Positions 1-64,000 of a stretch of DNA of 64,000 nucleotides are shown piece after piece (position 1 is the stretch's first letter; the number at the start of each line of letters is the position of its first letter). The stretch covers positions 3,224,001 through 3,288,000 of the forward strand of contig CM057141.1 in the NCBI GenBank assembly GCA_029964075.1. Direction: 5' to 3'. The translations under genes were made by a program, and so were the position numbers. The notes under the pieces are model-generated. The model did not search any database. It was given only the letters and a program-made list of their open reading frames with translations, and had not been told where the DNA came from. Source of the DNA: Patiria pectinifera (Eukaryota > Echinodermata > Asteroidea > Valvatida > Asterinidae).

Positions 1-2760
1 GCCTTCCCGCCTGCCGCTGTTGCCGGCAGCCGGTTCCCCGCTGTTGGTGTCCGACTGGGAGGATGCAGAGGAGCCCTTCTGGGTTCCGCTTTGCTGGCCC
101 GAGCTGGACAACACTAAGGGCTGTATTGGAATTCCTGTGGCATTGTTCTGAAATTAATTGAAACAAGTCCCAAAAATATCTCATGATTATAAGTAAAACA
201 TTTTTTCACAAACCTGGTTGACATAATCTGGTCAACTAGTCATTTATTTTGGTTTGGTAAACGACGGCAATCTAATTTCTTTGCTGTATTTCTGTTGCTT
301 TTTTAATCTAAATTTTTTCTACTTATCTGGCGAACAAAAACCTTGATATCTGTTTTTAATTAACCGTAAGTTCAAGTACTCTAACCGTTTGTTTATATTG
401 TGAATGAAATTTCGCCAAGATTAAAATTTCATTATTTCATTCAATTGTTAAAATTTCATGTTTTGTGTTCCAATTGAAACGCCTCAACAGACAGAAACTT
501 TGTGACCACCATTTCAGATTCACTGGTAACTTTGTCGCTCAAATGTCTTCTAACAAACGTTAGCTCAAATAACAAGAGTACAATATTTACAAAAGGTATA
601 TACCTTTGTTCTGACAGTGTGCACTGAGTTCTGTAGCTCCCGTACACGAGCTTGCAGCTCTTTGAATTTCTTCAAGTTTTCTGCCGACCTGGGTTGGCCT
701 TTGAGCTGTGTGACCTCTTGTGCAATCTTCTTGACCTCTTCCAATGCGTTGCTTCCAGGGTTCACCATGATTAAGATCTGACCGGACTGTTGACCGACCG
801 CTTGTCCAGGTATCTGGATTGGTTTGATGGCCGAGGTTTTTGTTGTCTGCTGAGCAGCCGTCTTGGCTTTGGTTAGCCTGACGGTTTTGGTAGCTTGGGT
901 GGTGGTTGTGCTCCGGATGATAATCGGAAGCTTTTTCGCTTGTGACGTGCTAGCCTTTGCTGTGGCGCCCGTTTGGTTTTGTGCAGTAGACACGGCAATA
1001 CTTGCAGCTGCAGCTTTCTGAAGCGCCGCCGACGCAGTGACGACTGTTTTAGCGGTTGAGGAGCTGGGGCTCTGGATGGTAATGTTTCCCATACTTGTGA
1101 TGGTGAAAGTTGGTTGGGATGATGTTATGGTTGCCTGAACTGTGCTTGTGGTTTGTGAGGAAGCAGGGACGGCAACTTGTGGGGATGTCGATTGGACTGG
1201 GGCGTTGATGCTAATTATCTGCTGCGCAGACGAAATACTGGTGGTTTTAGCGACGGTTTGATTTGGTACGGCAGTACAGATAGTCTTCAGGCTTGTGGCA
1301 GCAGTGACCGTCTGTGCGGTAGACTGTGATGCAGCAACTGCCCGAACGGTTTGGAAGTTTGCAGGGATGGTGACAGTTTTTGTAACAGCGTGACTGGTGA
1401 TGGCCTGCGTATTCTGAGGTATGGCGGGATTAGTAATCAGCTTTGTAGTTCCTGCAGCTGATGACTGGGACAGCACGGACACACCTAATGACTGCTTTGG
1501 AACAGCAGCGTGAATTATCTGCTGACCAGCCGGGATTCCAGGGATGGTAATCGTTTTGGTTATCGTGCGTGTTGGGGCAATGGACAGTCCTACATTAGAG
1601 GATGCAGGGACCGTTGCAGTGTTAGTCACTGCGACACCACTGGCTATGGACAGACTTGGTACAGATTGAGTTGAGCCAATGATCCGGACTGACTGTGGGC
1701 TGCTGGGAACTGTGACGGTTTGAGCAACTGTAGTTCCTGGAACTATTGTCAAGGCATATCCACCACCTGGAAGTTGCTTCACTACATGTTGCTGTGGCTG
1801 CTGGACTTGCTGTGCAGACGATACAATCTTGATTTGTTGAGCGCCAACCATTCCTTGAAGCTGAGAACTATTACCAACATTGGTGATGATGTATTGGGGT
1901 TGGGAGGTCAGCGACACAGCTTGCTGTTTTGGCGGGGTCTGGTGAACAACGGTGGTCGTCTTGGCAGGTGCTGGCTGCTGTAGTCTGCCGACGTTCCGTT
2001 GCAAAGAGCTGATATCTTTCATCTGCAGGCGCAGCGTGACAGGCTGTCCAGGCTGACTACCTTGTATGAGCTGTTGCTGATTGATGATCAACTGTCCGCC
2101 TTGCAGTGTAGCGGTGAGGGGCTTAAGCTGTTGCACTGCTGCTGTCGGCTGGGCTTGTCTGATGAGCTGCACAGCTCCTGGCTGCTGAAGCTGAGGCACA
2201 GCAGTCGGTTGGGTGACCAGCATCTGGGTTTGCTGCGCAGGCTGTTGTACCAGCTGAATGCTTGCTGGAGCTGAATCTAATGAAACTGGTGGCTTTTCAG
2301 ATGCTGCAGTGTGAGGTTTCGGCAATGCGTAGTCGTGATGCGTGAGCGGCGTCTTTACCACGTTCACTGCGTAACCGTGCTCCTGTATTTGTTTAGCATC
2401 GGATGTGGTCGAGCTGGTTGGCCGCACCGCCTGTACAATTGCAGCGTTTGGTTGTGCCTGAAGCCTCTGGGGACTTCCCCCAATCACCACGATGGTCTGT
2501 GGGTGCTGGGTTGCGGGCTGGGTCAGCGGCGAGATGCGGACAACATTCTGCTGCAGCACCTGATTGCCAGGTTGCTGCGGTTGGATGCGGATCAACTGCT
2601 GTTGCTGCTGCTGCACTACCGTTGCCTTTTTGCTGGGAGATGTCACTGGTGACTGCATTTGAGGCATCATGGGATCACCGACGGCAATAACCGGAGGCGG
2701 TGTCTTGATCTGGTTTTGATTGGAGGGGACATCTCCTTTGACGTCTTTTGGTGAATTCAT
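1..2760 (-). CDS. Gln/Ser/Thr-rich nuclear-type protein with C-terminal coiled coil, 3' end beyond window
   Basis: Two coding exons are visible on the minus strand. Exon 1 runs from ATG at 2760 to 604 (719 codons, donor AAG|GTATAT). Exon 2 runs from 147 to the window edge (acceptor TTAATTTCAG|AAC) and continues in frame. Residues 1 to about 650 are low complexity: poly-Gln near residue 50, then many repeats of Q, T, S, V, A and I, with recurrent T-x-T-V/I-P motifs. Residues of about 650-715 (ILIMVNPGSNALEEVKKIAQ onward) become charged and heptad-like (LKKFKELQARVRELQ), a predicted coiled coil. After the splice the chain turns Ser/Gly rich. This composition is typical of metazoan transcription coactivators and chromatin-complex subunits, so a nuclear role is inferred. 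I do not recognise the family. No zinc finger or bromodomain is seen in this part. A single very long first coding exon is notable. Confidence 0.8.
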
Positions 2761-2848
2761 ATTGGGAGTTATCGATTATTTACGCACTTAACTTTGGAGG
2801 AACGTTACTTTCACATTTTGATTAGGTTTGGTCGCTGTTGGTCACTGG
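2761..2848 (-). other. 5' UTR part of the Q-rich gene, with upstream splice acceptor
   Basis: Just upstream of the ATG at 2760 the minus strand reads a strong polypyrimidine tract ending TTTCTTTTCCAG|TGACC, the acceptor lying about 88 bp before the start codon. This suggests the ATG is in the second transcribed exon and that a non-coding first exon lies further right (above about 2900). That first exon was not located. Confidence 0.55.
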
Positions 2849-3884
2849 AAAAGAAAGACAAAAAAAACCAAAAAAAAACAATTGAGAGTTTCAAAAATTG
2901 GAAACACAAAATATTGCAGGAAAATGTCCAACTGCCAAATCATGTCTAACCTTAGTTATTGTGTAAAAAAAATGCTGCTGTCATTTCTGACAAATTCCTA
3001 AAAAATGTTCACTCAAACATCTAAAACAAGGACATTTCAGAAAGAGTGTTGCAACCTGATGCTGATTTTTTCTTCATAATCAAATATCACCTCACTGAAG
3101 GTCAATCATTGCAAAAATGATAAGACATGAATCTGGGACTGAGAAACATTTCCAATTTCGTTAGGAAATACAATTTTCTTGACTCTCCATCGACTTTGTA
3201 CATAGCTGCTGAAGTAGTGTCAGGTTGTAAAAAATGCAACGTTCTGATCTGATACAGGCCCCTAACATTGCCTACCAAGCATTGCTGTGTGGCTACACAT
3301 GCGTGTACAGTCACAAGGTACTGTAGAATTGGGCTCCTAAACATGCCTTATCATGCTAATCATGATTTGACTTGAGATATTTTGGAAAGAATGTTGCACA
3401 TGTATATGTTGCAACCTGACGCCACTTCACAACGATTGTGTACAACGTCAAGAAAATTTTCTAAGTATATGTATTTCTTAACAAAATTGGGCACAATTGC
3501 AGAATACCCTGCCACTCAATCTACATGATCTATGCACCTCATAGCTTGCTACGGACTCACGGTTGATTGCCCTCAATAAACCTTCTTAGCGCTACCTGTA
3601 TGTACTATGCGTCATGCTCCACTGCACTCCCAGTCCGTATCCGCGTAGCCGGCAACAGGGTAGTTAGTTTGGACTTAGTTTGAACTCCCATTCCTTTTTT
3701 GTTATTTCGTTCTCAAGGGGACCTCCACTCAGTCATGTCAGTGTCTGCGTAGCTGGCAACAACTGGTTTGGACTTGAAGTGTTTCTTTTCCAGTGATTCC
3801 AACCGCGTAGCCAGATGATTTTAGGGGTGTATTTCCGAGTGGCGGCGTATTCTGCAATTACTCCCAAAATAGGTCTCGTTCATA

Positions 3885-3892
3885 TGACGTCA
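3885..3892. promoter_or_regulatory. Full CRE/ATF palindrome TGACGTCA
   Basis: The exact CRE octamer lies between the head-to-head genes, about 1 kb upstream of the spliced 5' UTR of the Q-rich gene. Such sites bind CREB/ATF factors, often near start sites. No TATA box or start site can be assigned, so function is only inferred. Confidence 0.3.
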
Positions 3893-4328
3893 TTTCCTAC
3901 AGATCAGCCACAACTTGCATAACGCGTTGCATTTCGAACACATTACGAGCAACAAGCGCGCGTGTTTGGAACAATTTCAACACTGTGCAAATACCTCATT
4001 GCGTAAAATACACAGTTCTTCTACAGCGATGGCCGTCATTGAACGAGCCCTATTGAGTATTGCTATTGGAAATGTTTCTCAATTCCAGATTCATGTCAAA
4101 ACAGTCGACTAAATGACACTCAAAATTGGCATTATGATATTTCTTGGCACATCTGAACAATTGGCAATATGACACCTTCTTGAATATCACTTATCAGCAG
4201 GTTTAATTTTGTGGAAAGAGGGCAGGGCTTTGATTTATGAGGGAAATTCAGGGGTAAAAGACGACGATGACAACCAGAAAACAGACTCAAAAACCAAGAT
4301 GGCAAACGTGAAAGCTCGATGCGATGAA

Positions 4329-4407
4329 AGCTCGATGCTGATTGGCTGATAAAAAATAAACATCTAAATTATTTTTTTTAGCAGCCAATCAACATCGGGC
4401 TTTCATT
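4329..4407. repeat. Short inverted repeat (hairpin)
   Basis: GAAAGCTCGATGCTGATTGG is answered by its near-perfect reverse complement CCAATCAACATCGGGCTTTC across a short A/T-rich loop. It is probably a small MITE or MITE remnant. No clear target duplication was found. Confidence 0.5.
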
Positions 4408-5806
4408 ATGTAGGGCTTTTACGCGTGTGAGAACTACAACGTGCACGTCTGACTGCGAAAAAAGGTAGGAAAGTCACCTTTTTTTTTTTTAAGTGCTTTC
4501 AAAATTACAACTAACATGAGTTTATATGGAGAAAAAAGACTGCTTACTTTAGCCTGCAAAAGTCACTTTGGTACTGGACAGTCATATGCAAAAGTCAGTT
4601 TTAAAAAGAACTCGTAAAAAATAGAGGTGTCCTAAAAGTAAGGATTACCCAAACATGGATACAAAACGACGACCAAAAACGATCCCGACGATCGACGACG
4701 TCAAAATAAAATAGAAGTTTATTTTGTGCACGCACTGATCACATTCATTGTGACAATTCACATTCACATTGCGTGCAGAGTGACACACACGATCATGTCA
4801 TGACGAGAAACTCTCACATGGTCTCCAATAATTCATTTTTTTTACAAATATTAAAATCTCACGATATCAAATAGTGCGTTTCTAAAACTAAGACACTGAA
4901 ACACTCACCATTTTCATCCTAAAATGACGAAATGAAGTTGTTCGCAATCTGGAATTTTCAGACCATATAACGCATGTAATGTGATGTGAAGTCGAGTCCC
5001 GCATTCTCAATGTACACCTTCTTTTCATCTTACATGTCGTCTGATTGGTTACTTCTACTGGCAATTTGTAGGTGTAACATGAATTTCTTTTGTAATTTTG
5101 AAAATATTTAAAAACTATTTGCTCAAAATTGTGTAAAATAATAAACATTTATACATAAATTGGTTGTTTTATTTCTTAATTACCGAATTACTTTAAAAAT
5201 GTTAAGTCAATAGCTTTATTATCATATCCAATCAAAGACGTTTGCTGAATCGCCGTCGGAATTACGCCGGACCACGTTCTGGGAAAAAGGTGACCAATAG
5301 AAAGCGGCGAAATCCCAGCTGGAAAGTACCCGTATGTTGCACTAAAAACCTTTTGTGCGTGCGCGTAATCGTAGGCTCTCTTCAAGCCGTTGATGTCACA
5401 AGTTGGCATGTTTTAATGTGAACCGCACGCTGCACGCACAGTACAGTAGCAACAGAGGGCGCTGTAATCAAATCCGCTAACTCCAACCAACATGCTGAGT
5501 TTCCTTACAAAGTTACATAACAATTTAGCATGATTGGGTTGAATAATTGATTCTATCCAAGGACTGTAAGTGATTCTATCAAAACAAAGGACTGATTAAT
5601 TTCTGTTATGAGTGTTAATGTCTTGGAATATAATGGATTATACACTGTGATTGATCTTGTCATTTGATTGGTGGAGCTCACATTAATAAGTCACATCACG
5701 TGACATACTCACATAGGGCCGGGCCTATGTTGATTCGTTATTCCATTCACGTCGGGGCTCATAAAGTTCCATATGCCCGTGGGAAATGGGAAATACTATT
5801 CAACAG

Positions 5807-6743
5807 TAGCTGGAGTTACCCAGCTCTGAGTTTTATCATTGGGTTGTCATCTAGAGCTGGAGCTCATTTTTCTCAAAAACGATAGTATAGGCAAAAAAAA
5901 ATTGGAAAATGTTGAATTTTGTCCCCGTTACACACTAATTGCAACTGCAACTCACCCCAAACTTGCCTGGAATAACCATTACACAGGTCCTTGAAGTAAA
6001 AAACGATCCAGGATGAAGATTCAGCCCACAATTGCAGTGAAAACAGGAGGAATAGCCGCTAACCTGACAACCTTGCGACCATGTCCACGAACGCCAATGG
6101 TTTGTGCACACAAAAAAATTGTGTACGATTGAATGGCGGTCGGTTACCGGTACCAGGCTGTCAACTAGTCGTTTTTGCCGGCTGGCGATTGGCTGTTGGC
6201 GCATGACGTCGCGCGGAAGCGTAACACCCGATGACTGTTTCATGTACTCATATTAAGTTTACCACTCGCATCACAGCTGCGGTACTGGAACCGCAACCGA
6301 TAGTGCATGAAACAGTCATCGGGTGTTACGCTTCCGCGCGACGTCATGCGCCAACAGCCAATCGCCAGCCGGCAAAAACGACTAGTTGACAGCCTGGTAC
6401 CGGTAACCGACCGCCATTCAATCGTACACAAATTTTTTGTGTGCACAAACCATTGGCGTTCGTGGACATGGTCGCAAGGTTGTCAGGTTAGCGGTTATTC
6501 CTCCTGTTTTCACTGCAATTGTGGGCTGAATCTTCATCCTGGATCGTTTTTTACTTCAAGGACCTGTGTAATGGTTATTCCAGGCAAGTTTGGGGTGAGT
6601 TGCAGTTGCAATTAGTGTGTAACGGGGACAAAATTCAACATTTTCCAAATTTTTTTTGCCTATACTATCGTTTTTGAGAAAAATGAGCTCCAGCTCTAGA
6701 TGACAACCCAATGATAAAACTCAGAGCTGGGTAACTCCAGCTA
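5807..6743. mobile_element. Foldback DNA transposon, long-arm palindrome, 9-bp target duplication
   Basis: Two arms of about 440 bp, almost perfect inverted copies, flank a unique centre of about 60 bp (6246-6303). The ends read TAGCTGGAGTTACCCAGCTC and its complement. ATTCAACAG occurs directly on both sides (5798-5806 and 6744-6752), which fits a 9-bp target site duplication. Long terminal inverted repeats with a 9-bp duplication are typical of Mutator-like foldback elements; that class is inferred, since no transposase is present. The mirror 102-codon frames on opposite strands are by-products of the palindrome. Near identity of the arms suggests recent insertion or arm homogenisation. Confidence 0.8.
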
Positions 6744-7425
6744 ATTCAACAGTTCGAATCATTCTTGTTCCACGATGCGACGCGGTTGCACGTACGTGTG
6801 CAAATGCATGCTGGTGACGTGTGCGCGTTCAGCATTGCGCGTAGCGCGTATTGTTCCAAAGAGCAAGCGCTGAGCTCGACCTCTAGTTAGCTCGACCTCT
6901 GCTAGTTATCAATAGCCTCATTTCGTTACTTAAATCAAGTGCCGAGGTAGCCCCACAAGTGGTGATCAAGTTGTACTACCTGCTGTCTGGCTGTGCTGGT
7001 GGGCCTTGCAGATATCTTCCAGTTCATTCAACAGATCAGTTCAAAGAACGTAGACAATCCAAACATAACCGGGACCGACATATGTTGACAGGAATGTTTG
7101 GAGAGATTTGCTGGCTAAAGAGTGAGTCAAATTGGCCGGAATTTTAGTTTTGCATATTTCAGATAGAGCACTCCAGGTCCCAGTCTGGGTAAAACCCAGA
7201 CTGGGGCCTTAAGTGGTCGAAAACATGCAAACGAAATCACCCCAACTTTACTCAAACTTTATAGCCAGCAAATTCTCAAAAAAATTCATTGGGCAAAGGA
7301 AAGGTCCTCAGTAATACACCAACCAAGTTTGATTGAAGGCTGTTTTATGTTTCGTCCGCAGTTTTTGAGGAGTCCGTATAATGTAGATGGTGTTGCCGTC
7401 GTGAACTTTAACCCCACCTCAGGCC

Positions 7426-10400
7426 ATGGCTGGCAGCAGAATACCTACAGCTCTCTGCCGATGGCATGCTAGAATGCCCCATCACTACCACACAGCCACC
7501 AGGCCATATCTGACCAACCGACCATTCCTACCAAATCACTGCCCACGAAACCTTCCTTCCTCGAGGCTGGGATACCCTCAAATCAACCACTTTGGCACGT
7601 CGGCGTCACCTAGGCAAGGAGCGGTATCCGGACGATCAGAATCCAGAATTCGACTGCCGTGGCTGGTTGGACTGGGTTCGGCCTTGCTCGGTGGTCTGGT
7701 GTATTTGAACACTGATCAGGGTCAGCGAAGACGGATAGGCCTGCTGCTGAATGGTGTTGGGAGGTTTCTGTAGTAAGCATCATTGTTATGTTTCTCACAC
7801 CCGTGTTCCAATTTCACTGCAAACCTAACTGTATTCATAATGGCTGAAGTCGACCCAAGTAGAATTTGGCTACACAAATGTAAATATTTTTTTAGTAATA
7901 TTACGTTGAAATTATTTTGCCTGACTTATTTTGGAATCGTGCGGCGACCCTAAAAATTGTTTCACGAGTAAAACAACAATTCATGTACCTCTAACAAGAA
8001 GCTGTGAGCGTCTTGTATCAGAAAAGTATTTGGCTAGTGGGTTTGTACAAAAATAGGGTAATTGTAACTGTTTTGTGCATAGGGTAATTACAAATTAAAG
8101 TCTTCCCGAGGATAAAGAGAATTCTTTTTAAAAAAACCACAATATCTTTGTAACTTGTTTTACAATCCAGTTCCAATTGTGCTTTTACTGCATGTATGTG
8201 AAAAACCAATGTGTAAAAACAAAATAAAACGTCTGTAAGATTCATTTTGTTAGAACTTGTCACATTTGCAGTTCAGCATCAGTAGGGCTGACGATCTCTC
8301 TGGACTACTGGTGGTCGACACGTTGGCTGGACGAGGGGCATCCAGAGTACAGCGTCCTCTGGGCAGCCTGTCACCAACGCGCGGCCGACCGTCTGTTCTA
8401 TGGCTGCATCAAGTGCGGGGGGCTGTACGTCAAGCTGGGCCAGGGCCTGGCCACGTTCAATCACATCCTGCCGGCTGCGTACATAGAGACGCTGCACAAG
8501 TTGGAAGACTGCGCACTGGTGCGTCGTCCGAATGAGGTGAGTACATGTACATGGGATAAATCTAGTTGAGCTGTTGTCAAATATGTAGTGTCAATGATAT
8601 CCCACATTATAAGAGCACTGTAATTGTACTCTGCTGGTTTAGCATACTATTCATGGTTCACATATTTAACCCCTACCTTCCCAAATCCTCCAAAATCCTG
8701 TTTGCAAAATGGAGGATTTCGCAGGGTTGAGGCTGAATGGCAAAAATGTGTGGCTGATTTTGGAGGATTCACTGTGTCAACGTCTTGGGCTGGTCCTTGT
8801 GTTGTTTATGCTCAGCCATGCATGAATTTAGGCCTGGATTAAACTTGAAATCTTCCCCACTGCTCCAGGATGTCACTGGCTCTGCCTCAACATATGGGCA
8901 GTGATTGCTGGAGGATTTTGCAGGGTTGAGGCAGGGGTCACCCCTCCAAGGACCACATTCAAGAAATAACAGATGATTTTGCAGGATTGAGGCTGTGTGC
9001 AAGTTTTACATAGAGGCAGGTGGAGGATTTTGCTGGATTGAGGTTGCATCCTAGCAAAAACGCTTAAACAAATTCAACCAATTGGATCCAAATCAACCCC
9101 AAATTGGATCCAATTCAAACTTATTGGATCCAACTCGACTCCCAATTGGATCCGACTCGACTCCCAACTAATTCCAATTCAAACCAATGGGATCCAATTC
9201 AACTCCCAATAGAATCCAATTCAACCAATTGAATCCAACTCGACCCCCAATTGGATCCAACTCATCTTACAACTGAATCGACTTCAGACCTACTAGATCC
9301 AACTCAAACCAATTCGATCCAATTGGCAATTTAATTGGATTAATCGGTCATTTTGGTAAGGGATACCTGGCAATAGCGGCTGAACCCACTCGCCATAGAC
9401 ACGTCTGTTGCTGCCTATATCGTGTCGTATTCCTTCTCCAATAATTGATGCATGTTTGCCTTTCTGACAGCTGAACAGGCTCTTCATGGAGGAATTTGGG
9501 ACCACGCCTGACAAGCTCTTTGCCGAGTTTGAGGAGGAGCCTATTGCCGCTGCGAGTCTTGCCCAAGTGCACCGGGCAGTCACCCACGACAACCAGACGG
9601 TAGCTGTGAAGGTGAAATAGACCTGGGAAAAAATGAATTGAATTTGTTCACAATTAATTTGCACATGGCACATTGTTGTGAACGTTCAGTCTGAAATAAA
9701 TGTGACTGCTGAATGTCCTTAGTTAGTCTTTGTCGAAGACTGGATTTGTGGTTTGTTCCCCCCCCCCCCAAAAAGTAGCCGGTGCCCGACAAGTGTGTCA
9801 ACCTGTTATGGCGGTAGACAGCCTAGGGAACTTTGGCACCCGGACCCCCCACTAAATCTTGGCATACCTCGGGCATGCTAAATTCAATTTGAAGGTAAAA
9901 TACAACATTTGCTTTTGCTTTAATTTTCAGAAATAGATGGATATGGGGGTTAGTATATTGTAACAAATATTGTTACACTGACCTGTTTAAAACCAAGAAA
10001 AAAAATGCTGTCCTTGTAGTCTGGTCCCATGACCCTACTTCAGATGAAACAGAGCAATGTATAGACATGAGGGAATTGTCAGGTCAGGGAACCAGGTTAT
10101 CTGGCTTGAACCCCTTCACGGAAGTTTAACCAATTGCAAACAAAATGTGGACTAACTAAATTTGGTAAATTGGGGGCAGTATTGAAAAAAAAATTTTTTC
10201 CCAATGATGGTCGACTGACCATCATTAAAAATTGATGCACAAATTCTACTTTTCTTGAAAACAACGGCACACCAGGTGCCATTATTTCACAGGATGCTTG
10301 AGACTATTATTCACTGAGAGTCCAGTACGGTATTTCATAATAATTTGGTAGTTTTGTTTTTGATATTTGCAAATGTTGTATATTACCTTTAATGAACACG

Positions 10401-13400
10401 CATGATTTATGCTCAGAATTTTCTCGTATCTCAGTGCCAAAGTTCCGGAGAATGAATTGAATTTATTTTGTTGATTGCACCCGCTACTGCTGCAGTGGTT
10501 CGACTTCACTTTGTCAGGGACCGGTGACATTAGAACAAAATTCAAATCCAGCCTTGGACTAAGACTATAGCCCTAGATGAGTATGACTATTTACCTTCAC
10601 GTTGCTCACCTGAAAAGTCCAAACAGCCTCTTGAAATTACTTCAAAGAGCCAACTGCTGCAAATTTCATGATGGATTTTCAAAGATTTGGGAGGGCTAGG
10701 GGTCATTTCTCCACGAACAGATGAAAGGAACATTTTTGTCTGCCTTTTATTAGGTGCAGTACATTGATCTGAGAGACCGTTACGACAGTGATATTGGGAC
10801 TCTGAAGCTGCTGCTAGACCTGATTAGCTGGATGCATCCGTCCTTCAATTTCAAGTGGGTCCTTCAGGTAAGGCGGCGTCCGAATTACTTGACTACGGCA
10901 ATCCAGTAAGATATTTTGTGATAATTTGATCATTTCGTTTTTTGATGTTTGCAAATGTTGTACCTTCCCTTTAACTTTCATGGTGCTGATCTTAAACTGT
11001 TTTCTGGGTGATGTCAGAGCAGTGAAACCAATCTCCCGAGAGATCCCAAATTTGGATTCAAAAATTGTACAAAACATATGGGAGGTCTTCCTAAAAAATG
11101 ATTACAAACATAGGAGGGACAATAGGGGTCCCCGATTGCAGGCAAGTACACACTTGCATTTGTTTATGGTGTAAATCGAGGACACACACATGCAACACCA
11201 TCAATAAATCAAGGACAGAAACCGAATCGAGAACTCCTCGGTTAAAAAAACATGTACAAAACCAATGAGAGCTGTTGCGCAAAAGTACAAACAGAGGAAA
11301 AGGGAAGCGGAACAAAAGAAAATCTTTGATATACACCATAAACAAACGTGCTTGTCTGTGTGTGCGTGTGTGTTCTTGTAACCCCTAAATTAACGATTTT
11401 GCCTCTTTAGAAAACAGCCAAATGAATGTACCCAAAATATACAAAACTCAAAGTTAACAACGGGGGTCTTATTTTACGTTTGGTCTTCTTCAGGTTCTTA
11501 AGGATGACCTGAAGTGTGAGTTGGACTTTGAACACGAAGGAAGGAACGGAGAGCGTTGTCAACAAGACCTAGAGCACCTCAAGTTTGTATCGGTGCCAAG
11601 AGTTCTGTGGGAGTACACCACTAAGGTTTGTTGACCTGAAAAAAAAAATGGTCAGGATAAGTTTTTTGAACAACTGTTTCTGACTGGCGTTTCAGAGACA
11701 TCAAATTTTTCAAAAGATAAGGATCAATTTCGCTGATTGAAAGTACTCACCTCCCTCAGTGCTCTTCAGGCTCATTAAAGTCTGTATCTTGTTTTTAATA
11801 AGCTGAATTTATTGTGTGTTTTTTTCTTTATAGTACATTCTGTATGCAGGTCTCTGCACTGAAATGAAATAAAATGTTCGATGTTAAAGAAGAGGGAAAT
11901 TAATTTGTAGACTTGGGTAAATATTTGAGCGACATCTTTGTCTGTTTTTTGGGTCTTTGCAGAGGGTTTTAACGGCTGAATTTGTACACGGTTGTAAGGT
12001 CAACGACAAGGAAGGAATCATGCGAATGGGCTTGTCATCCGCCGATGTAAGTCTGCAATTAACATTCAGTATTTTTTGGCAGAAAAAGTCTTTCATTTTG
12101 CTCACGAATACCACCACTGCATGATACTGCCATTCATATTCATGTAGCCCATGCCAAAGCTGGCAGTTTAGAAGTTTATTGGACTACACGTATCATGCAT
12201 TCTTCATGCTATTTCCTGAAACAGTTCAGTATCTACTCATGCTTATTTATTTATTTCATTTCTTAATGCTTGATAAGTTTTTCATTATGATAGGGGGAGT
12301 TGGGGGTGAGAGGTGGGGGGAGGGACACACTGTGTGTGCGCATGTTGTGCACGTAAGGCATGAGGCGCTCATGTGCAGAAACCTTTAGCTTCTTCACGTG
12401 AACATCAGGTGTCGTCATCAAGTCGTCATCAAATGTCCCTCCCAGTGGTGTCCCTCAACTCTATTTTTGTAAATGCTGAAGGGGTACTTGTGCCAAATTA
12501 GCGTGTGGAAATTATCTGAATGAAAATCAACTTTTTCTTTTTTTAATAAGTGGGGCAGGCACCATTTCTTTTCTCTCGCCTCCAAATCTCATTGCTTTTT
12601 TCGCCACTTCCGAGTATTGACGATCAAGAGCCAAACGTATTTTTCCATGGACTATAAACATTTTTTGGTTTAATAAGTTATTTTATTTGCATGTACATGT
12701 ATATTTTAGGGTGCAAAAGAGGTTTTTTTTGGCACAATATTCATGAACATCAATTATAAGTTACAAGGAGTTGGTATTCATGAAGCAGCCGATAGAGCTC
12801 AGAAAATGTATGATATTAGGAAACTTCAGTTGGGAACCGGTCGCAAACAACATACATCACATTGCATGACATTTTTGCTGGTAACCTGCAGCTGATTTCA
12901 CGAAACTTTACGCAATCCGCCACAATTTATGGCGTAAGTTGCGCAACATTCCATGCGCGCAACATTTCGGTTACGTCAATTTCACGAAAGTTTCATAGTG
13001 CGTAAGTCCGGGACTCGCGCAACAACTTATGGCCAAAATTGCGCAATCATTTTAGATGGCGTGATTTTTCATGATCATTGTGGAGCCTGTTAGCACAACT
13101 TATCAAGGTTGATACAAGACACTCAAAGTTTTATGTTTGAAGTAAATTAATTGCTGTTTTACTCGCGACAGAGTTTTTAGAATTGGCGCACGATTCCGAA
13201 GAAAGTCAGACAAAATTATTTTCAAGATGGCGGGCTGAGGTGGTTCAATGATTTCTTTTTAAACAAACAAAATCATTATTAGCCTCGTCCAAGATGTTCA
13301 GATTATTTAAAATGTAGTGCTGCTATGCCAAGTTTCGTGAAATCAATCTTAAGTTTATTGTGCTTGCAAGTCCTACACGTGGCATAAGTTCGCGCTGTTT

Positions 13401-16400
13401 CGTGAAATTGGCTGCTGTTTTTGCATTGCAAATATTTTGCACATTCGTAGCAATTTGTAATGGTTAGCAGTTCCATCAAGTTGACCCTGGCATCACAATA
13501 AAAGAGTTTGCATCTTGAAATCACGTAGGTCAATTCAAAGCTCATCCGAGGCTTTTGTGAGCAGATTTTCCATTCAGGCTTTGTGCACGGCGACCCCCAC
13601 CCAGGCAACGGTACGTTAATAGTGGTAGTACAGTGGAACGTCGCTATAATGAACAGCGCGGGATCCACAGAAATCGTTCGTAATAGTGATCGTTCGGTAT
13701 AGCAATTTTAAGCTGCCGGTGCTCCGGTACTCATTTTTCAACTAATAGCGCCCTTCAGAACTTCACCCTACAGGCCCGGGTACTTCTAGTTACTGAAAGA
13801 TGACTTTGAACACGTGTTGACTATTGAACAATGCAATTACACAGATTGTGAGCTTACTACCGGTATCTACAGCAATGGGTGGCTTTCCCCTTCTATTTCT
13901 TGGGGAAATAATAACCACTTTTCGCTCTTCTGTTGACATTTTCCAACAGCAATATTCGGCACATTTTGTACACAAAAATCAAGAGCCAAGGACGATGTTC
14001 GGTATAGCCGAATGTTCAGTATAGCGGTGTTCGGTATAGCGACATTCCACTGTAACGAATGAAGACACACAGTGTGCAAAACAGCAGAAGGATTTTATTT
14101 TGGGGGTGTTTTGTTTAACTTACCCCTTGAGTTCCTGTACTGCCCCAAACAGCATTGCACGTTAATCCCTGTATTGCCCAAAACCACCCCTACACTATGG
14201 TTTTTACCAGACTTTAACCATTTTTAATACTGTAGCAGGTTTTACAGTACATTTTGTTTTTCTAGAAATATGATCCTGCAATGATGCAGCTTTGTTGGCA
14301 TGCATGGTACCACCTTTTGATTCGTTAAAGTTTACCATGTTAACTTGCATGAGCACTTCCATTGTAATCATTTTGCGCATGGCATATTTTGCTCATTTAT
14401 ATTTCACCCAAATGACCACCAAATATGCCAGTATTTTAACTGCCGTGTTCTCTGATCTGTAAATATTAATTGAAAAGCATCAGTTGGTTTGAAATAAAAT
14501 GTCATGTTTCATTTTATTTTCATGTTTATCTAGACAACACAACATTGATTGTTTATTAAAGATGTATGCCCCATGCTCTTAAAAGAATTCTCCCAACTAA
14601 TTTTCAAATTGTTTGTTTTGTTTTATCATAAAAAATGTCCTTTTTCCCCCCGAATTTGGGCATCTGAAACCCTAAGAAAAAAGGCATTTTTTTAGACACG
14701 AACAAACCCACCTTGCGAGAGCTGAATTATTATCCCGCCGCAAGTAATTCAAATTTCGTGAAGGATTTTTTTCGTTTGATGTTTCATTCAAAAGTTAATA
14801 ACTTTTATATTACTGGGAAAAAAGCAGTTCAAGAAAACCCCCAATTTGGGGGTACAAATTCGAAATAGCAGAAGGAATTCATCTTCAATGAAAAAATGAA
14901 TAACAAGGAAAACGGATTAGATAATTTATACTAATTTCATGTAAACCTAAATATATTTTTGGTTTTGGAAAGGCAAATTTATGTATTATTTTTGCACTAA
15001 GCAGACTGGTGTCATTCTGAACATCTGGAAAGTGGATCTTTCAAACATCAAACTTTTAATTTGCTGTATTCATATCTTTGGGAAAATTTCATTTGTCACG
15101 ACTCTGGAACACTAGTCTGAAAATGGTTGTCAATAATTTTTTTGAGTGAATAAAGAAAAACGACAAGAGCGGCAACGACATTCAGTAAGAACAATTTGTG
15201 CATTAGTCTCGCTATACACAATAATTTATTCTTTTTGATGAGATATTTTGCCCACATCTCCCCCTTCATCAGTTTTTGTTCAGAGAGGTGCCGATGGTAA
15301 AGCCAAGCTAGTTTTCCTGGACCATGGTCTCTACCAGACGCTAGAGGACAGGTATAAACAGCCAGGCTATCAATAAACCAGTGTTGTAGTTGAGTCCTCA
15401 GCAGTCCATACAAGTCCTCACAAGTCCCAACAAGTCCTCAAAATATCCCACATGTCCCCACAAGCAGCCACATGTCCCCTCACCCCCCTTCACAAGCCCA
15501 CACAAGCCCCACCATGAGTCCTGAGAAGTCCCCACAGATCCTGAAAATACCTCGCGTCCCCACAAGCCGCCACATGTCCCCGCAAGCCCTTACAAGTCCT
15601 CTTAAATTCTCAGAATACCCCACAAGTCCCAACAAGCAGCCACAAGCCCCCACACGTCCTCACAAGGCCACACAAGCCCCCTTCCACCCCATCAAGTCCC
15701 CACAAGTCCTCAAAAGTGCCCACAAGGCCACACACAAGCTCCGCCCCCACCCCATCAAGTCCCCACAAGTCCTCAAAAGGTTCCCACAAGTCCCAACAAT
15801 AATAATAATAATAACGGAGTCTTATATAGCGCACGTATCTACCAACAATTAGGTACTCAAGGCGCTGGAAATTATGTCAATTATTAAAGAAAGGTAAATA
15901 AAGTTCATGAGAAATATGAGACCCATTGTGTAGCACCTTTTAGTATACAAGGTGCTGCAGCCACTGCCAGAAACACCGGGGCAAACCCCTTTTCTTAGCG
16001 ATAAGTGTTACTGGGTTCTATAACGTGCATTACACAACACACGGGACCTACGGCTTTACGTCCCATCCGAAGGACGAAGCAATAATGGTAAAGTGCCTTG
16101 CTCAAGAGCACAAGCGCCATGTTCCCATGGTCAGGATTCGAACCCATTGGCCACGGCACACGAGTCGAACATCGTAACCATTGGACCACAGCACCCCATC
16201 AACAAGTACCCACACGTCTTCACAAGAACCCACAAGTCTTAACAAGTCCACCCAAGTTTATCACAAGTCCCATCAAGTCTTCACTAGTCCACACAATCCT
16301 CACAAGGCATTCTTTTGTTGACAGCATGAAGATTCTTTTGCTGGGAATTCTTTTGTTGTTCATCTACTAAATGGACTTGAGATTTTCTTGTGACCGGACA

Positions 16401-19400
16401 TCCGATGGACTCGATCACAACACTACAGTAAACGTGTTGCTGTTGGAGACTACTTAAAATTTGCACAACGAAATTTCAGCTGAGCGTTCATAAAAATTTA
16501 CACGAGGAAGTATATTCAGGGATGTGAAATCTCAGCTTTGAAAGCTGATTTAAGCTTTTTTTGTTTCGGATTTCAGCTTTATTCCCTCACTTGCTGTGTA
16601 CAAAAGTATAGAAGATTTCCAAAGTTCAGCTTTTTTTCACACCCTTTTCAGCTGTTTTCAGCTATTTTGATCAGTGGTCACTCACACCCCTGTTTATTAA
16701 AATGCATGGAGTCCGTTATATGAAGTTCACAGTAATTCACAGATCGAGTGTGTCATCCAAAGTGCTAAATCAATCACTCTTCTAAAGAAAGATCTTAATT
16801 TTTAAACACTGGCCATTTTTTTTTTTTCGTAAACAGTCATAGAGTGGCATTGTGTGAGTTTTGGAGATGCTTGATTGGCCAGGATGAGCACGGAATGGCA
16901 GTCAGTGCTGCTAAACTGGGAGTTCAAGGTAGGGTATAATGTTATGTCTCTAGTAAAATGATGCCGTAACCAATGCCTTGACACAAGGAGATAAAAACAC
17001 ATACTTGCTCCGTAGTTGTGGGTACTACTCACAAGTGGGGACAGCAGAAAGTTGGGTGACAGCTCGCCCATGAATTCTCACATAATGGTTTTTACATGCA
17101 AGCAGATAAAAACGGACCAGTTCATTAAAGGGACACTAGGTCCTGGAATTTCCCAATTGGGCTACCAAACGTGCTTTGAACGAGATGATGCTAATCGGAA
17201 ATAACATTTAAAAGTAGGATACAAACATCCACACAACTATCCATTCAAAACTGGGCGTTTTTGTGTTATGCCTGTATTATGCGTGCAAGAACGAATTGCG
17301 GGGTAAACAATTCAAAACATAAAATTTTCGGGGATTTCAGGACCTAGTGCCCCTTTAAGCCCACTCACCGTGGGTATAAACAGCACATGCTCCTCTTCAG
17401 TGCCAACGCTGCATGTGTCAAGTGTCACGTCTCTAGCACGTGTCACATGCCTCAGATTCAATTCAAACACTCACACGCTGTACAATTGCAATCACACACC
17501 TCGTGCTGAGTTGTTTTACTAAAATAAAGTTCGGGGGTCGTTTTCGTGTTTGGGTTAAACATGTTGGTGACTTCCGTTCTGCGCAAACATCATAGAGCGC
17601 TGCGAAGCGTGGTACTGTGTGAATGACAGTGGCGGTTCAATTAAATATTTTTCTGGTCATGCCGATCGCAAAAACAACCCCCAATGCCACCTATCAAAAG
17701 AGACACCCTTGTCCCCAGGGCCAGCCTAGGTGCAGAGTCCCCCCCCCCCAGATGTGGAGCTGGTGACAGTGCAGCCAACACCCAACTGAAAAATTACTTT
17801 AGGCTGGACCCTTTCAATAAATTCCAACTTTTTCTCCTCTGACAGATATCAAAACCTTTGCCGAGATAATGACGCAGCGGCCATACAAGCTGAGCTCCAG
17901 GCTGACTGAGCAAGAATACATGGCCAGCCAGGACTTTGATCAAATCATGACAGTGCTGAGACAAATGCCTCACTCACTGCTCCTTGTTATCAGGTGAGGC
18001 TGGCAGAAAACTTGGGCCACTGACGGTGCTGTTCTTGATCTCGAATTCCGCTTGTCCGTTCTTGTTTGTAAAGTCATTGCATTCAGAAGTGCATTAGCGG
18101 ATCTAGGGGGGGGATGGATTGGGGGTGCAACACCCCTCCCCCTTCCCCCCTCCCCCCACGTTTAGCCGCTGAACAATCTTTTACTAGTTTGATTGGGCCA
18201 AACATTTTATAAAGTGAGTGCTTAAATTTCTAAATTCATTCTCAAAATGTCTTAGAAAGCAGAAGAAAGCATCCTAGAGCTCAAAAGTTTTTGGGGGGCA
18301 TGCCCCCACACACCCCCACCTTGATATCGAACCCCCTTTATTTCGAAGAAAAAAACAACACATTTTCTGAAAGTTATCCGCCCCTGAATTGTATATCTTA
18401 TTTGCATAATTATGCTGTCAACATGTTCCCACCAAGACTCCAAGATGAAGGTCTCCCGAACTTATTTCTTCAAAGATATTTTTTTCATGAATAATGTTTT
18501 TTTTGCCGTTTTGGCCTGCTTGTTTTGAAATAAATTTTATGTGATGTCTTTCTACTGGCACATTGTTATAAAACTGGAAACCTTGTATCACAGTGGCGCG
18601 CCATGCACAAGTGTTTTGGAAAAACATCTTTTTTCTTGCCAAAAGGTATTTATTTATTTTTTCCGTCATGATCTGCAGGAACTTAAACACCGTCCGCGCA
18701 ATAAACGTAGAGCTGGGAATGTCTGTGGATAGATACACAGTGATGGCCAGATGGTAAGTCCGACGGCCAGTGGTGTTTGTGATCATGGGCCGGCGTGTCT
18801 GTCGCCGTCCACCGTGTCTGTCGCCCTGTAGACCATGGTCCACAGAGTCTGTCGCCCTCGCTTGACCATGGTCCATGGTGTTTGTCGCCCTCGCTTGACC
18901 ATGGTCCATGGTGTTTGTCGCTCTCTGTGGAAACTTTCATATGAACTAGGTGGGCCCACAGTAGATTACCCTATGTGACCCATATGCACTCATGAAACCG
19001 CAAGTGTGCTGACACCAACTCAGGGTCACATTAATTCAAAACAATTTCAAAAAAAGATCGACATTTTATAACATTGACTATTCTGAATATATCGGCGCAA
19101 TGGCAACCGAGTTCAAGTGTCTGTAACATGTCTTTTTCATTTTTGAGGGGCTAGCTGTTTTACTTGCATGAAGTTATCCAGTTAGAATAGCATAAAAAAG
19201 TGAACAAATGCTGTCGTCAGTTTCAACCAGGTTGTACAGGGTGAGTCATAAAACACGAAATCCGAATGTCGGGACTATTGTTTTAGTGAATTCCTGCATG
19301 TAGCACTTTTATAAGCTTTCTTTTAGTACAAGAATCATTTAAATCACTCAAGTACTTTTCAAGTTATGGAATTTTAAACACAACCACCGTTTTAAAGTTC

Positions 19401-20169
19401 TGTCCACGGATCACACAAAAGGTGTGCGTTCTTTCAGCAAAATGCTGAAAGAACACTTACCGTTTTGTGATCCGTGGACAGAACTTTAAAACGGTGGTTG
19501 TGTTTAAAAGTCCGTAACTTGAAAAGTACATGAGTGATTTGAATGATTCTTGTACTAAAAGAAAGCTTATGAATTGAGCTTTCATATCATAGATTTTGAA
19601 CGAGCTACATTTAGAACTTCACTACAACAATGGTTCGGACATTTGGGTTTCGTTTTTTTTTTTTACTCACCCTGTACAGTAAATGTTGCCCATAGAAGTA
19701 AAAGAGTCGGTGAATTATGTCACTTATATTGTCAAACCCCATTGATGTGTATCGTGAATTGTGTTTGGCTCATACTCTTCTTGTAGTGCTGCTGCACAGA
19801 CATCGCTGAGCCTATTGCAACAGCGGAGCATTGTGGGAAAGGTCAAAGGTTACTATCACCGGGGTATGTTGGAACTGAGACTTTGGTAAGTGAACAAAAC
19901 TGAGATATTCATCAGATGGGATTATTTTTTTGGGGGGGGGGGGAGGGTGATGTAACAAAACTGAGATAATTGGATACAAAATATATTTAATTGGCTTTTG
20001 ACTAGGCCCCCCAAAACCTTCAAGTCTTATTTCGATTATCTTTAATTCTTTGTACAGCGGGACATACATCAGCAACTTGGTGACCATTTACATCTCACAC
20101 ATCCTCCGCCTCCTGGGCTGGATGTCCAAGGAGGCTGAAGAGCAGTTGACCATCGCCCTTCGGTCTTGA
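7426..20169 (+). CDS. ADCK5: ADCK5, mitochondrial UbiB-family (aarF domain) kinase-like protein, 13 exons
   Basis: Exons: 7426-7772, 8272-8536, 9471-9611, 10754-10867, 11494-11625, 11963-12046, 13529-13610, 15273-15351, 16837-16928, 17846-17993, 18679-18753, 19787-19885 and 20058-20169. All have GT-AG borders and compatible phases, giving 589 aa. The start ATG is in a good context (GGCCATGG). The N-terminus is Arg/His rich like a mitochondrial presequence, followed by one membrane segment ([18 protein letters not shown]). UbiB hallmarks come in order: SLDYWW, the KxGQ motif (YVKLGQG), the Ala-rich loop ([12 protein letters not shown]), the lysine of [22 protein letters not shown] and DHG in place of DFG (FLDHGLYQ). 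The ELDF spacing, [14 protein letters not shown]-like and [11 protein letters not shown] blocks match ADCK5 rather than ADCK1/2 or COQ8, from memory. The family is tied to mitochondrial inner-membrane lipid/quinone biology; ADCK5's own substrate is unknown. The gene appears intact despite several repeats in its introns. Confidence 0.93.
8672..9058. repeat. Dispersed repeat E, copy 1 (GGAGGATTTTGCAGG motif)
   Basis: It lies in ADCK5 intron 2. It contains several spaced copies of GGAGGATTTTGCAGGATTGAGG around a unique middle (GTTGTTTATGCTCAGCC and onward). A second copy with the same middle lies at 61205-61530, so this is a mobile or duplicated unit and not just a local minisatellite. No terminal repeats were defined. 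Confidence 0.7.
9060..9335. repeat. Degenerate minisatellite, unit about 22-25 bp (AATTGGATCCAACTCGACTCC)
   Basis: About ten imperfect units built on TTGGATCCAA with an A/C-rich partner run through ADCK5 intron 2, directly after dispersed repeat E and ending about 130 bp before exon 3. The units vary in length and sequence, so the array is old. Confidence 0.7.
10203..10226. repeat. Perfect 24-nt palindrome
   Basis: AATGATGGTC-GACT-GACCATCATT in ADCK5 intron 3: a 10-bp stem around a self-complementary-like centre. It may be a small hairpin relic of a MITE; nothing ties it to splicing. Confidence 0.45.
11142..11362. repeat. MITE-like inverted repeat in ADCK5 intron 4
   Basis: CACTTGCATTTGTTTATGGTGTA on the left is mirrored by TACACCATAAACAAACGTGCTTG on the right, about 160 bp apart. 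It is a probable palindromic non-autonomous transposon; the superfamily is unclear. Confidence 0.5.
12889..13414. mobile_element. MITE in ADCK5 intron 6, TIR CAGCTGATTTCACGAAAC
   Basis: The left end CAGCTGATTTCACGAAAC and the right end GTTTCGTGAAATTGGCTG form an imperfect terminal inverted repeat 526 bp apart. Internal copies of CAATTTCACGAAA (12977) and GTTTCGTGAAATC (13333), and repeated TTGCGCAA-type words, suggest a layered palindromic structure. The right end is only 115 bp before exon 7. No target duplication was assigned. Confidence 0.6.
13631..14052. mobile_element. Tigger/pogo-like MITE, TA target site
   Basis: The ends CAGTGGAACGTCGCTATAAT and, inverted, CAGTGGAATGTCGCTATACC are flanked by TA on both sides (13629-13630, 14053-14054). 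CAGTGGAAC-CTCGCTATAACG-type ends are characteristic of pogo/Tigger elements of the Tc1-mariner group. It lies in ADCK5 intron 7, starting only 20 bp after the exon 7 donor. Several GTTCGGTATAGC words repeat near the right end. It is non-autonomous. Confidence 0.7.
15405..15796. repeat. Degenerate minisatellite CACAAGTCCC, left block
   Basis: About 35-40 imperfect units of a roughly 10-bp sequence (CACAAGTCCC/CAACAAGTCCT) in ADCK5 intron 8, starting about 55 bp after the exon 8 donor. The array is interrupted by a SINE and resumes at 16196. Confidence 0.85.
15797..16195 (-). mobile_element. tRNA-derived SINE, copy 1
   Basis: Read on the minus strand, it begins with a Pol III promoter: an A box like TGGTCCAATGG and a B box GGTTCGAATCC. 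A conserved body follows (complement of ACGTCCCATCCGAAGGACG and AAGTGCCTTGCTCAAGAGCAC), and it ends in an (ATT)n tail, seen on the plus strand as AATAATAATAATAATAA at 15797. The element splits the CACAAGTCCC minisatellite. The body resembles the widely shared central domains of metazoan SINEs (Nin-DC type is my guess). Confidence 0.8.
16196..16312. repeat. Minisatellite CACAAGTCCC, right block
   Basis: The same degenerate 10-bp unit as 15405-15796 continues here, displaced by the inserted SINE. Confidence 0.75.
17125..17358. mobile_element. MITE with TTAA ends, GGGACACTAGGTCCTGGAA type, copy 1
   Basis: The inverted ends read AAAGGGACACTAGGTCCTGG and, complemented, AAAGGGGCACTAGGTCCTGA, bounded by TTAA on each side (17125-17128, 17355-17358). 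A TTAA target fits the piggyBac group. It lies in ADCK5 intron 9. The inner sequence (ATTGGGCTACCAAACGTGCTTTGAACGA-like) recurs in a longer relative at 58990-59462. Confidence 0.7.
18775..18928. repeat. Tandem repeat, about 37-bp unit (GACCATGGTCCATGGTGTTTGTCGC)
   Basis: Three to four units containing the palindromic word GACCATGGTC followed by TGTTTGTCGCCCTCGCTT in ADCK5 intron 11, starting about 20 bp after the exon 11 donor. The last two units are nearly identical. Confidence 0.75.
19237..19674. mobile_element. Tc1-mariner-like palindromic MITE, TA target site
   Basis: The ends CAGGGTGAGT and ACTCACCCTG are flanked by TA (19235-19236, 19675-19676). The inside is a long inverted repeat centred near 19440, where GTTCTTTCAGCAAAATGCTGAAAGAAC forms a tight hairpin. 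It lies in ADCK5 intron 12, ending 112 bp before exon 13. A related partial copy is at 22655-23059. Confidence 0.75.
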
Positions 20170-21091
20170 AGACAAGACACTGCAGCTGGGTGTATTGGGT
20201 GCGCAAAGGAACAGTTGTTGGGCGGTGTAGACCACACTGTACACCCGTTTTCGATTGGCGTACCAGAGAACTAAATCCGTGTAGAGTTTGGAACATCCGA
20301 GGGTGATCCAACATTTTCGGCAATGTGTTCAAATGTCCCTTCCAGTGGTCTCCCCCAACTCTCCTTTTGTAACCGTTGAGGGGGTACTTGTGTGTACATA
20401 GATCATACCAGCAGAACATTAGCATTGCCTCTAAGATGGCCGCTTTGCACAAGGTCAATAAGGGTTAGTCTACAACAGAAAATGGTGCTGCAGAGGTCTA
20501 CCAATTACTTGTGTTTATATTTTCATTCATAACATACAACCACAGACATCCTTCAAATAAGAACAATAATGCTAACGAACAAACTTGCATGTGCCAAATC
20601 AAATTGTACCTTTCAATTTTTGAAGTACTTTCAAAATGCTGCATTTTGCATACTTGGTATGGAGGATAGTTTAGTATGTACTTAACAATTGAAGACATAG
20701 CAGCTGACGGTGGCCCATTGTCAGAAATATCCGAGTACTCATCTGTAATCTCAGTACCTAAACTTTTATTTCCATGCAGATTTTGTTCAAGGCTTGCAAC
20801 CTTTCTTTACATCAGCTGATTTCCTTGCTCTATTTTTTATGTTTTGTCAACTTGATAATCAAGTCAAAAATTCAGACAAAACCACTTTAGAATTTGTTTA
20901 CAACTGGGTTGACCTCTATTTCTACTGTTTTGGTTGATGTGATATTGTTGTCCTGTTTGCCTGAGGAATTGGGACAATAGTAGGTTTTCTGTGGCAACAA
21001 TAACCCCGATGACCTTAGCCAAGTTAAGATAAAGTAAAAAAAAAAAAAAACAGGAACAAAACAAAGGCAAGTCACAAAAAAAGGCAAAAAA

Positions 21092-21174
21092 AGGTACGTG
21101 TTCTTTCAGCAAAACGAAAACACTTCGCATGCATCCCTATGAGAATCGTTTTCGTTTGCTGAAAGAACACTTAC
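21092..21174. repeat. Hairpin sharing its stem with the Tc1-like MITE centre
   Basis: GTGTTCTTTCAGCAAAACGA is inverted as TCGTTTGCTGAAAGAACAC. The same GTTCTTTCAGCA word forms the centre of the MITE at 19237-19674, so this looks like an excised or independently moving core. Confidence 0.55.
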
Positions 21175-22654
21175 CTAATGATGCAAATTTTCTTATATTT
21201 TTTAATCTAAATGTAGATTTAAGTCAAGGAAAGTTGTCTTCATCAGTCATGGGTCAGGTTTGTTTTCCGCCAAAGTTTACTCATTTTACTTAACTTATTT
21301 TTGCAGGTGTGGGTATGTATAAACTTGTAATTTTGATCGTAATTTTTGTAAACCGAATTATTTAAGTATTTGACTTTATATTTGGTGATTATTTTTGGTA
21401 ATCAAATGAGATTGAATTGAATTGGGATATCGGTTTTATAGTTTTTAAATGAAAGTATTGCAAATAATTATTGTGTGGCTGCCTTCCAATATTTATTGTA
21501 TTATTCATGCAACTGGTTGCTCTTTTAAAACCAACAACGATTATTGCTTGTATAATAATGCTGCAACATTTTTACAATGAATATTCAAGTACTAAATGCT
21601 AAATGCTTTTCTTGTTATTCAAAGCGTCTGTTATGCCTGCCTGGGCACGAAAATCATTGTACTGTTTTAAGAAACAAGGTAATTTGTTATTGATTTGAAA
21701 ACAAATCAGAGTAAAGGGGATGACAAAGAAAATGGTGGACTTCTTATTATTTGATTCTTTTTCAGGATCTACATGTTACCCCATACAAATGCAATGTATT
21801 GTTGATTTCGCCTCTAGCGCCCTGCTAGAACAAAAGTTTTACCTGAAATTTCACAGTGAAATTTCATATGAGGCGGCTCTGAACATCGTCGTTTATAATC
21901 GTGAATTTATCTACCCGTTACAAAAAGTTGACAGAAATTTTTTTTTTGTTTTGATTTTCAGTTATCATTTCGAAGTGCAGAAAAAAATGCAAAAAAAAAA
22001 AAATAATTTTTCTTTCTCCCCTCTAGTTGGGTACGTAAGTAGAGGTAACAATGGTTTGTCAGATTTTTTTCAACTTCTTAAATGTTAACGCGGGATTTTT
22101 CGAGATTTATTTCAGTGCGCCAAGTTAGGGGACACTCAGCCGATTTTGTGCCCAATTACCGGATGCCACCGTTTCCGAATTTCGGACTAAATATCAAGCC
22201 ACCGAAGTAGTTCACGAAGGTTCAACAGCAAGCATTCATGTAAAACTTTAAAGTACCAGTATTTAACTGAATGAATTTGAAGTTCGTTTGTCAACAAAGA
22301 AGTTTGGCAACACTGCATGAGGAAAGTGGGGGTTGTGGAAGTGTGCCACGTTTATAGGGAACACCAATATACCCTGAAGTGCTGTGTGATAAATCAAGGG
22401 AAGAAACGGGGAATGAAAAATAAGGAAACAAAATCGACCCCCAAACTTTCTACAATTTTCAATCACACTGTCCACAACGGATCCCGTTAATATGCCCCAC
22501 TGCTACGAAATAAGTTCTTAAATTTAGCCTAAACCCCTTTTGTAATCGAACATTTATTTATGCAGGGTTAGTAAAAAAAAAAACCAGAAACCCAAATGGC
22601 AGGACAAAGTTGTGCCTGTAGGACTTTCAAAATCTAGGATTTAAAAGACTAGTC

Positions 22655-23059
22655 ATTATAAGCATTCTTTAGTACAAGAATCATTCAAATCACTCATGTA
22701 CTTTTCAAGTGCCCCTCTTGCGGACCTGTCCCAGTCGAGCATAGGGCCTAAATGTTGCCCCTCGAGATGAAAACAAAACTGGCCCTAAAATGTCAGATAA
22801 TTTTATTCAGTAACCATTTCCCAAAATGGTAAAGAGAGTTATGATTATGTTTGTGAATTGTGGACAGATCCTTAAAACGGTGGTTGTGTTTAAAATTCCG
22901 TAACTTGAAAAGTACATAAATGATTTGAATGATTCTTGTACTAAAAGAAAGCTCATGAATTGGGCTTTCATATACTAGATTTTGAAAGTGCTACATGCAG
23001 AACTTCAATAAAACTATAATCCCGACATTTGGGTTTCGTGGTTTTTTTTACTCACCCTG
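22655..23059. mobile_element. Tc1-like MITE, second copy, left end lost
   Basis: The right half (ACAACCACCGTTTTAAG complement through ACTCACCCTG, then TA) matches the copy at 19237-19674. The left part matches only over TAGTACAAGAATCATTCAAA and nearby, then an unrelated stretch of about 115 bp replaces the centre. It is a damaged or chimeric copy. Confidence 0.6.
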
Positions 23060-24181
23060 TATAATGTCTTGGGTGTACATGCTTTTGTGCTTTATCCATT
23101 GTACTTGCGATTTGCAAATGTCATGGTTGTCTAACCTTGTACGAAATGGGTTCGGCTTTATGCTTTGTTCCCCTGTACTTCTATTTTAATTATGTGCCAG
23201 GAACAGCTCACACCTCTGTTGGGCTGTGGCGCACTCAACAGAAATACCATAAATTTCATTAAGTGTTACTTAATTTATTTATTAATTTTAATTGCCAAAA
23301 TTCTCGCCGATGCGTTGCCTCGCCGGCTGCCGAGTAAACAGACTTATGATGGCAAACATTGCATCATCTTCACCACGCATTTCGTTCATGGAATGTTTTT
23401 ATTGCTACCCTTTCTTGGAATCGATTTGCCCGTTCAATTACGGCCAGTCAACCGGAAGGCAAGACATTTCTTGATTCAAGCCGTTCTCCCCGTGCTCTTG
23501 AACAAATTTGATGTTATTTCTCTTGACGGATTTTAGATATATATTTGTTGAAACAAGAAAACTAACTTTTGTTTTATATTTTTGCCATTTTTCTTCAGCC
23601 TCTTAAACAAATGTTTCAATGTTTTCATACTTTGTTCGCCTTCATGAATGTATAAGAGATCCTCCTTAATTATTGTCGGGTCGCAAGAAAAAGAAGACAA
23701 TAAAAAAAAAATCAATACCATTGGCCATTTTTTTTGCGTGGAGTTCCGCATGCCAATATTTATACATTACATGCCGTAATGGGTTATTGACTGAATCTTG
23801 TCTTACACAAAATGGTGCGTGTGCTCTTAGTGCATGCACAGATATCTTACATCTTTCGTTTTTTTAGGCTCAATCGTTTGTAGATAGAAGGATTGCAATT
23901 TTGCAATTGAGCCGCGAAAAAAATGTATAAGAGCTTTCTGGAGGTTAAATTCCTTTTAATGCATGGACTTAAGACTTCCCTTTAGTTGTAAGCACAAAAA
24001 TCGATATCAATTAAACGTTCAACATAATTATAACGCCGTTCGCCCGAAAGGTGTTCTGCGTATTTTCCGCTGTCCATGGACTCGACTCTATCTCCGGTCT
24101 AACGTCTGATGATAATCTAAGCACGCATTATGTATGCGACCCCGCGTGCCAGCCGACCGAAGTCGACTTTACTAAATCGCG

Positions 24182-24255
24182 TGACGTCATTTCATTCCGA
24201 ATTCTGGACTAAGTTGTTGATTTGTCAATTCGTATGTACTGTTTTTTGTATAAAA
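24182..24255 (+). promoter_or_regulatory. Possible core promoter of channel A: CRE and TATA box
   Basis: TGACGTCA (24182-24189) is followed 60 bp later by TATAAAA (24249-24255), about 390 bp before the channel A start codon. The order and spacing suit a TATA-driven promoter with a CREB/ATF site. The equivalent region upstream of channel B is not similar; A/B similarity begins only near 24610. Functional use is inferred. Confidence 0.35.
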
Positions 24256-24645
24256 CGTAACAACAGCCGGATATGGAGAGCTATGAAACCTTTACACGGC
24301 ATTAACTCTAAGCTTAGCGCATTGCGTAACATATATACAGAGCGAGTGACCGAAGCCTTTGTTTGCTCTGTTGACAACGTAAAAAGCATATTAGATGTCG
24401 TGTCTAGGTTTTATTTTTAGATGTATACGACGCAAAGGAAACGGATATTTAACCGAAGATCATGCAGATATAGAAAGCGTCCGCTGAATGGTGAGAGGTC
24501 AAGACGCAGTCTTGTTTGCATAATTAATCACCGAATCTGCTCGCAAGGGTCTATTATACACACACTACCGAAAGCACTATCTGCGATGTTAGTAAGGATC
24601 ACGGTATCTTCGTTCTGAGGCTAAAGCGGCCACAAACGGACCACG

Positions 24646-27600
24646 ATGGTAATCAAAGAGAAACCACTAGAACTAGAAGGGGACATCAGTATCGTTTCGT
24701 TTGACGATCCCAAGTGGGGACTCGAGCTAGAGAGCGTGGGACGAGCGAGAACCGCTGTCCGCATAGAGCAGGACGAGGACAATGGCTCAAGGGTTCCTGA
24801 ACAGCGCAGGAACCGCCCTTTCGGGTTCTGCTCGACGTGGACATCTACAGTATCAGACGCCGTTGGGATCACGGGAATTAAGTACATCGTCAGCAGCAAC
24901 TTCAATCTATTCCGAAGGTAAGTTAGGCAACCCTAATACCACCCATAAAATAGCGTAGTTTAATGTTAAGCTTGTGTACTTCTTACGTTGTCTTTCGGAA
25001 TCGTGTTCTTCTTGCTGTATATATTACCAATTGCATTTTTATTCACGTGAAGAAAAGAAGATGATGTTTATCATAGCAAACTTTTCATACGATGGAATGT
25101 GCGTCGGGTGAGATTCAATATTAGCTTTTGCCCTATGAGTATACAGTGTTTATACGTCGGTGAAAGGCAAAACCTAATATTAAATTTACAACACCCAGAC
25201 ACCCAGACATTCACCTTGTGAATAGTTTCATTGCGGTACCCGGGGCTACATAAGATTCTAACCAGCCATACCAGTTAGTGGTAAGACGTCTGCACTAAAA
25301 AGCAGGAGGTCGTGGGTTCGAGTCCCCGAGCCGAGTGTTTTTTCACACTTGGGTGCTGTTGTTAGATTCCGAAATACAGATATATTTTCCCTTACTTTTA
25401 TTGTTTTGAATGGGTCCAGCTTTTTTTTTATCGAGGTGTATTTAACTTTTTGCTTTGATTCATGACGTTTTAGTTTTTTTTAAAGGTAAGTCAAGTCTGA
25501 CACCCATTCGGGTGAAACTGACGCACGCGTAACGGTCGACTTCCGTAAAAATAGTGAAACATCGTAAAAGAGAGCTCCCCTCTCTACATGTACATTATAA
25601 GCTGGTTCCAATACCAAGTAGATTAGCATGACACATTACATAGCAAATTTACGTGATTAGCATAAATCAAATGGGTAACAAAACACATTGCATGGCATTT
25701 TGGCTGATGACCTGTTTCTGATGAGCAAATATATTCCATGCTTATAATTTTTGGAGTGTGCTTAACAGTTCTAGGAAATTCAATCCCCACTGTGCTAAGT
25801 GAGTATCGTTGCTTAACCAAATTAAGCCAATTGATATTACGAACCCACCTCCATGTCATATCTATCAGGCTTGTGTGGACCGTAGCGCTGCTCGGCGGGA
25901 TGTCTGCCGCATCTTACCAGATCATCAACCGAGCGGTGTTCTTCGCTGGTAACCCGAAGAGCGTGGACGTTGAGATCGAATACACGGAACCGATGACCTT
26001 TCCTGCCGTGACCGTCTGTAACACCAACCAGTTCAGGTAAAGTAAACCCTTCCCTCGTCTTTACACCAGCATTTTGTTCGTTTCCAATAATATCACCACT
26101 CAGGATCGAAAGAAGATTTTTTTCAGAGTTGTAACGAGGCACTGAATTCGTGTGACTTGAGTCGAGTCGAGTCATTTTATGGAAGTGACTCGAGTCGAGT
26201 CATTTGGTCAAGAAGGTCGATTTGAGTCTAGTGAGAGTGATGTGTGGTCGAGTTGAGTCGAGTCAAATTGAAGCTGGAGTCATAGAAATTGGAACACCAT
26301 CTAATAAATTACGGAATGCATGCAGGAAAAGGACACAAGGCACCAGTTTATTGTGAAGATCCAATGACTTAAAATATGCTGTATGATACCCAATAGACAG
26401 CTTCTGATGGACGTTTCTATCACAGCTCTACGTAGCAGGTAACAAGACGTGAAACTTCGGTCTTATCTCATGTTTGGCTTTGGGTCTGGAATAAGTTTTA
26501 ATCATAACGTCAAAACAAACTTGCAACATACGAAACTGTTTAGCTACATACAAATACATGTCTAAATGTGTTTTGAGAGCAGGACATAAATTTAGCCAGA
26601 ATTTCATTAACAATCACCCGAAGCTGATTATGAAACCAAGAATTGGAAAATAAAGTCTGGTTCCGGGATAATAGCTTGTGTGCTACATTATAAAACTGCG
26701 AGGTGGGAGTCCGTTATGGTGTATATTGTATGTACGCAATAAGCGGCCACAACTTGACGATATATCGCGAAACACGCGAACATAAGTATCTTTTGTACCG
26801 TACGGCACAGTTTTGGGACGGTTATTATTAGCCTTCGAGTGGAGTCGAGTCGAGTTTTCGAATGAAAGACTCGAGTCGAGGTATTTGCTGGCATTGACTC
26901 GAGTCGAGTCAGTTACCCGTTTGGACTGGAATCGAGTCAAGTCGCTAAAAATTGTGGCTCGAGTCGGACTCGAATCGAGTCGAGACACTTTGAGTCATGT
27001 ACAGCTCTGGAATTTCAACCTGTTGATTTGCTCAGTGGATATTTAACTCTTTAAAAAATCAGCTGGGAAAAACATGCACAACCTATACTATCACAAAACA
27101 CACTATTAGTCTATGACACTCCTTATTTCTAAAACCAGTCAATTGACTGATAGTTTGAAATCACCTACGTTTTATTTTCTTAAGATGGAATTTGCGTTGG
27201 AATGATGTAAATTTTTACCATTCGCCGACGTATAAACACTGTGTACTCTGTGTGTTCCCCCCACCCCGAGTGAAAGTGAGAAAAAAAAATCACTCAGTGG
27301 GACTCGAACCCAAATCATTCTGCTTTCTATGGCTGTCGTCTTACCACTCAATCAACGAGCTTATACAGGATTGGTTGGCTGGTTCGAATCTGATGTAGCA
27401 GCGGGTACCGCAATGAAGTTTTTTCATAAAATGGAATTCTTTCGATATACAGTATTTATGTCTGTGAAGAGCTGACCTTTCTATATGAAGCTATTTAATA
27501 ATAATATCGAACAGAGGAAAATAGTACGGGTTTTTTAAGCCCTTGGTAGAATTCCGGCTAAATAATGTCTTGCTCTCAAAACAAATTTAGATAAATTCTA

Positions 27601-30600
27601 TTTTTATTTTACGGGGTGTGTATAGTGCACTAGCATGACAATCCGAGTAAGCTTTTTAATAATAATTTTGAACAAAGAAAAATAATCCCATGAAAAAAAT
27701 CTATTGATTCCTGTGTGTAGTTGGGATCAGGCGTTCGCTCGTGCCCCCCGTATAAACATTTTACGTAAGTTGTGACCTGCAAGTCATCACGGCCACGACC
27801 CTGCAAGGTTTGAAACGGCCGTTAAGACTGAGTCATCAGTCTTTTATTCCAACTCATAAGTACTTTTTTTCGTTGAAAAACGTAATAATGTGGGCAAAAT
27901 CTGTAAGACTTATCTGTTTTATTAATTTTCAATTCTCGTCACTTGCTCAGGTTCAGTTTCGAATTCACGATCGGTCAAATTGCATATTATGCGACGCTCA
28001 GAACTTTTCCACATGGTCCGCAGTGAAAATGAAATCACATCCGGTATGGAATGTGTGCATTTCTATGAGAACGTTTTCGGATAGTTGTGCACATTGGCTA
28101 ACAGCGGTCTTAAACAGCTGCAGCAAGACGTTTCTATGCATAGGTCATGATAAGCTACCCAGAGAATGCCATCACCACTTCCTTCACAAGATTCTGTGAA
28201 GCTCATGAGCCCGTCCCAGCGCCTGTCTGCATGGCGGGGGTACGAGCGAAGAGCAGGCGTCGCCCGCACGCCCCCAGGGCGCCCTCAAGAAGGTTAAAGT
28301 ACTCCCGTCCGAAGAGACCGTGACTTGTCCAAGCGAAATGCATAAACCATTACATTTACATCTACATCTCGATTATCTTGCAAAATGGTTGATCCGCATC
28401 TCACTAGAGCTGGATGGTGTGTCGCGGTGCCAGAAAATCTAAGTTTGGTAATCCACGTGAAGAATGCGGTCAGCAATGGTATTAAATGCATGAAGTACAA
28501 GTGTCTCTAATTAGGTATTTCTGTTTCTCACTGGCTGATATTGATTCTCTTAGGAACCAACTTGGTGCTCTAAAACAACATCCATTCGGTCAATTTTTGT
28601 CTGCCTACTACTACGGCGAGAACTTGACCGATTTCATACCGACACTGGGAGGTGCCAACACTACGGCCTTGTATTACGACTTCGCTCATCCGATGGACTC
28701 ATCCGGAATGTTCTCAGAGTAAGTGCATCATTAAAGATGTTGTGGAATGCATATTTTTATTGAAGAGTAGACTCATATATATCATAATGACAAACTCCCA
28801 TTCTTTTGTAATGTGCGTTTATATGTTTATAAAACCGAAATTCATCGAGTAATTTGTTGGTCGGCGAGCGCATAATTGAAATCAACAGTCGCCGGGTTCT
28901 TCGTAAAATCAGAAAAATCGTGACGTAATTAACAGGACTCGTTTATACTACGCTGCATCGGGAGTCCTGTTTATTACGTCACGATTTACTATGTTTTGTT
29001 TGCTGCCCCCAACGACGACTTTTACACAAATTGCACGTTCGGGTCGAAAAAGGACCTGAAAAACAGCTCTCAAAAGTACCTTTTGTATTCATTTCAAGAC
29101 AGACACAATAGTTGTTTTTATTTCATCACACCTTAGGCTACACATACCCGAAAAATGACGGAAATGCTTCGAGCATTCTACAACCTCTTTAATTTTGTTT
29201 ACATCAATAACAAGTTTTCTGTCGCTTTGAAGGCCGCTGAATCTTTTGAGGCAGAACGAATTCACTGGGCTTTACGATGCACCGCACGTACAGGCCTGAC
29301 TCAAGTAAAGGGCCCATTTTAATACATGTATAATGTTTTAATACAACCTTGAAGATGCACGTTTGTGTCCCTTTTAACATTAATTTTAAGTTTCAGTTTG
29401 GAAAAGTGTGATGTCATTTTAGGCATGCAGACACCTCAGTGTTAAAGCTCTAAAGGTTGCCAGAATTGTGGACTATAGTTGGAAAAAAAAGTTAATTCTT
29501 CGCCTCCTGGAACGGAAATTATTCTTACCATTGCACTCATAGCCATTCAATGTTTTTTTTTAAATAAACATTCGATATGAAACTCAGAAAAGGCCTTTTT
29601 TCCGGGTAACTGCGATTTTCGTGTTGTTGTATCGTACCGTACAGATCGTCTTTTGGTGGAGCACATTTAACTCCTGCCGATTTTACGAGCGTTCTGACAA
29701 AACATGGCGTTTGCTACACCTTCAATGGTGGGCTCAATGGTCAAGAATTGAGGCAACAAAAGTTTGCAGGTAAATACGTCTCTATATCTAAAGCGGTCTT
29801 CCAACTCTTACGCGAGAAACCATGTTCACCGTCAGTATTTAAAAATTACCATTGTAAAACACCTAAAGGCTGATTCGATCGACTACAAACAGTCAAACCT
29901 GCAATCAGCAGACAAGAGCTGGGGTCGGCCGGGTGAAGTTTGACTAGAAACTAGAATGTGTTCGAAATAGTTTAAGGTATTGCTGTCCATTCAAGTCAAA
30001 ACCGATGGTGGAGAATTAATATCATAGTTTACTAATGTTGCTTCTCACTTTCCACTAGGTGGTCAACACGGATTTGTGTTAGTGCTTAACATCGAGCAAT
30101 ATAACTACTACTTCTCCAAAGATTCATTGGGGGCCGGAATCTATGTGGCTGTGCATGACCAGGATGAGGTGCCAGATATTGACTCAATGGGCGTGGGCGT
30201 CCCAGCAGGCGCATTTGGCAGAATCAGTGTTCGGAAGAAAACGGTAGGCTGTGTTCTGTGTGCGTTTGCCTAGTCATTAGATAAAACAGCTTCTCGTCAG
30301 AAGACTAACCTAAAAAAACAAAACAAAACAAAAAAACACAAAAAAAAACACAAAAAAAAAAACAAAAAAAAAAACAAAAAAAAAACGGACGTGTACATCC
30401 CCTCAATGCAATTAATAATAATAGTGGATATTTATAAAGCGCACGTATCCACCAGGACTGGTGCTCAAGGCGCTACATCATTATTACCCCTGCTCACTGG
30501 GCACATGAAACATTCCAAATACCATCTCAGCTCCCTGGGGAGTATACAGCTCGATGCAGCCTGTTAGGCGCAAGGAAGCTAATTCAATCACAATAACCAT

Positions 30601-33600
30601 CTCTGCCCTCACAGGTACCCATTTACTCCTGGGTGGGGAGACGCAATGAGTGACAAAGTGCCTTGCCCAAGGGCACACGCACCATGACCCCGCCAGGACT
30701 TGAACCCACAACCTGCAGCTTTACCCACAGACCACGAATCAGTACCCTTAACCACGAGGCCACAGCAATTGTTTGTAAAAGACTAAGTCTGAACCAGATT
30801 CGGGTCAACACTGACTCTAGATTTTTTGAGAATCTCACGCAGGACTTTTAAGAGTGCTATTTCAGGTTCCTTCGGCGAACGATTGGGAAAATCTGTACGG
30901 GAGTGCCCTGGGTAAGAGGACTTAAATGCGGTGACGCCACATATATGTAGAGGCAAAGTCGTGGTTTTCAAAACGAATACTATACAAATATTGACTGCTT
31001 CGAGTGATGTAGTTAAACAAGCCTTCCGAGGTGATCCATTAAGCGTTCCATTTTTCTGAGGGAAAATAGAATGCTCCATGGATCACCGACGGAGGATAGT
31101 TTTACTACACCACGAGATAAAATAGTCAATATTTTTTAAACCACGGTAATAGATTGTGAATTTGTATTGGTTAAGTGTCATAGATCACGTGTCATGCCAC
31201 AAACACGCATCGTGTACGCCGCACGCGCGTGGTACATGAGTGATGTTTCCCTTGGGGTACAATACCTTTTTCTTTTCCACTGTTGAACATGTCGTTTCTA
31301 ACGCGTTGTATGTGTGACCTCGGGTACGAGGATGTATAGCTACGCTGGTACTGCGAGATGGTTTTACGAGATGTGCCATGGGGGACAATGAAGCACTATT
31401 TCTGCTGCTATGGCCGCCATTGTTGTTTACCGTCGTTCACATTTCGCCATAATGATTTCCCCGTAAAATTGTCAGCAGATGACAACAGATCGGCTGAAAA
31501 GAAAAGGTTTCTCTAGTGTTCCAGAGATTGATACGAGGTCAGAAATTTGAATTTTGAACAGGAAAGCATCAGCACGAAGAAAAATACGGAATAATCTGTG
31601 AGAAAAGTTCGCCAACTCTGTACCGCAACAGCCTAGACCAACAGATTCAGACGTTAGACATTAATTTTATTACCGTGGTACATTGTATAACAAAACAATT
31701 GTTGCCTGCTGTGACGGGGTCCATGGTTTCAGGAGGGTTTTCCGTGCACCTTACACATAAACTCACCAAGCTACCACGACACTTCTCAAACAAGAGGAAG
31801 GTGGACTCCCTCGTGTGAAACTCAAACCTTTTTGCTCTCTCGATCTCTTTCAGACCGCTAGGAAGGACGATGGATGCATCGAGAAAGAGCTTAAATACTT
31901 CAACAACTACACCAAGAGCATGTGCCTCCACGAATGCCTGATTGATATTGTGTACGACATGTGCGGATGCGTGGCACCGTACATGGCAGGTATAAACAAC
32001 ACCAAAATTGTCATGCTTCGGGTATTTATACCAATAATATTCTGCCTCTTCAATATCTTCTTCTTCTTTTTCTTCTTCTTCTTCTTATCGTCAGTGTCCA
32101 GCGAAATGCGAGTCTGTGATCCCATCGAAACATTCACTTGCGTTAACTACCAATCAGGTAAAAATGCTATTGCTCTAGTTTGGTTTTAAAGGGTTTTGTT
32201 TAGGACGTTAAGAGGGAATGGCTAAAATCACTTACGATCCTCAAGATCAAATATGAAATATTGTTGCTATGCTGTCACTGTTATTTGCCACCCAGAAGCA
32301 GTGACGGTGCTGGGGGGCGGGGGGGGGGCGTCCCCCAATTTGCCACCCCGTCTTCGAGCCTGAGCATCAAACAAATGAGAGAAGAAAAGCTTGGAAATTA
32401 GGTAAAAAAGAAAATAAAAAAGAAAAGAAGGCAATCCAAGTCAATAATTATACCAATGAAAAAACAACAACTGGTATTCAAGATATGCAAAGGTATTATA
32501 ACGAATATCGTTTTACTGACCTGTTCCATGTTTTGTATCCATTATTGTATCCATTATTCCACTGCCAGCCAATAATAATATTGACCAATGTGACTGCCCA
32601 CTTCCGTGTTCCACGACCAAGTACGCTACCAGCGCGTCCTACACAGCATTCCCTGGGAATTTCTACAGTGAGAAGTTTGCTGAGGAATCTAGTACTTCCG
32701 AGTACCCCTTGGCGACGGATTTTTTCCAGTAAGTTGCGTTTTTGAGGGGGGAAATGACTTGTATCTATAGCGATATCTTTTCAATGTGATTTCGGCCTCT
32801 AGTGTCTGCTTATCATTCTGAATTTTAACCCCCGCCCCCTCCTCAAGAAATAGGGGCAGTTTGTTCTTACTTATATTGCAATAGTTCTCCGTGGTATAAA
32901 CATGACCGGCCGAAATGCACGATAGATCCCTAAATCTTGGCAGAAAACGGACTCTGCTAGCTAGAATACATGTAGCTTTTGTTGGTTGTTGCCGTTATGG
33001 CGCCTTGTAATTGTTTTTTTTTTCAAATTAAACCGCGCTCGACAAACCATGGAAAGTCGGGTTTTTAATTATTTTGTTTTTGCTTTAACCCCCAATCTTG
33101 TCAGTTTATGCGCATATTTCAAAAGTGTTGTGGGTAAAAGAAAACAGTTTAAGCGGGTTTTTTTTGCTGATTTTTTTTCATTATTTTCCATTTTCAGGCA
33201 AAATTTGGTGCTGCTCCAGGTGTTTTATGAAGAGTTGAGCACTGAGCATCAGGAACACCATAGCGCCTATACCTTCTTCGCATTTCTTTGTAAGTTCAAA
33301 ATCATATCTGAACACACGTACAAAAAACCCATTTTGTCAACATGTGTCCTTGATGTGCCCTCTAACGACCATAAGTAACTAACTGTATGAAATGTCTGCT
33401 GCCACCAAGCGTTTAAAGAGTAACAGGGTCTCCCTCCCACCGACCACATGAAACTCTACAACTCCACAGATAGAAGGCTCCGTAAACATGATAAAGAGCT
33501 GCGTTACTATGCGCCTAAACCAGACCTATAACCTTACTGATAAACCGATTTCAAAAGAATACATCACCGTGGTGAGCCAGGAACCTATAATTCTGTGGAA

Positions 33601-33962
33601 CATTTTGAAAGCCGAAAGGTTAATTTCATGATATTCCACCAATTCTTATTGCATAATACTAAAGCCTCTGCACTAATGACGTCACACTTTGTTTACTTGT
33701 GCACTTTCCAATGGAGCCAGCGTGGGCCCTCGGTCCACTGAGCCCCATAGGAAAGTAACCTCGTAAACAAAAAGGTTACATCATTAGTACACCGGCCTAA
33801 CATAGGCTTTGCAGTGCTTCATGCATGTCTACGTGACCTTTGCTCTATTTTGTAGGTGACATTGGGGGCGCCCTTGGGCTTTGGCTTGGAGGCAGCATTC
33901 TGACCTTCGTAGAGATTCTTGACCATCTGACCTACACCAACGTTGCCCGTAGTTCATCTTAG
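24646..33962 (+). CDS. DEG/ENaC family sodium channel subunit A, 10 exons
   Basis: Exons: 24646-24917, 25869-26036, 28515-28718, 29645-29769, 30059-30243, 31854-31989, 32095-32157, 32569-32728, 33198-33289 and 33856-33962. All are GT-AG and in phase, giving 503 aa. Residues 1-90 are cytosolic, ending in a GITGIKYI block where the family has His-Gly; Thr replaces His. TM1 is about residues 91-113 (RLVWTVALLGGMSAASYQI). The family signature FPAVTVCNTNQFR follows. The extracellular domain carries paired cysteines (CIEKEL, MCLHECLID, MCGCVAPYM, CDPIETFTC, CDCPLPCSTTKY). TM2 near residues 469-490 has LGLWLGGSILTFVEIL, so the selectivity belt is GGS. The cytosolic tail is only about 12 residues. 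Such channels are trimeric, amiloride-sensitive cation channels opened by ligands, protons or force; the gating stimulus cannot be told here. Gene B is its inverted duplicate. Confidence 0.93.
25265..25340 (+). repeat. tRNA-like sequence (SINE head or tRNA pseudogene)
   Basis: TTAGTGGTAAGACG resembles a tRNA D-arm/A box, CTGC-loop-GCAG an anticodon stem, and GTGGGTTCGAGTCCCCG a T arm/B box. The anticodon loop appears to be 8 nt, one too many, and the acceptor ends do not pair cleanly. It is therefore called tRNA-like, not a tRNA gene. It lies in channel A intron 1. Confidence 0.5.
26124..27009. mobile_element. hAT-like element with GAGTC-repeat subterminal blocks, copy in channel A intron 2
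   Basis: Ends CAGAGTTGTAACG and (inverted) CAGAGCTGTACATG enclose about 0.9 kb. Both subterminal parts (26150-26280 and 26830-26995) are packed with degenerate GAGTC pentamers (GAGTCGAGTCGAGTC). A relative with the shared core CTAAAAATTGTG lies inverted at 38356-39263 in channel B. Subterminal short repeats are usual transposase binding sites in hAT elements. No target duplication could be shown for this copy. Confidence 0.55.
27290..27368 (-). repeat. tRNA-like sequence, minus strand
   Basis: The reverse complement reads GATTGAGTGGTAAGACGACA then GGGTTCGAGTCCCAC, i.e. Pol III A- and B-box words at tRNA spacing. Paired acceptor ends are not evident. Likely a SINE head or pseudogene in channel A intron 2. 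Confidence 0.45.
28913..28989. repeat. Hairpin with ACGTAATTAACAGGACTC arms
   Basis: AATCGTGACGTAATTAACAG and its complement CTGTTTATTACGTCACGATT face each other across about 27 bp in channel A intron 3. It is absent from the matching intron of channel B, which suggests a small MITE inserted after the duplication. Confidence 0.55.
30399..30776 (-). mobile_element. tRNA-derived SINE, copy 3 (distinct subfamily)
   Basis: The minus strand starts with TGGCCTCGTGGTTAAGG (A box), then GGTTGTGGGTTCAAGTCCTGG (B box), a central AAGTGCCTTGCCCAAGGGCAC-like body, and ends at an (ATT)n tail next to TTTATAAAGCGCACG. The body is related to the SINEs at 15797 and 49840 but diverged. It is inserted in channel A intron 5; the homologous intron of channel B, alignable just beyond it, lacks it. 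An A/C-rich run (30309-30385) adjoins its tail. Confidence 0.75.
30957..31146. repeat. Imperfect inverted repeat (MITE-like) in channel A intron 5
   Basis: GGTGATCCATTAAGCGTTCC and its near complement (ATGCTCCATGGATCACC) surround a short centre. The arms extend outwards through TATTGACT/AGTCAATA to CGTGGTTT/AAACCACG. Total about 190 bp. Superfamily unknown. Confidence 0.5.
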
Positions 33963-34061
33963 TATCGCCATGTGTGAGACAGGATGAAGAATCCAGACGG
34001 GTTTGCCTCGGATACTATGCGCCCCGAGGGTGTTCAAAGCGCAAATCCTACATCACAGCAG

Positions 34062-34330
34062 TCAACAATTGTTTTGTTATACCTCTGTCTTTGGATTTTG
34101 ATGTAAAAATCACGAAAACAAACAGCAGTGAACAATCGTGGCAATCGAACGGCAACTCACATAATATGCATGTCAAGTGCTCGAAACAGCTGATCGTCTG
34201 ATAGTTCCTTGCTCCAACTCATATGTGAAAACATGGTGAAAGTAGTGTGGGTACCAACGATACAAGCGTTTCACACCGTACGTACCGTACGTACAGACAC
34301 ACTTCACGTACGTGATATCCCACAGTAAGT
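34062..34330. repeat. Dispersed repeat F, copy 1
   Basis: The run beginning CAACAATTGTTTTGTTATAC and ending CACGTACGTGATATCCCACA recurs in the same orientation at 39588-39880, at roughly 75-80 % identity by eye. Neither copy encodes a protein. Confidence 0.65.
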
Positions 34331-34576
34331 GTGGTTTTTATAACCTGAACAAGTGATTGTTCTACGCCAATGAAAATACAGTATTGAAGACACGGAGCTT
34401 AAACAAGACCTGATGCCTTACGCCATATACGATAGCACGACCAGCACGACTTTACATTGGTATACTATGGTATCATTAATTTCATGTCAAGTTTTTTTCT
34501 TAAGACTTTTTTATGCAATTCCATTTTTTGTGTGGTGCAGATAGGGGATTTGTTTGGTGGAATCGTGTCTTCGATG

Positions 34577-34972
34577 ATACAAGCATGGCATTTGGCACAC
34601 AGTCAGAGTATGTCGTGCGAAAAATATATGGCTAACTCTGCAACGGGCCTATTGGCTCCGTGCACCAACAGAAGAGAACGCCATGCTACAACTTTTAAGA
34701 GCCCCTTGAACGGGACATCGACACAACGTGTGCGTACTGTACAGGTTCGAGCGCGAAGTACGCACTTTTTAATCCTGAATATGAACAAAGCTGAGCCATA
34801 GCGTCTCTCCGCCCCCAGTAACTTTGGTCCATTCGAAGTACGCAGTGGATGGACCAGGAACCAGTCTAGGTCTCCCCAACTCTCCTTTACTGGCCGTTTG
34901 CTTGTGCACGGAGCCCATAGCCAATCTATTTTTTTTGTCTGACTGTGTGCCAAACTATATGCTTGTATTATC
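34577..34972. mobile_element. Palindromic MITE, TIR ATACAAGCATGGCATTTGG
   Basis: The left end ATACAAGCATGGCATTTGGC and CACACAGTCAGA are mirrored on the right by TCTGACTGTGTGCC and ATATGCTTGTAT. An inner pair (GGCTCCGTGCAC/GTGCACGGAGCC) continues the symmetry. About 396 bp, non-coding. Confidence 0.6.
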
Positions 34973-35079
34973 AATATATATGCTTGTATTAGTCTAATTT
35001 TGGTATCGTAGTTACTGTTTGTGTGCATTTTAGTATAGTACTCACTAAAAAAAGTCACGGTTCTGTATATTATTGGGTT

Positions 35080-35410
35080 GGTCCTGATTTGGGTAGATAT
35101 GGGCTCGCAATTGATATTGTTGGATTGTATGGGCTTGATATATGATATACACTGGAATATATGTTCGGATGGTTTGTGCTGGATTCTGATATACATGTAG
35201 TTGGATGGTATGGCTTAAAATTTGTTTATGGTTCGAAGGTACGGGCTTGAAATTAGTTGGTTTGTATGGGCTTGATACTGATATAGATGGTATTTGAATT
35301 ATATATTAGGTAGATACGGGCTCGACGATAGTTGCTAGGTTTGGGCTTGATACTATTTGGAGGTATGATTATGAGCTTGATACTGATTGGATTGACGATT
35401 CGTGCTTGAA
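35080..35410. repeat. Degenerate minisatellite with TATGGGCTTGATA units
   Basis: The words TATGGGCTTGATA, GATACGGGCTCGA and similar recur about every 30-40 bp for roughly nine units. It lies between the convergent channel genes. Confidence 0.65.
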
Positions 35411-36109
35411 AGGGTGTATAAAAAAGGAAACCCAGACGTAAATGTAAATTATATAAAATTAATAAATATTTTCAAATAAGTTCAAAATCATGTGAACCAT
35501 TAATGTGTCCTCTTTCCAATGATACATTGATTGTGTGTCTGTAGCCACAGATGACTGAGCATTCGTTGTTATTCTGTCAAGGGTCAAAACCTGCACTAAG
35601 CCAAGTTTGTGCAAAAGGGTAAGTAGTACTCTGGGCATGTGGAACGGCTTCAGTTAATGAAAGAAAACATCCCTTTCTTAAAACATTAATCAATGTTGTA
35701 ACGCGGCAGAACGTTATGCCCTCATAACAAATGAACTCATGTTGTCTTCTAACACTTGACCCAATGGGCCGTGCTTTATTATTTGAAAAATCAAATTGAC
35801 TATCCATGGCAAACTCTTGGTGGCGCCCGGGATCACATGCAGAGATCACTGTAAAAAGTGGGTTCGCAATAATATTCAAAAGCGAGGAGGGGTGTTCCGC
35901 CGATCCCCTCACAACGGCAGATCGAGGGGGCAACCATACTGGGGCAACCGTACGGGGCCATGCCCTTCCCCCTAAAAACGAACCAAATTTTTGTAAAGTA
36001 AGCAGCGACTGCGTACACCACCAGCAAAACGCAACAGAAGCAGTAGATTTTCCGCGTTTAATTGTCAAATTAATTTAGGGGGGAAATTAATTGTGTATTC
36101 TGACTGTTT

Positions 36110-36370
36110 CGAACAACAAAGAGAGTGATACAGACCACTTGTTCCAACAACTGTCAACAATTTATTGTAATACACAATATCTTTTTTGGACAACCCTGGT
36201 TAGACAAACATTATGATTTATAAAATCCAATTTTTGTAAAAGATGGGCCTTCAAAAGGACATTGTTGAACATTTGTAACTTTTAAACTGAGTTTTTATCG
36301 CTGGTGATGTTTAAAATTTGTGACGACGATTCTTGAAATCGCATTTCTATTTTGGAAAATTCGCCCTTTT
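36110..36370. repeat. Dispersed repeat D, copy 1
   Basis: It shares GGCCTTCAAAAGGAC, TTTTATCGCTGGTGATGTTT and GTGACGACGATTCTTGAAATC with copies at 37545-37830 and, as a palindrome, 59957-60626. The fullest copy ends in a Tc1-like terminus. Confidence 0.65.
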
Positions 36371-37403
36371 ATAGCATTAAGTGAGGTTATTATAATGTTA
36401 ATATAATACACAAATAACAATAATTCACTACAAGTTCAAATGGTAGCATTTTTGTCACAAATCTACAAATATAATTATTTACTCAAGTCAACACTTCTTT
36501 GTCGCTTGATTCATATCTTTTTGAAAAAAGAAAATGATGTTAAAACTATTGACATTTGTTGTTTTGATTAAGAGCTATTGCTAGTGAACAAGTGCGACAT
36601 CACTGTTCAGAATCAGACTAAATAGACTTCGAGGATACAAAAGGGAACATTGTTTCAAAATGTATCAATATTAACCTCCTTAAATCGGATCAAATCAAAT
36701 TCTTTAAATAAATAATTGATATGTGAGCATAAAAACAAGCAATTTAAAGTCAGAATAATTTAATACATATGGCGATACACATGACGATAAAAAGATGAAC
36801 TACGGGCGGCGGTGGTAAAGTAGGATTCGTTATCGTGAGGTTGTGGGTTTGAGCCCTGCCGTGGCCTAGACTTGACCCAAGTCGGACTTACTCTGACTTG
36901 TTCAATATCCGCATGCATACTATGCTTTGTTATAAATCAATCCATACGCGTAATATTAATGGCCTTAGCTTGTATAGGGCGCCCTCGTCTGGTTTAGTTG
37001 CCGTTCCGCGATCCGGCGTCAACGTGTGATGTCATCAATGTCAGTTCTCGATCATAGCGGGGCACGGCGCACGAGGGCGCGCTACTCATGATCGGGGACG
37101 GCCACAGGGACGGCGCACATACACCATGCACACGGAACAAGGAACATGATCAACATGTGAACACAGGTTAGTCCCCCTTTACCCTTAACCTTTGCTGTAA
37201 TATTAATTACGAGACCAAAATCACAGTATATTATAGAAAAATTGTATAATATAAGCAGTCTCAAAAAGATAAGGCTAATTGAATAAACACGGTTAAACAG
37301 GTGTAGTCAGTCTCGAGCTGATTATGCCTTCTAATGGCCGTGGCCTGTTGGGCATAAGGTCTTTCACATCTGGACGCAGTCATCCCCGGCCTTACACATG
37401 GCG

Positions 37404-40400
37404 TTACGAAGATGAACCACGGGCAACGCTGGTGTAGGTCAGATGGTCAAGAATCTCTACGAAGGTCAGAATGCTGCCTCCAAGCCACAGTCCAAGGGCG
37501 CCCCCAATGTCGCCTACATAATATAACAAAGGGCATGATTATAGATAGGGCCTTCAAAAGGACTTTGTGGAATATTTGTTAACTTTTAAACTGAGGTTTT
37601 ATCGCTGGTGATGTTTGAAGGCAATTGTGACGACGATTCTTGAAATCACATTTTTTTGGACGCAAGAGGTTTTAGGGTCATTGTGTTTAAGTGGTGATAT
37701 TCTTTGAACGGAACAGTGATTCTTTTCATCTAAAAGTATCTTTTGCAACTGGCGTTCCAGTCATTATCATGTTTGGTGCTACATATTTTTTTTAAAGTAT
37801 GAAATAAACATTTTGGGGTTTGGGTTCCGCTTTTAAGTTCCTTGTATGTAACAATGTAATGAAACATTGTTCAGAACGTTTTTTTTAGGGGGTTCTGAAA
37901 AGATTTTGAACTTACAAAGAAACGCGAAGAAGGTATAGGCGCTATGCTGTTCCAGATGCTCAGTGCTCAACTCTTCATAGAACACATGGAGCTGCACAAG
38001 ATTTTCCCTGAAATTAAAAAGGAAATGATACAAAATTAGCCAAGGAACACTCAGACCGTTACCTTTTACCCGCAACAAATATTCGTATAAACGGACAAGA
38101 TAATATTGGTGTTGAAGGCAACCCCCCCCCCCAAAAAAAAACACACCCAAAAAACAAACAAACATGTCTTTCCCTAGACATGTCGGGCGGGGTTTTACTT
38201 TGAAATTTACCAAGCGGTATAATGAACAAAAACTACCGTTATTCTAAGTCTATTTTATGCCCGGATTTCGGGATTATTCCTACACTTCGTCTAGTCATGC
38301 TTATACCCACGGGATACTATAGCAATAATTAAGGACAAAATACCTTGGGAGGTGGCGCAGAGTTGATATGACTGTCCGGCCGACTCGAGTCACAATTTTT
38401 AGTGACTCAACTCGACTCGACTAATTTCCCTCTAACCCCCCAAAACAAGCAATAATTGCAAATTTATTCGAAGTGCCTTACGGTGCTCAATCTATATTCA
38501 AGTCACTTTGCAAAAACAGTACTTTACAGCGGCTGTTTTCCATGTACACAAGTGTTACAGACTCCCACCTCATGGTTATGGAATGTACAAAATACTATCT
38601 CGGAAGCCAATGTTAAACAAATACATGTTCCAATTTGTGGTTTCATCATTGGCTTTCAGCCTCCAAAATTAAGCTCTTTGTATTCGAGCGCCGGCTAAAA
38701 ATATTCCATCCTTTCAAAAGTATATACGTGCCCAGTTTTAAATAAATAATCCAGTCATTAGAATGCAACTTGTTTTGATGTTGTCAGAAATCAGCGAAAC
38801 AAAATTCTGTAGACCCGAAGCCAAACCAGATATGTAAGCATATGAGCTCCGTGCGCTACCAAAAGAGGGCGCCCTTTCACCTAACAACGCATGTGACGCA
38901 TGTACACCAGGGGATTTGTACTATTTACACGCCAAATGAATTGCAGTCAGGCAAGATGGCGTCGGTCGGTCACCCCCAACTGTACTTCCTTTGCCGGTGA
39001 GGGGGTGCTTGTGAACAGAGCGGATATAAGACCGAAGTGTCACTTCTTGTTAACGGTTAGTGATAAAAATGACTTTCCCTCAGCTTGTCTTTATTTGTTA
39101 TACAAGTGTTTCAATATTCGTCACTCGAATTGACTCGTGCTAAATATTTGACCCGACTCGACTCGACTACACACTTTGATTCGACTCGACTCGACTCAAC
39201 ATTCTTTACCGAATGACTCGACTCCACTCCCAGGTTACAACCCACTCCCAGGTTACAACCCTGGGAGGTGGGTGGTAGGTATGTAAAGCAGAGGCCGAAA
39301 GAACTACTAAAATTTCAGGTAAGAAAATGCAATTGGATAAAAGTCATTTCCCCCTTAAAACCCAAACTTACTGGTAAATATTTTCCGGCAAAGTGAACTC
39401 AGGAGTACTATATTTTTCAGCCATCCTCGCACTGTAGAAATGCCCAGGAAATGCCGTGTAGGACGCGCTGGTAGTGTACTTGGTCGTGGAACACGGAAGT
39501 GGGCAGTCACATAGGTCAACATTACTAGGGTTGGCTGACAGTACAATAATGGACACAAAATATCAAACCCGTCATCGAAACGCACAACAATTGTTTTGTT
39601 ATACATCTGTCTTTGATGTTTTTGATTTTGATGTAAACAACCACGAAAACAAGCAGCAGTATACACAGCAATCAGGACAATCGAACTCAACTCACATGCA
39701 TGTAGCGTGCCCGAATTAAACAGCTGATCGCCTGCTAGTTCGCTGCTCCTACTCATGTGTAAAAACATGGTGAAAATTGCGTGGATACCAACCATACAGG
39801 TTTTTCACAATGCACGTGCGTAACCTACAATAGCACACTCCCTGTGGGATACCACGTACGTGATATCCCACAGGGAGAGTGACATGACCTTTTATAAACC
39901 TAAGGCCAAAAAAAAAAAAAATTCGGTCTCTGGTCAGACCAAAGTTCCGGAATTGACGCAGGGACGCGGCTTTTTTTTTGGGAGGTTTTTTTTCTTTTCT
40001 TTTTCTTCAAGCTTGGATTGTACAGACAAGGTGGGGTACTATTTTGCTATTTGGTGTCCTCATGTACATTGGTGTCCTCCATCATTTGCCTTGGTGCAAT
40101 TTCCCATTCCTTGGTGCTCTTTGGTAAACATTTTTTTGAGGAGGTGCGGCAATAGAGGGCGCTGTTGGAGCTACCGCGGAACATTTTGGAAAAAAAGATT
40201 GACGCGCATGATTAAAATCGACGCGCGCGCTGACCAGAGCGACTTATTTTTTTTTTTTGGCCTAACACATGATCGTTCTAGACAAATGAAAATGCAGTAT
40301 AGAGGGAGGTATAACAATATGTGTTATACGTTGCTGGACTATACACGGAATGTCCAAATGTTGTTTATTACCTTAATTAATAGCGGTATATACCTATTTC

Positions 40401-43400
40401 CAAGAGAAAAAAGTGCATGTGTGTGTTTTGCTCGGACTGTTGTCCTCTTACTTCTTTTCCTGATGAACTGGCTTGCCCCTCCCCCCGTATTGGGGTATAC
40501 TTTTGTGGAAGGGGGAGGGAGGGGTACTGGACTCAGACGCTTTCTGGACCGTTGAAATTGATGGCTTAAAGTGTGGCAAATAATATTGACAACAAATACA
40601 ATAATATTCACCTTTGATCTTAAGGATCAAAGATCTAATTCAAGGTTTTCACCTGCTTGGTGATGAGCGCAAGTGAATGTCTCGATGGGATCACAGACTC
40701 GCAGTTGGCTGATAACTGGCGATAAAAGTGTGAGAAGAAGGTGATGAATGAAGATGCAGAGTGAATAATTACATATAGGCTCGAAGAAGGATGCAAGTGA
40801 TGTAATCGTACCTGCCATATACGGTTCTACGCATCCACATATCCCATTAACAATCTCAATCAGGCATTCCAGGCGGCACATACTCGTCGTGTAGTTCTTG
40901 GAGTATTTAAGCTCTTTCTCGTAGCACCCGTCGTCCTTCCTCATGGTCTGAAAGAGATCACGAGAGTGAAAGGTTCGACTTTAGAGTCGACCTACCTAGT
41001 TTGAGAGTCATGAGAGTCGACCTACCTATAGTTTGAAAAATGTCCGGCAGCTTGGTGTGTCATCGTGTAAGGAACAAGAGAATACCTCCCGAAACAGGAG
41101 AAACACTTCTAGGGCCTAGCCTTCAAAAGCGAGACTTTGTCTCTATTGGCGTCACGAGATTGAAGTCCTTTGAGCTAGGGCACCCCCGCACATATTTTCT
41201 CAATCTTTTTTTCTTTAAGAACATCAAATATTATACTCTTAGAAAGTCCCGCATCAGATTCTTAAAAAGTCTCGAGTCAGAGTCGACCCGGATTGACCTG
41301 ACCCCCGGGGCAAACTGACATTTCTTCACTTTTACGGGCCATTTGACCCGCAAAAGTGTTATTTTTTACATAAACATGTCATTTAATCGAGAAAAGTGTC
41401 ATTGTTACACCCAATATTTCGTTTTGACCTAGAAGGGTGTCTGGTCAAATCTGATTTTCAGGTCGAGTTGACCTGAGTGTATACTGGCCTTCAATAAGGG
41501 ACAATGGTTTCCAGTGTTTCATATGATTTCGTGGGAGATCATGGAACCGAAATGAAGAGAAAGAGCTAGGTTTTCGAAAACTGTCTTTGATGATAAACCC
41601 TTCATGGGCAATATCGATGAAGACAACCCGATGTTTATGATGGCGAAAACGATCAGACAGAGAATCGAGGTTCCATTATTTCGATTTTTATCTTGTTTAA
41701 TTCGTCTGCCCTCTCACAAACATGTCCAAATGCAAAATTTCAAGGGAAGGTTTGAGCTTGGACTGTCAATTTGTTCTTGCACAAGAACTGGAGTGTGTTC
41801 TACCTAAGCGCACATTGCCAAAAATGTTTGCGATCATTTTGAAGGATCGGATGCGAACTCCTTGACACTGGGGTTAGCCTTGTGACAAGAAGCTGTTGTC
41901 TATGTAATCATTATGGCTGATCAAACGCCCACAAAACACAGCCTACCGTTTTCTTCCGAACACTGATCTTGCCATCTCTGCCTACTGGGACGCCTATGCC
42001 CATTGAGTCAATATCTGGTATCTCATCCTGGCCATGAACAGCCACATAGACTCCGGCCCCCGATGCCGTCCTCGAGAAGAAGTGGAAATATTGCTCGATG
42101 TTAAGCTGTAACACAAGTCCGTGTGCAGCACCTTTTGGAAAGTGAGAAGCAAAACTACTGGACTGTGATATTAATTCCCGACCATCAGTTTTGTCTTGCT
42201 ATAATGGGACAATAATACGTACATCAAACATCCATAGGCCTTCTATTTCAAACACATTCTATAGTTAACTTGGCTGGAAGACTTGCAACCAGTTGATCAC
42301 AGCTTTATTCTGCTGGTTGCAAGTGTGACTGTTTTCTCGTCATATCAGTCGAAGGTTTTATGGTGTTAATTTTCAAGACTGGCGTTGAGCATGGCAATAC
42401 GTTTCCCGCGTAGGTGTTGGAAGATCTCTTCAGATACGGAGACGCACTTACCTGCGACCTTTTGTTGCTTCAGTTCTTGACCATTGAGTCCACCATTGAA
42501 GGTGTAGCAAACGCCATGTTTTGTCAGAACACTCGTAAAATTGGCGGGCACTAACGGTCCTCTACCGCCAAAAGATGATCTGTACGACAACATGAAAATC
42601 GCGGTTACCCAAATAAAATGCTTTCGTTGAGTTTCCTATCGAATCTTATGTACAAAATGATAAATGGTTATGAGTGCAATGGTAAGAATAATTTCAAAAG
42701 GCGACGGATGAAATGTTCCATTCCACGAGGCGAAGCTTTAGTGCATCAAAACGGGGATTCGAACCCACGTCGCGAGATACAAATCTTGAGCCTACCAAAT
42801 GAGCTACAGAACTGCTCGAGCTGGGAATAAAATAAAATATACCTGCGTACGTATCATAAAAGTATTGTAGAGGGCTAAATAAACCATGCATAAAGTTTGG
42901 GAAAAGAAAATTCGCGTGTGGCCGGGGCTCGGGTTGGAACAAATAGTGATCGACTGCACCTTAGACCAAGTTTTAAAAAAATGATAAGCGTCCTGTCTTT
43001 TTGAAAAAAAAAGGAATGAGGAGGCCTTTTTCCCAAAATGGCATCCCGACTCATTTTATAAAACAACCGGCCGGACTATTTTTCAAGATGACCGCGAGCT
43101 TTTTTTTTTTAAATGACCGCCACTTCGACTCAGGAGATGACATACCAGCTTTATATGGACTAGACACAACAGACAAAGAGGCCAAAATGATGTCCCCGCT
43201 TAAAACTGGTCATTTTGGGGTTTTTTAAAATAAAAATGAAAGGAGGCGGCCTCCAAAAAGCTAAACATGTTTTTGTACGAAGTACGAAATCTTTGCGCAA
43301 GTTTGCTCAATGAGTTAATGTCATGTATTGAAACAACAACGAATCACCAAAAACAGAAATTGATAATAAAATATCCAAATTTTTGGCAAACTTTTGGTGC

Positions 43401-46400
43401 TAGCTGTAACACTGAGGTCTCTGCCTGCACATTATGAAAAATGAAAATTGCAAATTAAATGAGACACAAAGGTGCATGTTCAAGGTTGCATTAAACAATA
43501 ATACACGGGCCCATTAATAGAGTTGGGCCTGTACATGCGGTGCATCATTGGGAGAGTTGACTTTAAGAGTATTAACCCAAGATAGCTCAGTGAATTCGTT
43601 TTGCCTTAGACGATTCAGCGTCCTGCAAAACAGAAAAATAACTTGTTACCGATGAAAAACAAAAGTGACGATGTACTCACAAACTGAGCATTCCGGTAAA
43701 CTCCATCGGGTGAGCGAAGTCGTAATACAAGGCGGTAGTGTTGGCACCTCGCAGTGTCGGTATGAAAGAGGTCAAGTTCTCGCCGTAGTAGTAGGCAGAC
43801 AAAAATTGACCGAATGGATGTTGTTGTAGTAAGTTACCAGGCAGTTTGTTCCTGGAAGAATCCAGATCAGCCAGTGAGAAACAGATATTCCTTACCAGAG
43901 GCGGCGGAACGCTTTTCAAACTGAGGGGTAACACCAAAAAGGGGCACTTATCCAGAAAAAGGGGCACCTTCCGCCGGTGTGTAGGGAGAGCCCTACTGCC
44001 TCCGCAATGGCGGATCCAGAAAAGTGGGTTCACAAATTCACGGCGTGGGGTTCGGGGCCCGCTTAAGCACCCCCCATGGATTTTAGATGCTCTGTGGTGC
44101 GACTGAGACAAATTTTGGCCACTTTAAACCAATTTTGGTGTCAAGATGGTGGTGGACGTAGTGGCTGCCTTTTTTGTCACGTCACTAAAAATAAAAACAA
44201 TTTGGGTTCGTGATTTTTTTCTTTGCGGGCATGGCCCCTTGCTCCCCCCGGATCCGCCCTTCGGCCTTCGGCACAACCTATCTGTAACCTATCAGTAACC
44301 TATGTGGGTCTGCCCATGAATTTGACTAGTTATGTAGAAAGACCCATTTTTTTTATCGCGAGAGGGACACTGTTGCTTTTGATGGCCAGCTCAGTGACCA
44401 TTTTATTCGCGTGAGGAGGAGCACTATTATTTTTAAATGCCAGTTTTTCATGAGAGGGGCACACATTTAATGTTGCGAGCGGGGCACTAATCAAATGGTG
44501 CTTTCGATGGGCGGTTTTCGATCTCGATAAGGTTCACAATCTGGTTAATGCTAGAGGGGCACTTGTGTTTTTGAGGGGCAATTTTCCATTACAAGAGAGC
44601 AGACAATTTTATTCGTAACGCGATCATAATGATGCTTTCACTGTGTGCGTTTGAGGGACACTTTTGTTTTCATCTCGAGGAGACACATTTATAACTGCGG
44701 GAGGGGGGGGGGACACTTTTGTTGGCCTGGGAAAATCTGGGGGCAAGTGCCCCCGTCACCCAACCCCGGTTCCGCCACCCCTGTTCCTAGCTTTAACTGA
44801 AGGAAGATACTTGGTATTCACACATCAACGTGTACACACAGTCGTGTTTTACTATACGCCTGAGGACAACCTGTTGTGTTTCCCTTTGTCCCTCTAATAT
44901 AACACTTTCCCATAGACTAAGCACATAACCGTACGATTGAGGACCGGTTTTAACAATAGGCACCGTCGTCCGAGGATCAAAGGCCCCTTTGTGCTCCTTT
45001 TGTTGTCTGTCCTCGAGCGTAATACAATACAAGAGCACTGTCTTGTACTACAATGCACAACGCGTGAATCCCAACTATACTTTTCCTTCGATCTCAGCTC
45101 TTGGACTGGAACTTGCGTCGGACCAGGAAAACAAATTATTATTTTTTTTTTTTTAGGAAGCCTTGTCCCTGGCTAGGAAAAGATGCCAATCTCAAACACA
45201 GGATCGTGGTACATGTTTATTTGTGTTATTGATTGAGCACGCATTACTTCATTGTTCATTGTTATTGACATTTTGAGAATTTAAGAGTTTGTGTGCTATT
45301 AAGAAACAGGATGCCTCAATTTTTGGAGGATTTAAAAGAAAACAAAAGTTGTCTTGCGTGTGTTTGCATGACTGTGTGATGCGTTATAGGGTCATTTGCA
45401 TTTATCCCACAATTAACTTAACGACTCCGGATGATCAAAAGATTACGGGGATAAAGAGCGTACTGGTGCTGAAACTGTTCCGTTTTGGCTTCCTCTTATT
45501 TGAGAAGAAATCATGAAATGTTGGCGATTTCCAACGATCAGGCAATTGACTGGTTTGTTTGGAAAGAGCGCTATGGAAGAAATCGTGCTTTGTGATCAAA
45601 CGCGGGTATATTTTGAGTATGTGTTTTTTTTTATTTTACTGATTTCTCGATAAGCGTCATATCCAATGCGCTAAAACTCCATCAGGTTAGTTTCAAACAC
45701 CCTTCTTTGGATTATAAGTGTTGTTGATATTTAAACCTATATAACGAAATGCCTGAAATGTATCCTAAAGAAAAAAACAATTTGCGGGCAACACCATGTG
45801 GAAAGAAATCTTTTCTTGGAAGAAGTGTGGTTCTGAAAAGAACCCGTTGGATTGAGTGTGTAGAACTCGGCGTTTCGGACAGTGTGCTCTGTCCGTAGTC
45901 AGGAGAACCACGCTTCTTCCAAGAGCAGATATCTTTCCACATGCACACACGCACATGGGCGTCGCCAGAATTTTTTCTAGAGCGGGGCAAAAAAATGTTT
46001 GGCCAAAAAATGCTTGTATTTCTCAACACATTCTCGATTTATCAGTTTTAGAGGGGGCAGGGACATTTTGCCCCCCCCCCAACTCATTAAATTTACACCA
46101 CTTTGTCTTCGCGCCTCTTTTTCTTTTTTTTTTCTTTTCTTTTTTTCCTTCTTTTTAAAATTTTTTTGGGGTTTTTTTCCGGGGGGGGGGGGGGGGCAAG
46201 TGCCCCCCTTGCCCCCCCCCCTCGCGACGCCCATGCACACGCAGTTGTTTTATCTCATCCGCCATGCAAAGCTTCAAGTCATATATACAAGCCATATATA
46301 TACACATTATTATCCTGTATGCCTTTAATGACGTTGAAAAGTTGAAGGGGGTTTCTTTTACCTGAACTGGTTGGTGTTGCAGACGGTCACGGCAGGAAAG

Positions 46401-48703
46401 GTCATCGGTTCCGTGTATTCGATCTCAACGTCCACGCTCTTCGGGTTACCAGCGAAGAACACCGCTCGGTTGATGATCTGGTAAGATGCGGCAGACATCC
46501 CGCCGAGCAGCGCTACGGTCCACACAAGCCTGGTAGATATGACATGGAGTGTCAATTGGCTTAACCCTAAAAGGGCTGGGCGGGAGGGGGGATCCGCCCC
46601 CATAAGATCTAAGCCATCAAGCGTCGAAAAATTATGAAACTCAGTACATGCATAGAGAAACTTATCATGAACATACCCAAGAAATTTCATGACTATAGAT
46701 TAAAGGGTTTTGGAATTATGGCTAATTAATCATTCATATGCACGAATGGCAATTCTGCTCTGTGTACACTACGTATTATGTGGAAATCCAGTTTTCACGG
46801 CGCGTAGCGCCGAAAAAAAATTCGCTGCGCGGTAACCCGTGGTCCGATTTTTACGCTTTTGGTATCAAATGATGCGCAAGGCACGAGGCTAAAATGTCAT
46901 AGCAGCTCGAAATGCGAAAAAAAATCTAGGCTATCGCGGAAAAAGTCGAGGGGGCGGATTCCGCCCCCGGCTCCTTAGGGTTAACCAAAAATAGCCTGAT
47001 ATGACATGGAGGTGGTTCCGTATAAATAGAAATTCGCCAAGCAATGATAGTCCCTTAGTATAATCGGACTTGGATTCATGGAAACTGTAACATCTGCAAA
47101 CAAGTCCAATTTTAAGCATGGAGACATGTTTGTTTATGCAGCAGAATCAGGTCACCAGTCAAAACGTCATGCAACGTGCACTGCTGGTGACTGGTAAGCA
47201 TCTGATATATGCTAAGCACGTACATTTGCTAACTACTACTTTATGCTTATTGGCCGCATGAAATAGGCCCCGTGTTACAATGCAGATGCATCGGATGAAG
47301 TGGTGTTTTTACGCTTTTGCTTTTTTTAAGTGACCATTGCGGTGCGTCAGTTCCAACCGAATGATGCTCGGACTTAACTAACCTTTAAAGACCATTCATA
47401 GAAAACCATGAATCAGACAGAAACATTAATGTACTACAATTGATAAGTTTGATTTGATTTAAAATTAAAAAAAAATTACAGTAGAAAATCTGTATTTTGG
47501 GAAACTAAACGCTCTATGCACTCAAAACGCACATTGAGCTACCTGCTAAGCGCCTCAATTGCTGTTAACACATCATAATATGGATCGCAATGTTTTGTTG
47601 CAATTCCGTAAGAAAGGCCTAAGACCTTAAGCCGTATAGAAATAAAAACGTTTTAAGGCTTTCGTACGATCAAACATGATTCCCGAAGTCAGTTGAAACA
47701 GATTGCCAAGCACGCCAAACTCTGTAGGGTCTACAATGGTTTCAGTTTTCTAAGATACTATACTTACAAAAAATAAAAGGTTTACTTCGGCTTCGTAATG
47801 ACTGGCTTTTAACCGTGTCCAATGGCAGATTATGACAGACGATCTCGAACGGGCCACTGGGTATGTTCTTTTATTTTCCTTGTATTTTTTTTCTATTATT
47901 TTAATTGAAAGCTGACTTGCGATTTTCAGTTATTTTTTTTGACCCTAGGACCATGTGGCCAATTTACTGGACAGCCTCCGTAAATAGGCCACACTTGGAT
48001 CATGTACTCAAACATGTAGAACTTTGTCAAATTTGTATTTTCACATTTAGGCTTTATTTGTAGTTTATTTACGCTCTACAAGCATACTCACCCTCTTTAT
48101 AGCGATAGAAAATTTATCCCACTTTTTCAGACATCTACTTTTTGTGTATTTTCTATCGCTATAAAGAGGGTGAGTATGCTTGTAAAGCGTAAATAAACTA
48201 CAAAAAGCCTAAATGTGAAAATACAAATTTGACAAAGTTCTGCATATTTGGGTACATGGTCCGAGTGTGGCCTTTATTTACGGAGGAAGTCCAGTAAATT
48301 GGCCACATTTATGGGGCTACTTTGACCCATCCACAAAAAAATGTGAAAAAAATCGTATTGTTTTAACATTGACTATTCTGCCCCTAAACAAATTAATGTG
48401 TAAATGGAGTGTTAAATCATAGTTTAGCCAAGCATACCTCCGGAATAAGCTAAAATTGCTGCTGACGATAAACTTGATTCCTGTGATCCCAACGGCGTCC
48501 GATACTGTAGATGTCCACGTCGAGCAGAACCCGAAAGGGCGGTTCCTGCGCTGCTCGGGAACCCTTGAGCCATTGTCCTCGTCCTGCTCTATGCGGACAG
48601 CGGTTCTCGCTCGTCTCACGCTCTCTCGCTCAAGCCCCCACTTGGGATCGTCAAACGAAACGATACTGATGTCCCCTTCTATGGGTTTCACTTTAATCAC
48701 CAT
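37404..48703 (-). CDS. DEG/ENaC family sodium channel subunit B, 10 exons, inverted paralogue of A
   Basis: Exons on the minus strand: 48703-48438, 46529-46362, 43890-43681, 42579-42452, 42131-41947, 40947-40812, 40715-40653, 39534-39372, 38007-37916 and 37513-37404. The total is 506 aa. Every exon has the same phase and nearly the same length as in channel A; small in-frame indels occur in exons 1, 3, 4, 8 and 10. It keeps TM1, FPAVTVCN, the cysteine framework, the GGS belt and the short tail, and also has TG for the usual HG. Exons 1, 2 and 10 are very close to A; exons 3-9 (extracellular) differ much more, as expected if ligand or partner choice has diverged. Its introns hold several later insertions, including one next to exon 3 that may disturb splicing. 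No frame break is visible. Confidence 0.92.
37545..37830. repeat. Dispersed repeat D, copy 2 (channel B intron 9)
   Basis: It matches copy 1 (36110-36370) over GGCCTTCAAAAGGAC through GACGACGATTCTTGAAATC. It extends to GGGGTTTGGGTTCCGC, the same end as the palindromic copy at 59957-60626. Confidence 0.65.
38356..39263. mobile_element. hAT-like element with GAGTC-repeat ends, copy in channel B intron 8
   Basis: This is the inverted relative of 26124-27009. Degenerate GACTC pentamers pack both ends (38385-38430 and 39125-39235), and GGAGGTGG occurs directly at 38348-38355 and 39264-39271. The exact 8-bp duplication supports the hAT superfamily. The ends are CGCAGAGTTGATATG and (inverted) CAGGGTTGTAACC. 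No transposase frame. Confidence 0.65.
39588..39880. repeat. Dispersed repeat F, copy 2 (channel B intron 7)
   Basis: It is the same family as 34062-34330 and in the same orientation, although genes A and B are inverted relative to each other. The repeats therefore inserted independently of the gene duplication. Its right end is a tight hairpin, CTCCCTGTGGGATACCACG/CGTGATATCCCACAGGGAG, at 39838-39876. Confidence 0.65.
42712..42812 (-). repeat. tRNA-like sequence in channel B intron 3
   Basis: The minus strand reads TGTAGCTCATTTGGTAGGC (A box/D arm) then GTGGGTTCGAATCCCCG (B box/T arm) at tRNA-like spacing. Acceptor-stem pairing is poor. Probably a SINE head or tRNA pseudogene. Confidence 0.5.
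43896..44783. mobile_element. hAT-like non-autonomous element abutting channel B exon 3
   Basis: Ends CAGAGGCGGCGGAAC and (inverted) CAGGGGTGGCGGAAC enclose 888 bp of GGGGCACTT-rich non-coding DNA. Flanks TTCCTTAC (43888-43895) and TTCCTAGC (44784-44791) match at 6 of 8 positions, which fits an aged 8-bp duplication. The inner flank contains the AG acceptor and first bases of exon 3 of channel B. A second MITE is nested inside (44005-44262). Confidence 0.7.
44005..44262. mobile_element. hAT-type MITE with GGCGGATCCAG ends, copy 1 (nested)
   Basis: Ends CAATGGCGGATCCAG and (inverted) GAAGGGCGGATCCGG. The inner word TAGATGCTCTGTGGTGCGA is shared with the copy at 57238-57466. Flanks TGCCTCCG and GGCCTTCG match at 6 of 8. 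It sits inside the larger hAT-like element. Confidence 0.7.
45794..45942. mobile_element. Short palindromic MITE, ends ATGTGGAAAGA
   Basis: ACCATGTGGAAAGAAATCTT on the left is answered by GATATCTTTCCACATG on the right, with inner arms TTCTTGGAAGAAG/CTTCTTCCAAGAG and GGTTCT/AGAACC, and GGACAGTG/CTCTGTCC at the centre. The ends resemble the palindromic element at 57927-58278 (ACACCATGTGG). Confidence 0.6.
45954..46235. mobile_element. hAT-type MITE with exact 8-bp target duplication CACACGCA
   Basis: Ends CATGGGCGTCGC and GCGACGCCCATG, flanked by CACACGCA at 45946-45953 and 46236-46243. The inside contains long G and C runs and a TTTTC-rich tract. It lies in channel B intron 2. Confidence 0.8.
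46565..46980. mobile_element. piggyBac-type MITE, TTAA target, channel B intron 1
   Basis: Flanked by TTAA (46561-46564, 46981-46984). Ends CCCTAAAAGGGCTGGGCGGG and (inverted) CCCTAAGGAGCCGGGGGCGG. The next inner words GGATCCGCCCCC and GGCGGATTCCGCCCCC are palindromic too. The homologous spot in channel A intron 1 (near 25822-25825) is an uninterrupted TTAA followed by GCCAATTGA, so the empty site is visible. Confidence 0.85.
47953..48306. mobile_element. Foldback element in channel B intron 1
   Basis: Nearly perfect inverted arms of about 160 bp run from TGTGGCCAATTTACTGGAC to GTCCAGTAAATTGGCCACA, with CTCACCCTCTTTATAGCGAT and its complement close to the centre (about 48125). Channel A intron 1 lacks it. 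Confidence 0.75.
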
Positions 48704-49307
48704 CTTGGTCCGTTGTTTGGCCGTTCCAGCCTCAGAATGATGTCTCGCTCGAAACTAACGTGAAATCGTTTGAAGAATAGTAGAAAACAAATTACACTCA
48801 GGCCTACTGCGTTTACCTACTGTACCATTAATTTTTTGATATCGATTTTTTTATTACATAAGTCACGAGAACGCTTACGTCCATTAAGAGCCCCAGACAT
48901 CTCTTTCCAAACCAAATAATGACTCAGTTTTGCCAACTATTAATCCGTCAACAAACAAATGAAACGTCTTGAGTTCTTTAAATATATTTTTTCCGCTTTG
49001 GCGCGCCTTGAGCATGTAAGTAAAGTTAAAATGAATAATAGCAAAACTGCCTGCACTTAAGTCCATCAATATTGAGTTCATGTTAATGGAGAGAGATTAG
49101 GTCGGATATTCCAGGTATTTTTTTGCCATCAACTGAAAAGTGTTAATGGAAAAGCAAAAATATAAACACTTTACAGAGTTAGCGTTGATAAACTGGATGA
49201 TATTCATTCATTTGTTCATGCATACAATCGTGATGTCTTGATGAGTTGGGCCCATCTATTCCTGTCAAGTATAATGTTGGAAAGGGTCATGTTAATAATA
49301 ATATAGA

Positions 49308-49827
49308 TTTTCCCGGCTAGTTCTCTAAATTGTTCGTTTACTTCTGAAAATCGGTCATTGATTTTCGTCTGAATATGAATGCACGTCTTTAATTCCATTA
49401 ACGAGAGTTCAATCGTTTTCATTGTCCGTGTATTTGGTGTTGAGAAACAGACGGCCAATTACGTTACCTGTGCATTCATTTACGCAAGCATGTCTTTTCG
49501 CGCAGAGTAATGGAATACAATTTCGTGAATAGGCAATCAAAAGTACGTTTGTTTTCATTCAAAATAGCCGATTGCATCGCATAACATTAAACTCAAAGTG
49601 AAATAGAATGGGCAATGTTTGAAATCGCCCTGTAAAAGCGAAAAGAATTCTTGTAAACGAATCCGAATGAGAATTAACGAAATCACTTAAGTGATTGGAC
49701 TGAAATGGAATCGATTGCTCTGGCAGCAAAAATGGAACGCGTGTTCAGAGCGATTCTCAAATTCAGACGAAAATGAATGACCGATTTTCAGAAGTGAATG
49801 AACATTTTAGGAAATTGGCTGGGAAAT
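49308..49827. mobile_element. Palindromic MITE family G, copy 1
   Basis: Ends TTTTCCCGGCTAGTTCTCTA and (inverted) TTTCCCAGCCAATTTCCTAA, each followed inwards by CACTTCTGAAAATCGGTCATT-like sequence. The middle shares GGCGATTTCAAA and GATTCGTTTACAAGA words with the longer copy at 57207-58399. Confidence 0.65.
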
Positions 49828-49839
49828 CATGTCTATTAT

Positions 49840-50167
49840 CAAAAAAGGTAAAAAAAAAGTTTATGAGAAATGTGAGACCAATTACGTAGCATCATTACAA
49901 GGGTTTACATGGTATTGCGGCGCATATTGCAGCCACTGCAAGAAATACAGGGGCAACCCCCTTTTCTTGCGACAAGTGTGAATGGGTTCTTTAACGTTCA
50001 TTTCAGAACACACGGGATTACGGCTTTACGTCCCATCCGAAGGACGAAGCAATTGTGGTAAAGTGCCTTGCTCAAGAGCACAAGCACCATGTTCCCAAGG
50101 TTAGGATTCGAACCCATGTACCACGGCACACGAGTCGAACATCGTAACTATTGGACCACCGCACCCC
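49840..50167 (-). mobile_element. tRNA-derived SINE, copy 2
   Basis: It closely matches the SINE at 15797-16195 from GAGAAATGTGAGACC through ACGTCCCATCCGAAGGACG to the B box (complement of GGATTCGAACCCATG) and the A box near TTGGACCAC. It lacks the (AAT)n tail portion and abuts the MITE of 49308-49827; the exact border is ambiguous. Confidence 0.75.
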
Positions 50168-51560
50168 AATTGGACCACATCACCCCACACCATGTTGGGA
50201 CGACTTCTACGACGAGGGCCATCAGGCTTTCATAGGAACACAAAATAATGAATCAAATTGTAAACAGTGCCGTTGGCATGCCCCCTCTTTTTTGCTTTTT
50301 TTTTGCACCGCACCCTTTTCCTTTAGGTATTTAAGAAAACACTTCTGCGTTGCTGGGTAAACTGACATATTGTGAACAAAATTGCAGAGCATCTAAGATC
50401 CTTCAATTGTCTGTCCGATATCTGTCTGATTTTTGTGTGTCACTTTTATGTAAAAGACCATTGGCGATTACAAAGGCCATTGGCGGTAGACCATTGTCAT
50501 GTTGCGGCCATGTTGATTTTCCCGCCTTCAAATCAAAGTAACCAAAGCGAGGCCGGTAGGAACACTATTCTGGTTCCTTTTTGCACAAAAATGACCATTC
50601 AGTACTGTTATTGGATACAGGGAGCATGACTGAGCATGATAAAAGTCTGTTAGTCGGGAGCACTTGGCCAGATCGTAAACTCCAAACTGCTCAAGCTAGT
50701 AGAAATCTGTCCCCTAATCTTGGACAACTATAGACATCCACGTTCACGAACTTGTTCCCGACTTACAATACCATTTCAGCTTTCGTCCAAAATTTGAATC
50801 GGATCTTTGGGGAAACTGAGGTTGCAAAACATTTTCTCCAGGCCACAAATTAGCAAATATAATGTTGCAGTGATGATTATAGCCTTTTATGAGATTGAAA
50901 ACCTGATGAAAAAAACAACAAGAAAGTGAAACGTGCCTTAAGAGAGAAAAGGAAGCCACAGAATTTCGAGGTTTGTTGTCACAATTATATACTTATTTGA
51001 TTGTTATAGTTTTCTCAATCCCAAAAGAAGTGGCATCATTTTGTTTTGAACTTCCTGCTGAAAAGGAATTGTCCGCCGCGTTGGTTGTTGATAGCGCCCC
51101 TGTTGGCGGCTTGCATGTTTCACGTAATTTCTACCAACTTGACAGACCTGAACACAGTCCTAAAAGATCTCTCACCAATATGTACTTCATACGAGGACCT
51201 CTTTTGTTCCTATTGTTTTGTACTTTAACTCGTTTTTAACACTTCCATACAGTGTAAGAACATTTCCCGGGGACTTTGCTCAGGTCGTCGGGGTTATTGT
51301 TATCGCAAATTCCCCATTGTCCCAAGTCCTTAATCGTAAAAGATAACGAGATCACACACCTGGACCTGACTCACCCACGAGTCGCCAGATTTTGTCTGCT
51401 ACGGCGTTCCATAGTACACGACCTTGAGCTCCTTTTTGTTATTCCACGCTTTTTATCCCACTACAAAGCTGCCATCTTGTTAATAACCCATCAAGGCTGT
51501 ATACGTTTCCACCGGTACAGAATCAACGCTGCCAGCGATATCTGTAGGCGGCGTCCGAGA

Positions 51561-54500
51561 ATGGTTTACAGGCAGCCGATGTTCAAAACCTTACTGTTTC
51601 TCCTCGTCTGCATTACCGTACTGGTCGTAACTACACTGCTGTTTACCTTGGGTGACATACGTCGGACTGTAGTTGGCAGAACGTCTGATAATTGGACATC
51701 AAGCCTCCAGATTTATAGTAAGAAAACAAAACTCGTACTATTCATACCAATGCCTCACAGACTTGACTAACGAACGTTAAACTTGCCAGGTGCCTTGTCT
51801 TACTATATATTTAGGCTTTCCTTCGTTCTCATTGTTATCTTTGTGCATTGTTGTTCTTTAATCTTGCATCAGCCTGGTTTATAATATTCTTGCGTTCCCT
51901 AATAGCAGTTCATGAAACATTTATTAGAGTCAACAATAATTCAATAAGTTGGAGGGAAACAGAGCTTTGGGGTGACAGTCACAAATGTCAATACACTGAT
52001 TTATTCATCTCTTCACTTTACATAACTTTGTTAGATTTCATCAACCTATAGAGTTTCTCCTTTTGGTAGTCTTTGGTAGCGTTATAGAAACAACAGGTTG
52101 GCGTCTACAAAGTCTATACATGTACTACGTACTATGGCAAAACCCATGAACCATGTCAACCAATACGAACTGAGTGTGCACCGGCACGGTACGGGTTATC
52201 GACGGTCAGACCGAAGCGGGAGCGGTCCGCTACGGTGACCGGGGAGGCAACGGTAACTGGACGGGGCCAGCAAGTGTATCAGGCCGCACTACAGTTCGAA
52301 CCAAAGTGTGCATGTGGCGTATCGGGTATCCAAGGTCAGTCGAGGCACTATGCACCAAGGATAGTGTTTATGACAAGACCAGGCTAGCATAGCCGGAACT
52401 ACGGGGGAAATGGCTACGGGGAGCCGGCTGGCCACAGCGGGAGCGGTCCGCTGTGGTGACGGGGATGAACTAGCTCTGGCTGGGCTAGAACACCAGAAAA
52501 CCGCACAACATGTTCAAGCTAAGACTAGCAGTCCAATGGCCATTTGAAACCGCACAGCACCATTGGGACTAGTGTATTACTATTTCACCAGCTTCTTCAC
52601 ACTCCTCGAGGAATCTAGGAGAAGGATGCTTCATAATAACACTAGTACTAGTGATTGCACTATTACTTCACCGCGCCTCAACCACCAAGGGAGGCCGATG
52701 CTTCGTAGTGACAAGAGTCGCACAACAATCGGTCTGTCAGAGTCGAGTTCGCCGCACATCATACGATTTACCGCACAACATATAAGTTCGCCGCACAACT
52801 TTGGGTTTAGGGTTCGTTCGCACTACATTGGTTTCGTGGTTCGCCGCACTGCCGAAAGTGAGGAAAACCTCCGGTATTTATAGGCAGTAGAAGTCTCGGG
52901 ATTAAATAATGCATGAGCACTGATTTAGGAATTAACCAATAGTAATCTTCCATGTCTAAGGGTCACATGACTAGTCACATGATTTACTAAGAGTGCCTAG
53001 TGCAAGAGACTAGAAACGTGTGCATTTACATAAGGGAAAACATGGAGAGAGAAGTGTGCAAATAGTTAGATCAGAGTGCAAAAGTGTTTACACAACATCT
53101 CGAGCAACCTTGACGGAGTGAGTGACAAGCTAAACGGTTACTGTGTCACAGGTTATTGACATCACAGGATGTCTTACCACGCCCAGCTACGCGACCACGC
53201 AAGGGTAACATTCCATTCCCTCGAGCTAAGTACGGGACTGGAAAACTGGACCGAGAATTCCAGTTAGTGTTCATGGGTAACACACGGGGGAGAGAATTGC
53301 TGCGTGCCGCTGAGCAGTCTCTCGGAGAACGCCAAAGCACGCATGCTATGGGGAAAGGAACTTAGCTCGCTGAGGCGAAGGGAGGTGTGGTCAGTCGCGC
53401 ACATGTTCATCGCTACATGAATAATGCATACAGTAGCGCGCGTGGTATTGCATCATGCGCCGTGCTTGGTAAGAGACCCTGGGAATAAAAGTGCAAGTTG
53501 GCAATTTACGATAAATGGGGAAAATACAGGAACTATAAAAGACAACAAGAAGATTATGTACTTCATGGACAGAGTGAATCCAGAGGGCGCTAGATTTCCA
53601 TAATCAAGCATTCTGGGTTCGTAACACTATGACTTACGTTTGTTTTGTTTGTCATTTGTTTGTGTGTCCAATCGTGTCTGTCTTTTTGTGTGTGTGTGTG
53701 TGTGTGATTATGTTGTATTGTCTGTCCAGGCTGTTCCACCTACAAGCCTTGGCTTAGGTGAACAGCCTTGTATTCTCCTATTCTACTCTTTCTCAACTTC
53801 GCTTGTTATTAATCTTCATTTAAATGATTAGATTCAATTAAAGCATTACTTTTTTTCTGGTGGTAATTACCTTCACATTTGTAATCGATTGTTAATATAT
53901 AACTGTATTGTACTTACATTATCCAACTTTGTTTTGGTTTATAGGAGAGTGCTAGATAAATGCCAACGGAATCGAATTGAATTGAGATATATTTTGTCAT
54001 TAAAAATGCAACCTCCATGAGTTCCTCGTGTTATACCGATGGGTGTCGGTATTTTGTGTGTGAAGTAGCCCGAAAATGAAGCAGACAATAAAATCATATT
54101 TATATTACTCAGCAAAAGGGAGTGTAGTTTGAATTTAGGGAGTGTCATTCAGGGTACAATCAGGCACAAAGGGGGCACTGAACTCAAATCCGTTGCATTC
54201 TTTTATCAAAGGAACTCACAATGTGGCGATGGCTGTGCATAAATTGCCGCAAAATCAACTATCGACGAAATGCCTGGCATTGAAGGACATACCTCTTCTA
54301 GGTAAGTGAGTTGAATCATGACCTTGTTTTCCAATCGTTTTTTTTTTTTAGTTTATCACCTGGCGTCTTGTGTCACAAATGATGGCGTCATCGTGAAGTC
54401 ACTTGTCGACGCACATCTTTACCTCCCCCCTTTATTTTAACTTTATCGTCACTTTATTGTCCACATAATGCAAAACATATACCAAGGAAATTATAAGATC

Positions 54501-57500
54501 ACAGTAATGTGGATGAGGGTCTCTAAAAAGCAGAGCTCATCAAGACCTGACCTCAATTGAACTAACTTAATGTAATTTCAGTTACAAAAATCCCATACAC
54601 ATACATAAACAACATAGAAATTAGAGATGTGTTTGTGGACAAACACAAGCTGTTTCGGATGTTTGTAATGACTCTGTGACGTGATGACGACGTGACGACT
54701 TCCAATTTCATCGATAACACAGGTGACTGACAATGTTTCGGCATTATTTTATATTCAGGTTTCAAAAGACTCCTTTAAGATGATGTCACATGACTGTGAT
54801 GATGTCACATGACTGTGATGATGTCACAAGACTGTGATGCATGTCACGAGACGGTGATGGTGTCACGTGACTGTGATGATGTAACATGACTGTGATGATG
54901 TCACAAGACTGTAATAGTGTCGCATGACTGTGATGATGTAATTACTAACATTAGGCCAAAAAAGAGGGTTCTGCTTCCATTATTACATGGCATTCGAGGG
55001 TGTTCGTTTAATGTTCGGCCAACCAGATCATTGTAAATTCATACAAAGTCCCACAATTCTTAAAAATGACAGCCTGATGAGCACACCAAGTGCCTGTTAC
55101 CATGGTAATGATTGTCAACATTTAAGTCATACCATGCAGTTTGATTTGGGTGAAAATAATAACAATTTACTCTGCACTGATACCTCAAATTTGATGGGCG
55201 AAATATTCCTGAATTTAGTCATTTCTTTTCCTTCCATAGCAAAATCGGATTAAGCGAAACTTACTAATGCTATGATCACTTTCTAGTACTTGCCTGTGGT
55301 TATGTAAAATATCGGAGGCTCTTTGAACCGTGCTGAAAAGTTATTTAGGAACCTATTTTACCTGAAGTTCGGGATTTGTCCTATGACTTTGATGATGAGG
55401 TTACCACAAACTCGTCATCTCTTCTGATGTGGATGATGAGAAATGGTCATCAGAGGTTATTTCTGAATCACTATCCGCGAAAATTTCGTCGAGAATTTCC
55501 GAAGCGTCGACCGTTTCTGGTTTTCTGGGTCTTTTTTCTAACCCACGCGCGCGTGGGTTATCGTCCAATAAGAGGCCAATGGCAAGAGTGAGGGCGCTAC
55601 TTACAGTTCAGTTGCAGGTGTTAATTGCCGTGTGCCATTTGGAGCTCTTAGCAACCGGAGAGTATTGAATTCGTGGGACGAAGGGTCACATTGGTAAAGA
55701 GACTACATGCCACTTTGAGCACAGGTGGCACTCATGGGTCTGATAGGGTTACACTTGTAATTAATTAATCATCGACTGCCAATATTTATTAAAGAAGTAT
55801 CCAGTGAATTCCAGTGAATTCCTTTACCTTGATTTTATATACATGTGTTACCTTTTTCCATAGAAAAAAGGTCAAATTAGAAAAAAATATAGACAAGTCA
55901 GTTGATGATGTCATCGTTGCGTCATTTTCTATTTTGAAAACTAGTAACGTTCAACACGTCACCGGGTTTCATGAAAAAAATACAAGTCAATTACAAGTTA
56001 TTCAGTCCCATGTTAACTCACAGGCTATTGTGAGATGACTGAGACAATATTGACAGAGACAGAGACAATTGAACAGGGACAGGAACAAACTCCTCTATTT
56101 TTTTCATCCTCTTCATTGGATGAACATGTGAACTTACTTGTGATTTATTCGTGGCTAGACATGTGATGATCCATCAGAAGTATTTACAAGTTTTCCACAA
56201 AATCTCCCGTCTTGTCTTGCGACTGACATTTTCAGTGGACGATCGGCCGATGAACTTGACCGCTGGCATACCGATGGACGAGTTGGAAAGAACGATCTTC
56301 CCTGATCACCCAGAGCGAATCCGAGATGTAGTGTCCCGAGGCAACCGGGAGTTACCGAGTCTACTGCATACCGCGGCCGCCAACGTATCCCTGATCAACG
56401 GCTCACGCATTATGGAGGGCTTGGCTTCGCTACAGGTCCGTAGCGGAGACTATCGTTACCTACCGGGTGGTCACTGGCGGCCAGCCTCGTGCATACCAAG
56501 ATGGAAGGTATATATCATGCTCCCTAAGATTCACCAGGATCTCTCAAAGTGAGCAAGCCATAATTTACATGTAAATCAACTTAATGGAAGGTCAATTTGG
56601 CAGCCATCTTAAAAAAAAAGTCGCCAGTTATTCTTAAAATGGCCAATTGGTTGGATTTAAAAAATACCAATTACCAAGTCAAATTTTATGCATGTTTCAT
56701 CATCTGCACGATTTCGCAAGTCTAATGTCAATTAGGTAAGTCTCTCAGGTGTATAAGGTTTTAAAAAGCTTGGTTTCGATGTACATATAATGTTGCATTA
56801 CAATATTAAATGAACGTTTAATTTAAAGATAGATCTACCAGGAAGGACTGCGCAGTATGATGCTACTGTTTTTATAACTCGGGTAAATTTTCATTTCAGT
56901 TTAACACCACTTCCATTCCCCCCCTTCATTTTCATTCGGTTTTCGTAGGTCGCCATTGTTGTTCCGTTCAGAAACCGAACCGTCCAGTTGTCGATATTTT
57001 TGCGGTACATGATTCCGTTTCTACAAAAACAACAACTGGAGTTCGCCATCTACATAGTGAACCAGGTAACGCTAGAGGGCGCTGTTTGTTTGCCTTAACA
57101 TTGTTTTAAAGAAAAGTAAAAAAAAAATCGTCGATAGCACTTTTTTCTGCACTAAACCAGAAAGTGATCTAGAGAACAGAAAACCAATTTCATATTCACA
57201 TTATAGGTTTCCCGGCCAAATTTCCTGAAATGTTCATCAAGGGCGAATCCAGAACCCATTTTTTTTTGTGGGGGCCAAATTGTTTTGGTCCCCCAAAAGG
57301 TGGGTCAAACAAATTGCAGATTTTTTTTTGGATTCTAGATGCTCTGTGGTGCGATCTGAGGCAATTTCTGACCACTTTGCGACGTCACATAAAAAAATAA
57401 TTGGTTTCGTCTTTTTTTGGGGGGGGGGGGGCATGCCCCCCTTTGGCCCCCCTGGATCCGCCCTTGATGTTCATTCACTTTTAAAAAATAGGTCACTATT

Positions 57501-60500
57501 TTCGTCTGAATTTGAGAATCGCTCTCAAAACGCGTTTCATTTTTGCTACCAGAGCATTCGATTCCATTTCAGTTCAATCAAGTAAGTGACTGAGCAGCAC
57601 CTTTCCTTAAAAGGTTCATTCAGATTCGTTTACAAGACTTCTTTTCGCATTCAGAGGGCGATTTCAAATATTGACCATTCTAATTCACTTTTAGTTGAAT
57701 GTTGTGTTATGTAATGTGCTGTTTTGAATGAAAAAAAGTACTTTGATTGCACATTCACAAAATTGTATTCAAGAACCCTGCGCGGAAAGGTATGCTTGCG
57801 TTGATGAATGCACAGGTAACGTTATTGGCCTTCTGTTTCTCAAAACCGAATGCACGGACAATGAAAACAATTGAACGTTCTAAGATTTGAGGCTTTGCAT
57901 GGTGGGGTATCGGTATCGTTTCGGTTTGCGGTAACACCATGTGGTAATAACTACTGCTTAGAAGATATTAGTTCTGAAAAGATCTTGTCCTGCTTATTAT
58001 CAACTTTGTTAAGTAGTTTTTTTGTTCTGATAAGAACAGTCCTGCTTTAAGTTCTAAACGAACTTGTCTTTAGTCTCAACGTTTCGACTAGCCTACTCTA
58101 GTCATCATCAGGAGACTTAGTCGAAACGTTGAGACCAAAGACAAGTTCGTTTAGAATTTAAAGCAGGACTGTTCTTATCAGAACAAAAAACTACTTAGCA
58201 AAGTTGATAATAAGCAGGACAAGTTCTTTCAGAACTAATATCTTCTAAGCAGTAGTTATTACCTCATGGTGTTACCGCAAACCGAATTGAACGTTCGTTG
58301 AATTGAAATGGGATTAAAGACGAGCATTCAAATTCAGAGGAAAACGAATGACCGATTTTCAGAAGTGAATGAACATTTCAGGAAATTGGCCGGAAAAATT
58401 ATACCTCCATGAGTAGGTTCGAAAACTTCAACTGAACTGACGAATCTGGTTCGAAAACTTCAACTGAACTGACAAATCTGATTCCACCTAATTCCAGGAG
58501 AGCGACAATTCCTTCAACCGCGGAATGCTGCTCAATGTGGGTTTTCTAGAAGCTTTAAATTTCTCTCACTGGGACTGTTTCATCTTTCATGATGTGGACC
58601 ACCTACCACTGAGCGAGTTTAACCCTTACGGGTGTGTGGATCTACCGAGGCATTTCATTGGCGGGGCCGACAACCGGCAATACAAGTAAGCCGCCATATT
58701 TCAACAAGAAAGAATGAGTGCTGAGTGCATTGTCTACAAATTCGTTGAAAATAATCGAGCATGTTGAGCGTTAGATTTTCTGAGCAATTTCTCGAATTCA
58801 CAGTTTTTAAAACAAGATTTTAAATAAGTGTGTATGATGTGATGATAAGTTCGTCGTTTGGAATAGTAGGGAGCCACTGTCGTCCAGTGGTGTAAATCTG
58901 TGTTGACGACTGTGAGGGGGGGGGGGAGAAGATGACGCACCCTAGCCTTAAGCCTACCCTGACATTGCAAATCAAAAAGCCGTGGGGAGGGGGGCTGCCC
59001 AATTGTGCTATAAAACGCGCTTTGAACGAAATTATGTTAATCAGAAAGAACAAAAAAAGGAGGATATACGTATCAACACAACTATCCTTTAAAAGAGTGG
59101 GCGTTTTGTATTATTCCTGTATTATGCATGCGAGAACGACTTTCGGGGTTCACTTTTGCGACCCCAAAAAGTCGAGCTGTTCGGGTGCTAGTTGTGATTC
59201 CATCCGTAAAGTGCACGTCTTTTGCGGACGTGTAAGTGTGCATAGGTGTAGACATACACAACGTGTATCGTACATTGACCGGAAACGACAGCAAAAACGT
59301 GTTCGTATTCCGTCGTGTCCGATGTAAACAAACGTTTTGGTGGAACGGTAAGACATTAGGTTGGTCACGTTCCTTTCAATCAGATGTTTGAAATAGGATA
59401 GGTAAACAATCCCAAACATGAAATTTTCGGGGATTCCAGGACTCGTAAGAGTGCCCCTCTAAGAATGCATGTATATCTGGTATTATTGTCTTTTCTTGAT
59501 GGTGTTGCCGTTTACGTTGTCACCTTGCTGTTTTCTCTTTTTGTCTCTCGACACAGGGTACCCCCTTGGGCTTCTATGGGCGGGGTGTGTGGCTTCACCA
59601 CCCCACAATTCTGGCAGATCAACGGTGTCGCCAATGTCTACTGGGGATGGTGTTGCGAGGACGATGACCTACAGGTGCGCGTGCGCATGGCTCGTCTTAA
59701 AAGGACACGCTACAAGGGAACGATTGGGTATTACAAAACCATCAGTATTCAGCATGAAAAGATCAAGAAGGGAGTGAAAAGACTGGAGAGAAAAAAGTGA
59801 GTAGTCGTGAAAACTTAAGTTATTGAATTATTTATGATGAATATTTTTTTTAAAGAAATTAGCATTGGAATACTAGCTTCTGACATTTTTTAAAGCTACA
59901 AAACGATCGCTCCAATACTTCCACTTGGTGCTTTCAAAAAAAAAAGTTAAAAAAAAAAGGGAGTAAAAAAAAGCGGAACCCAAACCCCCCCTAAAATATA
60001 TTTCATATTAAAAAAAATATGTAGCACCAAATATAATAATGACTGGAAAGCCAATTTAATAAGCTACGTTAAGAGAAAAAATTACTGAAATTGCTCAATC
60101 CGTTCAAATAATATCACAATTTAAACGCAGTGACCCTAAAACCTCTTTCGTCCAAAAGTTGCGAATTCAAGAATCGCCGTCACAATTGTCTTCAAACATC
60201 AGCAGCGATAAAACCTGAGTTAAGAAGTTAAAAATATTCAACAAAGTCGTTTTGAAGGCCCTTTAAAAAAGAGTGGATGTTATTAATCATTTTCTTTGCC
60301 TAACAAGGGTTGTTAATAAAGATATTGTGTACTACACTTGTTGGCAGTTGTTGAAACAAGTAGTCTGTGTCATTTTCTTTGTTGTTCCAAACAGTCAGAA
60401 CACACTATAAATTGCCTTTTTGGACGAAACAGGCTTTTAGTGTCATTGCGTTTAAATGGTGATATCCTTTGAATGGATTGAGCAATTTCAGTAATTTTTT

Positions 60501-60917
60501 TCATCTAAAGGTATAGCTAATGAAATTGGCTATCCAGTTATTATTTTTTTTGTTGCCTTTTTTTTTAAATATGAAAGCTGTTTTTCGGGGTTTGGGTTTC
60601 TCTTTTTTTTTTACTCGGCCTGTAGAGGCATCATCACTATTGCATAACGGGAAAAATGAGCGTTTAAAATTTGCCGTTGCATAATGTTGATGGTCATTCT
60701 CTATCTCATTAGTATAATGTGTGGGTTTGTATCGGATTCGTCTGTAAGAATTTCTTCTCTCCACTTTTTTTCTTCTTCACTTTACAGTCGAAAGCTTCTC
60801 AAGACTTTGCGAAGTCGCGTCAAGACGGACGGGTTGAGCAATCTTAAGTATGACAGGCCCCATCTGGAGCTGCATGCGTTATACACAAACATCTCAGTGA
60901 AGATCCATCGTTCTTAG
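51561..60917 (+). CDS. B4GALT: Beta-1,4-galactosyltransferase, B4GALT5/6-like, 6 exons
   Basis: Exons: 51561-51717, 56236-56507, 56949-57065, 58498-58685, 59557-59796 and 60788-60917, all GT-AG and in phase, 367 aa. It is a type II Golgi protein: seven cytosolic residues, one membrane anchor (about 9-31, FKTLLFLLVCITVLVVTTLL), then a lumenal stem with N-glycosylation sequons (NWT, NVS, NGS). The GT7 domain shows KVAIVVPFRNR, FNRGMLLNVGF, the metal-binding DxD in FHDVDHLP, YGC-x-PRHF, GGVCGFTTPQF and TDGLSNLKY. The FHDVDHLP form and the GYYKTISIQH spacing favour the B4GALT5/6 branch, which makes lactosylceramide in vertebrates; that assignment is inferred. Odd point: the normally invariant WGWGGEDDD reads WGWCCEDDD. 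Introns are long and repeat filled. The second ATG (51579) would leave almost no cytosolic tail. Confidence 0.9.
52150..53460. other. CpG-rich block of unknown nature in galactosyltransferase intron 1
   Basis: Base composition is clearly higher in GC and CpG than around it. AGCGGGAGCGGTCCGCT occurs twice (about 52215 and 52436), and CCGCACAAC/CCGCACT words recur at least six times between 52290 and 52850. The frame 53156-53365 is short and unrecognised. It could be an insertion of foreign or retroelement DNA or an alternative promoter; nothing decides. Confidence 0.4.
53686..53707. repeat. (TG)n microsatellite
   Basis: About ten TG dinucleotides in galactosyltransferase intron 1. Confidence 0.85.
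54776..54945. repeat. Minisatellite, about 20-bp unit GATGATGTCACATGACTGT
   Basis: Roughly eight units with small changes (CATGACTGTGATGATGTCA) in galactosyltransferase intron 1. Each unit carries a TGTCACATGAC word. Confidence 0.85.
57238..57466. mobile_element. hAT-type MITE with exact 8-bp duplication, copy 2 (nested)
   Basis: Ends CAAGGGCGAATCCAG and GGATCCGCCCTTG, flanked by ATGTTCAT at 57230-57237 and 57467-57474. The inner TAGATGCTCTGTGGTGCGA matches copy 1 at 44005-44262. It sits inside MITE family G, which restores to a continuous end when it is removed. Confidence 0.85.
57927..58278. mobile_element. Foldback MITE with GCGGTAACACCATG ends
   Basis: Near-perfect inverted arms of about 150 bp (GCGGTAACACCATG to CATGGTGTTACCGC) around a centre with CAACGTTTCGAC/GTCGAAACGTTG near 58080-58130. 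The symmetry extends outwards through CGGTTT/AAACCG. It is nested in MITE family G. Confidence 0.75.
58990..59462. mobile_element. Longer relative of the GGGACACTAGG MITE
   Basis: It shares GGGCTGCCCAATTG, GCGCTTTGAACGAAATTATG, TTATTCCTGTATTATGCATG and the end GGGGATTCCAGGACT with the element at 17125-17358. An extra middle of about 200 bp is present. The left end is eroded by a G-run (58916-58930 and 58982-58992). It lies in galactosyltransferase intron 4. Confidence 0.55.
59957..60626. mobile_element. Dispersed repeat D, palindromic full copy with Tc1-like end
   Basis: The left arm starts AGCGGAACCCAAACCCCC and the right arm ends GGGGTTTGGGTTTCTC. Each arm contains the repeat D core (GACCCTAAAACCTCTTTCGTCC and its relatives). 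The right terminus TTTTTTACTCGGCCTGTA resembles the Tc1-like end ACTCACCCTGTA seen at 19237-19674. It lies in galactosyltransferase intron 5. Confidence 0.6.
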
Positions 60918-61940
60918 TTTGGCAAGATACTCTGGAAGTAATTTCTTACAATTGCAACAATCAATATGAGTCAGTTGAAAGCGGGGTGGATACTCATCTG
61001 AAATATTTCGAAATTTGAAGAATGTTTGTCTACAGTTGACCAGATTCTATCCCGTAAGCTAACCCTTAAGGACGACCTGTCGACAACCCCCGGTTGGTTT
61101 ACATCGCGGCAGCATTTTTGCCTTATTGCCAAAACGGATTTCCAACAATGAATAACATTCTAAAGTAAAAGAATAAAAAAAACAATCGAACATTAAAGCT
61201 CTTTATTCTTTCCCAAATCCTCCAAATCCTCTAAATTGCAAAGTGAAGGATTTTTGCAGGATTGAGGATATGACTAAAATGTGTGGCTGATTTTGGAGGA
61301 TGCACTGTGTTAAGGTCTTGGGCCGGACTTTGTGTTGTTTATGCTCAGCCGTGCATAAATTGAGGACTTGATTAATACTTAAAATAATCACTGCTCCAGG
61401 ATGTCACCGGCTCTGCTTCAACACGGAGAAAAAAACGGAGGATTTTGGAGAATTGAGGCTGTGTGCAATTTAACATAGAGGCAGCTGGAGGATTTTGCAG
61501 GATTGAGGTTGCCTTATAGCAAAATGCCTAGGGAGTTAGGGTTAGTGGAAGTTAATTCCCTCTTTTACAGTGGATTTTCACTATTAGCTGTAGTAAACAA
61601 CAACTCAAAAAACGAAATCCTTACCATATGGCTCTTAAATAGAGCAGCTTTTCACTCTTTTTACACTTTAAGAGAGTATAAGCCATCGAATTTTGAGCAA
61701 ATCTGCAAAATATCTGGCGCTGCCGCTGAATAGCACATATTAAGTAAAAATTCACCGTTTGGACCCGAAGTCCGTCGACGCACAGAAAGATTTTGTCCCA
61801 TCGATCCGCTCCATGCACAACTATACCCCTGTTACAAACACGTTGCACAAAGACTGACCAATTTTTAACTGTAAAAATAAAATAGAATGATTTCTGAACT
61901 GTAAATATAAAACAATTTGTAAGATAAATGTTGTATTTAC
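60918..61940. other. 3' flank of the galactosyltransferase up to the orphan channel exon
   Basis: It contains an AATAAA at 61172-61177 (255 bp after the stop codon) that may be the polyadenylation signal, dispersed repeat E copy 2 (61205-61530), and unremarkable A/T-rich DNA. No further channel exon is recognisable on the minus strand. Confidence 0.55.
61205..61530. repeat. Dispersed repeat E, copy 2
   Basis: It matches 8672-9058 in order: TCCCAAATCCTCCAAA, TGTGTGGCTGATTTTGGAGG, GTTGTTTATGCTCAGCC, CACTGCTCCAGGATGTCAC, then GGAGGATTTTGCAGGATTGAGG. Confidence 0.75.
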
Positions 61941-62101
61941 CTCCGGAACGTGGTACGGTTACTTCTGAATATGTACTTCATTCCCGTGATACCAACAGCG
62001 TCTGACACTGTCGATGTCCACGTGGAAAAGAATTTTGCTATGGCGGCCGCTGCGGCGCGCTGGCTCCCGTGGTTCGTCTTGCCAGGCCCGCTGAACGGCA
62101 T
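61941..62101 (-). pseudogene. Orphan first exon of a third DEG/ENaC copy
   Basis: The minus strand encodes STWTSTVSDAVGITGMKYI and then FRSNRTTFRR up to a phase-2 donor (CGGAG|GTAAAT), matching exon 1 of channels A and B in sequence, border and phase. Upstream similarity is lost: an ATG at 62203 opens a frame (MVGVRPEDNGVSVIPL) that reaches an in-frame TGA near 62129. Only a shorter start (ATG 62101, MPFSGPGK) stays open, followed by an Ala run. No exons 2-10 are seen between here and channel B. It is either a relic or the start of a gene whose other exons were lost. The TG-for-HG change is present here as well. Confidence 0.7.
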
Positions 62102-62203
62102 TTCCCCCGGCCCCCGCCTACGGTTCTCTCATCCCAGGGTGACGTTTAATACCGAAAGCGGTATAACCGACACACCATTGTCTTCCGGCCGCACCCCCAC
62201 CAT

Positions 62204-64000
62204 GGCTGCAGCTTGCCGAGACGCCTTTCCGATGTCAAATTTGTAGAATGATGGGATCAGATCAGAATACCAATACAAATAATAACCGGCGAAACTGCCT
62301 TACCAACACTGGCTCAATTAACGAGTTTGCCACAAGAATTAAATTAAAACGTCGTATATCGATTCCTACCACTTAAAAGGTTTTAATACAGTAGCCTTCG
62401 GCCAATGTGCAATTTTGCCCCTTCCCCGTATTTGCTTTAAAAAGTAGCGGCATGTTGAAATGGAACGCACACGAAAACAACATACAACTTACACAAAACA
62501 GCACTAAAATTGCATAAGGCAAGGAACTTGGTCACAGTGTCCGACGCTGTTGTAGCGATCAATTGACAATTGTGTTGTGATGTGTGACTGAAATTAAATG
62601 AAACTCACGAGGTCAAGGCTAAGAAGCATCTGCACAACCAAAAACGAGAAATGTTAAAAGCTGACTGAACTTTTAGTGTTTTGAACGCTTACGATACGTG
62701 GTACCAAACCGCAAAAAATCTGACTAATTTTCTGAGATCGTAATTATATTAACGTGTTCAATATATTTTGAGAGCAGTTTTGAACAATATTCAAACGCGG
62801 TCAACCAAGCGTTAAAACAAATAGCGAAAATGTGTTCACAAATCTGATTACTTGACAATACCCTCTACCTTTATGTACAAGAAGGATTGTCGGGGAAACC
62901 TCTAAAACTGTGCTTTTGTCGAAAACAGAATATGCCTAAATGTAAACAAACCTCTGAGAAAAGACGGTCGTTTCATGAAATCACTGTATCTACGTTCCCA
63001 GAAAACATTTCTTCGACAAAATATGCAATGAATGAGCTAAATCGTGACACAACAACAACGGCTCCCAAATTAAGTGGTCTATGTGTCCCTCTCAAAGACG
63101 GCCAGCTCTGCATGTAGGAGAACTGCAACTGCGCGTTATGCAAGTTGACGCTCAAAATGCCGATGCACGTGGCTGGTCTGCAGGAAATGACGTCATAATG
63201 GGAGAGACCTATCAGACGATATTTTTGTGGCGAGTCCTCATTACGAATGCAAATAACCCTAGGAGTTGCACATGCGCAGTGAAAGTGCGGATGAAACGTA
63301 TGTGTCTTAGCGTAAGTGCACTTAATGACAGGAAAGAGAGATTTTTGCGTAAATTGCATCTTAATTGGACGGCGACTACCATTAAGAATAATTGGACTGT
63401 CTCAGGGTCTTAACAAAATAGATAACATCGAAAGGAAAGTACATGGGACATCTCCCTTATTGTCAACATACTGTTTTTTTATTCTCAGAATTTTCCCAAC
63501 TGTTTTCGATAAGCTCAGATCGATATACAGACCCACTTACGGCCACCTGTTAAATGTGTTTGTCCGGACTTGCACAGAGGAAACTCAGGAAATCTCGATT
63601 TCTCCACAAGCCAATATCAACCATTTCAAACCGAAAGTATCGATAAAATAAGGCCATGGTAAGTGAAGCTATAACATTCCCCCCAAGTACTGCTATTCGA
63701 GTACGAGTACTTAAATGATCGAGTACAATTTCGACATGTCGAGTACGAGTACTTTGCTGCCCGAGTACGAGTACCGTCATTTCGAGTACGAGTACTTTGA
63801 CATTCGAGTCCGAGTACGAGTACGAGTACTCCAAAAAAAGTACTCGGTAGTACTCGAGTACGAGTACCGAGTACGAGTACTACAACACTGGATGGTATTA
63901 TCCCGACTCCCTGCGTCACACCCTCCCACAATTCAGATTGGTCCGTCAACGCCCACTTTTTCCTGCTTACTTTGTTACCTGACTTTTTTTTGATAAAAAA
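62204..64000. other. Right-hand end, no gene recognised
   Basis: There are open frames of 76-128 codons on both strands around 62887-63651 but none shows family features. A full TGACGTCA lies at 63188-63195 near CG-rich words. The far end carries the GAGTAC repeat. Confidence 0.5.
63690..63880. repeat. GAGTAC hexamer-like repeat block
   Basis: Degenerate CGAGTACGAGTACT words, self-complementary in part (GTAC), fill about 190 bp and end at CTACAACACTGG. It resembles the GAGTC-packed ends of the hAT-like elements at 26124 and 38356 in layout, but uses a different word. The frames across it (VRVRVR, EYEYEY) are artefacts. Confidence 0.7.

Follow-up and report, generated by a model that had tools for sequence, protein, structure and literature searches.

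The window, a stretch of 64,000 nucleotides (C13:3224001-3288000) in a genome of 613.5 Mb and 1,020 contigs, has an animal-like gene content and carries on its minus strand a gene for a sodium channel of the DEG/ENaC kind, here called B. Six exons assembled for it, when joined, score 162.4 bits against the Pfam ASC profile (profile positions 23-336 of 455), and it is by this match that B resembles the DEG/ENaC (ASC) channel genes, for which the genome holds at least 107 ASC matches (93 of 191 candidates scored). A paralogue, A, lies in inverted orientation on the plus strand, and the gene models of both A and B were assembled with six exons each. The exon of B that encodes the first transmembrane segment (TM1; 46362-46529, minus strand) ends with ...CNTNQF, two bases of an R codon and the donor CAG/GTAAAAG (a slash marks the splice junction). 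It is followed, across the intron that is the subject of this analysis, by an exon of 171 nt (43681-43851, minus strand), which was exon 3 in a preliminary description of the locus and is counted as exon 2 in the A/B identities below. The corresponding exons of A lie at 25869-26036 (TM1) and 28554-28718 (165 nt) on the plus strand, the latter with the acceptor CTCTTAG/GAAC and no transposon upstream of it.

The peptide of the B exon matches three places in the genome, namely B itself, A (window 28519-28716, 80% identity) and, weakly, C13:3294375-3294590 (E 2.45). Since a TM1 exon lies about 1.4 kb upstream of this third place and a further exon downstream, and since the three exons reach 52.9 bits against ASC when joined, we take it as part of a third DEG/ENaC paralogue, C (L033, C13:3292795-3303410), which stands in tandem just past the end of the window. 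Between A and B, the TM1 exons (25869-26036, plus strand, and 46362-46529, minus strand) differ at one of 168 bases, while elsewhere the two genes are less alike (exons 2-6 81-92% identical, intron 3 79%), a pattern suggestive of recent local gene conversion in this inverted pair of paralogues.

A hAT-like element in the intron of channel B

The intron of B contains an 888-bp element at 43896-44783, whose longest stop-free stretch is 76 codons. The preliminary description had proposed a hAT-like insertion of exactly this extent, and its proposal is borne out by inverted terminal arms of 15 nt and by family copies with the same ends. The arms, CAGAGGCGGCGGAAC on the side of the exon (43896-43910, plus strand) and GTTCCGCCACCCCTG at the far end (44769-44783, plus strand), are 87% complementary and have 858 nt between them. 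The element is bordered by the 8-bp flanks TTCCTTAC (43888-43895; GTAAGGAA on the minus strand) and TTCCTAGC (44784-44791; GCTAGGAA on the minus strand), which agree at six of eight positions. A match of this level at the same spacing occurs in 406 of 63,096 position pairs of the window (0.6%), and taken alone the flanks of this copy are moderate evidence for a target duplication.

The other members of the family lend more weight. A search of the genome with the element gave at least 61 matches (40 of 2,486 candidates scored), the longer copies being 72-80% identical, and a search with its first 105 bases gave at least 40, of which the 39 others are 82-92% identical (40 of 609 candidates scored). 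The terminal pattern, from which the window copy departs at one base, occurs exactly at 131 places in the genome, compared with none for the reversed control. We examined 32 family loci for their ends, including the window copy, and found both terminal repeats in 7 of the 31 others; in strict register, the flanks of two of these seven agree at 8/8, those of two at 7/8 and those of three at 3-4/8. For the loci L005, L007 and L017 the flank scores refer to a listing in which the pair of ends whose flanks disagree least comes first, L007 and L017 each having a single end pair that is seen on both strands.

Because family copies with the same ends match in their flanks at 7/8 or 8/8, we regard the ends of the element as settled; judged from these comparisons, both the ends and the 8-bp target duplication appear sound, and the duplication that had been proposed at this insertion is thus probable. 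It could be argued that the reading as a hAT copy with these ends is mistaken and that the flanks agree by chance, given that they match at only 6/8, a level which 0.6% of position pairs attain, and that three of the seven two-ended relatives are unmatched in strict register. This explanation seems to us extremely improbable in view of the four relatives that share these ends and whose flanks agree at 7/8 or 8/8, and of the 131 exact occurrences of the terminal pattern against none for its reversal.

The hAT elements are defined by short CA...TG terminal inverted repeats and by 8-bp target duplications. The element in B has such repeats, in the form of its 15-nt arms with related arms in the family copies, and a duplication of this length (6/8 in the window copy, up to 8/8 in relatives), and it also resembles the non-autonomous members of the superfamily in having no coding capacity and many diverged copies. 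The fit with the superfamily is judged from ends, duplication and copies; the genome does contain at least 94 matches to the hAT dimerisation domain (PF05699; 150 of 182 candidates scored), which are not tied to the terminal repeats of this family. We take the window copy to be an old one.

Two further repeats were observed here. Within the element, a second inverted pair at 44006-44017 and 44250-44261 (AATGGCGGATCC / GGATCCGCCCTT) may mark a nested element. Just beyond it, in the same intron, lies a repeat some 205 bp long (44834-45038), dispersed over at least 39 other places at 90-97% identity (40 of 1,595 candidates scored), frequently with CACACA-rich borders.

When the flanks of B are joined, they align to A across the border of the element. 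The outer 50 bp alone align to A at chance level, with a score that 315 of 2,996 window segments attain. The homology of the two introns rests on another block, B 45596-45505 with A 27090-27181 (72% identity, E 9e-10). A search of the genome with the inner flank for a second allele lacking the element matched B and A only; with the outer flank, the matches listed besides the window itself all fell within positions 36-264 of the query, which are the dispersed repeat (40 of 1,595 candidates scored).

Two in-frame AGs before the exon

According to the preliminary description, the insertion had struck the acceptor of the exon itself, and the target duplication seemed to have copied this acceptor to both sides of the element. 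The readings on which it relied, CTAG/GAA in the outer flank and GTAAG/GAA in the inner flank of the minus strand, are present in the sequence. B has, however, two AGs in the same frame, 39 nt apart: GTAAG/GAAT, which would make 43890 the first exon base, and CTTCCAG/GAAC, with its AG at 43852-43853 (minus strand) and the first exon base at 43851. It is the second that the paralogues have in common, their aligned acceptors being CTCTTAG/GAAC in A and CCCCCCAG/AAAC in C. The AG favoured by this comparison thus lies 39 nt downstream of the insertion and outside the duplication, and neither the exact coincidence of insertion and acceptor nor the copying of a working acceptor finds support.

Several features of the paralogues point in the same direction. 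With the downstream acceptor, the exons would begin with RNKLPGNLLQQHPF (B), RNQLGALKQHPF (A) and RNLAVYSNVTYHPF (C), all of which start with R-N, and the number of residues from R-N to the common HPF is equal in B and C and lower by two in A. The acceptor tracts of A and B differ by three changes (CTT versus TCC), each from pyrimidine to pyrimidine. In C the next AG upstream is 52 nt off and out of frame. The single-exon paralogues were also compared for the spacing after CN.N, a region too variable to decide between the two acceptors.

We read the 39 nt (43852-43890, minus strand) as the final stretch of the intron, in which CTCAC and CTGAT are candidate branch sites, with their A at 43875 (-24) and 43867 (-16), respectively. 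Both motifs occur at the same distances in A, and C has CTGAT at -19. The AG-free stretch before the downstream acceptor measures 39 nt in A, 39 nt in B and 52 nt in C, with CTGAT inside it, and the base at -3 is C in B, T in A and C in C. The inner border site has an AG-free stretch of 21 nt, in which no A lies as far as 15 nt from the junction, and its base at -3 is A; the AG-free stretch of the outer site measures 4 nt. AG exclusion zones and branch points are reportedly known from published work. Such rules are not absolute, however, since an AG very near the branch point can be skipped. For comparison, 11 further acceptors in the three genes were assigned by eye, with alignment and frame as the guide: 10 have C or T at -3, and 10 obey both rules, that of the base at -3 and that of the distant A. 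The pyrimidine content from -17 to -5 is similar at both sites (9 of 13 at the border, 8 of 13 downstream).

The likely acceptor of exon 4 of B (42131, minus strand) reads CCAAAAG/GTGC compared with CCACTAG/GTGG in A. It breaks both rules, as the inner border site does: the base at -3 is an A, which is unusual, and its AG-free stretch has no A as far as 15 nt from the junction, which weakens the case that these signals make against the border.

From these comparisons we consider it likely that a non-autonomous hAT-like element entered the intron of B between the TM1 exon and the next one, making an 8-bp target duplication 39 nt before the acceptor of that exon. Because the candidate branch sites and the acceptor lie intact downstream of the element, splicing would probably join the TM1 donor (46361) to 43851 and take out the element along with the other intron sequence, and the AG copies at its borders would probably be duplicated intron sequence that is not used. 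The element, its flanks, the two in-frame AGs and the homology to A and C are seen in the sequence, while the choice of the AG and the undisturbed splicing are what we infer.

Use of the outer AG would break the frame, as had been stated: 896 nt would then precede the inner site (remainder 2), shifting the frame, and a stop follows after 10 residues. As for the inner AG, if the exon started at 43890, the insertion would have hit the acceptor and its target duplication would have left one AG at either border, with the polypyrimidine tract of the inner site now supplied by the element; indeed CCGCCGCCTCTG is the end of the element, as the preliminary description had it, although GTAAG/GAA as the acceptor of the exon is not confirmed. 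An AG stands in both flanks, and in A as well as in B the 39 nt keep the frame and contain no stop. Moreover, A has an AG at the border (TTAG/GTAT) without any element, which makes an ancestral border acceptor conceivable; this AG fits either reading, as an ancestral acceptor or as a chance AG. We nonetheless find a border start of the exon quite unlikely, since the AG-free stretch of the inner site lacks a candidate branch adenosine and its base at -3 is A, C has no in-frame site there within 52 nt, and the aligned acceptors of the three genes coincide 39 nt downstream in B.

It might also be that both acceptors (43890 and 43851) are used, yielding a shorter protein and one with 13 more residues just outside TM1, the end of the transposon forming part of the weaker site. 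The length of 39 nt is divisible by 3, the stretch contains no stop in either A or B, and gene B may make use of weak acceptors that have A at -3, as at exon 4. Against this stand the weakness of the border site (no candidate branch adenosine, A at -3) and the small gain that the insert brings in the family profile beyond shuffled residues, and we hold such dual use to be very unlikely.

Divergence and profile scores across the 39 nt

Other comparisons were neutral or leaned the other way. A and B are identical at 32 of the 39 positions, which Fisher's test distinguishes neither from exon 2 (150/163; P 0.07) nor from pooled exons 2-6 (574/672; P 0.49) nor from intron 3 (223/282; P 0.83), and the argument that the 39 nt diverge like an intron and unlike an exon was accordingly dropped. 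Four codons of the 39 nt are changed between A and B, all of them altering the residue; this is no test, because the changes in exon 2 are also mostly residue-changing (10 versus 4 silent). Within the 39 nt, TCTGTTTC is common to A, B and C, which counts on the side of the border acceptor.

The longer protein, with the 13 residues, scores slightly higher against Pfam ASC than the shorter one (165.4 versus 162.4 in B, 174.6 versus 168.2 in A), which speaks for the border acceptor. With inserts of shuffled residues, however, B reaches 162.3-166.8, so that the real score ranks second of seven; a translation of the C intron gives 162.2 and a neutral linker 162.9 (8 of 9 constructs scanned). The real insert of A lies above all six shuffles (172.0-173.9; all 6 scanned). 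Most of the gain thus comes from length, and the test is neutral to slightly against the downstream acceptor. We set the ASC score aside as a judge between the acceptors, as shuffled inserts account for most of the gain.

Comparison with introners

Introners are described (PMC9860276) as transposons that create introns and recruit their splice sites from the target duplication. The locus in B is alike in that a transposon copy lies beside an exon with an AG in its target duplication, and unlike in that the element created no intron and that the likeliest acceptor lies outside the duplication. That no intron was created follows from A and C, where the element is absent and an intron nevertheless occupies this place. 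The duplication does hold an AG in both copies, but the comparison of paralogues favours the AG 39 nt downstream. The element is hence most likely an ordinary non-autonomous hAT insertion in a pre-existing intron of B.

Read in this manner, it is one more old intronic transposon copy, some tens of bases away from an exon, and the insertion was probably tolerated because both the branch site and the acceptor stand beyond it. It also cautions that an AG at the border of a transposon should not be called a splice site until paralogues have been compared. That B uses the border acceptor part of the time, with a duplicated AG, a polypyrimidine tract given by the transposon, 13 additional residues outside TM1 and an in-frame rivalry with the old acceptor, strikes us as unlikely; if the border site did serve, B would offer a clean example of a splice acceptor copied by target duplication.

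As a minor observation on the same border, the minus strand reads CTG/GTAAGG where the element meets its inner flank (43896-43907 with 43888-43895), which is near the splice donor consensus.
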